From NCBI RefSeq assembly GCF_002288825.1, contig NZ_NSLI01000004.1, forward strand, positions 556,501-620,500: 64,000 nucleotides of DNA. Reading direction: 5' to 3'. This document shows positions 1 to 64,000 of the stretch, in pieces. The notes under the pieces were generated by a model. It made no database searches, had not been told where the DNA came from, and saw only the letters and a list, made by a program, of their open reading frames with translations. Position 1 is the first letter of the stretch. Every line of letters starts with the position of its first letter. The translations under genes were made by a program, and so were the position numbers. The DNA is from Sphingomonas lenta (GTDB taxonomy: Bacteria > Pseudomonadota > Alphaproteobacteria > Sphingomonadales > Sphingomonadaceae).

Positions 1-507
1 GTCCTTGCCGCTGCTAAGCGACTTCAGAATCGAGGCGATGTGCGTCTGCGACGATTTGTAGCTGTCGAAATAGTCGCGCATCTTGTTGCCGAAGGGCAGG
101 ATGCCGAACAGCTTCTTCGGAGCCGTTAGGCTGCCGCGCTTGCCGGGGTCGAGGTCCTCGATGACGCGGCGCAGCTGCGCCAGGTCCGCGCCGACGCCCG
201 TGTCCTTGTCCATCGCGCGGATGGGGCGGTCGAGGAAGCGGTTGGACTGGCCCGCCGCGTCCCGGATCTCCTTCTGGCCCATCGCGGTGATCGCGTCGAC
301 GCGACGCCCGAACTCGGGGCTGTTCACGTCCTGCGCTACGAGGTCGGCCACGAACCCGTCGACCCGCTCGTCCAGCTTCGACTTGGTGCCTGCGTCGACG
401 GGCACCAGCCCCGCAGCGCGCTCGGGCGAGACCGCCGGCACCGGATCAGGCGGCGTCAGCTTCAGCTCGGCCGGCGTCTCGGTCAGCGTGTCGGTCGCGG
501 TCGCCAT
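1..507 (-). CDS. telA: Toxic anion resistance protein TelA (partial, C-terminus outside window)
   Basis: The leftward frame starts at an ATG at 505-507 with GGAG seven bases upstream and stays open to the window edge, giving 169 residues. It begins MATATDTLTETPAEL and contains the segments AITAMGQKEIRDAAGQSNRF, FLDRPIRAMD, and PKKLFGILPFGNKMRDYFDSY, which are characteristic of the TelA/KlaA tellurite (toxic anion) resistance family. Family members are cytoplasmic, helical proteins of roughly 350-400 residues whose biochemical role is unclear, so about half the protein lies outside. The family call is recognition from sequence; resistance to tellurite itself is only inferred from the family name. 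Confidence 0.88.
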   Translation of the reverse strand, partial: MATATDTLTETPAELKLTPPDPVPAVSPERAAGLVPVDAGTKSKLDERVDGFVADLVAQDVNSPEFGRRVDAITAMGQKEIRDAAGQSNRFLDRPIRAMDKDTGVGADLAQLRRVIEDLDPGKRGSLTAPKKLFGILPFGNKMRDYFDSYKSSQTHIASILKSLSSGKD

Positions 508-594
508 GTCTTCACTCCGTCAGGGACGGTAATGACTCTGACGGCGAACCGGCTCGGCTTCAAGTGTATTGTTAGGGCAATACAGGCCCGGAGC

Positions 595-810
595 TCACGC
601 CGGCAGCACGGGCTCCGGCGCGTAGCCGAACTGGTACATCACCACCCACACGGCGAGCAGCGCCGCCAGCGTCGCCGAGGCGGAGAACGCCACCTGGCCC
701 GCCATCATGATCGCCGCCCCGTGCGGGCGGTCCTCGCGCCGGTTGCGGCTCGCGCTGGTCAGCACGAACATGACCACAACCGCATAGACCATCATCAGAA
801 AATTCAGCAT
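595..810 (-). CDS. Small two-TM membrane protein, unknown function
   Basis: This 71-residue protein starts MLNFLMMVYAVVVMFVL and has two hydrophobic stretches, about residues 3-19 and 40-63, separated by a short charged loop (SRNRREDRPHG). GGGGA lies a few bases upstream of the ATG. The arrangement is that of a small inner-membrane protein. It sits alone between the leftward telA and the rightward channel gene. I do not recognise a named family. Codon use and membrane-like composition support it as real; overlapping frames in the same stretch look like shadows. Confidence 0.65.
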   Translation of the reverse strand: MLNFLMMVYAVVVMFVLTSASRNRREDRPHGAAIMMAGQVAFSASATLAALLAVWVVMYQFGYAPEPVLPA

Positions 811-912
811 CGCGTCCCCGCTTCCCCGGGGACCAGTCTAATGCCCAAAGGTTAACGGATAGGCAATCGCGCTCCGGAACGCGGGCGGCGGAAAGCGCGT
901 TCGGCGCGACGG

Positions 913-1956
913 ATGGCGGGAACCATTGATCCGACACCGCGCAGGGAACGCGTCTGGACGCTGCGGCGGCGCAGCCGCACGCCCGCCTGGATCTCGCTGC
1001 TGTTGCGCATCGCGCTCGTGCTGCTGCTCGTCGGCATCGCCTTGGGCGGTCACTGGTTCGACCGCGAGGGCCTGCGCGACAATGTGGACGGCGAGATCAG
1101 CTTCATCGACGTGATCTACTTCACCGCGATCACCGTCACCACGGTGGGTTATGGCGACATCACCCCCGTCACCGACCAGGCGCGGCTGTTCGACACGTTC
1201 GTGGTCACGCCCATCCGGCTGTTCATCTGGCTCATCTTCCTAGGGTCGGCGTACAGCTTCCTCATCACGCGCGTGTGGGACAGGTGGAAGATGCGGATGA
1301 TCGAACGGACGCTCAACGACCACGTCGTCGTGGTCGGCCACGGCAAGAGCGGGTCGGAGGCGGTGGGCGAGCTCGTCCGCCGCGGCACCGACCCGCGCGG
1401 GATCGTCGTGGTCGACTGCATGGCGTCCGCGCTCGCGGAGGCGGAGGCGTGCGGCGCCAACGTCGTCGAGGGCGACGGCACGCGCGACGTGGTGCTGCAG
1501 GCCGCGCACGTTGATCGCGCCAAGGCGGTGGTCGTCTGCACCGGCCGCGACGACACCTCCATCCTGGTCGTGCTCACCACCCGCCGCCTAGCCCCGCGCG
1601 TGCCGATCAGCGTCGTGGTGAAGTCCTACGACAACGAGGCGATCGCGCGCCAGGCGGGGGCGGGCACCGTCATCAACCCCGCGAGCTTCGCCGGCCTGCT
1701 CCTCGCCGGCTCCACCTATGGCGAGCACATCGCCGACTATGTCGCCGACCTGGCCGCCTGCGAGGGCGAGGTGCGCCTCCACCAGCGCCCCGTGCTGCCG
1801 AACGAGGTCGGCCACGCGCTCCACGACGTGACGCCCGGCCTGGGTCTGCGCGTGCACCGCGGCGATCGGTCCTACGGCTTCTGGACGCCCGAGGCGAAGC
1901 GGCTGGAGGAGGGCGACATACTCGTGGAGATCGTTCCGACCGGTCAGGCCGCCTGA
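913..1956 (+). CDS. Potassium channel family protein with RCK (TrkA-N) domain
   Basis: This 347-residue protein is a two-TM ion channel fused to a cytoplasmic regulator. TM1 is about residues 26-46. The pore helix leads into the K+ selectivity filter TVGYGD at residues 77-82, and TM2 is about 98-119. From residue 137 an NAD-binding RCK/TrkA-N fold begins (VVVVGHGKSG, with the GxGxxG glycines at 142, 144 and 147) and a smaller C-terminal domain follows. Such channels form tetramers in the inner membrane and pass K+ under ligand control of the RCK ring. The stop overlaps the end of the convergent antiporter gene by 13 bases. Confidence 0.93.
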   Translation: MAGTIDPTPRRERVWTLRRRSRTPAWISLLLRIALVLLLVGIALGGHWFDREGLRDNVDGEISFIDVIYFTAITVTTVGYGDITPVTDQARLFDTFVVTPIRLFIWLIFLGSAYSFLITRVWDRWKMRMIERTLNDHVVVVGHGKSGSEAVGELVRRGTDPRGIVVVDCMASALAEAEACGANVVEGDGTRDVVLQAAHVDRAKAVVVCTGRDDTSILVVLTTRRLAPRVPISVVVKSYDNEAIARQAGAGTVINPASFAGLLLAGSTYGEHIADYVADLAACEGEVRLHQRPVLPNEVGHALHDVTPGLGLRVHRGDRSYGFWTPEAKRLEEGDILVEIVPTGQAA

Positions 1957-3275
1957 GGCTGCGCGGACGTGTCCTCCTTCTCGTCGTCCGCCGCCTCCTC
2001 GTCCGCGTCCGGATCGCGGCCCTGGCTCCGGTCGATCCAGCGCATCACGGGCGTCACCGTCAGCCCGTGCATCAGGATGGACAGGAGCACGATCAGCCCG
2101 ACGATTGCCCACAACCGCTCGCGCCCTTCCACCGCCATGTGGTTGAGCCCATAGGCGATGTAGTAGAACGAGCCCACGCCGCGGATGCCGAAGAAGGACA
2201 AGGTCAGCTTCTCCCGCCAGTCCGCGCGGAAGCTCGCCAGCCCGATCAGCCCGGCCACCGGCCTGATCACCAGCAGCACCAGGATCGCGACTACCCAATC
2301 GGCGAGCGTCAACGGCACCAGCAGCCCCGACACCAGCGCGCCGCCGAACAGCAGCAGGCCCACCATGGTCGTGATCCGCTCGATCTGCTCCGTGAAATCG
2401 TGCATCTCGCGATGGAACTCGTGGGAGCGGTGCGACGCGCGAATGCTCATCGCCGTCACGAACACGCCCAGGAAGCCGTAGCTCTGCGCCGTCTCGCACA
2501 GCCCGTACGAGATCAGCGTCGCCGCCACCGCGATCACGCCGTCGCCCGTCTGCGCTAGCTTGGTCTCGGCGGGGATGTGGAACGTCACCCACCCGAACGC
2601 GCGGCCCACCAAGTAGCCCAGCGCCACCGCCGCGCCGATCTCCCACAGCACCGAATGCAGCACGAACTCGGCGACCCAGGGCTTCCCCTCCGTGTAGAAC
2701 GCCGCCAGCAGCACCGCGAGGTTCACGAACGGGAAGGCGAGCCCGTCGTTCAGCCCCGCCTCCGACGTCAGGCCGAAGCGGACCTCGTCCTCTTCGCCCG
2801 TCTTCGGCGGCCCCACCTGCACGTCCGACGCCAGCACCGGGTCGGTGGGCGCCAACGCGCCGCCGAGCAGGATCGCGAGCGGCAGCGGCAGCCCGAGCAG
2901 CGCCACGCCCGCCCAGGTGATCGCCGCGATCGTGAGCAGCATCGTCGGCCCCAGCAGCCGCCAGGTGATGCCCCATTTGCGCCAGGAGAAGCGCCGGTCG
3001 ATCTTCAGCCCCGCGCCCATCAACGCCACGAGCACCACGAACTCCGTGAACTTCTCCACGAAGACTTGGTGGTTCCAGGGCAGGGGGTTCACCGGCATCT
3101 CGCCCGTCGCGAACAGGCCTACGCCGATGCCGATGCACACGATCGGCAGCGATAGCGGCAGCTTCTTCAGCGCCAGCGGCAACCACGCGACCAGCGCGAT
3201 CAGGAACCCCGCCCCCGTCAGGAACAGGATGTACGGGTCGGGCGGCCATTTGAAGATGTCGGCGAGGTCGGGCAT
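1944..3275 (-). CDS. Cation:proton antiporter (CPA1/NhaP type)
   Basis: This 443-residue, highly hydrophobic protein has about twelve membrane segments, as expected for the Na+/H+ exchanger domain. It exchanges Na+ or K+ for protons across the inner membrane. Visible family features include the segment GGALAPTDPVLASDVQVG (the conserved TDP motif of CPA1 exchangers) and the helix SEAGLNDGLAFPFVNLAV, which carries the acidic ND pair. The cytosolic tail is short and acidic (DPDADEEAADDEKEDTS). It faces the K+ channel gene tail to tail, so the two ion transporters may share a role in cation homeostasis; this link is inference. Confidence 0.92.
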   Translation of the reverse strand: MPDLADIFKWPPDPYILFLTGAGFLIALVAWLPLALKKLPLSLPIVCIGIGVGLFATGEMPVNPLPWNHQVFVEKFTEFVVLVALMGAGLKIDRRFSWRKWGITWRLLGPTMLLTIAAITWAGVALLGLPLPLAILLGGALAPTDPVLASDVQVGPPKTGEEDEVRFGLTSEAGLNDGLAFPFVNLAVLLAAFYTEGKPWVAEFVLHSVLWEIGAAVALGYLVGRAFGWVTFHIPAETKLAQTGDGVIAVAATLISYGLCETAQSYGFLGVFVTAMSIRASHRSHEFHREMHDFTEQIERITTMVGLLLFGGALVSGLLVPLTLADWVVAILVLLVIRPVAGLIGLASFRADWREKLTLSFFGIRGVGSFYYIAYGLNHMAVEGRERLWAIVGLIVLLSILMHGLTVTPVMRWIDRSQGRDPDADEEAADDEKEDTSAQPQAA

Positions 3276-3345
3276 CGGGGGCGAACGCGTCAGCGCCGGT
3301 TATCGTTCATCGCCAATGCGATAAGCCCATCCTACTATCGAAAGG

Positions 3346-4803
3346 TCACCGCCAGAAGCGCTTGCGCCCCATCAGCGCGTCATACGCCTCCGCCGCCGCG
3401 TCGATCAGGCGTTCACGATCGTGGGCCGGCGCGGGCTCGACCGCCACGCCCAACCGCGCCAGCACCACGGGCGCGGTGGCGATGTCGTTCAGGTCGCCCA
3501 GATGCGCCTGGAGGTCCTGCATCGCGCCGATGAACCGCCGGGCGCGCCGTTTGCGCTTGTCGCCCGGGAACAGCCCCGCGAAGAACTCGGCGGCGTAGCG
3601 CAGCTTCTTGGCGTCGATCCTGACCTCGTGGCGCGTCTCGTCGTCGACGTGGCGCAGGTCTTTACCCCGCTTCTTGAGTCGCCGTCGCAACCGGTCGAGC
3701 GTCTCCTCCGCGAAGTCCCGCGCCGGCCGCGCCACCGCCGCCGCATCGGCGGGCGCGGTGCGCCACGCGCCGACCGCGAGCCATTCCGCCAGATCGAGCA
3801 TCAGCGTCCGCGCCCTGACCGACCCGAGCGCTTCCGCAACGCGCGCGTACGCCGCCGCCCGCGCCTCGCCCAGCGCGTCCCGCCGCCCCGTCCGCGCGAG
3901 GAGCACGTCCAGGTCGCGCGCCTCGCCCAGCGTCGCCGCTAGCCAGCGCAGTTCGCCGCGCAGGTGCTCGAACCGGTTGTCCGCAACTACGCGCCGGAAG
4001 ATCGACAAGGCCGACCGTAGGCGCCTGAGCGCCACGCGCGCCTGGTGCAGCGCGTCCGGGTCTTGCGCCCGCAGCAGCAGGTCCTCGTTCAACCGGAACT
4101 GCCTGAGGCACGCGCCGGCGATGGCGGCGAACGCCTCGCCCGTGCCCGCGTCCGGCGCGATCGCCGCCTGAGCGCCCTTCACCGGCTTGTCCGCCGCCCG
4201 ATCGAGCAACCGATAGCCGCGCTCCGCCTTGGTCAGCATCCCCAGCCGCACCGGCGCGGCGTCCGCCAGCATCCGCGCCAGCGCGAACAACGCCGCGGGC
4301 GTCCCGTCCGTCAGCTCCAGCTCGATCTCGGCCACCGGAGCCTCGCGCCTGTCCCCGCGCACGACGCCGCGGTCGATCACCACCTCGATCCCGCCCGCCT
4401 CGTCCAGCACCGCGCCGACGCGCCGCTCCACTTCGACCGAGAAGGCGGGTGCGAGCGCGTGCACCGCCCCGTTCGGCAACGCCCCGCGCATCGCCTCCGG
4501 CGCATCGTCGAGCACCGGCGTGTCATCCTCCACCGCCCGCTCCCACTCGGGTCGTGCGAGCAACGCGCCCAGCGCCGCCCCCTCCGCCTTCAACGTCTGC
4601 ACGCGCACGTCGCCCGACCGCCTGATGCGCAACGACAACCCGGCGCGCCGCAGCTCCCCTTCAGGCGTGTCGAAGTAGCGCGCATGGAGCGCCCGCGTCG
4701 CGAACCGCACGCCCCGCGCCTCCAGCGCCGCGGCGAGCGCGTCCAGCCCGTCCGCGTCCGCCTCCAGCTTGAGCTCGACCTCCAGTCCTTCGGGCCCGTG
4801 CAC
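3346..4803 (-). CDS. CYTH and CHAD domain protein (putative inorganic triphosphatase)
   Basis: About 485 residues. The N-terminal CYTH domain carries the ExExK signature as EVELK near the start, followed by basic and acidic tunnel residues (RYFDTPEGELRRAGLSLRIR). The C-terminal CHAD domain, roughly residues 225-485, shows its conserved histidines in ALHQARVALRRLRSAL and RHEVRIDAKKLRYAAEFF. CYTH domains hydrolyse triphosphates, and CHAD domains bind polyphosphate. I chose a GTG at 4801-4803 because GAAAGG lies nine bases upstream and the CYTH motif follows immediately. A GTG at 4809 or an ATG at 4875 would add a basic leader unlike the family. Confidence 0.88.
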   Translation of the reverse strand: MHGPEGLEVELKLEADADGLDALAAALEARGVRFATRALHARYFDTPEGELRRAGLSLRIRRSGDVRVQTLKAEGAALGALLARPEWERAVEDDTPVLDDAPEAMRGALPNGAVHALAPAFSVEVERRVGAVLDEAGGIEVVIDRGVVRGDRREAPVAEIELELTDGTPAALFALARMLADAAPVRLGMLTKAERGYRLLDRAADKPVKGAQAAIAPDAGTGEAFAAIAGACLRQFRLNEDLLLRAQDPDALHQARVALRRLRSALSIFRRVVADNRFEHLRGELRWLAATLGEARDLDVLLARTGRRDALGEARAAAYARVAEALGSVRARTLMLDLAEWLAVGAWRTAPADAAAVARPARDFAEETLDRLRRRLKKRGKDLRHVDDETRHEVRIDAKKLRYAAEFFAGLFPGDKRKRRARRFIGAMQDLQAHLGDLNDIATAPVVLARLGVAVEPAPAHDRERLIDAAAEAYDALMGRKRFWR

Positions 4804-4911
4804 CGTCACCAACCTTTCGTACACGCGCGAACGCGCAGGCGCGGGGCATCGTTCACTTCGGGCGGCAACGCGCATTTCGAAGGGGGAAGCGGAACCTCAG
4901 TCGTGCGTCGA

Positions 4912-6726
4912 TCAGACCGTGGGACGTGGCCAGGTCTGACGAGCCAGAAGGAACAGCTCTCCTGCTCTCACGGCGATGGCCTCCTCATCCCAACGTTCCT
5001 GCTCGAGGAGCTTCTTGTTGAGGTGAAGCACCGTATGAGCCGCCAATCCATCGCGTTTACCCGGCGCATCTCCGCCGATCCACGGACGGTTAGACTGCAT
5101 CGCGTTGAGCGCGCCTTTGAGCAGCGTAAGATTGCCGATCGTGTGGAGCGCTCGATTTCGCCGCTCCTCCGCTTCGATGGGATCGACGCCGGACGGCAGC
5201 GACCAGTGTTCTTGCCAGCTTCGAGGGAGTACATGCTCGATGGTGAGGCTAGAAGGTACGCCGTCGACTTCGGCGTAACCGCCCTGCTGCAACGCTGCCT
5301 CCATCGCCTCCAGCAAAAGACGCAGACGCGGGCGGGTCAGGTTCTCATAAAGAGGATTATCGCTCCAGCCCCGTCGGAACTCTTGATCGTCGGGCCAGCG
5401 ATCTACCTCCGCTTCGCCGGACTGCAGTCGTTCGCGCACTGCGTCCGGCGCTGCATCAGGTTCGACGTCCAGCGCGAAGAGCAGGTCCGCAAACAGCTTG
5501 TTGTACCCGCGCGTATCAAGGCGCGCGACCATGCGCCGCACGAGAAACGACTCGAGATCGACCAGCACCCGTTCGAGTGCTTCGCCGTTATCGTCGAGCA
5601 GATCAAACAGCTTGATCAGAAATGGATAGCTTGACTCAAAATCCATCACGGCAAGGCGGCGCAGGAACAGCTGGACGCGCGGCGGGTGATGCCCTTCGAC
5701 CAGGCGTCTGTAGATGTCACCGTAGCGCCGGAGCCGCTCCATCTGCGCCGGCGCAGTTGGCGCGTCGGGTCGGGCCGCGAAGTCGCGGTACGCAGCGTAT
5801 AGATGGCCAGCCGCGACTTCGCGGCGCGACATAATCGTTAATGCGAACTGCAGAAACTGCTCGATGCGGGCACGTCGCGCGTGGCCGCGCCCGGTCTGGC
5901 CGCGCCAAAAGTACGAATCATTGTCGAAGGGTGCCCAATAGGTTTCGTATGCCTGCTCAACATTCGATCCGGCGCGCTCCACAGCACTGAGTAAGGCGTT
6001 CTTGACAAGGTCGGCGGCGAGCAGAGGAGTGCCACGCGCGTTGAGCGTCTCAAAGATAAGTTGCGCGTCGTCTTTCTCGTCGACGTCGATAACCACCAGC
6101 CGAACTTCGTCGCGCACCGCCCCGTACAAGGCCGCCGCGCGCGCCTTCATCTCCGCGTCGTCCGGGCCCAGCCACGCCTCGATCTCCCGCGCGAAGAACA
6201 GGTAGCCATCGATGATCGTACGGCCGGTCGCCATTCCCGGTTTTGCGCCGCAGGCTTTTAGCAACGCGGCCCGAGACTCGCTCGTCATCACAATGTGGAA
6301 GTCGGCACGGTCAGCGTTGGTCGGGTAAACCTTGAACGACTGGTGCAGCTTCGTATTCAACGCGTGGCTGTTGCGATACAGCATGGCCAGGGCAGAGGCA
6401 TAATCCGTTAGACCCGCGACCGCGACCAAATCGTGGAATGCTCTTAAGAGAAGCTGGAGCGTGGTCATCCGTTGCTGCCCGTCGATGAGCAGACGCGACT
6501 CCATCTGTCCGGGCGCGACAATCTCCTTGCCCTGCACCGTCGCACCGAGAAAATGCGCGCGGGGTTTCTCGCCTGCCATAACTTGGTCGGCCAGGCGGCT
6601 GATGTCGTCCCACATCGGTCGCCACTGGCCGTCCTCGTTCCAAACGTAAGGGCGTTGATAAAGCGGCACGCGGTAGAGCACGTTCTGCTCAAACAGGTGC
6701 TGCACAGCGAGCGTAGCGACTTGCAT
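4912..6726 (-). CDS. Single-chain DUF262/DUF1524 protein (GmrSD/BrxU-like putative restriction enzyme)
   Basis: About 604 residues. The N-terminal DUF262 domain shows VPLYQRPYVWN and the nucleotide-hydrolysis motif LLIDGQQRMTTLQ. The C-terminal DUF1524 domain is a His-Me finger nuclease with LTIEHVLPRSWQEHW and, further on, RNRALHTIGNLTLL. GmrS/GmrD and the fused BrxU cut phage DNA carrying modified bases, using NTP hydrolysis, so this is a likely type IV-like defence enzyme. The ATG at 6724-6726 has an excellent GGGGGAG site seven bases upstream, which fixes the start. Base composition is visibly less GC-rich than the flanking genes, which suggests horizontal acquisition. No partner gene adjoins it. 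Confidence 0.85.
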   Translation of the reverse strand: MQVATLAVQHLFEQNVLYRVPLYQRPYVWNEDGQWRPMWDDISRLADQVMAGEKPRAHFLGATVQGKEIVAPGQMESRLLIDGQQRMTTLQLLLRAFHDLVAVAGLTDYASALAMLYRNSHALNTKLHQSFKVYPTNADRADFHIVMTSESRAALLKACGAKPGMATGRTIIDGYLFFAREIEAWLGPDDAEMKARAAALYGAVRDEVRLVVIDVDEKDDAQLIFETLNARGTPLLAADLVKNALLSAVERAGSNVEQAYETYWAPFDNDSYFWRGQTGRGHARRARIEQFLQFALTIMSRREVAAGHLYAAYRDFAARPDAPTAPAQMERLRRYGDIYRRLVEGHHPPRVQLFLRRLAVMDFESSYPFLIKLFDLLDDNGEALERVLVDLESFLVRRMVARLDTRGYNKLFADLLFALDVEPDAAPDAVRERLQSGEAEVDRWPDDQEFRRGWSDNPLYENLTRPRLRLLLEAMEAALQQGGYAEVDGVPSSLTIEHVLPRSWQEHWSLPSGVDPIEAEERRNRALHTIGNLTLLKGALNAMQSNRPWIGGDAPGKRDGLAAHTVLHLNKKLLEQERWDEEAIAVRAGELFLLARQTWPRPTV

Positions 6727-6852
6727 ATCTTTTCTCCCCCGCCTCACCGTTCGACGCAGTGGGGCGGAGAGCAACGGCCAAAACGTCCATTTTGGAGGTG
6801 ACTTGATGGCGGGGCAATCGCGATCGAGTCGCTCGATGCAGCTGGCCGCTCG

Positions 6853-7293
6853 CTAGTCGAAGTCGCTCCTTCCCGCCTCCGTCCCGTGCAGCCGCGACCA
6901 CAACCCCTGCGTGCCCGCCTCCTGCGCGCGGTTCACGTACTGTGACGCGACGAGCCAGCCCTTGATCGGGCGCAGCGGCAGCACGGTGCCGAGCACCATC
7001 AGCGGCAAGGACGTGACGAAGTGCACCCAGGCGGGCGGGTCAAACGCGACCTGGATCCAGACCACGATCGCGATCAGCGGCAGGGCGATGATGCACAGCG
7101 AGAAGAAGGCGGGCCCGTCGTCGGGCGCGGCGAAGCGGTAGTCGAGCGCGCAGCTCGGGCAGCGGTCGGTCACCGTCAGCCACGACCGGAACATCCGCCC
7201 CTCGCCGCATCGCGGGCACAGGCCCTTCCACCCGCAGCGCAGGATCCAGGCGAACGCGGCTTTGTCGGTCAAGGCCAAGTCGTTTTTCGGCAT
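6853..7293 (-). CDS. DUF983 domain membrane protein
   Basis: This 146-residue protein carries two zinc-ribbon-like pairs, CPRCG (after WKGL) and CPSC (after TDR), followed by two membrane helices at about residues 63-83 and 88-107, matching the DUF983 family. In some alphaproteobacteria DUF983 genes lie near cytochrome oxidase assembly genes, but no such neighbours are present here. The segment WILRCGWKGLCPRCGEG is typical of the family. Its molecular role is unknown. Confidence 0.88.
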   Translation of the reverse strand: MPKNDLALTDKAAFAWILRCGWKGLCPRCGEGRMFRSWLTVTDRCPSCALDYRFAAPDDGPAFFSLCIIALPLIAIVVWIQVAFDPPAWVHFVTSLPLMVLGTVLPLRPIKGWLVASQYVNRAQEAGTQGLWSRLHGTEAGRSDFD

Positions 7294-7777
7294 CGCGAAG
7301 CCCTACTCGGTTTCCGCCCCGGCGGGGATGGGACATAAGGTCCTACCTTTCGGTCGCGTCGCCCGCACCATCATGGGTTCGACCGATCCGCGGCACGAGA
7401 CCGCTGTCCTACAAGGCGCGGCCGTGGTCCAAGCTGTTCGACGCCCGTCCGATTCGTCCGCCACCCTCTCATCGCCCTGGTCGCGTCGGCGTGCGATCCC
7501 GTCGCGCCAATGGCGCGGACGTGCGGCGCCGGTGTCGCGCCGGTGTCGCGCCGGTGTCGCGCCGGTATCGCGTCGCGGACGCCTCGCCGGCGCTCCCCGG
7601 GCGCGGTCGGCCCGGGAAGGTTTCACGCCTCAACCGCCGTCAACTTGTCCGGCCACGCCGCCGACGTTCGTGGCCCGGCGTTCTTGGCGTGTACTTTATT
7701 GTACTTCCGCCCGCGCCCTTCCGCTTTTCGCACGCCTCGGCTATGCGCGCGCCGATCTTTCTTCCCAGGACATCGAC
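7294..7777. other. Long non-coding leader region upstream of typA
   Basis: About 480 bases separate the DUF983 gene from typA. I see no protein-like frame here: the open frames are low-complexity Arg/Pro shadows. The stretch contains a tandem repeat of an 11-base unit (7531-7574) and an AT-richer segment at about 7690-7705. It presumably holds divergent promoters for typA and the DUF983 gene, but no convincing -35/-10 pair stands out. Confidence 0.5.
7531..7574. repeat. Tandem 11-base repeat (GGTGTCGCGCC), about four copies
   Basis: Three exact head-to-tail copies of GGTGTCGCGCC occupy 7531-7563, and a fourth degenerate copy (GGTATCGCGTC) follows to 7574. The repeat lies about 200 bases upstream of typA. 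The units are directly abutting without spacers, so it is a minisatellite-like array and not CRISPR. Confidence 0.85.
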
Positions 7778-9598
<1,821 letters not shown>

Positions 9599-9611
9599 CG
9601 ATCACGCCACC

Positions 9612-9690
9612 TCCGTTCGTCTCGAGCCCAGTCGAGAGACGGAAGCGCGCGCACCGCCGCCCGCTTCTCGACTAGGCTCGAAGCGAACGG
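9612..9690. repeat. Inverted repeat (REP-like palindrome) between convergent genes
   Basis: The 16-base arm TCGAGCCCAGTCGAGA at 9622-9637 is mirrored with one mismatch at 9666-9681, and short outer arms (CCGTTCG and CGAACGG) extend the pairing. The element lies just after typA and covers the last codons and stop of the leftward gene at 9672. It could act as a bidirectional terminator or be a copy of a mobile palindromic family. Confidence 0.75.
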
Positions 9691-10034
9691 GAGAGGGTGT
9701 CGATCAGCTCTTTGACATCGCCGACACCGTTCAAGGTCCCCGCGTCCACCAGCACGCGGGGACCGCTGCCCTGGTCTAGCAGGATCGCGGGTAGCTCGAC
9801 GTCGAGCTCCGGATAAGCCCGCCGGAAATCCTGCCGGTGAAAGAACCGCGTCGCGTACGGCAGCGATCGTAGGTGCGCCCGCCACTCGGGCCGCATCCGG
9901 ACCGCCCCGTAGCTCACCGCGCAGAGCGAGCAGGGGTAGGTGTCCGGCGACACCGCCTTGTGCACCGCATCGCCGAGCGCCGCGAACAGACCCTCGTCGG
10001 CGTTGTAGACGAACAGGAGCATAGGGCTGGTCAT
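9672..10034 (-). CDS. Conserved hypothetical protein with CxxC motif
   Basis: About 120 residues beginning MTSPMLLFVYNADEGLFAAL. A CSLC motif lies near residue 36, in a context (YPCSLCAVSYG) that could bind metal or form a redox pair. I do not recognise a named family. The start ATG overlaps the stop of the upstream EVE gene in an ATGA arrangement at 10031-10034, which implies translational coupling. A longer frame reaching 10061 would overlap the EVE gene further and is not needed. Its last codons lie within the inverted repeat 9612-9690. Confidence 0.8.
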   Translation of the reverse strand: MTSPMLLFVYNADEGLFAALGDAVHKAVSPDTYPCSLCAVSYGAVRMRPEWRAHLRSLPYATRFFHRQDFRRAYPELDVELPAILLDQGSGPRVLVDAGTLNGVGDVKELIDTLSRSLRA

Positions 10035-10429
10035 CCGGCCAGCTCGCGGATGGCCGCCCACTCCGCGTCGCTCACCGGCGACACCGACAGCCGCGACTGC
10101 CGGATCATCGCCATACCGCCAAGCCGCGCATCCGCCTTCATCGCCGCCAGCGTCACGGGGCGGGGCAGGGCCTCGACCGGCTCGACCGCGACCGACACCC
10201 AGTTCCCCTCTTCGCCGTCCTTCCGCGCCTCGCGGGCGATCCGCGCCACGCCGACCGCCGCCTTGTCCGCGCCGCTATGATAGACGAGCGCCAGGTCGCC
10301 CTCGCGCATCGCCCGCAGATGCCCCGCCGCGGCCGCGTTGCGCACGCCGTCCCACTCGGTCCCGCCGTCCCGGACCAGGTCGGCCCAGCCATAGCTCTCC
10401 GGTTCCGATTTCAGCAGCCAATAGGCCAT
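10031..10429 (-). CDS. EVE domain-containing protein
   Basis: About 132 residues, a complete single EVE domain. It opens with MAYWLLKSEPESYGWADL, the typical EVE start, followed by WDGVRNAAAAGHLRAMREGD and ALVYHSGADKAAVGVARI. EVE belongs to the PUA/YTH-like superfamily, which binds modified nucleobases in DNA or RNA. GGAG lies seven bases before the ATG at 10427-10429. It is coupled to the downstream small protein through an ATGA overlap. EVE domains are often fused to restriction enzymes, but stand-alone proteobacterial ones such as this are usually housekeeping. Confidence 0.92.
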   Translation of the reverse strand: MAYWLLKSEPESYGWADLVRDGGTEWDGVRNAAAAGHLRAMREGDLALVYHSGADKAAVGVARIAREARKDGEEGNWVSVAVEPVEALPRPVTLAAMKADARLGGMAMIRQSRLSVSPVSDAEWAAIRELAG

Positions 10430-10531
10430 TCCTATGCTCCGGATCGTCACTCGCTTGGGCCGGAACGGCCGCTTCCATGCTATATCGGCCGCGTCGCGGC
10501 GCTCCGCCGCGGCCTGTTCAGGAGGAGTAGC

Positions 10532-10966
10532 ATGACGGGACGCTTTTGGAAGAAGCCGCTGGCGGCCGCGGTGCTGGCGGCGACCGTGTTTACCACCGCC
10601 GCGCCCGCCGAGGCGCAGCGCCGCTGGCGCGGGCGGGACCGGGGCGGCGACGTCGCCGCCGGCGCGGTGATCGGCGGGCTGGTGGGTCTGGGCGTCGGTG
10701 CGGCCATCGCCGACGGCCGTCGCGGCCGCTGGGTCGGTCCGGGCTGGCGCGGGCGCGGCTGGGCGGGCCCGGGCGTCGGGTTCGGCTGGGGAGGTCCGGG
10801 TTGGGGCGGTCCGGGCTGGGTGGGGCCCGGTTGGCACGATCCGCGCTTCGTCGGACCCGGTTGGGGCGGTTGGGGTTTCCGCGGACGTTTCGGCCCGCGC
10901 TGCTTCACCAGCTGGCAGTTCGACCCCTATTGGGGAGACATGGTGCCCGTGCGCATCTGCCGTTGA
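10532..10966 (+). CDS. Secreted glycine-rich protein with glycine zipper
   Basis: About 144 residues. The N-terminus is a signal peptide (MTGRFWKK, then a hydrophobic Ala-rich core ending at AEA-Q). After the cleavage site a glycine-zipper stretch, AGAVIGGLVGLGVGAAIADG, is followed by a long Gly/Trp/Pro-rich region of WGGPG and WVGPG units. The last part contains two cysteines (PRCF and RICR). GGAGGAG lies just upstream of the ATG. It is likely periplasmic or outer-membrane-associated. It is a tandem paralogue of the next gene, with the same signal, zipper and closing Cys pattern. Confidence 0.85.
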   Translation: MTGRFWKKPLAAAVLAATVFTTAAPAEAQRRWRGRDRGGDVAAGAVIGGLVGLGVGAAIADGRRGRWVGPGWRGRGWAGPGVGFGWGGPGWGGPGWVGPGWHDPRFVGPGWGGWGFRGRFGPRCFTSWQFDPYWGDMVPVRICR

Positions 10967-11059
10967 TTAACGACCCGTTACGCCGCCGTTCAGCCCGGGC
11001 CCGGTAATAGGCCCGTCACGGTTCCTTTCGACCGCGCGTTATTGGGTGGAGGGTTTCAT

Positions 11060-11482
11060 ATGACTGGATTGGTGAAGAAGGCGGTGCTGGGCGCGACGCT
11101 GGCGGCGACGGCGCTCACCGCGGCGGCGCCGGCCGATGCGCAGCGCTGGCGGCGTCATCGCGACCGCGGCGGCGACGTCGCCACCGGCGCGATCATCGGC
11201 GGCATCGTCGGGCTGGGCGTGGGCGCGGCGATCGCGTCGGCCAACCGCGACCGCTGGGACGACCGCCGCTTCCGGCGCGGTTGGCGCGGCGGCTACGACC
11301 CGCGCTTCGGCTACGACCCACGGTTCGGTTACGACCCGCGCTTCGGCTATGATCCGCGCTTCCACGACCCGCGCTTCGGCTGGAACAACGGTTGGGGCGG
11401 CGGCTGGGGCCAGCGCTGCTATACGGTGCGCGACCGGGATCCCTGGACCGGCCGTCGCATCCGCTACCGGGTCTGCGACTAA
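11060..11482 (+). CDS. Secreted glycine-zipper protein with YDPRFG repeats
   Basis: About 140 residues with a signal peptide (MTGLVKKAVLGATLAATALT, cleavage near ADA-Q) and a zipper stretch, GAIIGGIVGLGVGAAIAS. A repeat region reads (G)YDPRF four times, then HDPRFGW, and a C-terminal domain holds two cysteines (RCYTV, YRVCD). GGAGGG precedes the ATG at 11060; an upstream start at 11042 would cost the clean signal peptide. It is paralogous to the gene 93 bases upstream and probably arose by tandem duplication. The function is unknown; glycine-zipper proteins often insert in or associate with envelopes. Confidence 0.85.
   Translation: MTGLVKKAVLGATLAATALTAAAPADAQRWRRHRDRGGDVATGAIIGGIVGLGVGAAIASANRDRWDDRRFRRGWRGGYDPRFGYDPRFGYDPRFGYDPRFHDPRFGWNNGWGGGWGQRCYTVRDRDPWTGRRIRYRVCD
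11293..11364 (+). repeat. Internal coding repeat (YDPRFG units)
   Basis: Near-identical 18-base units built on the words TACGACCCG and CGCTTCGGC recur head to tail within the glycine-zipper gene and encode YDPRFG. Synonymous differences between copies show that they have been drifting under protein-level constraint. Confidence 0.8.
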
Positions 11483-11545
11483 GCATCCGGACGGCGCGGG
11501 GGCTGAGGCTTCCCGCGCCGTTCTTTTCATGGCAGGGGCGTGGCG

Positions 11546-11836
11546 ATGACCGACACCATGCCCGACCGCCTCTCGACCGACCCGAACAGCCCCTATTTCG
11601 ACGAGGAGCTGCTCCGCCGCGGCATCGGCATCCGCTTCAAAGGCCAGGAGCGCCGTGACGTCGAGGAGTATTGCATCTCCGAGGGCTGGATCCGCGTCGC
11701 GCTCGGCAAGAAGGTCGACCGCCACGGCCGCCCGCTTACCCTCAAGCTGACCGGCCCCGTCGAGGCCTGGGTCGAGAACCCGGCTCCGACCGAGGGCGGT
11801 CCGAGCGAGGACGAGGTCGAAGCCCACCCGTCCTAA
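11546..11836 (+). CDS. DUF3297 family protein
   Basis: About 96 residues, full family length: MTDTMPDRLSTDPNSPYFDEE, then RGIGIRFKGQERRDVEEYCISEGWIRVALGKKVDRHGRPLTLKLTGPVEAW. This is the small cytoplasmic DUF3297 protein common in proteobacteria, of unknown function. I start at the ATG at 11546 because AGGGG lies about eight bases upstream and family members begin MTDT; a GTG at 11540 is also in frame. Its stop overlaps the convergent ABC-F gene's stop. Confidence 0.9.
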   Translation: MTDTMPDRLSTDPNSPYFDEELLRRGIGIRFKGQERRDVEEYCISEGWIRVALGKKVDRHGRPLTLKLTGPVEAWVENPAPTEGGPSEDEVEAHPS

Positions 11837-13701
11837 GCCGCTTCCAGCGCTTCGCTCGCCTCCATCCAGCGCGCCTCCGCCGCGTCCAGCTTCGCCTGGA
11901 CGTCGGATCGCCGCCGCATAAGCTCGCTCATGGTCAGCTTCGCGAAGCGTGGCTCGGCCCCGGCCGGGTCGAACGTCGCGCGGTCGATCGCGCTGCGCTC
12001 GGCGGTGAGCCGGGTCACCTCGGCCTCCGCGTTGCGCACCGATTGGCGGAGCTGCTTGTCCCGCTCGCGTGCTTCGGCGACGGCGCGCTTGTCTTTCTTC
12101 CGGTCCGATTTGGATCCGGGACCGCTTCCGGCCTTGCTCCCGTCACCGCGCAGCACCAGCGCGATGTAGTCGTCCAGGGACCCGTGGAACTCGCGCGCGG
12201 TGCCGTCGTCGACCAGCACCAGCCGGTCCGCCGTCAGCTCCAGCATGTGCCGGTCGTGGCTGACCAGCACCACCGCGCCGGTGTAGTCGTTCAACGCCTG
12301 CACCAGCGCCTCGCGCGCGTCGACGTCGAGATGGTTGGTCGGCTCGTCCAGGATCAGGAGGTGCGGCGCGTCGCGCGTAATGAGCGCCAGCGCCAGCCGC
12401 GCCCGCTCGCCGCCCGACAGCTTGCCGACTTTGGTCGTTGCTTTGTCGCCTGAGAAGCCGAACCGCCCGAGCTGCGCGCGCACCGCGGCGGGCGTGCTCC
12501 CGCGCATGGTGCGCGTCATGTGCTCGAGCGGCGTGTCCTCGGCATCCAGTTCCTCGACTTGGTACTGGGTGAAGTAGCCGACCTTCATCTTGCCCGAAGA
12601 CGTCATCCCGCCCTCCATCGGGGCGAGCTGCGCGGCGAGCAGGCGCGCCAGCGTCGTCTTGCCGTTGCCGTTCCGCCCTAAGAGCGCGATCCGGTCGTCG
12701 GGGTCGAGCCGCAGATTGAGGCGCTTGAGGATCGGCGTCTCGTCATACCCCACCGCCGCCATGTCGAGCGTGATCAGCGGCGGCCGGAGCTCGGACGGGT
12801 TAGGGAAGCCGAAGGACAGAGACGGGTCGTTCGCCAGCTCGGCGATAGGCTGCATCTTGGCCAGCAGCTTGAGGCGGCTCTGCGCCTGCTTGGCGGTGGA
12901 CGCACGGGCGGAGTTGCGCGCGACGTAATCCTGCAGCTTGGCGCGCTGCGCGTCCTGGTTGGCCTTGGCGGCGGCGATCTGCGCCATGCGCTCGGCGCGC
13001 TGCCGCTCGAACGCGTCGTAGCCGCCGGGGTAGAGCGTCGTCTTGCCGGCCTGGAGGTGCAAAATGTGGTCGACGACGTTGTTGAGGAAGTCGCGCTCGT
13101 GGCTGACGACGACGATCGTCGCCTTGTAGCCGCGCAGAAACTCCTCCAGCCACATCACCGCCTCGAGGTCCAGGTGGTTGGACGGCTCGTCGAGGAGCAG
13201 CAGGTCGGGTTGCGAGAAGAGAAGGGCGGCCAACGCCACGCGCATCTTCCAGCCGCCGGAGAAGCTGTCGAGCGGACGGCCCTGCATCTCCTCGTCGAAG
13301 CCCAAGCCCACCAGGATCTCCGCCGCACGCGCCGGGGCGGTATAAGCGTCGATCGCGATCAGCCGCTCATAGATGTCGCCGAGCTTGTCGGGATCCTGCT
13401 CGGTCTCGCTTTGGAGCATCAGGCTTGCGCGCTCGGCATCGGCGGCGAGCACCGTCTCGAACGGCGTCGCGGTCCCGTGCGGCGCCTCCTGCGCGATGTA
13501 GCCGATGCGCGCACCCCGCGGCATCTCGGCCGAGCCCTCGTCGGGGTCGAGCTGTCCCGCGATCACGCGCACCAGCGTCGATTTGCCCGCCCCGTTGCGC
13601 CCGATCAGCCCGACGCGCGATCCCGGCGGCAGGCTGGCGGAGGCGCGATCGAGAATGGTGCGCCCGCCGAGGCGGACGGTGACGGCGTCGAGGGTGAGCA
13701 T
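11833..13701 (-). CDS. ABC-F family ATPase (YheS/Uup type)
   Basis: About 622 residues with two nucleotide-binding domains and no membrane segments. The first has GRNGAGKS (Walker A), FSGGWKMR (signature) and LLLLDEPSNHLD (Walker B). The second has GRNGNGKTT, LSGGERAR and LLILDEPTNHLD. The linker between them is the charged helical ABC-F signature region, and a Lys-rich coiled coil closes the protein. ABC-F proteins act on the ribosome E site to relieve stalling or resist antibiotics. I start at MLTLDAVTVRLGGRTIL (ATG at 13699-13701); upstream open codons are non-homologous. Confidence 0.95.
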   Translation of the reverse strand: MLTLDAVTVRLGGRTILDRASASLPPGSRVGLIGRNGAGKSTLVRVIAGQLDPDEGSAEMPRGARIGYIAQEAPHGTATPFETVLAADAERASLMLQSETEQDPDKLGDIYERLIAIDAYTAPARAAEILVGLGFDEEMQGRPLDSFSGGWKMRVALAALLFSQPDLLLLDEPSNHLDLEAVMWLEEFLRGYKATIVVVSHERDFLNNVVDHILHLQAGKTTLYPGGYDAFERQRAERMAQIAAAKANQDAQRAKLQDYVARNSARASTAKQAQSRLKLLAKMQPIAELANDPSLSFGFPNPSELRPPLITLDMAAVGYDETPILKRLNLRLDPDDRIALLGRNGNGKTTLARLLAAQLAPMEGGMTSSGKMKVGYFTQYQVEELDAEDTPLEHMTRTMRGSTPAAVRAQLGRFGFSGDKATTKVGKLSGGERARLALALITRDAPHLLILDEPTNHLDVDAREALVQALNDYTGAVVLVSHDRHMLELTADRLVLVDDGTAREFHGSLDDYIALVLRGDGSKAGSGPGSKSDRKKDKRAVAEARERDKQLRQSVRNAEAEVTRLTAERSAIDRATFDPAGAEPRFAKLTMSELMRRRSDVQAKLDAAEARWMEASEALEAA

Positions 13702-13793
13702 GACGCGGCCCTCTAGCAGAGGCGCATTGTCCGGCCAACGCGCCGGACCATGCGCGCATGACACGCCCGCGTCGCCGCAGTAGGACCCGCCAC

Positions 13794-14486
13794 GTGTCCA
13801 CCTACTCCTTTTGCCGCGTCGCGCTCGCGCTGCCGCTCGCTCTCGCGGCGACGCCCGCGCTTGCGCAGCAGCAGGACGAGCAGCTCTGGCTGCAGGTCAA
13901 CACCAACGTGCCGGTCGCCCCGCGGGTGCGCCTGACGCTGGAGCAGATCGCGAGGCTGGGCGACCGTCCGGACGGACTGTACCAGACCGAGTTCGGCGGC
14001 ATCCTCGGCTATCGCGTGTCGCCTGCGGTCGAGCTCGGCTTCGGTTATCGCAAAGTCGGCGCACACAACGGCAACGCCGCCGCGAACGAGGACCGGCTGC
14101 GCCAGCAGGTCGTCGCGACCTTCGGCCCGGTCGCCACCCGCTTCCGCGTCGACGAGCGTTTCCACCCGCGAGGCGACGAGATCGGTTTCCGCATACGCCC
14201 GCTCGTCCGCTACAACCACAGGCTGGCGTCCAAGGGCTGGGCCGTGTTCGCCAGCCATGAGAGCTTCTACCTTCCGAACGGCACCGTCTGGGGTCAGCGG
14301 CGCGGGTTCGAGCGGATGCGGAACATCGCCGGCCTGACGCTGCCGCTAGGCAGGACGGTGAGCGCCGATATCGGCTACCTGAACCAGTACCGCTTCGCGC
14401 GCGGCGGAGCGCGGGCGCAGATGGATCACGCGCTCAACGTCCAGCTGACGGTCAACGCCGGCTCGTCGCCCGCCTTCGACGACTGA
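13794..14486 (+). CDS. DUF2490 outer-membrane beta-barrel protein
   Basis: About 230 residues. A clear signal peptide (STYSFCRVALALPLALAATPALA, broken here only by its cleavage before QQQ) is followed by EQLWLQVNTNVPVAPRVRL and many alternating amphipathic strands (LGYRVSPAVELGFGYR), typical of DUF2490 predicted barrels. I prefer the GTG at 13794 because the signal peptide then has normal length and AGGA lies upstream; an ATG at 13758 adds twelve mostly basic residues. It is divergent from the ABC-F gene. The family's function is unknown. Confidence 0.85.
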   Translation: MSTYSFCRVALALPLALAATPALAQQQDEQLWLQVNTNVPVAPRVRLTLEQIARLGDRPDGLYQTEFGGILGYRVSPAVELGFGYRKVGAHNGNAAANEDRLRQQVVATFGPVATRFRVDERFHPRGDEIGFRIRPLVRYNHRLASKGWAVFASHESFYLPNGTVWGQRRGFERMRNIAGLTLPLGRTVSADIGYLNQYRFARGGARAQMDHALNVQLTVNAGSSPAFDD

Positions 14487-14510
14487 CCGCGCCGGTCCAC
14501 CGGCGCGGCG

Positions 14511-14708
14511 TCAGGCGCGGTCGTGCCGGCCGGAGGCCGCCCTGATCGCGCCCTCCGTGTCGCCGCGCTCGACCGCGCGGTCGATGGCGGCGAGCAGGTC
14601 GTCGAACTGCGCGTCCGGATCGATCGGGAACGCCCGGCGAAAGCCGGTGCCCAGCATCTCCAGGTCCCGCGCGGTCAGCAACCCGACCGCGACGATGCGA
14701 TCCGACAT
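14511..14708 (-). CDS. Small conserved hypothetical protein
   Basis: This 65-residue soluble protein begins MSDRIVAVGLLTARDLEMLG and continues RAFPIDPDAQFDDLLAAIDRA. I have the impression of similar short proteins with this opening in sphingomonads, but know no function. The ATG has GGAAGGAG upstream (in CTTCTCCTTCC on the + strand), a strong site. It stands alone between the DUF2490 gene and a leftward secreted protein. Confidence 0.78.
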   Translation of the reverse strand: MSDRIVAVGLLTARDLEMLGTGFRRAFPIDPDAQFDDLLAAIDRAVERGDTEGAIRAASGRHDRA

Positions 14709-14814
14709 GCCTTCTCCTTCCAGTAACGCAGGCTAACGCATCCGGTCGGGAAAGGTGCCGGGCTAGTCGGACGCGGGGTAATCCTGTGATGGAAAACCGA
14801 GCGCGTTCCGGACT

Positions 14815-15495
14815 TTAACGCTCCTCGACCCAGCCGAGCGGCAAGTGGCGGGCGGCCACACGCTTGATCGCTGCGGCGTCGCCGGCGCGCAGCGGCACCA
14901 GCACGGCGCGGGCCGCCGCCTGCAGGTGGCGATCGAGCCCGGTCGGCGCCGAGCCGCGCGCGGCGGCCTCGGCGAGCGCGCGGGCCCCGGCGTCCTTGGG
15001 ATCCTGCTGCAGACGCAGCAGCGCCGCAAGCCCGGAGAATAGCGCCCGGTCGCCGCCCAGCGCCACAGCACGGTCGAGCGCCGACAGGCCGACGGGCTTG
15101 CTCGCGCCCAGCACCGCGCGGCCCATGATGCGGCCAAGTCGGTGCACCGCGCCCATGTGCCACGCGCCGAGCAGGAGGTGGCGTTCGGGATCGCGGGGAT
15201 GCGCGGAGACGAGCCGCTCCATCGCCCGGCGCGCGGCCACGGCGTCGCCGCGGCTGCCCGTCAGCTTGGCGCGATAGCCGAGCGCGGTAGCCTGCATCAG
15301 CGCCGCCTCGCGGTCGTTGGGGTTGCGGGCGAGCGCGGCGGTCGCGAGCCCGTGCGCCTGCACCACGCGCCTGAGCGCCGCCGCCTTGTCACGGTCCTGG
15401 AACGACGCATGCGTCAGCATCTCGCGCGGCGTCTCTGCGAAGGCGGGCGCCGCGGCGAGCACGAGCAGCGGCGCTGTGAAAGCTAGTATTTTCAT
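14815..15495 (-). CDS. Secreted TPR-like hypothetical protein
   Basis: This 226-residue protein has a signal peptide (MKILAFTAPLLVLAAAPAFA-E) and a helical, alanine-rich body built of helix pairs such as RNPNDREAALMQATALGYRAK and HPRDPERHLLLGAWHMGAVH, which resemble degenerate TPR repeats. It is probably periplasmic. No catalytic motif is visible. It follows the LytTR regulator at a distance of about 70 bases on the same strand and may be co-transcribed. Confidence 0.82.
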   Translation of the reverse strand: MKILAFTAPLLVLAAAPAFAETPREMLTHASFQDRDKAAALRRVVQAHGLATAALARNPNDREAALMQATALGYRAKLTGSRGDAVAARRAMERLVSAHPRDPERHLLLGAWHMGAVHRLGRIMGRAVLGASKPVGLSALDRAVALGGDRALFSGLAALLRLQQDPKDAGARALAEAAARGSAPTGLDRHLQAAARAVLVPLRAGDAAAIKRVAARHLPLGWVEER

Positions 15496-15567
15496 GCGTT
15501 TACGCGACCTCTCCGTTTGCGGGGAGGCTAGCTGGTCCGCGCGTCGATGTTTAGCCCCGAAATGGCG

Positions 15568-16368
15568 TCAATGGACGAAGCGCGCCACCACGTCGCGATA
15601 GGAGCGCGACACCTTCACCTGCGCGCCCGACCCCAGCACCAGGAAGCACTCGCCGTTGGTGTGCGGCTTCACCTGCTTGACGAGGTCGAGATTGACGATG
15701 GTCGAGCGGTGGACGCGCTGGAAACGGCGCGGGTCGAGGCGCTTCTCCAGGTCCTTCATCGTCTCGCGCAGGATCAGCGTGTTGTCGCCGGTGTAGATGC
15801 ACATGTAATCGCCGGCGGCATCGATGCGCTCGATCGTGTCGACGTCCACGCGGAAGATCTGGCCGCGATCCTTGATGTTGATGAGCTTCTCGAAGCGCCC
15901 GGCCGAGGGCTCGGCGTCGCCGGTCGCCATGCCTTCGGCCGCGTCGGGAGCGACCTCGGCGAGCACCTCCTTCAGCTTCTCCGTCTCTTCCGCGCCGCGC
16001 TTCTGCGCGATGCGGCTGCGCACGCGGTCGAGCGTGTCCGCCAGACGGGCCTCCTCCACCGGCTTCATGAGGTAATCGACGGCCTGCGCCTCGAAGGCGC
16101 GGAGCGCGTGGTCGGAATAGGCGGTGACGAAGACGAACAAGGGCGGTTCGACCTCCATCAGGCCCTGAACGACGGAGAAGCCGTCGAAGCCGGGCATCTG
16201 GATGTCCAAGAACACCAGGTCGGGCTTATGCGTCTTGATGGAACGGATCGCCTCGCGCCCGTTCTGGCATTTATCGACGATCTCGACGTCGGGGTGGCTC
16301 ATCAGGCGGAGCTCCAGCCCCTGGATCGCGAGCGGCTCGTCGTCGACTAGGATGGTACGGATGGTCAT
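15568..16368 (-). CDS. LytTR-family response regulator
   Basis: This 266-residue regulator has an N-terminal receiver domain with DD at residues 9-10, the phospho-acceptor Asp55 in LVFLDIQMPG and the conserved Lys in DYLMKPVEE. The C-terminal LytTR DNA-binding domain, from about residue 165, includes AAGDYMCIYTGDNTLI and RFQRVHRSTIVNLD. LytTR regulators bind direct repeats in promoters. The ATG at 16366-16368 overlaps the kinase stop as ATGA, so the two are translationally coupled. The frame continues open upstream through the kinase gene, but that is a shadow. Confidence 0.95.
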   Translation of the reverse strand: MTIRTILVDDEPLAIQGLELRLMSHPDVEIVDKCQNGREAIRSIKTHKPDLVFLDIQMPGFDGFSVVQGLMEVEPPLFVFVTAYSDHALRAFEAQAVDYLMKPVEEARLADTLDRVRSRIAQKRGAEETEKLKEVLAEVAPDAAEGMATGDAEPSAGRFEKLINIKDRGQIFRVDVDTIERIDAAGDYMCIYTGDNTLILRETMKDLEKRLDPRRFQRVHRSTIVNLDLVKQVKPHTNGECFLVLGSGAQVKVSRSYRDVVARFVH

Positions 16369-17510
16369 GCGGCCTCTCTGTTCACGTCCTCCAGCTGGAA
16401 CGGGATCTCGATCTCGACCGAGAAGCCGCCGGCGGGCGCGGATCGTGTCTCGAAACGGTGGTTCGGCCCGTAAGCCTGGGCCAGTCGCTCCCTGATGTTG
16501 GCGAGCCCCACTTGGGTCGACGGGGCGTGCACGGCAAGGCTCTGCCGATTGCCGCCGTCCTGCAAGCCGGGTCCGGTGTCGGATACGGCGATCCGCACCC
16601 GATCCCCGGCGAGTTGCGCGGAGACGCGGATCTCGGCACCCTCTTCCTGCGGCGTCACCGCATATTTGATCGCGTTCTCGACGAGCGGCTGAAGGAGCAG
16701 CGAGGGGAGCCGGGCGCGCTCGATGCGGGCGTCGATCTCGAACTCGGGCCGTAGCCGCTCCTCGAAGCGCATCTTCTCGATCTCGAGATAGAGCTTCAGC
16801 GTCTCCACTTCTTGGGCCACGGTGACGTGCGCGGTGGGCTCGTTCGCCAGCGTGTAGCGGAGGAACGAGGACAGGCGCGACAGCATCGCGTTGGCGCGTT
16901 CCGTCTGCTTCAGCAGCACCAGCGTCGAGATCGAGTTCAGCGTGTTGAACAGGAAGTGCGGGTTGAGTTGGTAGCGCAGCATGGCGAGCTGCGCGGAACT
17001 CGCCTGCATCTCGAGCAGGCGCAGCTCGTCGATCTGGTCCTCGACGATCAGGTAGAAGTTGATCGCGAAATAGAGCGCCGACCAGCCGGCGAGCACCACG
17101 AAGTTGAGGAACAGGTAGCCCACCACGGGCCCCAGGCTCAGCCCCGGCTCCGGCGCGTTGATGAACGAGAAGGCGAAGGCGGTCAGCGTCGCGTAGAGCA
17201 GGGTCGCGCCGAGCAGCGTCAGGATCGAGAGCAGCACGCCCCACACGCGCGGCAGGCGGCGGCAATAGCCGTACAGCGTCGAGAGCAGCAGCGTGATGCA
17301 GTAGCCGACGATGGACTCGATCACCACGGGCACGAGCACGTCGAGCTGCACGCCGTTGCCCATCGACGCCACGCCGCGCAGCAGGAGATAGCCCGTCCAG
17401 CCCGCCGCCTGGAGCGTCCAAAAGGCGCGGGCCTTGTCCTCGAAGAAGGGGCGGACGTTGAGCGCGGCGGCTCGGCTCGGCTGGGCGGTCGGGGAGAGAA
17501 GGGTCGCCAT
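16365..17510 (-). CDS. LytS-type sensor histidine kinase
   Basis: This 381-residue protein has an N-terminal membrane domain of about four helices (residues 30-155) and a His_kinase (PF06580-type) domain with the phosphorylated His185 in LRYQLNPHFLFNTLNSI. The HATPase domain shows the N box LLQPLVENAIKYA and the G box VSDTGPGL. It is an inner-membrane sensor whose partner is the downstream LytTR regulator, to which it is coupled by a 4-base overlap. No periplasmic sensory domain is apparent, so the signal is probably sensed in the membrane. Confidence 0.94.
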   Translation of the reverse strand: MATLLSPTAQPSRAAALNVRPFFEDKARAFWTLQAAGWTGYLLLRGVASMGNGVQLDVLVPVVIESIVGYCITLLLSTLYGYCRRLPRVWGVLLSILTLLGATLLYATLTAFAFSFINAPEPGLSLGPVVGYLFLNFVVLAGWSALYFAINFYLIVEDQIDELRLLEMQASSAQLAMLRYQLNPHFLFNTLNSISTLVLLKQTERANAMLSRLSSFLRYTLANEPTAHVTVAQEVETLKLYLEIEKMRFEERLRPEFEIDARIERARLPSLLLQPLVENAIKYAVTPQEEGAEIRVSAQLAGDRVRIAVSDTGPGLQDGGNRQSLAVHAPSTQVGLANIRERLAQAYGPNHRFETRSAPAGGFSVEIEIPFQLEDVNREAA

Positions 17511-17573
17511 CCTGCGGCGGGCTTATAGGCAGGCCGGCGCGCCCGCGAAAGGCTCCCGCCCCGAAACGACGAA

Positions 17574-17600
17574 GGCCGCCGCCCCGATAGGGCGACGGCC
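17574..17600 (-). terminator. Hairpin terminator after the TonB-dependent receptor
   Basis: An 11-base-pair stem with one mismatch (GGCCGCCGCCC pairing with GGGCGACGGCC) and a five-base loop lies 27 bases past the receptor's stop and before the histidine kinase. The following T-run is poor, so termination may be weak or factor-assisted. Confidence 0.6.
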
Positions 17601-17626
17601 TGGCCGTGATCGCTGGGGAAGCGCGC

Positions 17627-20600
17627 TTAGAAGGAGAAGCGCGCGCCCACGCGGATCAGGTACACCGAACGGTCGAGCTGGGGCACGGCTTCGTTAGGCG
17701 TGGTGAAGGTCGAGTAGCGGTACTGGGCGCAAGGCTGCGACGTGTTCGCCGTGGTCTGCGCCGCCGTCGGGGCGGTGCCGGTCGCGACCGGGGCCTGCAA
17801 GCACTGCACGTTCACCACCGACGCCGACTGCGGGAAGCCGAGCTGGCGCAGGCCGCCCCAATCCTTGTCGATCAGGTTGGGCAGGTTCTCGATGTCGGCG
17901 AACAGCGACACCTTGGAGTCGCCGATGCCGGTCGGCACTTCCTGCTCGACGTGGAGGTCGATGCGGGTGAAGGCGCGGCTGCGGGCGATGTTCTTGCCCG
18001 CGACGCGACCGCGATAGTCCTTCAGGCTGGTGTTCTGGATCAAGCTCTCCAGCGAGTCTCGCGTCGCCGTGCTGTCATAGCTGACGCGCGCGTCGTCGAT
18101 GCCGGTCGGCACGTACAGCAGGTGCTGCGACTGGTTCAGGATCGTGCCGAACACCGAGGAGCGCGTGTTGGTGTTGTCGCGCATCGTGAAGCTGTAGCGA
18201 CGTCCCGCGCGGGTTTCGCCGAACAGCTGAATGATGGTGCGATAGTCGCCGAAGAACGCGCGGTTGAGCCCGACGGCATACTTGAACTGCCAGGTGATCT
18301 CGTCGTTCGACGTGCCATAGGCCGGAAGGTCCGGGTCGGCGCCGAAAATCTGGTTGCCGTAGTTCGAGTTGATCGTCGACGAGCTGGCGTTCGACACGTC
18401 CTTCACGTCTTGGAGCGTGTAGCTGCCGAAGATGTTGATGCCGTTGTCGAAGTCGCGGTTCACGCGGACCACGCCGATGTGCGAACGGCCCCGCGTCGCG
18501 TTGGTGGTGAGGATGTCGTAGTTCTGGTCGCCGAACCCGGCCGCGGCCGAGGTATAGCGCGGGCGGCCGTCCGGGGTCCGCAAGCCCGTCCGGACCGCGC
18601 GCTGGTCGGTGAAGATGACCGAGTAGATGTTCTCCGTGTACAGGTAGTCCGCGCCCACGGTGAAGCCGAACAGGTCGTACTCGGCCGACAGCGTCGCCTT
18701 GAGCGAGGACGGCAGCCGGAAGTCGGGGTCGAGCGCCCCCGTGATGGTGTTGGCGAGCTGACGCGTGTCCGACTGCACGAAGTTCGCCACCGCCGCCGGG
18801 ATCTGGCCGGTGACGTTGTCGAGCGCCGCGGAGACCACGGCGGCCGGAATGCCGGCGTTGGCGAGGCCGCGGGTGATGACCACCTGGTTCGACAGCACGG
18901 TGTTCGAGAAGCTGTTCGACAGGTAGATGTCGGGCGAGCCGCCGCCGAACACGCCCACGCCGCCGCGCAGCCGGACGCCGTAGGGCGAGTTCCAGTTGAA
19001 GCTGATGCGCGGCTGGAAGTTGTCCAGGCCCTTGTAGGTCTGCGTGTTGGCGAAGCCGTAGCGCTGGAGGAAGAACGGGTTCAGCGTCGGCGTGTCGCGC
19101 ATGCCGAACAGGTCGTAGCGGACGCCGTAGGTGAAGTTGAGGTTGTCGGTGATCCGCCAGTTGTCCTCGAAGCCGAGCGTGAACTGGCCGTACTTGAAAT
19201 CCGCCGCCGCGCCGTTTGGCTGTCCGTTGACCGGCACGCGCAGCGTCAGCTGGGTCGCGCGCCGGTTCTGATAGTCGGCGAGCGAATCGAAGTAGAAATT
19301 GCCCAGCGAGTTCTGGAGGAAGTTGTTGAACGTGCGGTTCTCGTTGTACTCGCCGAGCAGCCGGACCTCGTGGTCGCCGAGCTCGATGCGCGCGAGCAGC
19401 GAGCCGCCCCACGTGTCGAAGAACAGCTCATTGGTCTGGCGGCTGATGTCCGGGCCGAAGAACACGCGCGGCGCGGTGCCGCAGCTGGTCGCCGTGTTGT
19501 TGCCGCCCGTATTGACCGAGGTCGGCTCCGTGCAGACGCCGAACTGGGCGAAGCCGCGGCCGCGCAGCGGCTCTTGGCCGCGCTCGCTTGATCGGTACAG
19601 GAAGCGCGCCTCGGTCGAGAAGTTGTCCGTCCAGTCGGAGTTGAGCTGGACGATACCCGCGCGGAGCAGCTGGCTCAGCGCATAGGCGTTCGACTCGAGG
19701 CCGTACTGCGGCGTCGCGTTCGACTGGGACGTGTTGTTTTGGCTGTCCAGCGTGTCGAACGCGTTGATGTAGCTCAGCGATAGACGCTGGCCGTCGGTGA
19801 CGTTCCAGTCGAGCCGGCCGACGATCTTCTCGTCCTTGCGGTTGTTGATGACCAGGATGTTGCCCGGATCGAAATTGTAGGTGCCGGTCGCGGTTGCGAC
19901 GATCTGGTCGATCGTGGACTGGGTCAGGCGCGGGATGTTCTGGAGCTGGGTCCCGAACGGGCGGGGATCGGTGTTGCGCTCGGCCGACACCATGAAGAAC
20001 AGCTTGTCGGGGATGATGGGCCCACGGATCGTCGCGCCGTAGGTTTCCGACAAGTAGTTCGGGACGGTGAGGCGGTCGTCCTTGGTGCGCTTGCCCTGCA
20101 GCTCGTCGCGCGACTGCGAGTAGAAGCCGGTGCCGTGGAACTCGTTGGTGCCCGACAGCAGCACCGCGTCGATCACGCCGCCCTGGAAGTTGCCCTGGCG
20201 GATGTCGTAGGGCGCGATGGAGACCGAGACCTGGCCCAGCGCGTCATAGGGCACGGGGCCGCGGCCGGTGGGGCTCGCGTCCTGGTTTAGGCCGAACGTG
20301 TCGCCCACCTGCACGCCGTTGATGGTGAAGCGGTTGAAACGCGGATTGACGCCTGCGAACGACACGGCGCCGCCGCGCTCGCCGTTGTTGGACAGGTCGA
20401 GCGACGCGAACGGGTCGCGGCGCTGGATGTCGCGGATGTCGCGGTTGACCGACGCCACGCCGCGGATGTCGGCCTGGGTCAGCACCGTCTGCGGGCCGTC
20501 GGACGACGTGCCCGCGCCCGCGATGGACGAGGCGGTGACGACGATGTCCTCGCCGACCGCGCCCGCGTCGGCGGCGCCGGTCGCCGACGCCGTCAGGTCG

Positions 20601-20914
20601 ATCGGCAGCTGGAACTCCTGCTGCACCACCGTGAAGATGTCGGTGACGGTGGTGTTGCCCTGGGGGCTGGTGACCTCGACGGTGTAGGGGCCGCCGGGGC
20701 GCAGGCCGCTGAAGTTGAAACCGCCGTCCGCTTCGGTGGTCGTCTGCGACCGGGTGCCCGACGCGACGTCGGTGGCGACCACGGTGGCGCCGACGACCGG
20801 CTGGTCGTTGGCGGTGACCGTGCCGCGGATGCGGGCGGTGGTCTCCTGCGCGCTGACGGCAGCCGGAGCGATGAGCGCGACCGCAGCCACGCCGGCGAAG
20901 AGCATGTTACGCAT
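17627..20914 (-). CDS. TonB-dependent receptor (Oar-like, with carboxypeptidase regulatory-like domain)
   Basis: This 1095-residue outer-membrane protein begins with a signal peptide (MRNMLFAGVAAVALIAPAAV, cleavage near SAQ-E). Residues about 25-110 form a carboxypeptidase-regulatory-like beta domain (IRGTVTANDQPVVGATVVAT), followed by a plug domain (around residues 130-250, RFTINGVQVGDTFGLNQ) and a long 22-strand barrel ending in the terminal Phe of VGARFSF. Such Oar-like receptors import or export unknown ligands using TonB energy. No TonB box or sigma regulator is evident next to it. The ligand cannot be judged. Confidence 0.94.
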   Translation of the reverse strand: MRNMLFAGVAAVALIAPAAVSAQETTARIRGTVTANDQPVVGATVVATDVASGTRSQTTTEADGGFNFSGLRPGGPYTVEVTSPQGNTTVTDIFTVVQQEFQLPIDLTASATGAADAGAVGEDIVVTASSIAGAGTSSDGPQTVLTQADIRGVASVNRDIRDIQRRDPFASLDLSNNGERGGAVSFAGVNPRFNRFTINGVQVGDTFGLNQDASPTGRGPVPYDALGQVSVSIAPYDIRQGNFQGGVIDAVLLSGTNEFHGTGFYSQSRDELQGKRTKDDRLTVPNYLSETYGATIRGPIIPDKLFFMVSAERNTDPRPFGTQLQNIPRLTQSTIDQIVATATGTYNFDPGNILVINNRKDEKIVGRLDWNVTDGQRLSLSYINAFDTLDSQNNTSQSNATPQYGLESNAYALSQLLRAGIVQLNSDWTDNFSTEARFLYRSSERGQEPLRGRGFAQFGVCTEPTSVNTGGNNTATSCGTAPRVFFGPDISRQTNELFFDTWGGSLLARIELGDHEVRLLGEYNENRTFNNFLQNSLGNFYFDSLADYQNRRATQLTLRVPVNGQPNGAAADFKYGQFTLGFEDNWRITDNLNFTYGVRYDLFGMRDTPTLNPFFLQRYGFANTQTYKGLDNFQPRISFNWNSPYGVRLRGGVGVFGGGSPDIYLSNSFSNTVLSNQVVITRGLANAGIPAAVVSAALDNVTGQIPAAVANFVQSDTRQLANTITGALDPDFRLPSSLKATLSAEYDLFGFTVGADYLYTENIYSVIFTDQRAVRTGLRTPDGRPRYTSAAAGFGDQNYDILTTNATRGRSHIGVVRVNRDFDNGINIFGSYTLQDVKDVSNASSSTINSNYGNQIFGADPDLPAYGTSNDEITWQFKYAVGLNRAFFGDYRTIIQLFGETRAGRRYSFTMRDNTNTRSSVFGTILNQSQHLLYVPTGIDDARVSYDSTATRDSLESLIQNTSLKDYRGRVAGKNIARSRAFTRIDLHVEQEVPTGIGDSKVSLFADIENLPNLIDKDWGGLRQLGFPQSASVVNVQCLQAPVATGTAPTAAQTTANTSQPCAQYRYSTFTTPNEAVPQLDRSVYLIRVGARFSF

Positions 20915-21066
20915 GTAATTCCCCTAGGAGCAGGTAAGCTCAAACGCGGCGCACTTCCTCGGCACCGTCCGAGCGCGCCCCTGCGCTGCTAATATGTCGC
21001 TTCCATGACAACCAGCGGCCAGGTTCCCGCCCGGCTAAACTCTTTGTCGGGCGTTGCAAAAAGGCA

Positions 21067-23478
<2,412 letters not shown>

Positions 23479-25707
23479 TTAGGCGAGGGCGGCATCCGCG
23501 CCCATCAGCTTGGGGAAGAAGCCTTCGTGCGCCTCGCGCAGCTGGTCGAGCGTGACGACGTAGTCACCCTGCGGCAGCTCGAAGATGATGCGCTTGCCCG
23601 CGGTGCGGCCGATGGGGATCACGTCCACGCCCGCCGCGTCCGTCGAGAAGAGGAAATCGAGCAACGCCGTGTCGCGGATGGTGACGACGTAGAGACCTTG
23701 GTCCTCGGCGAACAGCGCCTCGTGGACGGGCCGGATCAGCGGCTTGTCGATGATCGCGCCGATGCCGCCCGCCAGCGCCATCTCCGCAAGGGCGACTGCG
23801 ACGCCGCCGTCCGACACGTCGTGGACGGCGGTGAGGCACTTGGTGTTGATGCGGTGGCGGATCAGGTCGCCGACGCGCTTCTCAATCGCGAGGTCGACGG
23901 GCGGCGGCGGGCCGGCGTCGCGGCCTTCGATCCCGTGCACCTCGCGAAGCCAGAGCGACTGGCCCAAATGCCCGCCGCGGTTGCCGACGAGCAGGATCAC
24001 GTCGCCCGGCTGCTTGAAAGCGATGGTCGCCGAGCGCTCCCAGTCGTCGAGCAGGCCGACGCCGCCGATCGCGGGCGTGGGCAGGATCGCGGAGCCGCCG
24101 CCGGTCGCCTTGCTCTCGTTGTAGAGCGACACGTTGCCGCTCACGATGGGGAAGTCGAGCTGGCGGCAGGCGTCGGCCATGCCCTCGATGCAGCCGACGA
24201 ACTGGCCCATGATCTCCGGCCGCTGCGGGTTGGCGAAGTTCATGCAGTCGGTCGCCGCCAGCGGCTTCGCACCGACCGCGGTCAGGTTGCGCCACGTCTC
24301 CGCGATCGCCTGCCGCCCGCCCTGCACCGGGTCGGCATAACAGTAGCGCGGCGTGCAGTCGGTGGTGATCGCCAGGCCCTTGCTCGTCCCGTGCACGCGC
24401 ACGACCGCCGCGTCGCCGCCGGGGCGTTGGACGGTGTCGGCGCCGACCATGTGGTCGTACTGCTCCCAAATCCAGCGCCGCGACGCGAGGTCGGGCGAGC
24501 CGATCAGCTTGAGGAGGTCGGCCGCGGGATCGGCGCATTCGGGGATGCTCGCGAGCGGGGCCGGAGGCTCGGTCGGCACGTGCGGGCGGTCGTACATCGG
24601 GGCGTCGTCGGCCAGCGGCCCGAGCGGGATGTCGCACACCGTCTCGCCGCGCCAGCGCAGCACCATGCGGCCCGTATCGGTAACGCGCCCGATCACCGCG
24701 AAGTCGAGCTCCCATTTCCGGAAGATCGCCTCCGCCTCCGCCTCGCGGCCGGGCTTCAGGACCATGAGCATGCGCTCCTGGCTCTCCGACAGCATCATCT
24801 CATAGGGCGTCATGCCCTCCTCGCGCTGGGGCACGTCGTCCATCACCAGCTCGATGCCTACACCGCCCTTCGAAGCCATCTCGACGGACGAGGAGGTCAG
24901 GCCCGCCGCGCCCATGTCCTGGATCGCGACGATCGCGTCGGACGCCATCAGCTCCAGGCACGCCTCGATCAGCAGCTTCTCCGTGAAGGGATCGCCGACC
25001 TGCACCGTGGGGCGCTTCTCGTCGGCGTCCTCGCCGAAATCGGCGGACGCCATGGTCGCGCCATGGATGCCGTCGCGGCCCGTTTTGGAGCCGACATAGA
25101 CGATCGGGTTGCCCACGCCGCTCGCGGCCGAGAGGAAGATCTTGTCCTGGTCCGCAACGCCCACGCACATCGCGTTGACGAGGATGTTGCCGTCGTAAGC
25201 GGGGTGGAAGTTCACCTCGCCGCCCACCGTCGGTACGCCCACGCAGTTGCCGTAGCCGCCAATCCCGCGCACCACGCCGGAGATGAGGTGGCGCATCTTG
25301 GGATGGTCCGGCCGCCCGAACCGGAGCGCGTTCATGTTAGCGACGGGCCTGGCGCCCATGGTGAACACGTCGCGCATGATCCCGCCCACGCCCGTCGCCG
25401 CGCCCTGGTACGGCTCGATATAGCTGGGGTGGTTATGGCTCTCCATCTTGAACACGACGGCCTGACCGTCGCCGATGTCGACCACGCCCGCGTTCTCGCC
25501 CGGTCCCTGGATCACCTGCGGCCCCGTCGTCGGCAGCTTCTTCAGGTGTATGCGGCTCGACTTGTAGGAGCAGTGCTCCGACCACATCACCGAGAAGATG
25601 CCGAGCTCCACCAGATTCGGCTCCCGCCCGAGCGCGTGCAGCACGCGCTCATATTCTTCGGGCGACAGGCCGTGCTCGGCGACGATCTCGGGGGTGATGG
25701 GGCTCAT
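23479..25707 (-). CDS. purL: Phosphoribosylformylglycinamidine synthase subunit PurL
   Basis: About 742 residues, the length of the short PurL that works with PurS and PurQ. It catalyses the ATP- and glutamine-dependent conversion of FGAR to FGAM in purine synthesis. Diagnostic segments include [41 protein letters not shown] and [21 protein letters not shown]. The start at [19 protein letters not shown] (ATG 25705-25707) is the family start. PurS and PurQ are not in the window. Confidence 0.97.
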
Positions 25708-25739
25708 GGGCGCGCAGATAGCGACGCCGGACGCGCAAG

Positions 25740-26423
25740 TCAGCCTCGCGCGAACAATCGATAGTCGAGCTCGGTCCTGATCCGAAAGCCGAGCGACTCG
25801 TACAGCGCGATCGTGGCGCCGTGGCCCGCATAGGCGTGAAGGAACGGTCGGTCGCCAGCGGCGGCGATCGCGCGGGCGACATGGGCCGACAGGATGCGGG
25901 CGTAGCCGCGCCCGCGGTGCTCGGGATCGGTGCATACGCCGCTCAGCTCGACGTGACCGGGCACCGCCAACCGCCTGCCGGCCATCGCGACGAGCCTGCC
26001 GCCCTGCTTCACGCCGACAAAGCCTCCGAAGCGGTGCGTCGCAGCCCGGAACGGGCCGGGTTCGGTGCGGGTAGCGAGGTCCAGCATGGCGGGCGCGTCG
26101 CTTTCGTTCAGCGGCACAATGTCGGCGCTCGCCTCGAATACGGGCACTTGGTCCGCGACCATCTGCACGCATCGTGCATCCCGTATGGGCGTGAGGCCGG
26201 GCGCCGCGGGCCAACCGGCGGGTTCGACGGTGCCGACGATCTCGCCGGGGCCGACGAGCCGGGCGAGCGCCGCGAGCGCGGGCTGCGACGCGTCGGCGGC
26301 GGCGGCGAACAATCCCATATCCGGCGACAGCCGGTGCGCGAGCGGGCCGCCCGTCGCGAACTCCGCCCGTCGCGTGGTCAGCGCCGACCAGACCGGCCGG
26401 TCGAGAAGGTGCCGGTCACCCAC
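25740..26423 (-). CDS. GNAT family N-acetyltransferase
   Basis: This 227-residue protein has its acetyl-CoA binding motif A as [16 protein letters not shown] in the C-terminal half, followed by [20 protein letters not shown]. The N-terminal half looks like a second, degenerate GNAT-like domain, as in FR47-type enzymes. The substrate is unknown. It lies 32 bases upstream of purL and 18 bases downstream of the serine hydrolase on the same strand. Confidence 0.9.
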
Positions 26424-26441
26424 GCGTGACGGTTCGCTCGC

Positions 26442-28430
26442 TCAGGGCGCCTCGACGAACTTATACTCGTGCTGGCTGTCGCGGACGATCAGCGCGCGCT
26501 TGCCGCCTTCGGTCGCGACGACGAAGGGGAAGCCCAGCACCGTCGGCTCCAGCGTGACGAAGCTCGTGGTGCCGTCGTCGTTGCGCCTGGTCGCCATCGG
26601 CGATCCGAAAGAGGCGAAGCGGAACGAGGGTCGCCCGTCCGATCCGCGCGCCACCGTGATGCGCCCCAGGTCCGGGTTGACATAGGCCGGCGCGAGCGCG
26701 GCCACCGCGGCGGGGTCGGCGGGCAGCGTCAGCTTCTTGCGCTCGGTCGCGTATTCCGCCTTGATCCGCGCGGCCGACGCGGCGATGTCGCCCGCGGCCT
26801 CCGGCTTGCCGTCGTACAGGATCTCGAGCAGCCGCCGCATAAAGGGCCTGAGCAGCATCTGGCCCTGGTCCGAGTTGGTCAGGATCACCGCGCCGACGCC
26901 CGCGTCGGGCACCAGCATGATGTCGCTTTTGTAACCGCCCATGCTGCCGCCGTGATGCACGACGGGCACGCCCCAGTAGCTGTTGGTGAACAGCCCCATG
27001 CCGTAGGTCGAGTCCTCCCCCGTGGGCACGAAGGGCTGGCGGCGCGCGAGCAGGTTGGGCTTGGACACCCACTGACGCCCGTCGTCGAGCTTGCCCTCGT
27101 TCAGCTCGAAGCGGACATATTTGATCAGGTCGTTCGCAGTGGACCACGCACCGCCCGCCGGGCGGTAGGGGTGGATGGAGCGGTTGAACGCCATCGCCTC
27201 CGTGACGGACGCGACCGGCCTGCCGTCGATGTTATAGGCGTGCGGCCGGGCCCAGTTGCCCGCCATCGCCCGATCGAAGTCGAAGGTGGTGGCCGTCATG
27301 CCGAGCGGGCGGAACACCTTCTCGTCCATCGCCCGGTCGAACGCCGTCCCGACATCGGTCCCGGGATAGGCCAGGTGCCCCCCGACATAGCCCGCGGCGG
27401 TGGCCATGAGATTGTTGTACTGGAACACCTCGCCGAAGCCGCTGGTCGGCTGTGTCGCCGCGAGCTGCACGAACGTGTCGGCGGCGGGCGTCTTCGGCGT
27501 GCCGGTGAACAGCCATTGCAGGTCTTTCCGCGGCAGGCCCGTGCACGCGCACACCAAGTGCCGAACCAGCGTGCTGTTCGTCGTTTCCGGGCTCCCCAGC
27601 TTAAAGTCGGGATAGACTTGCGCGACCGGCTGATCCCACCTCAGCTTGCCCTCGTCCACCAGCTTGGCGAGCAGCAGCGTCGCCATGCCCTTGGTGTTGG
27701 ACGCGATCATGAACTGCGTGTCGGCGTCGACCGGCTCCGGCCTGCCCAGCTCGCGTACGCCCAGCCCGGCCGAGTAGATGGTGCGGTTCCGGTCGGTGAT
27801 CGCGAAGGACGCGCCCGGCACGCCCAGCTCGCGCATCGAAGTCTCCACGAAACTCCGGAGCATCGCGATGCGCTCGGGGGTCATGGCGTGCGCTTGTCTG
27901 CCCGCGAAGCTCTCGCGCGTATAGCCGGCCGGGCGCAGGCTCTGCGCGACGAGGTTGGCCGCGGCCGCGCGCTTCTCCGCGGTCGCCTCCGCGCCGTCGA
28001 ACAGCAACACCGTCCAGCGGTCCTTGGCGCGCAGCGCGGTGGCGAACAGCGCGCGCTTCTCGTTCGGCGAGACCTCGTAGTCGACGACGTGGCGCTCGTC
28101 CCAGCCGTTGCGCGGCGGCCTGGCGGTGACGAGCTTGGGCGGCCGCGTCATGGCCGGCGCGTAAGCCGTCCAGGCGGACGCGACCGCGGCCTTGGCGTCG
28201 GGAGCGGGGCCGACGTCCACCAGCGCGATCTTGAGGTCGCCCTCCGGCGCGCCGAGCTCGGCGAAGCGGGGCGCCTCACGCAAGCTCCACGCCTTGGGCG
28301 CGGTGAAGGTCGAGCCGCCGGGCGTCTTGGCCGGCCGATCCGCCTGCGCGTCCGCCGCAGCGGCCGGGGTCTGCGCAGCAACCGGCGCCGTGCCGAGCAA
28401 CAGGGCCAAAGCAGTCAGAGTCGCGCGCAT
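26442..28430 (-). CDS. Serine hydrolase (class C beta-lactamase/penicillin-binding family), secreted
   Basis: This 662-residue protein has a signal peptide (MRATLTALALLLGTAPVAAQ). An extra N-terminal domain of about 170 residues precedes the catalytic domain. The SxxK nucleophile motif is SNTK with Ser244 and Lys247, the YxN motif is YNN (in VFQYNNLMA), and the third motif is HHGG. Such enzymes act as esterases, peptidases or carboxypeptidases on D-amino acid or ester substrates in the periplasm. A C-terminal beta domain follows the catalytic fold. True beta-lactamase activity is not implied. Confidence 0.9.
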   Translation of the reverse strand: MRATLTALALLLGTAPVAAQTPAAAADAQADRPAKTPGGSTFTAPKAWSLREAPRFAELGAPEGDLKIALVDVGPAPDAKAAVASAWTAYAPAMTRPPKLVTARPPRNGWDERHVVDYEVSPNEKRALFATALRAKDRWTVLLFDGAEATAEKRAAAANLVAQSLRPAGYTRESFAGRQAHAMTPERIAMLRSFVETSMRELGVPGASFAITDRNRTIYSAGLGVRELGRPEPVDADTQFMIASNTKGMATLLLAKLVDEGKLRWDQPVAQVYPDFKLGSPETTNSTLVRHLVCACTGLPRKDLQWLFTGTPKTPAADTFVQLAATQPTSGFGEVFQYNNLMATAAGYVGGHLAYPGTDVGTAFDRAMDEKVFRPLGMTATTFDFDRAMAGNWARPHAYNIDGRPVASVTEAMAFNRSIHPYRPAGGAWSTANDLIKYVRFELNEGKLDDGRQWVSKPNLLARRQPFVPTGEDSTYGMGLFTNSYWGVPVVHHGGSMGGYKSDIMLVPDAGVGAVILTNSDQGQMLLRPFMRRLLEILYDGKPEAAGDIAASAARIKAEYATERKKLTLPADPAAVAALAPAYVNPDLGRITVARGSDGRPSFRFASFGSPMATRRNDDGTTSFVTLEPTVLGFPFVVATEGGKRALIVRDSQHEYKFVEAP

Positions 28431-28504
28431 GATGACCTTCCCGTCCGTTCGCCGGGGGAGGCTATGTCCGATCCGGGGCCCCGGCTAGGGCCATTCCGTA
28501 CAAA

Positions 28505-29332
28505 TCACAGGTAGGGCGGCGCGTGCCAGCCCTTGGGGCTGAGCGTGAAGATCTCGCAGCCCTGCTCGGTGATGCCGATCGAGTGCTCGAACTGCGCCGA
28601 CAGCGAGCGGTCGCGCGTCACCGCCGTCCAGCCGTCGTCCAGCAGCTTCACGTCCGGCCGGCCGATGTTGATCATCGGCTCGACGGTGAAGATCATGCCG
28701 GGCTTCAGCTCCGGGCCGGTGCCGGGCTTGCCCACGTGCACCACCTCCGGCGCGTCGTGGAACAGGCGGCCGAGCCCGTGGCCGCAGAAGTCGCGCACCA
28801 CGCCGTAGCGGTGGCGCTCCGCGTGGCGCTGGATCGCGTGCGCGACGTCGCCGAGGTGGTTGCCGGGCTTGGCCTGCTCCAGCCCCAGCATCAGGCACTC
28901 GTACGTCACCTCGACCAGGCGCTTCGCCTTCAGCGGCACGTCGCCGATCAGGTACATGCGGCTCGAGTCGCCGTGCCAACCGTCGAGGATGGGCGTCACG
29001 TCGACGTTGACGATATCGCCCGACTTCAGCGTCTTCTCCGACGGGATGCCGTGGCAGACGACGTGATTGATCGAGATGCAGGTCGAATGCGTGTAGCCGC
29101 GATAGCCCAGCGTCGCCGGGACGCCGCCGCGCGCGGTGATGAAGTCGTACGCCAGCCGGTCGATCTCGGCGGTGGTGACGCCCGGCACCATGTGCGGGAC
29201 CAGCATGTCCAGCGTCTCGGCGCAGAGACGCCCGGCGCGGTGCATGCCGTCGAACGCGGCGCGCCCGTGCAGCTTGATGGCGCCGGTGCGGCCCTCGGGC
29301 GCGTCGGAGGTGACGGTGACGTAGTCGGTCAT
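28505..29332 (-). CDS. map: Type I methionine aminopeptidase
   Basis: About 275 residues. The five metal ligands of the pita-bread fold are visible: Asp in NVDVTPILDG, Asp in HGDSSRM, His in CGHGLGRLFH, Glu in FTVEPMI and Glu in AQFEHSI. It removes N-terminal Met from nascent proteins. I start at MTDYVTVTSDAPEGR (ATG 29330-29332); the upstream open frame runs into the divergent gene. It is divergent from the CinA-like gene with 52 bases between start codons. Confidence 0.96.
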   Translation of the reverse strand: MTDYVTVTSDAPEGRTGAIKLHGRAAFDGMHRAGRLCAETLDMLVPHMVPGVTTAEIDRLAYDFITARGGVPATLGYRGYTHSTCISINHVVCHGIPSEKTLKSGDIVNVDVTPILDGWHGDSSRMYLIGDVPLKAKRLVEVTYECLMLGLEQAKPGNHLGDVAHAIQRHAERHRYGVVRDFCGHGLGRLFHDAPEVVHVGKPGTGPELKPGMIFTVEPMINIGRPDVKLLDDGWTAVTRDRSLSAQFEHSIGITEQGCEIFTLSPKGWHAPPYL

Positions 29333-29384
29333 GGGCGGGCATATACGCTTGCGGCCCGGCCATTGCGAGGGCAACGCGGACGCC

Positions 29385-30143
29385 ATGGAGCAGACACGCA
29401 TCTGGACCGCCGGGCTCGTCGTGATCGGCGACGAGATCCTGTCGGGCCGCACCCAGGACAAGAACGTCTCCCAGATCGCCGCCTGGCTCAACGTCCAGGG
29501 CATCCAGCTCGCCGAGGCGCGGGTGGTGGGCGACCGGACGGAAGCGATCGTCGAGGCGGTGGGCGCGCTCAGGGCGGCGTACGACTATTGCTTCACCACC
29601 GGCGGCATCGGGCCGACGCACGACGACATCACGGTGGACGCGATCGCCGAGCTGCTGGGCGTGCCCGTCGTGCACCACCCGGACGCGATGGCGGTGCTGG
29701 AGCGCTACTACGCCGGCCGCGGCGGCATGAACGAGGCCCGCGCCCGCATGGCGCGCGTGCCGGAAGGGGCGGAGCTGATCCCCAACCGGGTCTCGGGCGC
29801 GCCGGGCATCCGGGTCGGCAACCTGTTCATCATGGCGGGCGTGCCACACATCACGGCGGGCATGCTCGACACGCTGACGGGGCAGCTCGAGGGCGGGCGT
29901 CCGGTGGTGTCGAAGTCGATCGGCTGCTGGGTCGCCGAGAGCGAGGTCGCCGACCTGCTCCGCTCGACGGAGAAGGCGTTCGAGGGCGTGGCGATCGGCA
30001 GCTACCCCTTCTTCCGCGAGGGCAGAGTGGGGGCGAACTTCGTCGTGCGTTCGCCCGACGAGGCGCTGGTGGACGCGTGCCTGGCGCACCTGACGCGCGA
30101 GCTGGAGACGGCGGGACGTGAGGTGGCGCAGGGCGGGATTTAG
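29385..30143 (+). CDS. CinA/MoaB-like molybdopterin-binding domain protein
   Basis: About 252 residues. The N-terminal two thirds is a MoCF_biosynth domain: WTAGLVVIGDEILSGRTQDKN, then the FTTGGIGPTHDDITVDA signature. The C-terminal part resembles the COG1058 N-terminal protein without the CinA amidohydrolase domain. The family is linked to molybdopterin binding or NMN metabolism. The start ATG at 29385 is chosen because homology begins there (MEQTRIWTAG); an in-frame ATG at 29331 overlaps map. The stop overlaps the convergent gene by four bases. Confidence 0.92.
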   Translation: MEQTRIWTAGLVVIGDEILSGRTQDKNVSQIAAWLNVQGIQLAEARVVGDRTEAIVEAVGALRAAYDYCFTTGGIGPTHDDITVDAIAELLGVPVVHHPDAMAVLERYYAGRGGMNEARARMARVPEGAELIPNRVSGAPGIRVGNLFIMAGVPHITAGMLDTLTGQLEGGRPVVSKSIGCWVAESEVADLLRSTEKAFEGVAIGSYPFFREGRVGANFVVRSPDEALVDACLAHLTRELETAGREVAQGGI

Positions 30144-30454
30144 GGAAGCAGCCCCGCCCACCACTCCGCATACGGCGTCCCCGCCGCCATGCGCCGGTTC
30201 CAGTCCGGTGCGCCGTCGCTCCACCAGACCGGCCCGCGCTCACCCAGCGCCAGCTTCGCCCGGTGTACGTCCGCTCGCGCCGCGCGCTCCGCCTCCGCGT
30301 CGCCCGCGCGTTTCGCCGCGCCGACCCGCCGCCGCGCGTGCATCAGCTCGCGCACCAGCGCCTCGCGCCGTTCGGGTGGGAGCGACGGGTCGGAGCAGCG
30401 CCACAGCCGCCCACGCACCACGAAATAGCGGCCGTCGGGCGTGACCGGGTACAT
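30140..30454 (-). CDS. Conserved hypothetical protein (short, helical)
   Basis: This 104-residue soluble protein opens MYPVTPDGRYFVVRGRLWRC, continues with a charged helical section (EALVRELMHARRRVGAAKRAGD) and ends with a Trp-rich tail (DWNRRMAAGTPYAEWWAGLLP). Proteins of this layout are, in my recollection, common and uncharacterised in alphaproteobacteria. It is convergent with the CinA-like gene. Confidence 0.82.
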   Translation of the reverse strand: MYPVTPDGRYFVVRGRLWRCSDPSLPPERREALVRELMHARRRVGAAKRAGDAEAERAARADVHRAKLALGERGPVWWSDGAPDWNRRMAAGTPYAEWWAGLLP

Positions 30455-30530
30455 GGCTTCTCCAACGCGCGCGGAGCCGGTAGGAGCCCCGGCGCGTTCC
30501 GCTTGTCTGCCTCACCATCAAGGTTCCCGC

Positions 30531-31313
30531 ATGATCCGCCTGTTCCACGTCAGCGACGTCCATTTCGGCGCGGAGGACGTCGCCGCGCTCCGCTGGTTCG
30601 AGGAGCGCGTGGCGGACGAGAAGCCGGACGCGGTGGTGATGACGGGCGACCTGACGATGCGCGCGCGCCGCCGCGAGTTCGAGGCCGGCGGCAAATGGCT
30701 CCAGGGCCTCGCCGCGCCCGTGACCGTGGAGGTCGGCAACCACGACATCCCCTACTACTGGGACCCGATCGGCCGCTTCCTGAACCCGTATCGCCGCTAC
30801 AAGGCGCTGGAGCGGATGATCGAGCGCGAGCTGCAGCTGCCGGGCGTCACCATCGTGCCCTTGAAGACGACGGCGCGCGCGCAGTGGCGGATGAACTGGT
30901 CCAAGGGCATGGTCGACCAGCGCTCGCTGCGCCAGGCGCTCAAGCAGATCGCCCAGGCGCCCAAGGGCAACACCATCCTCGTAGCCGGGCACCACCCGCT
31001 CGTCGACGTGGGCACGCGCGGCACCGCCAAGACGTTGGGCGGCGAGGACGCGTTGCGCCGACTGGCGGGTGCGGGCGCGCATGCGGTGCTGTCGGGGCAC
31101 GTGCACGACCCGTTCGACGTGCCCGTCACGCGCGGCGGCTGGACGGTGCGCATGATCGGCGCGGGCACGCTCTCCAAGCGCACGCGCGAGACGCCGCCGG
31201 CGTTCAACGAGATCCGCGTGGAGGGCGGCCGATTCGAGACGCTGATCCGGACCTTCTCGAAGCAGCCGAAAATCCCGATCAGCGAGACGACCAGGGCGGG
31301 GGCGGCCGCCTAA
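30531..31313 (+). CDS. Calcineurin-like metallophosphoesterase
   Basis: About 260 residues with the full set of metal-binding motifs in order: SDVHFG, TGDLT, GNHD, AGHHP and SGHVHDP. This layout fits the cyclic nucleotide/DNA phosphodiesterase-like branch, but the substrate is unknown. I start at MIRLFHVSDVHFG (ATG at 30531) with AAGG upstream. It is followed directly by the palindromic element at 31316-31521. Confidence 0.92.
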   Translation: MIRLFHVSDVHFGAEDVAALRWFEERVADEKPDAVVMTGDLTMRARRREFEAGGKWLQGLAAPVTVEVGNHDIPYYWDPIGRFLNPYRRYKALERMIERELQLPGVTIVPLKTTARAQWRMNWSKGMVDQRSLRQALKQIAQAPKGNTILVAGHHPLVDVGTRGTAKTLGGEDALRRLAGAGAHAVLSGHVHDPFDVPVTRGGWTVRMIGAGTLSKRTRETPPAFNEIRVEGGRFETLIRTFSKQPKIPISETTRAGAAA

Positions 31314-31315
31314 AA

Positions 31316-31521
31316 TCCTCCCCCGCCCACGGCGGGGGGAGGGGGACCAGCGAAGCTGGTGGAGGGGGAGCTACGGGATGCGGCATCGCCCACGGCCTGC
31401 GTCCCGCAGGCCGGCTCCGCGCGGCGACATGCCCCCGGCATGTCGCTCGTCGCGCTACGCCCCACCACCACCACGCCGCAAGCGGCGCGGTCCCCCTCCC
31501 CCGCTGTAAGCGGGGGAGGAA
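31316..31521. repeat. Composite REP-like palindromic element
   Basis: This element is bounded by two inverted copies of a C-rich/G-rich hairpin unit (CCTCCCCCGCC pairing with GGCGGGGGGAGG at the left, CTCCCCCGC with GCGGGGGAG at the right). Each is linked to an ACCA/TGGT mini-hairpin. Between them are two more perfect hairpins: GGCCTGC with GCAGGCC, and GCGACATGCC with GGCATGTCGC. It lies between the phosphoesterase and the esterase gene and probably terminates both transcripts. A related element is at 54114-54243. Confidence 0.75.
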
Positions 31522-31529
31522 TGGTCGAG

Positions 31530-32822
31530 TCACATCCCGAACGGCCAGGTGTCGTCCGCACTCGCCTCCGTTCCGTCCGCCGCACCCGGCAGCGGCGTCA
31601 CCGCGCCCGTCTCGTCGAACCAGACCCAGCCGTCATACTGCCGCGCGAGGCTCGCCTCGGCATAGTGGCTCCACCGCTCGGTGTCGGGGCGGTAGATGAC
31701 GCCGATGAACCGCTCCAGCCGGTCGGGGCCGAGGTCGATGCGCTCCCGCAAGTCGAGCAGGAACCGCTGGTGGCCCGCGTCGTGGCTCGCGCGCTCCCAC
31801 GAATCCGGGCGCGAGGGGTTGACGCGTTTCACCTCCATCGGCCCGTCCCAGTCGGTCGCCGCCGCGACGGTGCCCGTATGCGTGCCGAAACCGATCAGCC
31901 GCGCGTCGCTGCCGTGCCGCTCGCGCATCAGCTGGCCCAGGTTCAGCTCGCCCCGCTCGCGGCCCATGTCCGTATCGCGCGCGTCGCCGATATGACTGTT
32001 GTGCGCCCAGACGACCGCCTTCACGCCGGGTCTCGCCTCCAGCATCAGGTCCAGCGTGTCCGCCATATGCGTGTCGCGCAAGTTCCAGCTTTCCGCCGAG
32101 CCCTGGTACATGACGCGGTAATAGGCCTCCGCATTCGCCACGAGCCGAGCGTTCTGCGCGGCGTCCAGGAAGTCGGGGTCGTCGGCGCGGCCCTGCTCGA
32201 GCAAGTCGATCAGCATGGCGACGACCTTCTCCTCGCACTCGGCATAGCCCTGCGTCCACGCCTTACGGCCGTAGTGCGCGGGGTCGTCGCGCCAGGGCGT
32301 CAGACACCCGTAGCGGTCGCGCGCGACCGCCGCGGCCTCCGGATCGGTACGGTCGAGATAGTCGATCACCGCCCGGGTCGCGCCGCCCATGTTGTAGAGA
32401 TCGAGGCCGTAGAAGCCGACCTGGGCGTCCGCCGCCCGGTCCCGGTTCCACTCGGTCATCCAGCGCACCAGCGCGTTGACGTCGGTGTTGCGCCACATCC
32501 AGGTCGGGAAGCGGCGGAAGGGCCGGCCCAGCTCCGGGCGCTCGGGAGCCCCGCGCACGCGCCGGTTGATGACCGCCGCGTCCGGCCAGTCCGCCTCGAC
32601 GGCGACGACCGTGAAGCCGTGCCGCTCGACCAGCCGCCGCGTGATCGCGGCGCGGGCGCGGTAGAACTCGCTTGTCCCGTGGCTCGCCTCGCCGAGCAGC
32701 ACCACGCGCGCGTCGGCGTAGCGGTCGAAGGCGGCGGCGAACTCCGGGTCGTCGAGTGGCGGCAGCGGCTCGGCGCGGTCCCGGATCAGCTCGGCGGCGT
32801 CGGACAGTGTCTGTGTGGCCAT
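31530..32822 (-). CDS. Erythromycin esterase family protein
   Basis: This 430-residue protein carries the family's catalytic His in VVLLGEASHGTSEFYRARA and a second conserved His in VVWAHNSHIGDARDTDMG, plus TVVAVEADWPDAAVINRRV. The family includes EreA/EreB macrolide esterases, but most chromosomal members such as this one have no proven macrolide activity. There is no signal peptide, so it acts in the cytoplasm. It is the last gene of a six-gene leftward run. Confidence 0.92.
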   Translation of the reverse strand: MATQTLSDAAELIRDRAEPLPPLDDPEFAAAFDRYADARVVLLGEASHGTSEFYRARAAITRRLVERHGFTVVAVEADWPDAAVINRRVRGAPERPELGRPFRRFPTWMWRNTDVNALVRWMTEWNRDRAADAQVGFYGLDLYNMGGATRAVIDYLDRTDPEAAAVARDRYGCLTPWRDDPAHYGRKAWTQGYAECEEKVVAMLIDLLEQGRADDPDFLDAAQNARLVANAEAYYRVMYQGSAESWNLRDTHMADTLDLMLEARPGVKAVVWAHNSHIGDARDTDMGRERGELNLGQLMRERHGSDARLIGFGTHTGTVAAATDWDGPMEVKRVNPSRPDSWERASHDAGHQRFLLDLRERIDLGPDRLERFIGVIYRPDTERWSHYAEASLARQYDGWVWFDETGAVTPLPGAADGTEASADDTWPFGM

Positions 32823-32880
32823 GGGCGTCCTCCTGCGCGGGAGAACGCATGGGCCGGGTGGCCGGGGGCGGGCGACGTCG

Positions 32881-33675
32881 TTAACTTGTGTGGGTCGCGG
32901 GGCGGCTCACGACCAGCATCGGCCCGAGCTGCGAGTAGCCGTCCCGACGTCCCGCGCCCGGGTCCCACAGGCTCGACACGCTGCCGTCGAGGAACAGCGC
33001 GTCCCGGCAGCCGAGCGCGTCGCGGAACAGCCGGGCGAAGCGGCCGAACGAGACCGGGTCCTCGCTGATGACGAAGTAGGCCGTGCGCCCGTCGCGCACG
33101 CCGACGCCGTTGCGGACGAGGCGGGACTCGCCATCCTCGTCGAAGGCGGGGTGGAGCTCGCCGTCGATCACCAGCATCGGCCCCGACTGGGTGGCGAGGC
33201 GCGGGGAGGGAACGCGCTCGCGGAAGCGGCGGCTCTCGGTCACCGACATGCGGCCGTCCCCGTCCACCGCGAACACGCCGTTGGGCAGGAGGTGGAAGTT
33301 GCCCGGCCCCTGCCGCAGGTTGAGCGGCCGCTCCTCCTCGCCGTCGTCAACGTACAGCCCGATCGGCCGCCCCGCTTCGTCGTACATGCCCGCGTTCATC
33401 GCGAAGCGCACATCCCGCGCGCGCGGCCCCAGCGCCTGCTCCAGTGCGGCGAGGCTGCGTAAGGGCGCGCCGTCCGGCCCGTCCACCACCAGCTCCAGCC
33501 GGTCGCGCCGCGCGTCGACGGGGCAGACGGTGAAGTCCGTCTCCTCGAACACGCGCGCCTCGCAGGCCGCGCGGCGGGGTGCGGTGATCATCTCCACCGC
33601 CGCCGGGTCGGGCTCGGGCTCCCGCTCCGCGCCGCAGCCGGCGAGAAGCAGCGCCGCCGCGAGGAGGCGCTTCAC
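32881..33675 (-). CDS. Phosphodiester glycosidase family lipoprotein (NAGPA-like)
   Basis: This 264-residue protein begins with a lipoprotein signal (MKRLLAAALLLAGCGA; lipobox LAGC). The body shows FAMNAGMYDEAGRPIGLYVDDG, FHLLPNGVFAVD, ATQSGPMLVIDGELH and RDALFLDGSVSSLW, the hallmarks of the NAGPA/DUF2233 fold that cleaves N-acetylglucosamine-1-phosphodiester bonds. Its start overlaps the upstream peptidase stop as ATGA. It is probably membrane-anchored and acts on envelope glycans. Confidence 0.9.
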   Translation of the reverse strand: MKRLLAAALLLAGCGAEREPEPDPAAVEMITAPRRAACEARVFEETDFTVCPVDARRDRLELVVDGPDGAPLRSLAALEQALGPRARDVRFAMNAGMYDEAGRPIGLYVDDGEEERPLNLRQGPGNFHLLPNGVFAVDGDGRMSVTESRRFRERVPSPRLATQSGPMLVIDGELHPAFDEDGESRLVRNGVGVRDGRTAYFVISEDPVSFGRFARLFRDALGCRDALFLDGSVSSLWDPGAGRRDGYSQLGPMLVVSRPATHTS

Positions 33676-35288
33676 CGCCGACGGCTACGCGACTTTGCCC
33701 GGATCGCGCCCCACTCCTGACCGCTACGCCATTCGGGCCAGCGGCCGCCGTCCGCCACCTCGCGGGCGAGCGCGTACACCAGCGCGCCGTCCTGCGCGGC
33801 GGCGGCCATGTCCCACTCCTCGCGGAACTCGTCGCAGCGCTGGTGATAGCACTGCGAATTATACTGCTCGACGACCGCATCGGCGCGTCCGCCGGTAGCC
33901 AGGTCGCGGCCCGCGCGGAAATAGAGCGACGGCACACCCGCCTGCGCAAAGGCGTAGTGGTCGGACCGCTGGTACCAGCCCGCCTCGGGTGCCACCTCCG
34001 GTTCGATGCGGCGGCCCTGCGCCCCCGCCAGCCGCTGCAGGTCGTCCTCCAGGTCGACGCGCCCCGCGCCGATCAGCTCGACCGACCGCGTCGCGGGCAG
34101 CGCGAGGTGCGGGTCGAGGTTGAACACCGCCGCCGTCGTCTCCAGCGGCCGGAGCGGGTCGGCGACGTAATGGTACGCGCCGAGCAGCCCGTCCTCCTCC
34201 GACGTGTAGCCGATGAAGAGCAAGGTGCGCTTGGGCCGCGGCCCTCGCGCGAAGGCGCGCGCGACCTCGATCATCGTCGCGGTGCCGACCGCGTTGTCCA
34301 CCGCGCCGTTGCGGATCGTGTCGCCCGTCGCGTCCGCCGGGCCCGCGCCGTACGCGTCCCAGTGTGCGCCGAACACCACCGTCTCGTCGGCTCTGCCCGC
34401 GCCGTCCAGCTTGGCGACGAAGTTGCGCGTCGTCATGGGCGAAGCGGTCACAGTGGCGGAGCCGCCGATGCTGACGTTCGGCACCGCGACCGCGCGGAAG
34501 CCGGGCCGCTGCGCCTGGGCGATCAGCGCCTCCAGATCGAGGCCCCCGCGCGAGAACATCGCCGCCGCGAGGTCGCCCGAGACATAGCCCGTCAGCCGCG
34601 CCGGGCCGGTCGGCGCGGGCGCGGAGGCGAGGCGGAAGGTCGGGTTGGGGTCGCTGTTCCACAGCTGCTGCCACGGCCAGCTCGTCAGCGCCTGGCGATG
34701 GATCTGCAGCACCGCGACAGCACCCCGCGCGAACGCCGCCTGCGCCTTGCCGCCCGCGTAGCGGCTGCGCTGGCGACCGCCGAACGGCCCCGTCTCCTGA
34801 TCGAAATCGGGGTCGTTGGGCAGGATCAGCACGACCTTGCCGCGGACATCCGCGCCCGCGTAATCGTCCCAGCCGAGTTCCGGCGCGTGGATGCCGAAAC
34901 CGGCGAACACGACGGGCGCGTCCGTCACGCTCGCCGTGCCCTCGTGGCTCGTGCCGATCGACCAGTCGCGCGCGCGGGCCGTAGGCAGGCGGCGGCCGGC
35001 CGCCGTGACCTGAAGGTCGAGCGCGCCCTTGTCCATGCGGATCAGCGGCACGTCCTGGAACCAGGACCCGTTCGGCCCCGCCGGCTGGAGCCCCGCCGCC
35101 TCGAACTGCTGCTTGAGGTAAGCGAGCGTCATCGTCTCCCCGCGCTCGCCGGGGCCGCGGCCCTGGAAGGCGTCGGAGGACATGACGCGCACGTCCTCGC
35201 GGATCGCGTCGGCCTGGACGGGGGAGGGGGTCTGCGCGCCCAGCGGGGCGGCGGCCAGGAGCAGGGCGGAAACGACGGGGAAGCGCAT
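33672..35288 (-). CDS. M28 family zinc metallopeptidase, secreted
   Basis: This 538-residue protein has a signal peptide (MRFPVVSALLLAAAPLGAQ). A PA domain is inserted around residues 130-260 (GKVVLILPNDPDF). The di-zinc site is recognisable: His and Asp in FGAHWDAYG, Asp in NGAVDNAVG, Glu-Glu in GYTSEEDGLLG, Asp in FNLDPHLAL and the final His in RSDHYAFAQAG. It is probably a periplasmic aminopeptidase. It is coupled to the next gene by a 4-base overlap. Confidence 0.93.
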   Translation of the reverse strand: MRFPVVSALLLAAAPLGAQTPSPVQADAIREDVRVMSSDAFQGRGPGERGETMTLAYLKQQFEAAGLQPAGPNGSWFQDVPLIRMDKGALDLQVTAAGRRLPTARARDWSIGTSHEGTASVTDAPVVFAGFGIHAPELGWDDYAGADVRGKVVLILPNDPDFDQETGPFGGRQRSRYAGGKAQAAFARGAVAVLQIHRQALTSWPWQQLWNSDPNPTFRLASAPAPTGPARLTGYVSGDLAAAMFSRGGLDLEALIAQAQRPGFRAVAVPNVSIGGSATVTASPMTTRNFVAKLDGAGRADETVVFGAHWDAYGAGPADATGDTIRNGAVDNAVGTATMIEVARAFARGPRPKRTLLFIGYTSEEDGLLGAYHYVADPLRPLETTAAVFNLDPHLALPATRSVELIGAGRVDLEDDLQRLAGAQGRRIEPEVAPEAGWYQRSDHYAFAQAGVPSLYFRAGRDLATGGRADAVVEQYNSQCYHQRCDEFREEWDMAAAAQDGALVYALAREVADGGRWPEWRSGQEWGAIRAKSRSRRR

Positions 35289-35325
35289 GCCCGACCGCTA
35301 GCCCCGCCCGCGCCGCCGCGCCAGA

Positions 35326-35694
35326 TCAGTTCGTGAAGTAGCCGCCCCAGCCCTTGATGCGGCGGCGGTTGCGCGTGGCGAACGCCCGGGCGCTGAGCGC
35401 GCCGCCGAGCAGCAGCAGGAGCATGAGCGAGCCGAGGCGCGGGAGGGTCGCTTCGGCCGCGACCGCCAGCACCGCCGCGACCGCGATCGCGGCGACATGG
35501 GCGATGCAGGCCCACAGCACCCGCCGGCGCTGCGGCGGGTCCGGCGCGTCGAAGGGCGCGACCACCGCCAGGCACGCCGCCCCGACGGCGATCGCCGCCA
35601 CCACGGCGACCGGCGCTCCGCCCAGGTGCATCCAGGCGGCGACCAGCAGCGACAGGATCGACAGGAGCGCGGCGAAAATGCGGAGCTGAGACAT
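35326..35694 (-). CDS. Small membrane protein, unknown function
   Basis: This 122-residue protein has about four hydrophobic helices (residues 5-23, 28-45, 61-80 and 87-102) and a basic C-terminal tail (RNRRRIKGWGGYFTN). It starts 20 bases after the phosphatase stop in the same leftward run. No family is recognised. Confidence 0.78.
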   Translation of the reverse strand: MSQLRIFAALLSILSLLVAAWMHLGGAPVAVVAAIAVGAACLAVVAPFDAPDPPQRRRVLWACIAHVAAIAVAAVLAVAAEATLPRLGSLMLLLLLGGALSARAFATRNRRRIKGWGGYFTN

Positions 35695-35714
35695 GGTGAC
35701 CCTCGGTATCGGCG

Positions 35715-36554
35715 TTACGCGACGGGGGTCGCGGCCGGGGCCGAGGTGGGCGCGCAGGCCCGCGCCTGCAGGAACTCCACCGTCGAGTCCGCCAGGCGGA
35801 CGGCCGTCAACACGCCCGTCGCATATGCGCCCGTGTCGATCCCGATCCTGTAACGCGTCACCTCCGGCATGTCGTCCGTCCAGCTATGGCCGTGCACGAC
35901 GATCTTCTCGAAACGGTACTCTCCTTCCAAGAACTCGTCGCGGATCCACAGGAGGTCGTCCTCGTCCTGCCTTGCGAGCGGGACCCCCGGCCGGAGCCCC
36001 GCGTGCACGAAGACGTAGTCGCCGCACGTCACCTGCGTCGGCAGGGCGCGCAGGAACTGGAGGTGCGAGGCCGGGAGCCGGTCCATCAGCGCGTCGCGCA
36101 CCGCCCAGCACCGCTCGGCCAGGTCGTCCCCGGGCACCGCGACGTCGTACGCCGCGAGCGTCTCCGCGCCGCCGAACTGGAGCCAGGGCAGCGCCTTGTC
36201 GGGCTCGGCGAGGAAGGTGAGCAGCATCTCCTCATGATTGCCGCGCAGGAACGCGACCTCGACCGTGGCGTGGCGGGACAGCCAGACCAGCGTCGACACC
36301 ACCTTCGCCGACGCCGGGCCGCGATCGACGTAATCGCCGACGAAGATCAGCAGCGGCTTGTCGGCGGGCGCGAGCGTCGCGACGTCCGCCACGATCGCCT
36401 CCAGGAGCTCGACCAGCAGGTCGTAGCGCCCGTGGACGTCGCCCACCGCGTAGACGACCCGGCCCCCCGTCTTCGCCGAGGTCGGCCCGCCGGCGGGCGC
36501 GGCGCGGCGCACCACCTCGACGCCGCGCGAGGGGCCGTCCGTGTGCGCCGTCAT
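35715..36554 (-). CDS. PPP-type serine/threonine phosphatase (metallophosphoesterase)
   Basis: This 279-residue protein carries the PPP signatures VGDVHGRYD, GDYVDRGPAS and LRGNHEEML, then FVHAGLRPG and VVHGHSW. Bacterial proteins of this type include Ser/Thr phosphatases and ApaH-like enzymes; the substrate here is not predictable. Its ATG overlaps the upstream gene's stop as ATGA. Confidence 0.92.
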   Translation of the reverse strand: MTAHTDGPSRGVEVVRRAAPAGGPTSAKTGGRVVYAVGDVHGRYDLLVELLEAIVADVATLAPADKPLLIFVGDYVDRGPASAKVVSTLVWLSRHATVEVAFLRGNHEEMLLTFLAEPDKALPWLQFGGAETLAAYDVAVPGDDLAERCWAVRDALMDRLPASHLQFLRALPTQVTCGDYVFVHAGLRPGVPLARQDEDDLLWIRDEFLEGEYRFEKIVVHGHSWTDDMPEVTRYRIGIDTGAYATGVLTAVRLADSTVEFLQARACAPTSAPAATPVA

Positions 36555-37441
36555 CGGCGCTCGCCGCGGCTGGAGCGGTCGAGAAAGTCGGCCAGCCGGT
36601 TGTAGCGCGCGATCGCCGCGTCGGGCTCGTCGTCCGCGACCTTGCGCGCGCGCGCCCAGCGCGCCCGAACGCCGAACAGATATTCCGCCGGAACGCCGCT
36701 GCGCTTGGCCCGCTCATAGGAGGCGGACAGGCGGTTATGGGCGGCAAGCACGTCCTGGTAGATGCAGTGATCCTCCGGGCTGCCCGGCGCGCAGCCTCTC
36801 CGCCGAGGCGCGGTCGCCCGTTGCGTCCGGCGCTCGGGAGGCGCGGCCGCGAGGACCCTCGTCGCGGAAGGACGCGGCGCGGGCGTCGCCCCCCGTGCGG
36901 CCCGCTCGCGCGCCTCGCTCGAGCGGGCGGCCGTCGCCGGGGCGACGTCTTCCGACCGGCGCGCCTCGCCCGAACGCGGCGCCGCGCTCGGCGCGGCCGC
37001 AGGCGGGGAGGAGCGCGGCTCGGGCGACTCGTCGGCGCGGGGCGACGCGCCGGCGGTGGCGTCCGGAACAGGGCGATCCGGCTGCAATTTCAGGTCGGCG
37101 ACGGCGTCCGGGGTCGGTGGCGCGGTCGGATCGGCCGAGGGTGGTGCGGCCTGCGCGGCCGGACGCTGCGCGACCCGCACTTCCGGGGCCTGCGTCGCCG
37201 TCGGTCCGCCGACGCCCGCCGTCAAACGGTGTACTGCGAACGCCAGGAGGAACAGGAGCAGCAGCGCGGGCGCCGCCACCGTGATCCACCGACCGCCCTT
37301 GCGTGCGCGCGCGACCCCGCCGCCGCGCTCCTGCGGCACGAGCGCCTGGGAACCGGACGGGCGCGCGCCCAGCGGCCGGAAGACGCGCTCCATATCGGCT
37401 CTGACGATATCGTCTCGATCGGACCCGGCCGCCATCATCAC
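36551..37441 (-). CDS. Proline/alanine-rich single-pass membrane protein, unknown
   Basis: This 296-residue protein has a cytoplasmic N-terminus, one membrane helix at about residues 53-70 (ITVAAPALLLLFLLAFAV), a long low-complexity Pro/Ala/Ser/Arg-rich linker, and a C-terminal helical domain (HCIYQDVLAAHNRLSASYERA, then RWARARKVADDEP) of about 90 residues. Cys residues in the C-terminal part (GCAPGSPEDHC) could form a disulfide if periplasmic. It heads the leftward run and is separated from rpoC by a strong terminator. Confidence 0.8.
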   Translation of the reverse strand: MMMAAGSDRDDIVRADMERVFRPLGARPSGSQALVPQERGGGVARARKGGRWITVAAPALLLLFLLAFAVHRLTAGVGGPTATQAPEVRVAQRPAAQAAPPSADPTAPPTPDAVADLKLQPDRPVPDATAGASPRADESPEPRSSPPAAAPSAAPRSGEARRSEDVAPATAARSSEARERAARGATPAPRPSATRVLAAAPPERRTQRATAPRRRGCAPGSPEDHCIYQDVLAAHNRLSASYERAKRSGVPAEYLFGVRARWARARKVADDEPDAAIARYNRLADFLDRSSRGERR

Positions 37442-37533
37442 TCTTTCCGCGACCTCATTGCCGTGTCCTGCATGAAGATCGCGTTTATTGCCAGACCGAC
37501 GCTCGACGCGGGACCGGAAGGCACGCCGTCCGG

Positions 37534-37574
37534 GCGCAAAAAGAAACCGCCGCCCGGGTCTCCCCGGACGGCGG
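37534..37574 (-). terminator. Intrinsic terminator of rpoC
   Basis: Read leftward, a 12-base-pair stem (CCGCCGTCCGGG with CCCGGGCGGCGG, one G-U pair) with loop GAGA is followed by TTTCTTTTTG. It begins about 28 bases after the rpoC stop and is a textbook rho-independent terminator closing the rpoB-rpoC transcript. Confidence 0.92.
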
Positions 37575-37602
37575 CTCCTTCACCTCACGCCTGGCGCGGC
37601 GA

Positions 37603-41916
<4,314 letters not shown>

Positions 41917-41927
41917 GCGCAATTCCC

Positions 41928-42509
41928 TTAGAGGGGTTTGTTCTTTGCAAGTGCCGCAACGGCACCGATGAAAGTCAGCAGTATTAGGACGATAGCAATG
42001 CTTCGGGACGACGGGCTAGTAACGAGTTCATGCAGTAAGTAGCCGGAAGCGACGAGCCCCGCGATCCAGTACTTCAGAGGAACAGCCCGAGATAAAGTAA
42101 GCGACTCTCTTGCCAAATGAAGGATATTCCTTTCTTCCGGCAACCAAGACTCCTTCATCCCAATTGATCGTTGAAACTTGCGCAGCTCCGCCATTCCGCG
42201 ATGCCGTTCGTTCCGAACGTCGGTACGGAACGTCTGACTATCAAGGTACGACTTGATCGCTTTGGCTTGGCCAGCTGCCTCAATGAGGTCTCGACCATCG
42301 CCCCTAGGAACGAGCCCCACCTTAGCCATGACTTGCTGGAGATTTGCCCAGCGGCCATTTACGCTAGCGGCAAAGTACTCCTGCACCGACCAATGCCCGT
42401 CATAAGTGAGTACGAGGCCGTCCTTCTCCAGGTGAAGGACAGTGTCCGAACCGTTCGGCTCGGTCACCGTCCAACCCTGGTCAATAAGGCCTTCGTACTG
42501 CGACGGCAC
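41928..42509 (-). CDS. Unknown two-TM protein inserted between rpoB and rpoC
   Basis: About 193 residues. The soluble N-terminal half begins [18 protein letters not shown] and contains a probable beta section ([15 protein letters not shown]) and a charged helical section ([19 protein letters not shown]). Two membrane helices lie near the C-terminus, about residues 146-166 and 172-190, ending AKNKPL. I recognise no family. The frame starts at a GTG 8 bases after the rpoB stop, with GGAG inside the last rpoB codons, and its stop abuts the rpoC ribosome site, so all three are one transcript. Base and codon use are clearly less GC-rich than both neighbours, which points to horizontal gain. The true start could differ slightly. 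Confidence 0.8.
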
Positions 42510-42517
42510 TGCGTCTG

Positions 42518-46696
<4,179 letters not shown>

Positions 46697-47041
46697 AGAT
46701 GTATTTGCCTCGCCAGCCGTAAATCTCTGTCCCGGAGCCCCGGAACCGGACGCGACGAAAGACGCCGAAAGGCCGACCGCATCGTGGTGCGTCGGCTTCG
46801 GGCGTCCTGGAACCGATGATCCCCCATCCGTATGATGCGCTGCGCGACGGCGCGTCATTTCCCGGGAACCGCGGTGAGGGGGCTATCTAGGCGCTTGCAC
46901 CCCCCTGTCAACACCCGCGCGCTTGATCGCGGCCGCCGGCGCTACTACTCGTCGCGCCCGAACGGTCGTCCCGCCGCACGGCCGCTGGCGCGGCGGGGAC
47001 GGACGGGCGACGGCCGGCCCTTCATCTCGAGGAACGATCCC
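46697..47041. other. Divergent regulatory region between rpoB and the Pro/Thr-rich gene
   Basis: About 345 bases without a gene. The rpoB promoter lies at 46884-46911, leaving a leader of roughly 180 bases before rpoB. On the right side GAGGAA precedes the rightward gene. I see no further protein-like frame. In the usual gene order rplL would sit immediately upstream of rpoB, so this promoter is likely what drives rpoBC here. Confidence 0.6.
46884..46911 (-). promoter_or_regulatory. Sigma70-like promoter for rpoB-rpoC
   Basis: Read leftward there is TTGACA (46911-46906), a 16-base spacer and TAGATA (46889-46884). A perfect -35 box and a near-consensus -10 box are unusual in this GC-rich sequence. 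The start site would be about 46877. Confidence 0.75.
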
Positions 47042-48178
47042 ATGACCTCCCCGCGACGGCGCGCGCTCCTCGCCACCGCCGCCCTGATCCTGCCGGCGAC
47101 CGCGCCCGCGCAGACCGCGCCGCAAACGCCGCCCCAGACCATCCCCGGGCTGGAGGATTACAGCCTTCCCGGCACGCCGACCCCGACGCCGACGCCCGTA
47201 CCCACCCCGATGCCCGCGCCGACGCCCACTCCCGCACCCGTGGAGATGCCGACGCCCGCGCCGACGCCCACCGCCCGCGCGACCCCGCGCGCCGTGCCGA
47301 CGCCCGCACCGGCCCCGGTGGCGAGCCCGACACCCACGCCCGTTCCGGTTCCCACGGCCGAGGCCGCCCCCGCGTCGCTCCCGAGTCCGACGCCCGAGCC
47401 CAAGCCGGTCCCGGCGGAGCGGGAAGGGGAGGGCGGCCTGCTCTTGCCGATCGGCGGCGCGGCGGTCGTTGCCGCGGCGGCCGCGGCCTGGTTCCTGCGC
47501 CGACGCCGGCGCGAAACGCCGCTCGTGCCGGAGGTGCCCGCCGCTGCGCCGCCCGAGTCCGTCGCCCGACCCGAGCCGCCCACGTCCGCCGTCACCCCGT
47601 CACCGCCGCCCGCGCCCGCCGCCACCCCGCCCGAGCCCGAGCCGCAGTTCCTCGCCCGACCCGCGCCGGCCGGCCCCCGCGCGCGGCTCGCGCTGGAGCT
47701 CCGCCCGTCGCGCGCGGGCGTCAACATGGTCACCGCCACCGTCGAGGCGGAGGTCGCGCTGACCAACACGGGCGACGCGCCCGCGGAAGGCGTGCGGCTC
47801 GGCGTCGCGCTGCTCAGCGCGCATGCCGGCCAGGACGCCGAGCTCGCCGACTTCTACGCCCGCCCGATCGCCCGCCCCGCGGCCGCGCCCTTCGCGCTCC
47901 AGCCCGGCGAGACGCGCCGCGTCCGCGCCGTCGCCGTGCTGCCGCACGAGGCGATCAAGGTCATGACCGCCGCGGGACGCGAGATGTTCGTGCCCGTGGT
48001 CGCCGTGAACGCGCTCTACCGCGCCGGATCGGGCGTGGACGGCCAGACCGCCCAGGCCTTCGCCGTCGGCGTGGAGCGCGTGGACAGCCCCAAGCTCGCG
48101 CCCTTCTGGCTCGACCGCCCGACGCGCACCACCGACCAGGTCGCGGCGCGGCCCCACGCGGCGGCGCTGGAGCGCTAG
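47042..48178 (+). CDS. Pro/Thr-rich membrane protein, unknown function
   Basis: About 378 residues. A signal peptide (MTSPRRRALLATAALILPAT) is followed by a long low-complexity region of PTP and PAP units (about residues 35-130), one membrane helix around residues 139-153 (PIGGAAVVAAAAAAWFL) with a basic stop-transfer (RRRRRE), a second Pro-rich linker and a C-terminal domain from about residue 215 (RARLALELRPSRAGVNMVTA, EVALTNTGDAPAEGVRLGVA) that looks like an Ig-like beta sandwich. GAGGAA precedes the ATG. It lies in the segment separating rplL from rpoB, opposite in orientation to both. Confidence 0.8.
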   Translation: MTSPRRRALLATAALILPATAPAQTAPQTPPQTIPGLEDYSLPGTPTPTPTPVPTPMPAPTPTPAPVEMPTPAPTPTARATPRAVPTPAPAPVASPTPTPVPVPTAEAAPASLPSPTPEPKPVPAEREGEGGLLLPIGGAAVVAAAAAAWFLRRRRRETPLVPEVPAAAPPESVARPEPPTSAVTPSPPPAPAATPPEPEPQFLARPAPAGPRARLALELRPSRAGVNMVTATVEAEVALTNTGDAPAEGVRLGVALLSAHAGQDAELADFYARPIARPAAAPFALQPGETRRVRAVAVLPHEAIKVMTAAGREMFVPVVAVNALYRAGSGVDGQTAQAFAVGVERVDSPKLAPFWLDRPTRTTDQVAARPHAAALER

Positions 48179-48356
48179 GCGCGCCGCGGGAGAAGAGCCG
48201 GTCGCCGCGCCGATGCCGACCGACGGGCGCCCGCCGGCATCCGCCAAGGTTGGAGGGCCCACTTGGAGGGATCGGCCGCAACTCGACGAGCCGGCATCCG
48301 CCCGCGCGCCTTCGGCCGCCGCACCCCGTTAAACCTTTGTTCGCCATGACGGTGCG

Positions 48357-49949
48357 ATGTGGTCGCGGACCAACAGCCGGGCGAGCAAGTCGGTGCCGAT
48401 ACCCGTTCGAGCCGCCGCCGTGCGGCCGATCCGAGCCAGATGCGGGGCCGCGCTCGCGTGCGGAGCGCTGCTGCTCGCGTGCGCGGCGTTCATGTTCGTG
48501 GACCGCACGGTTCCGCCGATCATCATCTGGGACGAGTCCCGCCTGGCGGTGAACGCCCTGGAGATGCACCAGCGCGGCTGGGGCCTGGTGACGACCTTCG
48601 GCTTCGCGCCCGATCTCTGGAACACCAAGCCGCCGCTGATGATCTGGCTGATGACCGCGTCGATCCGCCTGTTCGGCGCCTCGGAGCTCTCGCTGCGGCT
48701 GCCGGCGATGGTCGCGGCGCTGGGGACGCTCGCGATCGTCTTCGCGTTCGTACGGCGCGCGACGCATTCCGTCCCGACGGCGGCGCTCGCCGTCGCGCTG
48801 CTCGCCGCCAGCGTCGGCTTCTACGGCGAGCATGGCGCGCGCACCGGCGACTACGACGCGCTGCTCTGCTTCTTCACGACCGCCTATCTCGCGCTCCTCC
48901 ACGCCGCGGTGCACCGTCCCTGCCCGCGCCGGCGGACCCTGCTCGCGGTTGGCGTCCTGGTCGCGGGCGCGACGATGACGAAGACGGCTGCCGGGTTGAT
49001 CCCCGGCTTCGGGGTGGCGCTCTACCTGCTCGCCTGCGGCAGGCTCCGTCGCGCCTTCACCTGGCGCTACGTCCTGCTCGTGCCGCTGGCGCTCGTGCCG
49101 CTGGCGGCCTTCTACCTGCTGCGCGAGCGCCTGGCGCCGGGCTATCTCGAGGCCGTCTGGTACAACGACTTCGCCGGCCGCTTGAGCGGCGAGGTGATGC
49201 ACCAGGACGACTCGCCGTTCTACTACTTGCGGGTGCTGCTCCTCGGCGGCCTGTTCAGCGCGGGGCCGCTCGCGCTGCTCGCGCCGGCCGGGTTGGCGGG
49301 ACCGAGGGGCCGGGCGCGCCAGGCGCTCGTCTTCGCCTTGTGCTGCGTCGCGGGGCAGCTCCTGCTCGTGACGGTGATCGGCACCCGGCTTCCCCAGTAC
49401 ATCCTGCCCGCCCTGCCGTGGCTCGCGGTCGCGTGCGCCATCACCGTAGGGCGGCGGCTCCCGCGCTTCCTGGGCTTCGTCGGCGCGGGGCGACCGACCT
49501 GGGCGCAGCTGGCGCTGCCGTCGGCCTTGGTGGCGGCCGCGGTGGTCAACATCGGCGTGCGCACCGCGGGCATGCGGTACGACCTGCTCCTGGACCGCGC
49601 CTATTACCCCCAGGCGAGCTACGGCGTCCTGCTCGCGTCGCTCTTTGAGCGCGGCGTGCGCCGCGTCGCCGTCGTGGAGCCGGGGTTCGACCTCGGCGTG
49701 CTGCGGGCCTACCAGCCGCAGCTCCACTTCTACGCCCTGCTCTGGCGCGAGCGGGGATTGGAGGTCACCCGGTACGAGGCGCCGCCGCAGCGGGAGGGCG
49801 GGGAGGTCATGGCCAGCTGCGATCCGGACCTGGGCCGGGCGCTGCTGTCGCGGGGAGGGGGTTTGCTCGAGGTGTCCGGCTGCGTCGCCAGCATGCCGCC
49901 GACGGCGGGCGGCGCACCCACGCCGCGAAAGAAAAGCGGCCCCGGCTGA
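48357..49949 (+). CDS. Glycosyltransferase family 39/ArnT-like membrane protein
   Basis: This 530-residue integral membrane protein has about ten membrane helices and the ArnT/PMT-type first periplasmic loop: the acidic pair in IIWDESRLAVNALEM and the NTKPPLMIWLM motif typical of lipid-linked sugar transferases. It moves a sugar from a polyprenyl-phosphate donor to an envelope acceptor. The C-terminal soluble domain is about 120 residues. The last codons lie inside the bidirectional terminator hairpin. Confidence 0.9.
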   Translation: MWSRTNSRASKSVPIPVRAAAVRPIRARCGAALACGALLLACAAFMFVDRTVPPIIIWDESRLAVNALEMHQRGWGLVTTFGFAPDLWNTKPPLMIWLMTASIRLFGASELSLRLPAMVAALGTLAIVFAFVRRATHSVPTAALAVALLAASVGFYGEHGARTGDYDALLCFFTTAYLALLHAAVHRPCPRRRTLLAVGVLVAGATMTKTAAGLIPGFGVALYLLACGRLRRAFTWRYVLLVPLALVPLAAFYLLRERLAPGYLEAVWYNDFAGRLSGEVMHQDDSPFYYLRVLLLGGLFSAGPLALLAPAGLAGPRGRARQALVFALCCVAGQLLLVTVIGTRLPQYILPALPWLAVACAITVGRRLPRFLGFVGAGRPTWAQLALPSALVAAAVVNIGVRTAGMRYDLLLDRAYYPQASYGVLLASLFERGVRRVAVVEPGFDLGVLRAYQPQLHFYALLWRERGLEVTRYEAPPQREGGEVMASCDPDLGRALLSRGGGLLEVSGCVASMPPTAGGAPTPRKKSGPG

Positions 49950-49966
49950 CCGGAGCCGCTTGTTCT
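49931..49966. terminator. Bidirectional terminator shared by the glycosyltransferase and rplL
   Basis: The stem AGCGGCCCCGG (49935-49945) pairs with CCGGAGCCGCT (49950-49960) with one mismatch around the loop CTGA, which contains the rightward TGA stop. Leftward the hairpin is followed by TTTTCTTTC, and rightward by TGTTCTCT. The leftward use, for rplJ-rplL, looks stronger. Confidence 0.85.
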
Positions 49967-50000
49967 CTGCTCAAGCCGTCATGGGAGAGTGGAAGGTCGA

Positions 50001-50045
50001 TCATGCCCCCGGCATGATCTGAACGATGCGGGGCATCGTTCACCT
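50001..50045. repeat. Two adjacent palindromes between rplL and its terminator
   Basis: GATCATGCC/GGCATGATC and GAACGATGC/GCATCGTTC form two separate perfect hairpins side by side. The core CATGCCCCCGGCATG of the first recurs at about 31430 inside the REP-like element with different outer arms. Confidence 0.7.
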
Positions 50046-50058
50046 TCCGCCCCCGTGA

Positions 50059-50092
50059 CGTCGGACGGTGCGCGGGGCGCACCGCCGGCCGG
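50059..50092 (-). repeat. 3'-end element, copy A (after rplL)
   Basis: Read leftward: CCGGCCGG, an 8-bp hairpin CGGTGCGC-CCC-GCGCACCG, then TCCGACG followed by TCACGG. It lies downstream of rplL and upstream of its terminator. Copies B (62859-62895) and C (55617-55651) share both flanks but have different, still complementary, hairpin arms. Confidence 0.75.
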
Positions 50093-50142
50093 CCTTGGGC
50101 GGGTGCGGTTCGGCGGGGCTGAACCGTCTCCCACCCTGCGGC

Positions 50143-50523
50143 TTACTTCAGCTCGACGGTCGCGCCGGCATCCTCGAGCTGCTTCTTGATCTTCTCGGCC
50201 TCGTCCTTGTTCACGCCTTCCTTGACGGCCTTGGGCGTGCCCTCGACCAGCGCCTTCGCCTCGGTCAGGCCGAGACCGGTGATCGCGCGGACCTCCTTGA
50301 TGACGTTGATCTTCTTGCCGCCGTCGCCCGTCAGGATGACGTCGAACTCGGTCTTCTCTTCCGCCGCGGGAGCGGCCGCGCCGCCACCACCGGCGGCCGG
50401 AGCGGCGGCCACGGCCGCGGCGGCCGAAACGCCCCACTTCTCTTCGAGCATCTTGGACAGCTCGGCCGCCTCGAGGACGGTGAGCGTGCTGAGCTGGTCA
50501 ACCAGCGAGTTCAGGTCTGCCAT
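50143..50523 (-). CDS. rplL: 50S ribosomal protein L7/L12
   Basis: This 126-residue protein has an N-terminal dimerisation helix region ([24 protein letters not shown]), an Ala/Gly-rich hinge at about residues 33-55, and the C-terminal factor-binding domain ([35 protein letters not shown]). It forms the ribosomal stalk with L10. It follows rplJ after 96 bases containing a small hairpin. Confidence 0.98.
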
Positions 50524-50591
50524 TTTCTACTTCCTCTAAAATCGTCCCGACGAAGGCCGGGATGCTTCGGTTCACATCGGTCCTAAAACCT

Positions 50592-50614
50592 GCAGCGAAG
50601 TACCACTTCGCTGC
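50592..50614. repeat. Perfect hairpin between rplJ and rplL
   Basis: GCAGCGAAGT and ACTTCGCTGC form a perfect 10-base-pair stem around the loop ACC, starting 5 bases after the rplJ stop. With no T-run it is unlikely to terminate; it may stabilise or process the rplJ-rplL mRNA, where L12 must be made in excess over L10. Confidence 0.7.
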
Positions 50615-50619
50615 GAGAA

Positions 50620-51141
50620 CTAGGCGGCTTCCTTGTCCTTCTCGGCGTAGGCCGCGAGCACGCGGGCCAGCTGCGCCGCCGGCGCCTGGGCGATGGTCGC
50701 GAGCTTGGTCGCGGGCGCCTGCACGAGGCCCACGATCTTCGCCCGGAGCTCGTCCAGCGACGGCAACGTCGCCAGCGCCTGCACGCCGGCCACGTCGAGA
50801 ACGGTCGCGCCCATGGCCCCGCCGACGATTTCGAACTTGTCGTTCGTCTTCGCGAAGTCGACCGCCACCTTGGCGGCCGCGACGGGGTCGGTCGACGTCG
50901 CCAGACCGACGGGGCCGGTCAGCATGTCGCTGAGCCCCGTATAGTCCGTGCCGTCGAGCGCGATCCTGGCAAGCCGGTTCTTCGAGACCTTGTAGACGGC
51001 GCCCGCCTCCCGCATGCGGGTGCGCAGCGTCGTCGACTGCGCCACCGTCATTCCGAGATTGCGGGTGACGACCACCACGCCCACCTCGGAAAAGGTGCGG
51101 TTGAGCTCGGCCACGGCCTCGGTCTTCTGAGCACGATCCAT
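50620..51141 (-). CDS. rplJ: 50S ribosomal protein L10
   Basis: This 173-residue protein starts [20 protein letters not shown], contains [13 protein letters not shown] and ends in the helical L12-binding tail ([17 protein letters not shown]). GGAG lies seven bases before the ATG at 51139-51141; upstream in-frame codons are leader. It anchors the L12 dimers on the ribosome and in many bacteria represses its own mRNA. Confidence 0.97.
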
Positions 51142-51572
51142 GCCATTCTCCACACTTGGACCCGCGGCCGAAACCTCGGGTCCGGTTACGAACCGGGAGG
51201 CGGAAACACCCGCCAACCGGGTGTCCGAAGGGGCATGGGAACCGACGCGCTGCTTGAGAGCGCGGCAGACCGGCGGGCGAACCCTGCCGGCGAAATCCTA
51301 TCCCCGTCTCGGCGGGAGATTAAGCTCGGGGCAGATCCCCGGGCACCCGCTGTCTCGGACGGAACTTCGACGGGCGAAACCCGTGAAGTGCGGGCGGGCC
51401 ATTAGCCGAACGGAAGCGGCGGCGCAAGCTGCCCGCGCGGCTCGCCGTCACCGTCCCGTCACCGCGCCGTCACGCCCGCGTCCCCGATCCGCAACGGCCC
51501 CGTCGCTTTCGCGCCCCACAAGCCCGACCGGGGCCGGACGACCGGCGCGGGACATCTTAGAGGGGCAGGCAC
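51142..51572. other. Region between rplJ and phoX: rplJ leader and promoter
   Basis: About 430 bases without a convincing gene. The part from about 51392 leftward would be transcribed as the rplJ leader and contains hairpins, notably ACACCC/GGGTGT at 51206-51224 and ACCCG/CGGGT near 51160-51182, which fits a site for L10 autoregulation. That assignment is by position and structure only. A candidate rplJ promoter is at 51399-51427. Confidence 0.45.
51399..51427 (-). promoter_or_regulatory. Candidate promoter for rplJ-rplL
   Basis: Leftward: TTGCGC (51427-51422), 17-base spacer, TAATGG (51404-51399). It is a moderate match to sigma70 consensus, supported by its position and by the terminator that separates rplA from this unit. 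Confidence 0.45.
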
Positions 51573-54107
51573 ATGGCGGACCATCTCGGGCCTTCGTCGA
51601 TGTATGACGACGGCGACAACGACGTTAACGCGACCGCCAACCCGCATCTCGGCGACATCGTCGCCCGGCGCTACTCCCGCCGGCAGACCCTGTTCGGCGG
51701 CATGTCGGCCATCTCGGCGGCGGCGATCGGGCCGATGCTCCTGGCCGGGTGCGGCGACGACGGCGACGACGGCGCGAACTTGAGCGTGACCGCCGGCCAG
51801 AACGCCGCCACCGCCTCCGGCCGCACTGTGATGCTGACGGGCACGACGTCCGACGGCGTCGCCACGGGCGTCTGGACGCAGCTCGACGGTCCGCCCGTCA
51901 GCTTCGGCCCGGGCGCCACCGCCAACGCGGTCACCTTCACCGCGCCCAGCGTCGCGGCCGCGACGTCGATGACGTTCCGCTTCGCCGCGCTCTCGTCGTC
52001 GGTGTTCGCGGACACCACCGTCACCGTTCAGCCCGCGCAGCTCGGCTTCACGGCGGTGGCCAAGAACCTGAACGATACCGTGACCGTGCCCGAGGGCTAC
52101 ACGGTGACCGTGCTCTACCGGCTGGGCGATCCGATCAACGCGGCGACTCCGGCTTACGCCAACAACGGCACCGATACGGACTTCGCGGCGCGCGCAGGCG
52201 ACCATCACGACGGCATGAGCTTCTTCGGCCTGGCCGCGACCGGCAACGCGCCCGACCCGTCCAACTCGTCGCGCGGCCTGCTCGCGCTCAACCACGAGAA
52301 CATCACCCAGCGCTATCTCCACCCCAACGGTCCCACCGGCACGCGCGCCGGCGAGGTCCGCCCGGAGGCCGAGGCAATCAAGGAGATCGAGGCGCACGGG
52401 CTGTCGATCATCGAGGTCAGCCGCGCCGCGAACGGCACCTGGAGCTACAACCAGGCCTCCGCGCTCAACCGCCGCATCACGCCGCTCACGCCGACGCAGA
52501 TCAGCGGGCCGGTGCGCGGCAACGCGCTGGTCCGCACCGCCTTCTCGCCCGACGGCACGGCGGGCCGCGGCACCATCAACAACTGCGCCAACGGCTACAC
52601 GCCGTGGAACACCTACCTCACCGCCGAGGAGAATTGGGCGGGCTACTTCCGCCGCGACGCGAGCGACACCGCGCTGCGGAGCAGCAAGGTGAACGCGCTC
52701 CTCGCCCGCTATGGCGGCGGCGGCGAGCGTCCCGGCAGCTACCGCTGGGCGTTCGTCCAGCCCGCCGCGGGCGTGTCCGACACGCGCTTCGCGAAGTGGA
52801 ACATCACCTCGCAACCGGGTGCGGCCGCCGACGGCACGCAGGACTTCCGCAACGAGGTGTTCCAGTACGGCTGGATCGTCGAGGCCGACCCGTTCAGCCC
52901 GACCTCGACCCCGCGCAAGCGCACCGCCTTGGGCCGCATGAACCATGAGGGCGCGTGGCCCGGCCGCTTCGTCGCCGGCGTGCGCCCCGCCTGGTACATG
53001 GGCGACGACGCGCAGAACGAGTATATCTACAAGTTCGTGAGCGCCGCGACCTGGAGCGCCGCGGACGCGACAGCCGCCGACCGGCTCGCCACCGGCGACA
53101 AGTATCTCGATTCCGGCACGCTCTACGTCGCCCGCTTCGACGCCGACGGCACGGGCGTGTGGCTGCCGCTCGTCTTCGGCCAGGGTCCGCTGACCGCGGC
53201 CAACGCGACCTACGCCTTCGACAACCAGGCGGACGTGCTGCTCGCCACGCGCATCGCCGCCGACCTGCTCGGCGCGACGCGCATGGACCGGCCGGAATGG
53301 ACCGCGGTCAACCCGGCCACCGGCGAGATGTACTGCACGCTGACGAACAACAGCTCGCGCCGCCCCGCCAACGTCAACGCCGCCAACCCCCGCGCGTACC
53401 TCGACGTGAAGCTGCCGCAGGGCGATACGGTCAACGCCGACCCGCCCACCGCCTCCCAGGCGACGCGTGGCAACGCTAACGGCCACATCGTCCGCCTGCG
53501 CGAGCAGGGCGACACCACGGAGGCGACGCGCTTCACCTGGGACGTCTACGCGTATGGCGCGGGCGCGGACCTCGACCGCCGGAACGTCAACCTGTCCGGC
53601 CTGGACGCCACCAACGACTTCTCGTCGCCCGACGGCCTGTGGTTCTCGCGCCCGACCAATGCGGGCGGCCTCGTCAACCCGCTCCTCTGGGTGCAGACGG
53701 ACGACGGCGCGTACACGGACGTGACGAACTGCATGATGCTCTTGGGCCAACCCGGCCGCGTCGGCGACGGCACGACGGCCGACATCACCAACCGGGTGGT
53801 CGAGACGAACGGCACCGTCCTGACGGGCACCGCCACCGCCCGCGTCGGCGCGCTTCCCGGCCAGGCGCTCCGCCGCTTCCTGGTGGGACCGAAGGAGTGC
53901 GAAATCACCGGCATCGACTCGACCCCCGACGGCCGCTCGATCTTCGTCAACATCCAGCACCCAGGCGAGGACGCTGCCGACCCGAACCGCCCGACGAGCA
54001 ACTGGCCCGCGAACCAGGGCACCGGGACATTGAACCCAACAGGCCCGCGGCCCCGGTCGGCGACGATCGTGATCACCAAGAATGACGGTGGGGTGGTCGG
54101 CCTCTAA
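51573..54107 (+). CDS. PhoX family phosphatase with Ig-like insert, Tat-exported
   Basis: This 844-residue protein has a Tat signal (SRRQTLFGG, Arg36-Arg37) ending in a lipobox LAGC (Cys60) followed by an acidic linker, so it may be a Tat-exported lipoprotein. Residues about 69-153 form a PKD/REJ-like beta domain (VMLTGTTSDG, WTQLDGPPVSFGPG) not usual in PhoX. The DUF839/PhoX domain follows, with LALNHENITQRYLHP, NCANGYTPWNTYLTAEENWAGYF, LGRMNHEGAW, and a C-terminal DGLWFSR/ECEITGIDSTPDGRSIFVNIQHPG. PhoX releases phosphate from organic esters using Ca and Fe. It lies in the segment separating rplA from rplJ, in opposite orientation. Confidence 0.93.
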   Translation: MADHLGPSSMYDDGDNDVNATANPHLGDIVARRYSRRQTLFGGMSAISAAAIGPMLLAGCGDDGDDGANLSVTAGQNAATASGRTVMLTGTTSDGVATGVWTQLDGPPVSFGPGATANAVTFTAPSVAAATSMTFRFAALSSSVFADTTVTVQPAQLGFTAVAKNLNDTVTVPEGYTVTVLYRLGDPINAATPAYANNGTDTDFAARAGDHHDGMSFFGLAATGNAPDPSNSSRGLLALNHENITQRYLHPNGPTGTRAGEVRPEAEAIKEIEAHGLSIIEVSRAANGTWSYNQASALNRRITPLTPTQISGPVRGNALVRTAFSPDGTAGRGTINNCANGYTPWNTYLTAEENWAGYFRRDASDTALRSSKVNALLARYGGGGERPGSYRWAFVQPAAGVSDTRFAKWNITSQPGAAADGTQDFRNEVFQYGWIVEADPFSPTSTPRKRTALGRMNHEGAWPGRFVAGVRPAWYMGDDAQNEYIYKFVSAATWSAADATAADRLATGDKYLDSGTLYVARFDADGTGVWLPLVFGQGPLTAANATYAFDNQADVLLATRIAADLLGATRMDRPEWTAVNPATGEMYCTLTNNSSRRPANVNAANPRAYLDVKLPQGDTVNADPPTASQATRGNANGHIVRLREQGDTTEATRFTWDVYAYGAGADLDRRNVNLSGLDATNDFSSPDGLWFSRPTNAGGLVNPLLWVQTDDGAYTDVTNCMMLLGQPGRVGDGTTADITNRVVETNGTVLTGTATARVGALPGQALRRFLVGPKECEITGIDSTPDGRSIFVNIQHPGEDAADPNRPTSNWPANQGTGTLNPTGPRPRSATIVITKNDGGVVGL

Positions 54108-54113
54108 CCCCGC

Positions 54114-54243
54114 CGTTCCTCCCCGGAACGGGGAGGGGGACCATGCGAAGCATGGTGGAGGGGCGGTTGCGAAGGGCGGCTCCCGTCGCAACCGCCCCTC
54201 CACCACTCGCTTCGCGAGCGATTCCCCTCCCCAGCAAGCTAGG
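54114..54243. repeat. Composite REP-like palindromic element (second copy type)
   Basis: This element has the same architecture as 31316-31521: a C-rich/G-rich hairpin, an ACCATG/CATGGT mini-hairpin with TGGAGGGG, and an inverted mate at the other end. A perfect inverted repeat GGAGGGGCGGTTGCGA (54157-54172) with TCGCAACCGCCCCTCC (54186-54201) forms the core. It follows the phoX stop directly and could terminate phoX. Confidence 0.75.
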
Positions 54244-54324
54244 GAGGATCAGGCTAACCCATATCAGCCCGTGAACCCGCACCTCTCCCCTTCGTTCGCT
54301 TGCCCACGAACAGGGAGAGCCCCC

Positions 54325-55194
54325 ATGCGCATCCACCACCTCAACTGCGGCAACGACTGCCCCGTCGGCGGCGCCATCTTCGACGGCAAGTCATTAGGCC
54401 CGCTCGGCCACCTCGTCGGCCACTGCCTCTTGATCGAGACCGACGCGCACGGCCTCGTCCTCGTCGACACGGGCTTCGGCCTCAAGGACGTGGCGCACCC
54501 GCACGACCCGCCCGCGCGCATCCCGCGCTTCTTCCGCGGCCTCCTCAACATCCGCCTGCGCGAAGAGGACACCGCCGCCCGCCAGATCGAAGCCCTGGGC
54601 TTCAAACGCGACGACGTCCGCCACATCGTCATCACGCATCTGGACTTCGACCACGCCGGCGGCATCGAGGACTTCCCAGGCGCCGCCGTCCATCTCATGG
54701 CCGACGAATATTCGGCGGCGAACGGCCCCAAGCGCGGCTTCATCCCCAACGAACGCTACCGCCCGCGCCAGTGGAACGAGGTCACCGACTGGCGCACTTA
54801 CGCGGCCAAGGCGGGCGGGGAGGGGTGGTTCGGCTTCGACGCGGTGCGCGACCTGGACGGCCTGCCGCCCGAGATCCTGCTGGTGCCGCTGCCCGGCCAC
54901 ACCTGGGGCCATGCCGGCGTCGCGGTCCGTCGCGACGATGGCCACTGGCTGCTCCACGCCGGCGACGCCTATTTCTACCGCGGCGAGGTCCGGAGCGACC
55001 GCCGCCGCTGCACGCCGGGCCTGCGCGCCTACCAGACGATGATGGAGGTCCACCGCGAGCAGCGATTGGAGAACCAGGCCCGCGTCCGCCGCCTGTCGGT
55101 CGAGCGCCGCGACGAGGTGCAGGTGGTCTGCGCACACGATCCGGTCGAGTTCGAGCGGTGCGCGGCGCAGGGCGGCTTGCGCCAGCGCAGCTGA
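54325..55194 (+). CDS. MBL-fold metallo-hydrolase (lactonase-like)
   Basis: About 289 residues. The metal site is THLDFDHAGG, i.e. HxDxDH where the canonical motif is HxHxDH; further ligands are the His in PLPGHTWGHAGV, the Asp in LHAGDAYFY and a C-terminal His (VCAHDPVEF). The opening MRIHHLNCGNDCPVGGAIFDG resembles AHL-lactonase-like members. It has no signal peptide. GGGAG lies upstream of the ATG at 54325; earlier in-frame starts lie inside the REP element. The substrate is unknown. Confidence 0.88.
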   Translation: MRIHHLNCGNDCPVGGAIFDGKSLGPLGHLVGHCLLIETDAHGLVLVDTGFGLKDVAHPHDPPARIPRFFRGLLNIRLREEDTAARQIEALGFKRDDVRHIVITHLDFDHAGGIEDFPGAAVHLMADEYSAANGPKRGFIPNERYRPRQWNEVTDWRTYAAKAGGEGWFGFDAVRDLDGLPPEILLVPLPGHTWGHAGVAVRRDDGHWLLHAGDAYFYRGEVRSDRRRCTPGLRAYQTMMEVHREQRLENQARVRRLSVERRDEVQVVCAHDPVEFERCAAQGGLRQRS

Positions 55195-55212
55195 CGCAAG
55201 ACTCGCCCAAGC

Positions 55213-55275
55213 CCGGCCGGCGGCTTGCGCGCAAGCCGTTCGGCCTGGGTCCCCGCAAAGTAATACTTTGCGGGG
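55213..55275. repeat. Hairpin pair after the MBL hydrolase (element relative D)
   Basis: CCGGCCGG (55213-55220) is followed by the hairpin CGGCTTGC-GC-GCAAGCCG and TTCGGCC, a layout like the 3'-end element but with a different right flank. Next comes a perfect 12-bp palindrome, CCCCGCAAAGTA/TACTTTGCGGGG, with a one-base centre. It lies just after the hydrolase stop and may serve as its terminator. Confidence 0.6.
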
Positions 55276-55371
55276 TGGCTTAACGTCAGGGGCGAGGCCG
55301 CCCTCGCCCCGTCCGATATTCGCAAAACCTCCTCCGCATCCGCGCGTTGTCGCCCGCGAAAGGAGACCGCC

Positions 55372-55506
55372 ATGCCCGACCCGACCACCCCGCCCGCCGA
55401 CGAGGACCGCCCGCAGCGGCCGGAGACGCCCATGACGCCCTCGCCCGCGCCTGAGACGGAGCATGTGGAGGAGGAAGGCGACCCGCTGGGCGCCAACTTC
55501 GCCTGA
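55372..55506 (+). CDS. Small acidic proline-rich protein (44 aa)
   Basis: A short frame, MPDPTTPPADEDRPQRPETP then MTPSPAPETEHVEEEGDPLG-ANFA, with an excellent AAGGAG site six bases before the ATG. The protein is disordered and acidic. The strong ribosome site and clean length support expression. It is followed by element copy C and a hairpin. No family is known to me. Confidence 0.6.
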   Translation: MPDPTTPPADEDRPQRPETPMTPSPAPETEHVEEEGDPLGANFA

Positions 55507-55592
55507 GGCGAGGCCCGTGAGCGCTGCTTACGGACCGGTGCGCACGGCGCACGCCGAAAGCTGGCCGGCCTCGGGCCAGCCCGAGGACCGAC

Positions 55593-55615
55593 GACGCGGG
55601 ATTTGCTCCCGCGTC
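55593..55615. repeat. Hairpin upstream of element copy C
   Basis: GACGCGGGA (55593-55601) and TCCCGCGTC (55607-55615) form a perfect 9-bp stem around the loop TTTGC. It is part of a dense hairpin cluster between the small acidic gene and the leftward Pro-rich gene. Confidence 0.55.
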
Positions 55616-55616
55616 C

Positions 55617-55651
55617 CCGGCCGGCGGGCGGCGAGGCCGACCCGTCCGACG
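55617..55651 (+). repeat. 3'-end element, copy C
   Basis: Rightward: CCGGCCGG, hairpin CGGGCGGC-GAG-GCCGACCCG with a bulged A, then TCCGACG. It lies after the small acidic gene and runs into the hairpin at 55648-55676. Same plan as copies A and B. Confidence 0.7.
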
Positions 55652-55676
55652 GCGCGGGGCCGCCCCCCGCGCCGTC
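55648..55676. terminator. Strong hairpin between convergent genes
   Basis: GACGGCGCGGGG and CCCCGCGCCGTC form a perfect 12-bp stem with loop CCGCC. It lies between the small rightward gene and the leftward Pro-rich gene. There is no T-run on either side, so it may be a factor-assisted terminator or an mRNA end stabiliser. Confidence 0.55.
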
Positions 55677-55683
55677 TCCCGGG

Positions 55684-56265
55684 TTACGCCTTGAGCAAGC
55701 TCAGCTGCCCCTGCTGCCCAGCGGACATCGCCGCCTGCACGTACGCGCTCCCCGCGACGATCTCGGCAGCGGTGGGGCGCTTGGCCGTCGCCGCCTCGGC
55801 CCGGACCTCCTCGGTCTTCGCCTCGACCGAGGGGACGCGCGTCGCCGTGCCGTCGTCGGCGGTCGAGCCGGCACGGACGGCGGCTTGGCCGCGCGCGGCG
55901 AACACCGGGTCGAAATAGTCGCGGACCTCGCCCACGACCGACGCGGCCGCGCGCTGGACCGCGCGGTTGCGGATCACGCTCTCCGTCGCGGTCCCGACGC
56001 CGGTCACGAGCTGCTGGAGCGGGCTCGGCTCCGACGGCGCGGTCGGTCCGGTCGTCGGCTCGGCGGGCGGGCTCGTCGGCGGCTCGGAGCCGGACGGCCC
56101 GCCCGAGGGCTGCGGCTGCGGCTGCGGCGCGGGCTCGTTCGACGGCGGCGGCGCGGGCGGCGTCGGTTCCTTCTTCTTGTCCTCCTCGGCCTTCTTGGCG
56201 TTGTACGCGTTGACCAGAGTCTGCCAGACGCTGGTGGAGCCGGACGTGCCGGAGACGGTGCTCAT
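55684..56265 (-). CDS. Proline-rich hypothetical protein
   Basis: This 193-residue protein begins MSTVSGTSGSTSVWQTLVNAYNAKKAEEDKKK. A Pro/Glu-rich disordered section covers residues about 34-80, and a helical C-terminal section (ESVIRNRAVQRAAASVVGEVRDYFDP, AEIVAGSAYVQAAMSAGQQGQLSLL) follows. It has no signal peptide or membrane helix. The Ser/Thr/Gly N-terminus recalls structural or secreted appendage proteins, but this is only an impression. Confidence 0.75.
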   Translation of the reverse strand: MSTVSGTSGSTSVWQTLVNAYNAKKAEEDKKKEPTPPAPPPSNEPAPQPQPQPSGGPSGSEPPTSPPAEPTTGPTAPSEPSPLQQLVTGVGTATESVIRNRAVQRAAASVVGEVRDYFDPVFAARGQAAVRAGSTADDGTATRVPSVEAKTEEVRAEAATAKRPTAAEIVAGSAYVQAAMSAGQQGQLSLLKA

Positions 56266-56402
56266 GTTCGTTCCCCTGGTTGCCTGCCGAGTCGTTTACG
56301 CTTCAGGACTGAAGGGAAGCCGAGCGAACGCGTTTACTTTTCGATTAGGCATGCCGGCGTATGGCTGGGCCGCCTGGGAAGGGGACGCCGCGCCGACCCC
56401 GG

Positions 56403-56750
56403 TCAGATCACCTGGAAGCTCCCGCTGGTGATCGCGGTGCCCGGCGCGACCAGCGCGAACGGCACGGCCGCGCCCGCCCCGTCGCCGTCGGCGTCGTACA
56501 GCAACCGCCCCGTGCCCGCGTCGTAGAGGATGCGGTCGTCCGCGTCGGCTGCGGCCGTGCCCGCCACGAACTCGCCCGCCTCCAGGCTCGGGCCGACCGC
56601 GAAGATGGCGGACGCCAGCCCGACCCGGTCGCCCGCCCCGAAGTCGCTGATCGCGTCCGCGTTGTCGGCCGCCGGCGCGGCCGTGAAGTCCAACCGGTCG
56701 GCGCTCGCACCCGAGCCGCCGTTGAGCACGCTGCGGCCGTAATTGGCCAC
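56403..56750 (-). pseudogene. RTX/serralysin-type C-terminal fragment (probable remnant)
   Basis: About 115 residues from a GTG at 56748-56750. The segments LDFTAAPAADNADAISDFGAGD and ILYDAGTGRLLYDADGDGAGAAVPFALV match the conserved C-terminal part of Ca-binding RTX and M10 serralysin proteins, normally preceded by glycine-rich nonapeptide repeats and an enzymatic or structural domain. Those are absent: the frame upstream ([17 protein letters not shown]) runs straight into the rplA terminator. It is therefore most likely the tail of a longer gene cut off by rearrangement next to rplA. A short functional protein is possible. Confidence 0.6.
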
Positions 56751-56780
56751 GATCGCCTGGCCGACGAAGTTGCCGATCAG

Positions 56781-56811
56781 AAACGAAAAGGGCCGGGATC
56801 GCTCCCGGCCC
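56781..56811 (-). terminator. Intrinsic terminator of rplK-rplA
   Basis: Leftward: perfect 9-bp stem GGGCCGGGA/TCCCGGCCC with a four-base loop, followed by TTTTCGTTT, about 30 bases after the rplA stop. Confidence 0.93.
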
Positions 56812-56841
56812 TTCCCGTCTCACAACCTGGGGCTGGGCACG

Positions 56842-57534
56842 TTACGCGCCCTGCACCTGGCCCACGTCGATGCGGATGCCCGGGCCCATCGAGGACGACA
56901 CCGCGATCTTCTTGACGTACTTGCCCTTCGCGCCAGACGGCTTGGCGCGGACCACCGCGTCGACCAGCGCGTCGAAGTTGGCGCGCAGGTCCTCCGCCGG
57001 GAAGCTCGCCTTGCCGATGCCGGAATGGATGATGCCCGCCTTCTCGACGCGGTACTCCACCTGGCCGCCCTTGGCGTCTTTGACAGCCTGGGCGACGTTC
57101 ATGGTGACGGTGCCGAGCTTGGGGTTCGGCATCAGGCCCTTGGGACCCAGCACCTTACCCAGGCGACCGACGACGCCCATCATGTCGGGCGTCGCGATGC
57201 AGCGGTCGAAATCGATCGTGCCGCCCTGGACCAGCTCCATCAGGTCCTCCGCGCCCACCACGTCGGCGCCCGCCTCGCGCGCCTCGTCCGCCTTGGGACC
57301 GCGCGCGAACACGCCCACGCGCACCGTCTTGCCGGTGCCCTTGGGCAGGTTGACGACGCCGCGGACCATCTGGTCGGCGTGCCGGGGGTCGACGCCCAGG
57401 TTCATCGCGACCTCGATCGTCTCATCGAACTTGGCGGTGGCGAACTGCTTGGCGAGGCCGATCGCCTCGTCGACGCCGTGCAGCTGCTCCGGCGACACGT
57501 TCCACGTCTTCTGCTTCTTGGTCAGCTTGGCCAT
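56842..57534 (-). CDS. rplA: 50S ribosomal protein L1
   Basis: This 230-residue, full-length L1 shows [24 protein letters not shown], the conserved [16 protein letters not shown] and the C-terminal [15 protein letters not shown]. It binds 23S rRNA at the L1 stalk. It starts four bases after the rplK stop, with its GGAGGG site inside the last rplK codons, so the two are translationally coupled. Confidence 0.98.
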
Positions 57535-57538
57535 GTGC

Positions 57539-57970
57539 TTAGCCCTCCATCACTTGGAGGCCCATCGCGCGCGCGGAGCCTTCGATGATCTTCGTCGCCG
57601 CCTCGATGTCGTTGGCGTTGAGGTCCTTCATCTTGACCTCGGCGATCTGGCTGAGCTGCGCCCGCGTGATGCGGCCCGCGCTCGTCTTGCCCGGCTCCTT
57701 GGAGCCCGACTTCAGGTTCAGCGCCTTCTTGATGAGATAGGTCGCCGGCGGCGTCTTGGTCTCGAAGGAGAAGGAGCGGTCGGCGTAGACGGTGATCTTG
57801 GTGGGCAGCGGCGTGCCCTTCTCCATGTCGGCCGTCTGCGCGTTGAACGCCTTGCAGAACTCCATGATGTTGACGCCGCGCTGACCCAGCGCGGGCCCGA
57901 TCGGCGGCGCGGGCTTGGCGTCGCCGGCGGGCACCTGCAGGTTGATATAGCCCGTGATCTTCTTTGCCAT
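57539..57970 (-). CDS. rplK: 50S ribosomal protein L11
   Basis: This 143-residue protein starts [20 protein letters not shown] and contains [22 protein letters not shown], the L11 signature binding the GTPase-associated centre of 23S rRNA, and the C-terminal rRNA-binding domain. It is transcribed from its own promoter here because nusG is separated by about 5 kb and a terminator. Confidence 0.98.
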
Positions 57971-58056
57971 AGGTCACTCTGTTCCAAGTTTAGCGGTCCA
58001 GACGGACGCGAAGCGTCCTCCCGCATGGTTTCCGTAGCGAGGCTAGGGAGCGCGCG

Positions 58057-58085
58057 CACATAGCTGCGGCCGGCCCCGCTTGCAA
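58057..58085 (-). promoter_or_regulatory. Sigma70-like promoter for rplK-rplA
   Basis: Leftward: TTGCAA (58085-58080), 17-base spacer, TATGTG (58062-58057), about 90 bases before rplK. It lies at the exact junction where the operon is interrupted by rightward genes. Confidence 0.6.
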
Positions 58086-58114
58086 TGTTGGAGATCCCTT
58101 GCTCCACCCTGGCG

Positions 58115-59032
58115 ATGCCGCGCCGAACCTGCCCCCGCACGCAAGCGCTCGAGAACCAGTCCTTCCTCCGAGCCCTGCGCGAGACCGGCAACGCGCGCGA
58201 GGCCGCCAGGGCCGTCGGCCTGTCGCGCACCCGCTTCACCAAGCGCCGCGCCGCCGACCCCGCCTTCGCCGCCGAGTGGGATGCCGCGCTCGTGCTGGCG
58301 CAGGCCGGCCTCAAGGGCCTGCGCATGGCCGCCGCCGCGAGCCCAAGCGCGCTCCGCCCCACGCCCGTGCGCGTCGGCGGGCAGGGCAAGGTCCAGCTCC
58401 GCCGCCCGGCCGCGAACGCCAAGCTCACCCGCGATCACGAGCAGCGCTTCCTGCTGGCGCTGTCCGCGTCCGCCAACGTCCGCCTCGCCAGCGCCGCCGC
58501 CGGCCTCAGCCACGCCACCTTCTACGCGCGCAAGCGCCGCTCCCGCGCCTTCGCCCGCGAGTGGCGCGCGGCGCTTGAACAGGGCTATGCCCGCGTCGAG
58601 ATGGCCGCCGTCGCCGCCGCGGACCCCGACTCCTATCGGGACGACGCGTGGTCGCACAATCACCCGCCGGAGCTCCCGCCCATGACGGCGGCCCAGGCGC
58701 TCCAGCTCCTCTACCTCCACCAGAAGGAGGTGCGGCTCGCCCACGAGCCCGCCGCGGTCAAGCGCCGCCGCGGCGAGCCCGACGAGGTCTATTGGGAGCG
58801 CGTCCATGCCATCCGCGAAGCGCGCGCCGACGCCGCGCGCGAGGACTTCCGCCGCGCGGAGGCGATGCGCCAGGTGCATGGGGAAGGGTCGCCGTATCAC
58901 CGGTGGGTGGTGATGCCCGATTTGTCGCAGGTGGGCGGGTGGTCAAAGGCGGACCCTGACAAGCCGGCGCACGATCCGGGGCGGGCGCTGTTCGGCGGGT
59001 GGCGGATACGGGATTGGGAGGAGGGTCAGTGA
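58115..59032 (+). CDS. Tandem helix-turn-helix protein, terminase-small-subunit-like
   Basis: About 305 residues with two similar N-terminal units: QSFLRALRETGNAREAARAV-GLSRTRF (about residues 11-55) and QRFLLALSASANVRLASAAA-GLSHATFYARKRR (about 110-160). Each ends in an AxEW element. Such HTH units resemble those of phage terminase small subunits and transposase-like DNA binders. The C-terminal part is charged and Trp-rich. I choose the ATG at 58115; an ATG at 58085 lies inside the opposing rplK promoter. The function is unknown; it could be phage-derived or a domesticated regulator. Confidence 0.78.
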   Translation: MPRRTCPRTQALENQSFLRALRETGNAREAARAVGLSRTRFTKRRAADPAFAAEWDAALVLAQAGLKGLRMAAAASPSALRPTPVRVGGQGKVQLRRPAANAKLTRDHEQRFLLALSASANVRLASAAAGLSHATFYARKRRSRAFAREWRAALEQGYARVEMAAVAAADPDSYRDDAWSHNHPPELPPMTAAQALQLLYLHQKEVRLAHEPAAVKRRRGEPDEVYWERVHAIREARADAAREDFRRAEAMRQVHGEGSPYHRWVVMPDLSQVGGWSKADPDKPAHDPGRALFGGWRIRDWEEGQ

Positions 59033-59344
59033 TAATCTTGACCCATTTGCAGCCGCTCAGAGGAGTTGGAGCGCTCCCCGAAAGCGGACACAGGTTCAGC
59101 TTCTCGTTTTCTGCTCAGGTAGGCCGCGGGAGCGACTCGCGCGCAGCAGTCAACAGACGAGCAGAGAGGACGACGTGCCACAGTCATGAAGCAGAGCGGG
59201 TATCCGCCAAATTACACAGAAAAGTTCGGGTTTGTAGCGTGCTTCGCCGTCAATCCCCGGTCTGCTCTTCCAAACGGAAAGCCTGAAAACCGCTGTTGGT
59301 CTCTTTGCTCGTTCGGCCTAAACTACGCAGCTGGCGGTGGCGAG
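59033..59344. other. Upstream region of the CD-NTase/SLATT cassette
   Basis: About 310 bases without a convincing gene; base composition drops here relative to the flanking HTH gene, marking the left edge of the lower-GC cassette. A candidate promoter lies at 59296-59324. An open frame from 59186 leads into the first cassette gene, but its codons before 59345 do not look coding. Confidence 0.45.
59296..59324 (+). promoter_or_regulatory. Candidate promoter of the CD-NTase/SLATT cassette
   Basis: TTGGTC (59296-59301), 17-base spacer and TAAACT (59319-59324), placing a start site about 15 bases before the ATG at 59345. It is a moderate match and the only plausible one seen in this stretch. Confidence 0.35.
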
Positions 59345-59932
59345 ATGAGGCGCAGGATGTTCGACGGCTTCCCAAAATCCAAGTTTAACATCGTAACGTC
59401 CGAAGGCGTGTTGCGCGGAACCACGGAGGCCATTGCCACTGGCAAGGAAATCATCGTTCCTGATCAGAACGTGATCATTCAACCGGGTGACGAGATGCGT
59501 AGGACGCTGCCGAATGGAACGGACGAGACATTCGACGTGATTGATCCTGTGTTCATGCAGGAGACGTTTGGCATCCCAGGCCACTTCCAAGTGAAGGTTC
59601 GCAAAAAGGGAATGTTTCCCCACGGCACGGGAGGAAACTACACAATAAGCGTCACGGGGCCGAACTCGCGCGTCAACATCGGATCGACCGATCAATCTAC
59701 TAACATAAACATTGACCAGAGTGTCATCTCGAAAGTACGCCAGGCTATTACTGCACAAGTTGAGGATAACGCAGAGCGGGCTGCGCTTCTCAGCGCTTTG
59801 GCGGACATGGAAAGTGCGGGGGACAAGTCCGCTTTGAGTGCTGCTTACCAGCGGTTCATCTCCTCGGCTGCCAACCACATGAGCGTCATCGCGCCGTTCC
59901 TGCCCGCGCTTGGCCAGATGTTCGGCGGCTGA
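59345..59932 (+). CDS. Unknown protein, first gene of the CD-NTase/SLATT cassette
   Basis: About 195 residues starting MRRRMFDGFPKSKFNIVTSEG. The N-terminal part is beta-rich (EIIVPDQNVIIQPGDEMRRT, PGHFQVKVRKKGMFP). A glycine/asparagine-rich motif, SVTGPNSRVNIGSTDQSTN (about residues 106-124), is followed by a helical C-terminal domain (VISKVRQAITAQVEDNAERA, AAYQRFISSAANHMSVIAPF). I do not recognise a named family, though I have the impression that the SxTGPNxRVNInSTD pattern occurs in other uncharacterised proteins. The start could be the ATG at 59357, which has GAGG upstream. The next gene begins one base after its stop. It is lower in GC than the chromosome. Confidence 0.75.
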   Translation: MRRRMFDGFPKSKFNIVTSEGVLRGTTEAIATGKEIIVPDQNVIIQPGDEMRRTLPNGTDETFDVIDPVFMQETFGIPGHFQVKVRKKGMFPHGTGGNYTISVTGPNSRVNIGSTDQSTNINIDQSVISKVRQAITAQVEDNAERAALLSALADMESAGDKSALSAAYQRFISSAANHMSVIAPFLPALGQMFGG

Positions 59933-59933
59933 G

Positions 59934-60341
59934 ATGGACCTCAAGACATTCGTGTCGGAAACGCTGACGCAGATCGTGTCGGGCATAAGTGAAGCTCAGC
60001 GAAACATTGCCAATCTGCGCACCAATGCGGCGGTGAACCCCGCTAGCGTATCGTCCGCATCGAGCCGCCAGCTTACGGGTGCGAGACCTGTGGAGTTCGA
60101 CGTGGCGCTCACTGTGGTGGAGCGATCCGCTTCCACGCAGGAGGATAGTGAAGCTCGTTCTTCCGGCATGATCTCCGTCGTGCGCTCTTCCGCTGAGACC
60201 GGCACCGTGGCCACGGACCATGAAGCGACCAGCCAAGAGGCGGTTAGCCGAGTACGCTTCTCGGTTATGCTATCTCAGCCCGGCGACGTGGACGTCTATC
60301 AGGAGCCAAATTTCGCCGAATTAGGCAGGCGGCTCGCGTAG
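59934..60341 (+). CDS. Small trypco2-like protein, second gene of the cassette
   Basis: About 135 residues: an N-terminal helix (MDLKTFVSETLTQIVSGISEAQ), then PVEFDVALTVVERS, a glycine/serine-rich loop region and the closing strand SRVRFSVMLSQPGDVD. This helix-strand-loop-strand layout resembles trypco2-type domains described in NTP-dependent conflict systems; the match is by pattern only. Its ATG follows the previous stop as TGAGATG, so the two are coupled. The small size and beta-barrel-like layout suggest an adaptor or sensor role, not an enzyme. Confidence 0.72.
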   Translation: MDLKTFVSETLTQIVSGISEAQRNIANLRTNAAVNPASVSSASSRQLTGARPVEFDVALTVVERSASTQEDSEARSSGMISVVRSSAETGTVATDHEATSQEAVSRVRFSVMLSQPGDVDVYQEPNFAELGRRLA

Positions 60342-60397
60342 CGAGAAGTTCCATATTCGTTCTGGCATCCTCGACCTGATTGTGCCAGCTTTCGCGT

Positions 60398-61279
60398 ATG
60401 AGCGTGGCAGACAACTTCCGAGCTTTCAGAGCGAACTACCTGATCCCATCGGCGACGGTGTCGAACATTTCTTATCGCTACAAGCGGATCACCAGGCAGC
60501 TCAATAAAGACTTCTGGAACACCGAATCAGAGACGGCGCACAGCCTCTACGTCGGCTCTTATGGACGCGACACCGCTGCCAATGGCGTGAGCGATCTAGA
60601 CGTGGCGTTCACGCTGCCGAATTCTGTTTATCAGAAATACAATGGTTACGCTGGCAACGGTCAGTCTGCGCTTCTCCAAGCCGTCCGTGATTCAATCGGC
60701 CGCACCTACGCGAACTCGTATGTCGGAGCGGACGGGCAGGTCGTTGCGATTAACTTCACAGACGGAATACGGTTCGAGATTTTGCCTGTATTCGTGAACA
60801 CAGAAAACACGTTCACGTTCGCTGATACCAATAACGGCGGTAGTTGGAAGGTGTGCGACCCGCGTGGAGAGATGAGTTTTTTCTCTGCACGCGACAGCGT
60901 GACAGCCAACGGAAACTTGAAGGCGATTGGTCGAATGGCTCGTATCTGGCGCGATCGCCATTCAGTGCCCATGAGCGGGATGCTTATCGACACGCTCGCG
61001 TACCAGTGGATCAGCGACTGGGCCCACCGGGACAAGTCGTACCTCTACCATGATTACCTAGTTCGCGACTTCATGCTTTATCTCTCGCAGATACCTTCGA
61101 CCCAGACCTACTGGCGCGCGCCGGGTAGCGGATCATACGTTTACAAGAAGGGCAACTTCCAAACCGCTGCGGCGACCGCGTACCAGGCCGCGCTGAGCGC
61201 TATCGACCACGAGGCCAATGAACGGCCTGCGACTGCCCGGAATAAGTGGAGGGAAATCTTTGGCCCAACTTACCCCTGA
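60398..61279 (+). CDS. CD-NTase-like (SMODS) nucleotidyltransferase
   Basis: About 293 residues. The polymerase-beta-type catalytic core is intact: GSYGRDTAANG (the G-S helix turn), the metal-binding pair in VSDLDVAF and a third acidic residue in GIRFEILPVF. This is the arrangement of SMODS/CD-NTase enzymes that make cyclic di- or trinucleotides when phage infection is sensed. The C-terminal half is helical (LKAIGRMARIWRDRH). Its 3' end overlaps the SLATT gene. There is no HORMA, TRIP13, E1/E2 or JAB gene beside it. The nucleotide product cannot be told from sequence. Confidence 0.85.
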   Translation: MSVADNFRAFRANYLIPSATVSNISYRYKRITRQLNKDFWNTESETAHSLYVGSYGRDTAANGVSDLDVAFTLPNSVYQKYNGYAGNGQSALLQAVRDSIGRTYANSYVGADGQVVAINFTDGIRFEILPVFVNTENTFTFADTNNGGSWKVCDPRGEMSFFSARDSVTANGNLKAIGRMARIWRDRHSVPMSGMLIDTLAYQWISDWAHRDKSYLYHDYLVRDFMLYLSQIPSTQTYWRAPGSGSYVYKKGNFQTAAATAYQAALSAIDHEANERPATARNKWREIFGPTYP

Positions 61280-61862
61280 GATGGCCGCCCTTGATGCACT
61301 TGAGGGGCAAATCCGCGAGTGTTTTGGGCGCGTGGTATATTCGCACAAAACCCATGAGAAGCAGGGCGACTTGTGCGCTGCGACGCTGCGTCGTTTCAAG
61401 ATCGCTCAGATAGCTCTCGCGGCTTTCACTACCTCTGGAACCCTGGCTATCCTTTTCACGGATGACTTCAGGCTGAAATTGATTACCGCGTTGGTTTCTC
61501 TGATCACACTTTTCGTCTCGGGTTACATGAAGGGGTTCGACCCCGGCGCGGCGGCGCAGAAGCACCGCGACACGGCTGCCGATCTTTGGGCAATCCGCGA
61601 GTCATATCTTTCGCTGCTCACTGATTTTGCGGGCGGTGCGATTAGCGAGGATTTAGCCCGCGAGCGTCGCGACAATCTCCAAGCGGCACTCGCCGCCATC
61701 TATAAGTCAGCGCCAGGAACTACACCGAAGGCTTACGGGAAGGCGCAGAAAGGCCTTCAGCAGCAGGAAGATTATACCTTCAATCCAGGCGAGATAGACA
61801 AGTTCTTGCCGTCAGCGTTGAAACGAAGCTCGCCCACCGCGGCTGCTGAGCCAGACCGATGA
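61260..61862 (+). CDS. SLATT domain two-TM protein (putative CBASS effector)
   Basis: About 200 residues. The pattern HEKQGDLCAATLRRFKIAQI, two membrane helices at about residues 46-67 and 74-92, and KHRDTAADLWAIRESYLSLL after them fit the SLATT (SMODS-associated 2TM) family. SLATT proteins are predicted to form pores or damage the membrane when a cyclic nucleotide is sensed. The best start is a TTG at 61260-61262 with GGAGGG six bases upstream; it overlaps the CD-NTase stop by 20 bases. An ATG at 61218 lies deep in the CD-NTase gene. The tail is charged and disordered. Confidence 0.85.
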   Translation: MAQLTPEMAALDALEGQIRECFGRVVYSHKTHEKQGDLCAATLRRFKIAQIALAAFTTSGTLAILFTDDFRLKLITALVSLITLFVSGYMKGFDPGAAAQKHRDTAADLWAIRESYLSLLTDFAGGAISEDLARERRDNLQAALAAIYKSAPGTTPKAYGKAQKGLQQQEDYTFNPGEIDKFLPSALKRSSPTAAAEPDR

Positions 61863-62046
61863 GGATGAATACCAGCGCCGGTGAGACTCAGCTCAACAAA
61901 CGTCTGTGATTGCTTGCGATCTGCCCGGAAGCAGCCGTGCTGCAATCCACCAGTAACGCCCTCGTAGTCACATGGTCGAATAAAGCGCTATAGAACGAGT
62001 TTACCCCAGTTAAGGTGACACGGACGGTTTGCCCGCCCTGCACGGC

Positions 62047-62415
62047 TTACTCCGCCGCGACCCCGAAATACTCTGCTAGCTTGATCAGCTCCACGTCCTC
62101 GCTCCACAGCATCACGCCCGGCCGGAGCCGCGCGGAGGCGAGCAGGTTGGCGTCCACGTAACCGATCTTCCGCTCGTATAGGAACTCGGTCTCAATCAGC
62201 GCCAGCACCGCGTCGGGCTCCGCGACCGGGGCTCGGGGCAGGGCGCGCATGGCGTCCAGCAGCTCCCATCGGTCGTCCAGGCGACCCAGCATCAGCTCCG
62301 CGGTGACGAGCGGGTGGGTGAGCACCCGCCGATCGCGGAGCAGGTTCCTCAGCATGAGAGAGGGGCGGCGCAGGTGCTTGGCCCAGACCGAGCTGTCGAC
62401 GATGACCGGCCCCAT
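62047..62415 (-). CDS. PIN domain VapC-like toxin
   Basis: This 122-residue PIN domain has the four acidic active-site residues visible: Asp in VIVDSSVWAKH, Glu in LVTAELMLG, Asp in IGYVDANLLASA and Asp in LWSEDVELIK. VapC toxins cut RNA, often tRNA. The ATG begins one base after the upstream antitoxin stop (TGAGATG), typical of a toxin-antitoxin pair. It lies next to the cassette in the segment separating nusG from rplK. Confidence 0.9.
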   Translation of the reverse strand: MGPVIVDSSVWAKHLRRPSLMLRNLLRDRRVLTHPLVTAELMLGRLDDRWELLDAMRALPRAPVAEPDAVLALIETEFLYERKIGYVDANLLASARLRPGVMLWSEDVELIKLAEYFGVAAE

Positions 62416-62416
62416 C

Positions 62417-62683
62417 TCATTCGGGCCTGCGGCGCGGCCCCACGCTGGCCTCCGGGTCCGTCCCGCCCAGCGCCACCAGCCGCTCGATCGAATCGTGCTC
62501 GAACGGCAGCCGCAACTGGTCGCGCTCGGCTTCCAGCGCTCCGTGCAGCGCCGTGTGGATGTGCCGCGCCACCTCGCGCCGGGCGTCCTCCCGCAGGCGC
62601 GGCGACGGCACGGTGAGCGCTACCTTCGCCCAGGTGGGCGCGCCGTCCAGCGCGTCGGCGATCAGGTCGGGGGTGATGGTCAT
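62417..62683 (-). CDS. Putative antitoxin (DUF6771-like)
   Basis: This 88-residue helical protein begins MTITPDLIADALDGAPTWAK and continues VALTVPSPRLREDARREVARHI. It directly precedes the PIN toxin, with one base between genes. The opening matches DUF6771-type small proteins that I recall from sphingomonads. It has no AbrB or ribbon-helix-helix motif typical of VapB, so the antitoxin role is inferred from position and coupling. Confidence 0.72.
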   Translation of the reverse strand: MTITPDLIADALDGAPTWAKVALTVPSPRLREDARREVARHIHTALHGALEAERDQLRLPFEHDSIERLVALGGTDPEASVGPRRRPE

Positions 62684-62826
62684 GGGCGTGTCTCCTCGTT
62701 CCGCAGGCTAGAACGAAAGGAGAACGAAGATCAAGGGTGAGGGTTGCGGGGTGGGGAGGGGGCGGCGCGGCTAAGCCGCGCCGTGCGGCGGCTGTGCTTT
62801 GAGCGGCGGCGGTGACAAGAAAGCAA

Positions 62827-62853
62827 AAGAAAAGCCCCGGCTTTTGCCGGGGC
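62827..62853 (-). terminator. Intrinsic terminator of secE-nusG
   Basis: Leftward: perfect 8-bp stem GCCCCGGC/GCCGGGGC with loop AAAA, followed by TTTTCTTTTGC. It isolates secE-nusG from the downstream genes. Confidence 0.93.
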
Positions 62854-62858
62854 CGTGA

Positions 62859-62895
62859 CGTCGGACGGGTTCGGCTGCGCCGACCCGCCGGCCGG
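62859..62895 (-). repeat. 3'-end element, copy B (after nusG)
   Basis: Leftward: CCGGCCGG, hairpin CGGGTCGGC-GCA-GCCGAACCCG with a bulged A, TCCGACG, then TCACGG leading directly into the terminator. The flanks match copy A, but the stem bases differ and still pair. Confidence 0.75.
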
Positions 62896-62937
62896 TGGGC
62901 GCCGTCTCGCTTCTAGCTTCGCTAGGCGCGTACGGCC

Positions 62938-62965
62938 AGCAAGTAAGCGCTGGCGCTTACTTGCT
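62938..62965. repeat. Perfect palindrome overlapping the nusG stop codon
   Basis: AGCAAGTAAGCGC and GCGCTTACTTGCT are exact reverse complements separated by two bases. Read leftward the nusG stop TAA lies within the 5' arm. It could affect translation termination or protect the mRNA end. Confidence 0.75.
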
Positions 62966-63493
62966 TCGCTCCACTTGGTCGAAATCCAGTTCCACCGGCG
63001 TCGCGCGCCCGAAGATCGACACCGACACCTTCACCTTCGACTTGTCGAAGTCGAGCTCCTCGACCACGCCGTTGAAGCTCGCGAACGGGCCTTCGAGCAC
63101 CTTGACCGCGTCGCCGATCTCGTAATCGACGCGCACCTTCTGCTTGGGCGCCGCCGCGGCCTCCTCCTTGGAGTTGAGCATGCGCGCGGCTTCCGTATCG
63201 CTGATCGCCTGCGGCTTGCCGCCCGGTCCCAGGAATCCCGTCACCTTGGGCGTGTTCTTGACCAGGTGGTAGACCTGGTCGTTCATGTCGAGCTTGGCGA
63301 GCACGTAGCCGGGCATGAACTTGCGCTCGACGTTGACCTTCTTGCCGCGCCTGGCCTCCGTCACCGTCTCGGTGGGCACCTCGATCTGCTCCACCAGCCG
63401 GTCGAGGCCCAGCCTGGTCGCCTCCGCCATGATGGAGTCGCGGACTTTGCCCTCGAAGCCCGAATAGGCGTGGATGATGTACCAGCGCGCCAT
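62957..63493 (-). CDS. nusG: Transcription antitermination factor NusG
   Basis: This 178-residue protein has the NGN domain (MARWYIIHAYSGFEGKVRDSI, NVERKFMPGYVLAKLDM) and a C-terminal KOW domain (DAVKVLEGPFASFNGVVEELD). It binds RNA polymerase, suppresses pausing and links to Rho or S10. It follows secE by 21 bases. The final residues are QVERSK, and the stop lies in a palindrome. Confidence 0.98.
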   Translation of the reverse strand: MARWYIIHAYSGFEGKVRDSIMAEATRLGLDRLVEQIEVPTETVTEARRGKKVNVERKFMPGYVLAKLDMNDQVYHLVKNTPKVTGFLGPGGKPQAISDTEAARMLNSKEEAAAAPKQKVRVDYEIGDAVKVLEGPFASFNGVVEELDFDKSKVKVSVSIFGRATPVELDFDQVERSK

Positions 63494-63514
63494 GTGTCTA
63501 TCGTCCCTGTTCGT

Positions 63515-63712
63515 TTACTGCGCCAGCTTCAGGAGCTGCGTCACCACCGCGTTGAAGAAGCTGTCCACCCCTAGGAAGAAAATCGCCAGGATCGTGGTCA
63601 TGATGGTCACCATGACGCCCGTCATCATCGTCTCGCGGCGCGTCGGCCACACCACCTTGGCGGTCTCGGCGCGCACTTGGCGGAAGAACTCGGTGGGGCT
63701 GGTCTTCGCCAC
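63515..63712 (-). CDS. secE: Preprotein translocase subunit SecE
   Basis: This 65-residue protein has the conserved SecE opening (TSPTEFFRQVRAETAKVVWPTRRE) and a single membrane helix of about 22 residues (TTILAIFFLGVDSFFNAVV). It clamps SecY in the translocon. The start is a GTG at 63710-63712; no strong ribosome site is visible. It heads the secE-nusG transcript. Confidence 0.95.
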   Translation of the reverse strand: MAKTSPTEFFRQVRAETAKVVWPTRRETMMTGVMVTIMTTILAIFFLGVDSFFNAVVTQLLKLAQ

Positions 63713-64000
63713 GGGAATAGCTGGCCTCTAGGCTTCGCGCGCAGGCGCGGGTGGGGGAGCGGGTGCGCCGACCGCCCATGGGCCCTCCCGGCCGCTCCTC
63801 CCGATGAGGAAACGGCGGGGCTTCCCGCGACGCTGTCGGATCGGCCGCCATGTAACGCCGGCGGCGCAGAGGCGCAAGGGTGAGGGAGGGGAGCGCCGCG
63901 CGGGCCGCAGGCAGAGCTCTACGCGGGCGCCGGTGGTCGCGGGAACGCCGGGACTCGCTGAACTCCGGTGCTTTCCGAACGTCGGCGCATGCTCGACGCC
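63713..64000. other. Upstream region of secE, no gene seen
   Basis: About 290 bases at the window end. I looked for the tRNA-Trp gene that often precedes secE and did not find a cloverleaf or a GGTTCGA-type T arm. No convincing protein frame is present. It probably holds the secE promoter, but no clear box pair stands out. Confidence 0.45.

Follow-up and report, generated by a model that had tools for sequence, protein, structure and literature searches.

A gene next to a type I CBASS pair in Sphingomonas lenta encodes a domain with a predicted phage stopper-like fold and a tail common to AbiTii proteins

Results

In the 64,000-nucleotide stretch of Sphingomonas lenta DNA analysed here (the window), four codirectional genes on the forward strand, g1 to g4, form a block flanked on one side by what the translations suggest to be rplK/rplA and on the other by what is presumably nusG. 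The first gene, g1 (59345..59932), encodes a protein of 195 aa in which a predicted stopper-like beta domain is followed by a Gly/Asn motif and a helical bundle. After a gap of 1 bp comes g2 (59934..60341), which encodes a Trypco2-related small protein of 135 aa, and after a gap of 56 bp g3 (60398..61279), a CD-NTase gene (SMODS, PF18144, E 2e-45); g4 (61260..61862), the gene of a SLATT_4 2TM effector (PF18186, E 2e-63), overlaps g3 from an inferred TTG start, as in relatives, and its ORF is open also from ATG 61218. The GC content of the four genes is 0.55-0.60 and their GC3 0.63-0.69, against a GC3 of 0.90-0.95 in the six flanking genes measured, so the block has probably been acquired. Promoter and terminator counts within it are not above those of shuffles (no promoter-like site, with a mean of 1.4 in shuffles), and the repeats of the region are short, with two copies each. 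We also note two features of the surroundings: an ORF upstream of the island (58085-59032) that has weak helix-turn-helix matches and is GC-rich like the host, and a PIN-domain gene adjoining a DUF6771 gene (62047-62683, reverse strand), possibly a toxin-antitoxin pair.

The g1 ORF runs from an ATG at 59345 to a TGA at 59930-59932. Its frame is open upstream as far as an ATG at 59186, which would give 248 aa, but 59345 or the alternative start at 59357 is likelier because the homologues start at about Met1-Met5 of the window protein. That g1 is more than a chance ORF is indicated by tblastn matches on plasmids, by viral loci, by full-length matches in other genomes and by the residues that are invariant in an alignment of 19 sequences (R109, V110, N111, S114, D116, S118 and N120). 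An AF2 monomer model, for which the input alignment also held 19 sequences (mean pLDDT 79.5), has strands within residues 12-87 (pLDDT ~90) and four helices within residues 125-191; residues 91-119, including the motif, are below 50. The protein is accordingly described here as an N-domain (residues 5-92; 59357..59620), the motif GPNSRVNIGSTD (residues 105-116; 59657..59692), which is of low confidence in the monomer model and common to AbiTii C-termini, and a C-terminal four-helix bundle (residues 125-191; 59717..59917) within the stretch common to AbiTii protein tails. A sequence-only reading of the locus had described just such a beta-rich N-terminus, Gly/Asn motif and helical C-terminal domain, and had seen no recognised function in them. 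Both descriptions stand: g1 has no Pfam family above cut-off and no NCBIfam or PADLOC match, and the family that it does match, phrog_16834 (E 6e-30), is of unknown function. We found no description of the g1 family in the portions consulted of the open-licence PMC literature on AbiTii, Trypco2, tail-assembly interference and head closure in defence, and no published defence activity for any g1 homologue.

Structure searches with the predicted models point to proteins of the phage neck. With VIA-align, for which a best Z of 7 to 8 is typical of models without a clear match, the g1 model reached Z 10.4 against the Chi neck (2.5 A over 85 residues), with values of 9.3 for the phiXacJX1 connector and a lactococcal baseplate protein, 8.8 for the Milano neck, 8.7 for a GTA virion and 8.2 for the SPP1 connector. 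Nine of its first 11 rows are labelled as phage or GTA virion proteins (one being a baseplate protein), and the other two are bacterial structural-genomics proteins without a phage label. A second model was made of the N-domain alone of a homologue 28% identical to the window protein (locus L024; pLDDT 90.0), from an alignment in which the window protein is also a row. Every one of the 14 top rows for this model is a phage neck, connector or portal entry (Z 10.3 to 7.3); two of them, 8k37 and 8xow, are lambda entries with the gpFII sequence, in each of which the stopper chain was assigned by length. The first unrelated row, number 15, is the PilZ protein MotI (Z 7.3). On these models, the g1 N-domain likely has the phage head-to-tail stopper fold, with Z values of 7.5 to 10.4 over 75-86 residues for the Chi and Milano neck proteins, the SPP1 connector and lambda gpFII, and it is this match between predicted and known structures that is new here. 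Unlike those stoppers, g1 is fused to a motif and a helical bundle, is an accessory gene outside the head genes, and has no detectable sequence similarity to them.

No sequence link between the N-domain and head-closure proteins was found with PHROGs, Pfam or hhalign. When the 19 members were scanned, phrog_16834 was the only PHROG matched by all, without membership of a head-tail family, and no head-tail family was among the Pfam families matched. Alignment of the g1 family with lambda gpFII by hhalign gave a probability of 0.1%, which is uninformative because the template alignment is shallow and nearly invariant (Neff 1.0), and a family-profile sequence search of the PDB gave no meaningful match (best E 0.016, a lectin construct). 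Foldseek returned no E-value reaching 0.001 for either the g1 model or the L024 N-domain, for which the PilZ domain 4rt0_C (E 0.042) came just ahead of the Chi neck protein (E 0.049); a BFVD search gave a mixed list, including some head-tail joining proteins, with no E-value at or below 0.001.

Undetected sequence homology to head-closure families and weak Foldseek E-values are what would be expected if g1 had reached a common small beta barrel independently and used it to bind an unrelated ligand in some other role, such as plasmid or prophage maintenance. The PilZ and chymotrypsin rows (Z 6 to 7.5) also fit such convergence, as they lie level with the lower neck rows, about three Z below the best. 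We regard it as rather unlikely, given that the models of two divergent members both lead to neck proteins, with all 14 of the highest rows taken by these in the case of the isolated domain, and that the best Z of 10.3-10.4 exceeds the 7 to 8 usual for models without a clear match. A half-trypsin barrel was also considered for the N-domain, an attractive candidate because passages of PMC7159879 report that Trypco2 co-occurs with trypsins; it was rejected, chymotrypsinogen (Z 7.5) falling behind the best neck proteins.

From about residue 99 on, g1 is common to AbiTii proteins (five proteins, blastp E 1e-17 to 1e-9), and the five tail-only proteins recovered in our search of the order are all AbiTii by Pfam. 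The likeness concerns the C-terminal motif and helical tail, which are not part of the Pfam definition; the AbiTii domain itself (PF18864) has no match in g1, a difference between the two, and none was found in the window's own genome. Two g1 homologues have AbiTii neighbours (PF18864 E 5e-36 in L054 and 8e-11 in L055, where the protein is cut at its N-terminus). These AbiTii genes (L054:1559-2263 and L055:8620-9069) are convergent with the g1 homologue and end exactly at a near-identical motif, with no bundle after it: the AbiTii proteins end in NSRVNLNSTDNSAN(I/M)AD and the adjacent g1 homologues have NSRVNINSTDNSINISSD. Among 4650 six-frame ORFs from the loci examined, a regular expression for the motif found two ORFs beyond the g1-profile matches, both AbiTii (0 in one shuffle), and in the window g1 is the one ORF found to bear the motif. 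A further protein, from Acidobacteria (L053:7503-8315), joins an unrelated N-terminus to a tail that shares 49% identity with the g1 tail.

In the g1 family the C-terminal helix is rich in Gly, Ala and Ile, with a best 19-residue Kyte-Doolittle mean of 0.88-1.72 in the last 80 residues of the 19 members. Such a helix, the same tail on AbiTii proteins and the finding that g1 homologues are, by eye, mostly lone genes would all suit a stand-alone abortive-infection effector, whose barrel binds some other trigger and whose bundle damages the membrane through its hydrophobic C-terminal helix. We judge this unlikely, if deserving of serious attention: such modest hydrophobicity can be explained by the usual packing of helices, and the specific stopper-like fold would be left unused.

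The coupling of g1 to a trypco2-like gene, proposed in the sequence-only reading, is borne out by the 1-bp gap and by the recurrence of the pair in one viral contig (L059, the same as L067), in which the homologues are 51% (g1) and 31% (g2) identical to those of the window and the g2 homologue starts 6 bp after the g1 homologue; the Trypco2 label, on the other hand, holds for the family and not for the window protein. In the g2 family PF19631 (Trypco2) is matched by 3/8 relatives at E 0.01 and 4/8 at E 10 (best 7.1e-6), and the window protein has no match at either threshold; no trypsin-like peptidase is among the seven window genes scanned. The recurrence of the pair indicates that g1-g2 is a unit, and its recurrence without a CBASS of the g3-g4 type that the unit does not need one. 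No further pairs were found, which makes two in all with that of the window, and a g2 profile matched in one of 30 g1-homologue loci (L067). No g2 was found on plasmids with either query, and g2 relatives without g1 occur in genome G124 (L044) and in L058. In the latter a Trypco2-related gene lies directly downstream of a RhuM-family gene (L058:4908-6366; PF13310, E 1e-74), possibly as a two-gene unit.

The distribution of g1 across plasmids, viral loci and a few genomes indicates a patchy and mobile gene. Searches with tblastn matched 46 plasmid records, all below 60% identity, five of them at 80% coverage or more and 41 typed conjugative; with the L059 g1 as query, 219 plasmid records match. 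A g1 profile scan gave 19 viral loci, and a search of genome contigs five loci, one of them tail-only. Full-length g1 was found in four of 385 genomes of the class (its own included), with tail-only matches in two more, and among 296 genomes of the order in its own genome only, with five others matching the C-terminal part alone; 298 genomes of the family held the window's own g1 plus five tail-only matches.

For the neighbourhoods we counted 30 homologue loci, excluding the window: 17 viral contigs, six plasmid stretches (from six of the 46 records) and seven chromosomal stretches. All but L030, which is without the first quarter, cover nearly all of g1. Duplicates were left out (L015, the same as L014; L019 and L021, the same as L018; L033-L035, short copies of L041-L043; and L059, the same as L067), as were a partial homologue from a Cronobacter phage (L052), the tail-only L053 and the AbiTii loci. 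About 11 of the 30 come from related prophages, Pseudomonas-like by inference, so the independent events number fewer than 30, and in several cases (L014, L028, L054 and L055 among them) the contig runs out at a distance of 0.5-5 kb from g1, where the absence of a neighbour carries little weight. Neighbour families were surveyed over 146 ORFs of 90 to 900 aa, those closest to g1 and up to five from each locus; the 25 commonest families were listed, so that a single CD-NTase could escape this survey. Gene names first assigned by eye were confirmed with Pfam.

As judged by eye, g1 homologues mostly stand alone, whether in a prophage, on a plasmid or in an accessory region, and on prophage-like contigs such a lone gene typically has phage genes on both sides. 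A tail sheath gene lies nearby, as a separate gene, in four of the 30 loci (L024, L025, L026 and L028), and DNA methylase genes are found near the homologues of other prophage-like loci. Elsewhere the homologue adjoins a type ISP restriction system (a Phaeobacter plasmid) or a DUF2397 gene (Hyphomicrobium), or faces an AbiTii gene in convergent orientation (in Martelella and in one genome of the Rhodobacteraceae). Exceptions to lone accessory placement are L042, with housekeeping-type genes on both sides, and L008, where a gene of unknown family (166 aa) follows in the same direction after 44 bp. We also observed an extra N-terminal domain of ~165-185 residues ahead of the g1 module in L009, L010, L042 and L056; by eye it is common to L010 and L056, and no Pfam family covers that of L010.

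Neither in the window nor in the viral loci examined does g1 lie inside a head-tail morphogenesis cluster. This placement, outside the head genes, and the additional motif and bundle argue against the reading of g1 as a factor of a satellite or prophage that furthers its own transmission, by substituting for or obstructing the neck of a helper or competitor phage, and does not serve host defence, as do the homologues on plasmids and chromosomes and the CBASS that adjoins g1 in the window. The stopper fold and frequent carriage on prophage-like contigs would suit such a factor, and interference by phage satellites is known (in passages of PMC10884400); overall we think it improbable.

The other two genes of the block are readily classified. 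g3 matches the PADLOC cyclase (E 5e-128) and g4 the PADLOC 2TM effector (E 2e-75), and the GSYGR and SDLD of g3, which align with those of relatives, are presumably the CD-NTase active-site residues. By these sequence criteria g3-g4 is an ordinary two-gene type I CBASS, a SMODS CD-NTase with an adjacent SLATT/2TM effector, as its relatives indicate: in each of the five examined (43-53% identity) from 100 plasmid records at E 1e-40, a SLATT gene begins before the CD-NTase gene has ended, and neither g1 nor g2 is near the pair within the stretches inspected. In the Planococcus relative, the reading frame of g3 is broken into two parts, and this place has no annotation.

The sequence-only reading had correctly placed a trypco2-like gene and a CD-NTase beside g1, and had gone on to tie g1 to the CD-NTase, as a possible sensor of the trigger or binder of the product. 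That tie is not supported. Homologues standing mostly alone, which that reading had itself named as the finding that would refute it, are largely what the neighbourhoods show, with the partner gene in one of the 30 and a CD-NTase or SLATT of the g3-g4 clade in none (profiles at E 10, built from one clade, so that other CD-NTase clades could escape). In the structure searches PilZ chains come among the groups that score next best, and PilZ (cyclic-di-GMP) domains have the motifs RxxxR and [DN]xSxxG; these occur in one and three of the 19 family members, respectively, and together in none, and we rejected PilZ-type nucleotide binding by g1. The membership of g1 in the CBASS was likewise rejected on the neighbourhood counts, 0/30 and 5/5, and a role for it there is unlikely.

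The fuller version of this idea, in which the CBASS includes g1 and g2 as accessories and g1 senses phage or binds a nucleotide and so licenses the CD-NTase, draws on the codirectional order and close spacing of the four genes (1 bp, 56 bp and an overlap), on the one lowered GC3 throughout, on a block without a promoter-like site (a weak point, given the shuffles) and on the listing of CBASS, in PMC10884400, among systems that recognise a phage capsid protein. Against it stand the absence of CD-NTase and SLATT genes of this clade from all 30 loci, the five CBASS relatives without g1 and g2, the g1-g2 pair in L059/L067 without such a CBASS, and the missing PilZ motifs, and we give it little credence. 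Adjacency to a CBASS is insufficient to make a gene part of it. g1 may still be a sensor, though of some phage structure and not of what the CD-NTase makes.

Discussion

The explanation that we tentatively prefer, while holding it to be well short of probable, is that g1 and g2 form an accessory module directed against phages, which acts on the assembly of the phage neck and uses the motif for signalling, and that it was acquired beside an independent CBASS, g3-g4. It is supported by the neck-like fold in two models, the mobile lifestyle, the tail common to AbiTii, the g1-g2 pair without a CD-NTase and the GC3 of an acquired block. It is weakened by the missing sequence link to head-closure families, the weak Foldseek E-values and the commonness of the small barrel shape, as well as by there being only two g1-g2 pairs, no second motif ORF in the window and no AbiTii in the genome.

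Under this explanation, the module would be carried by mobile elements and would have come to lie next to a two-gene type I CBASS. Late in infection, the barrel of g1 would dock on the assembling neck, either on the portal/adaptor ring or on its partners, and the crowding of several g1 copies on the ring would let the motifs assemble, the motif probably being ordered only upon self-assembly. The assembled motifs might then either poison head-tail joining or switch on the helical bundle and partner proteins, which could be AbiTii in some loci and, in the window, g2 as an adaptor; Trypco2 is called an adapter domain in passages of PMC10907252. Both the engagement of the neck and the defence function of g1 are inferred. 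Motif-driven assembly is proposed by analogy, in that the matching motifs of g1 and AbiTii resemble a pattern described in part of PMC12261475, where collocated genes encode receptor and effector proteins with matching amyloid signalling motifs.

Mobile-element proteins that block virion assembly have precedents in Tab (PMC10884400) and Tai (PMC11364771), which are tail-assembly-blocking defences of prophages and PICIs. The likeness is confined to the proposed way of working, in which virion assembly is the point of attack of a small gene from a mobile element, and the targets differ, being the neck as proposed for g1 and the tape measure or fibre for theirs. The g1 profile has no match among the 259 ORFs of phi80, the one Tai-bearing phage searched. 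The precedent suggests that g1 may work likewise; it is not a member on present evidence. In P2-like phages a defence hotspot lies between gpA and gpQ, according to PMC9122126, and the g1 homologues near tail sheath genes occupy another place. Finally, g3-g4 is a member of the type I CBASS with a SLATT/2TM effector, beside which g1-g2 is not found in the five relatives examined.

A more specific and more doubtful proposal is that g1 is a stopper mimic that acts as an immune sensor, in which the neck ring would template g1 copies, their motifs would nucleate a signalling assembly that recruits effectors such as AbiTii, and the tail would serve as a general plug between phage-sensing heads and effectors. 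Were this so, a component of the virion itself would have become an immune sensor or a decoy, and the neck would take its place beside the capsid, tail tube and tail fibre among the recognised signals of late infection. The unexplained tail of AbiTii proteins would then gain a testable role, as a signalling connector.
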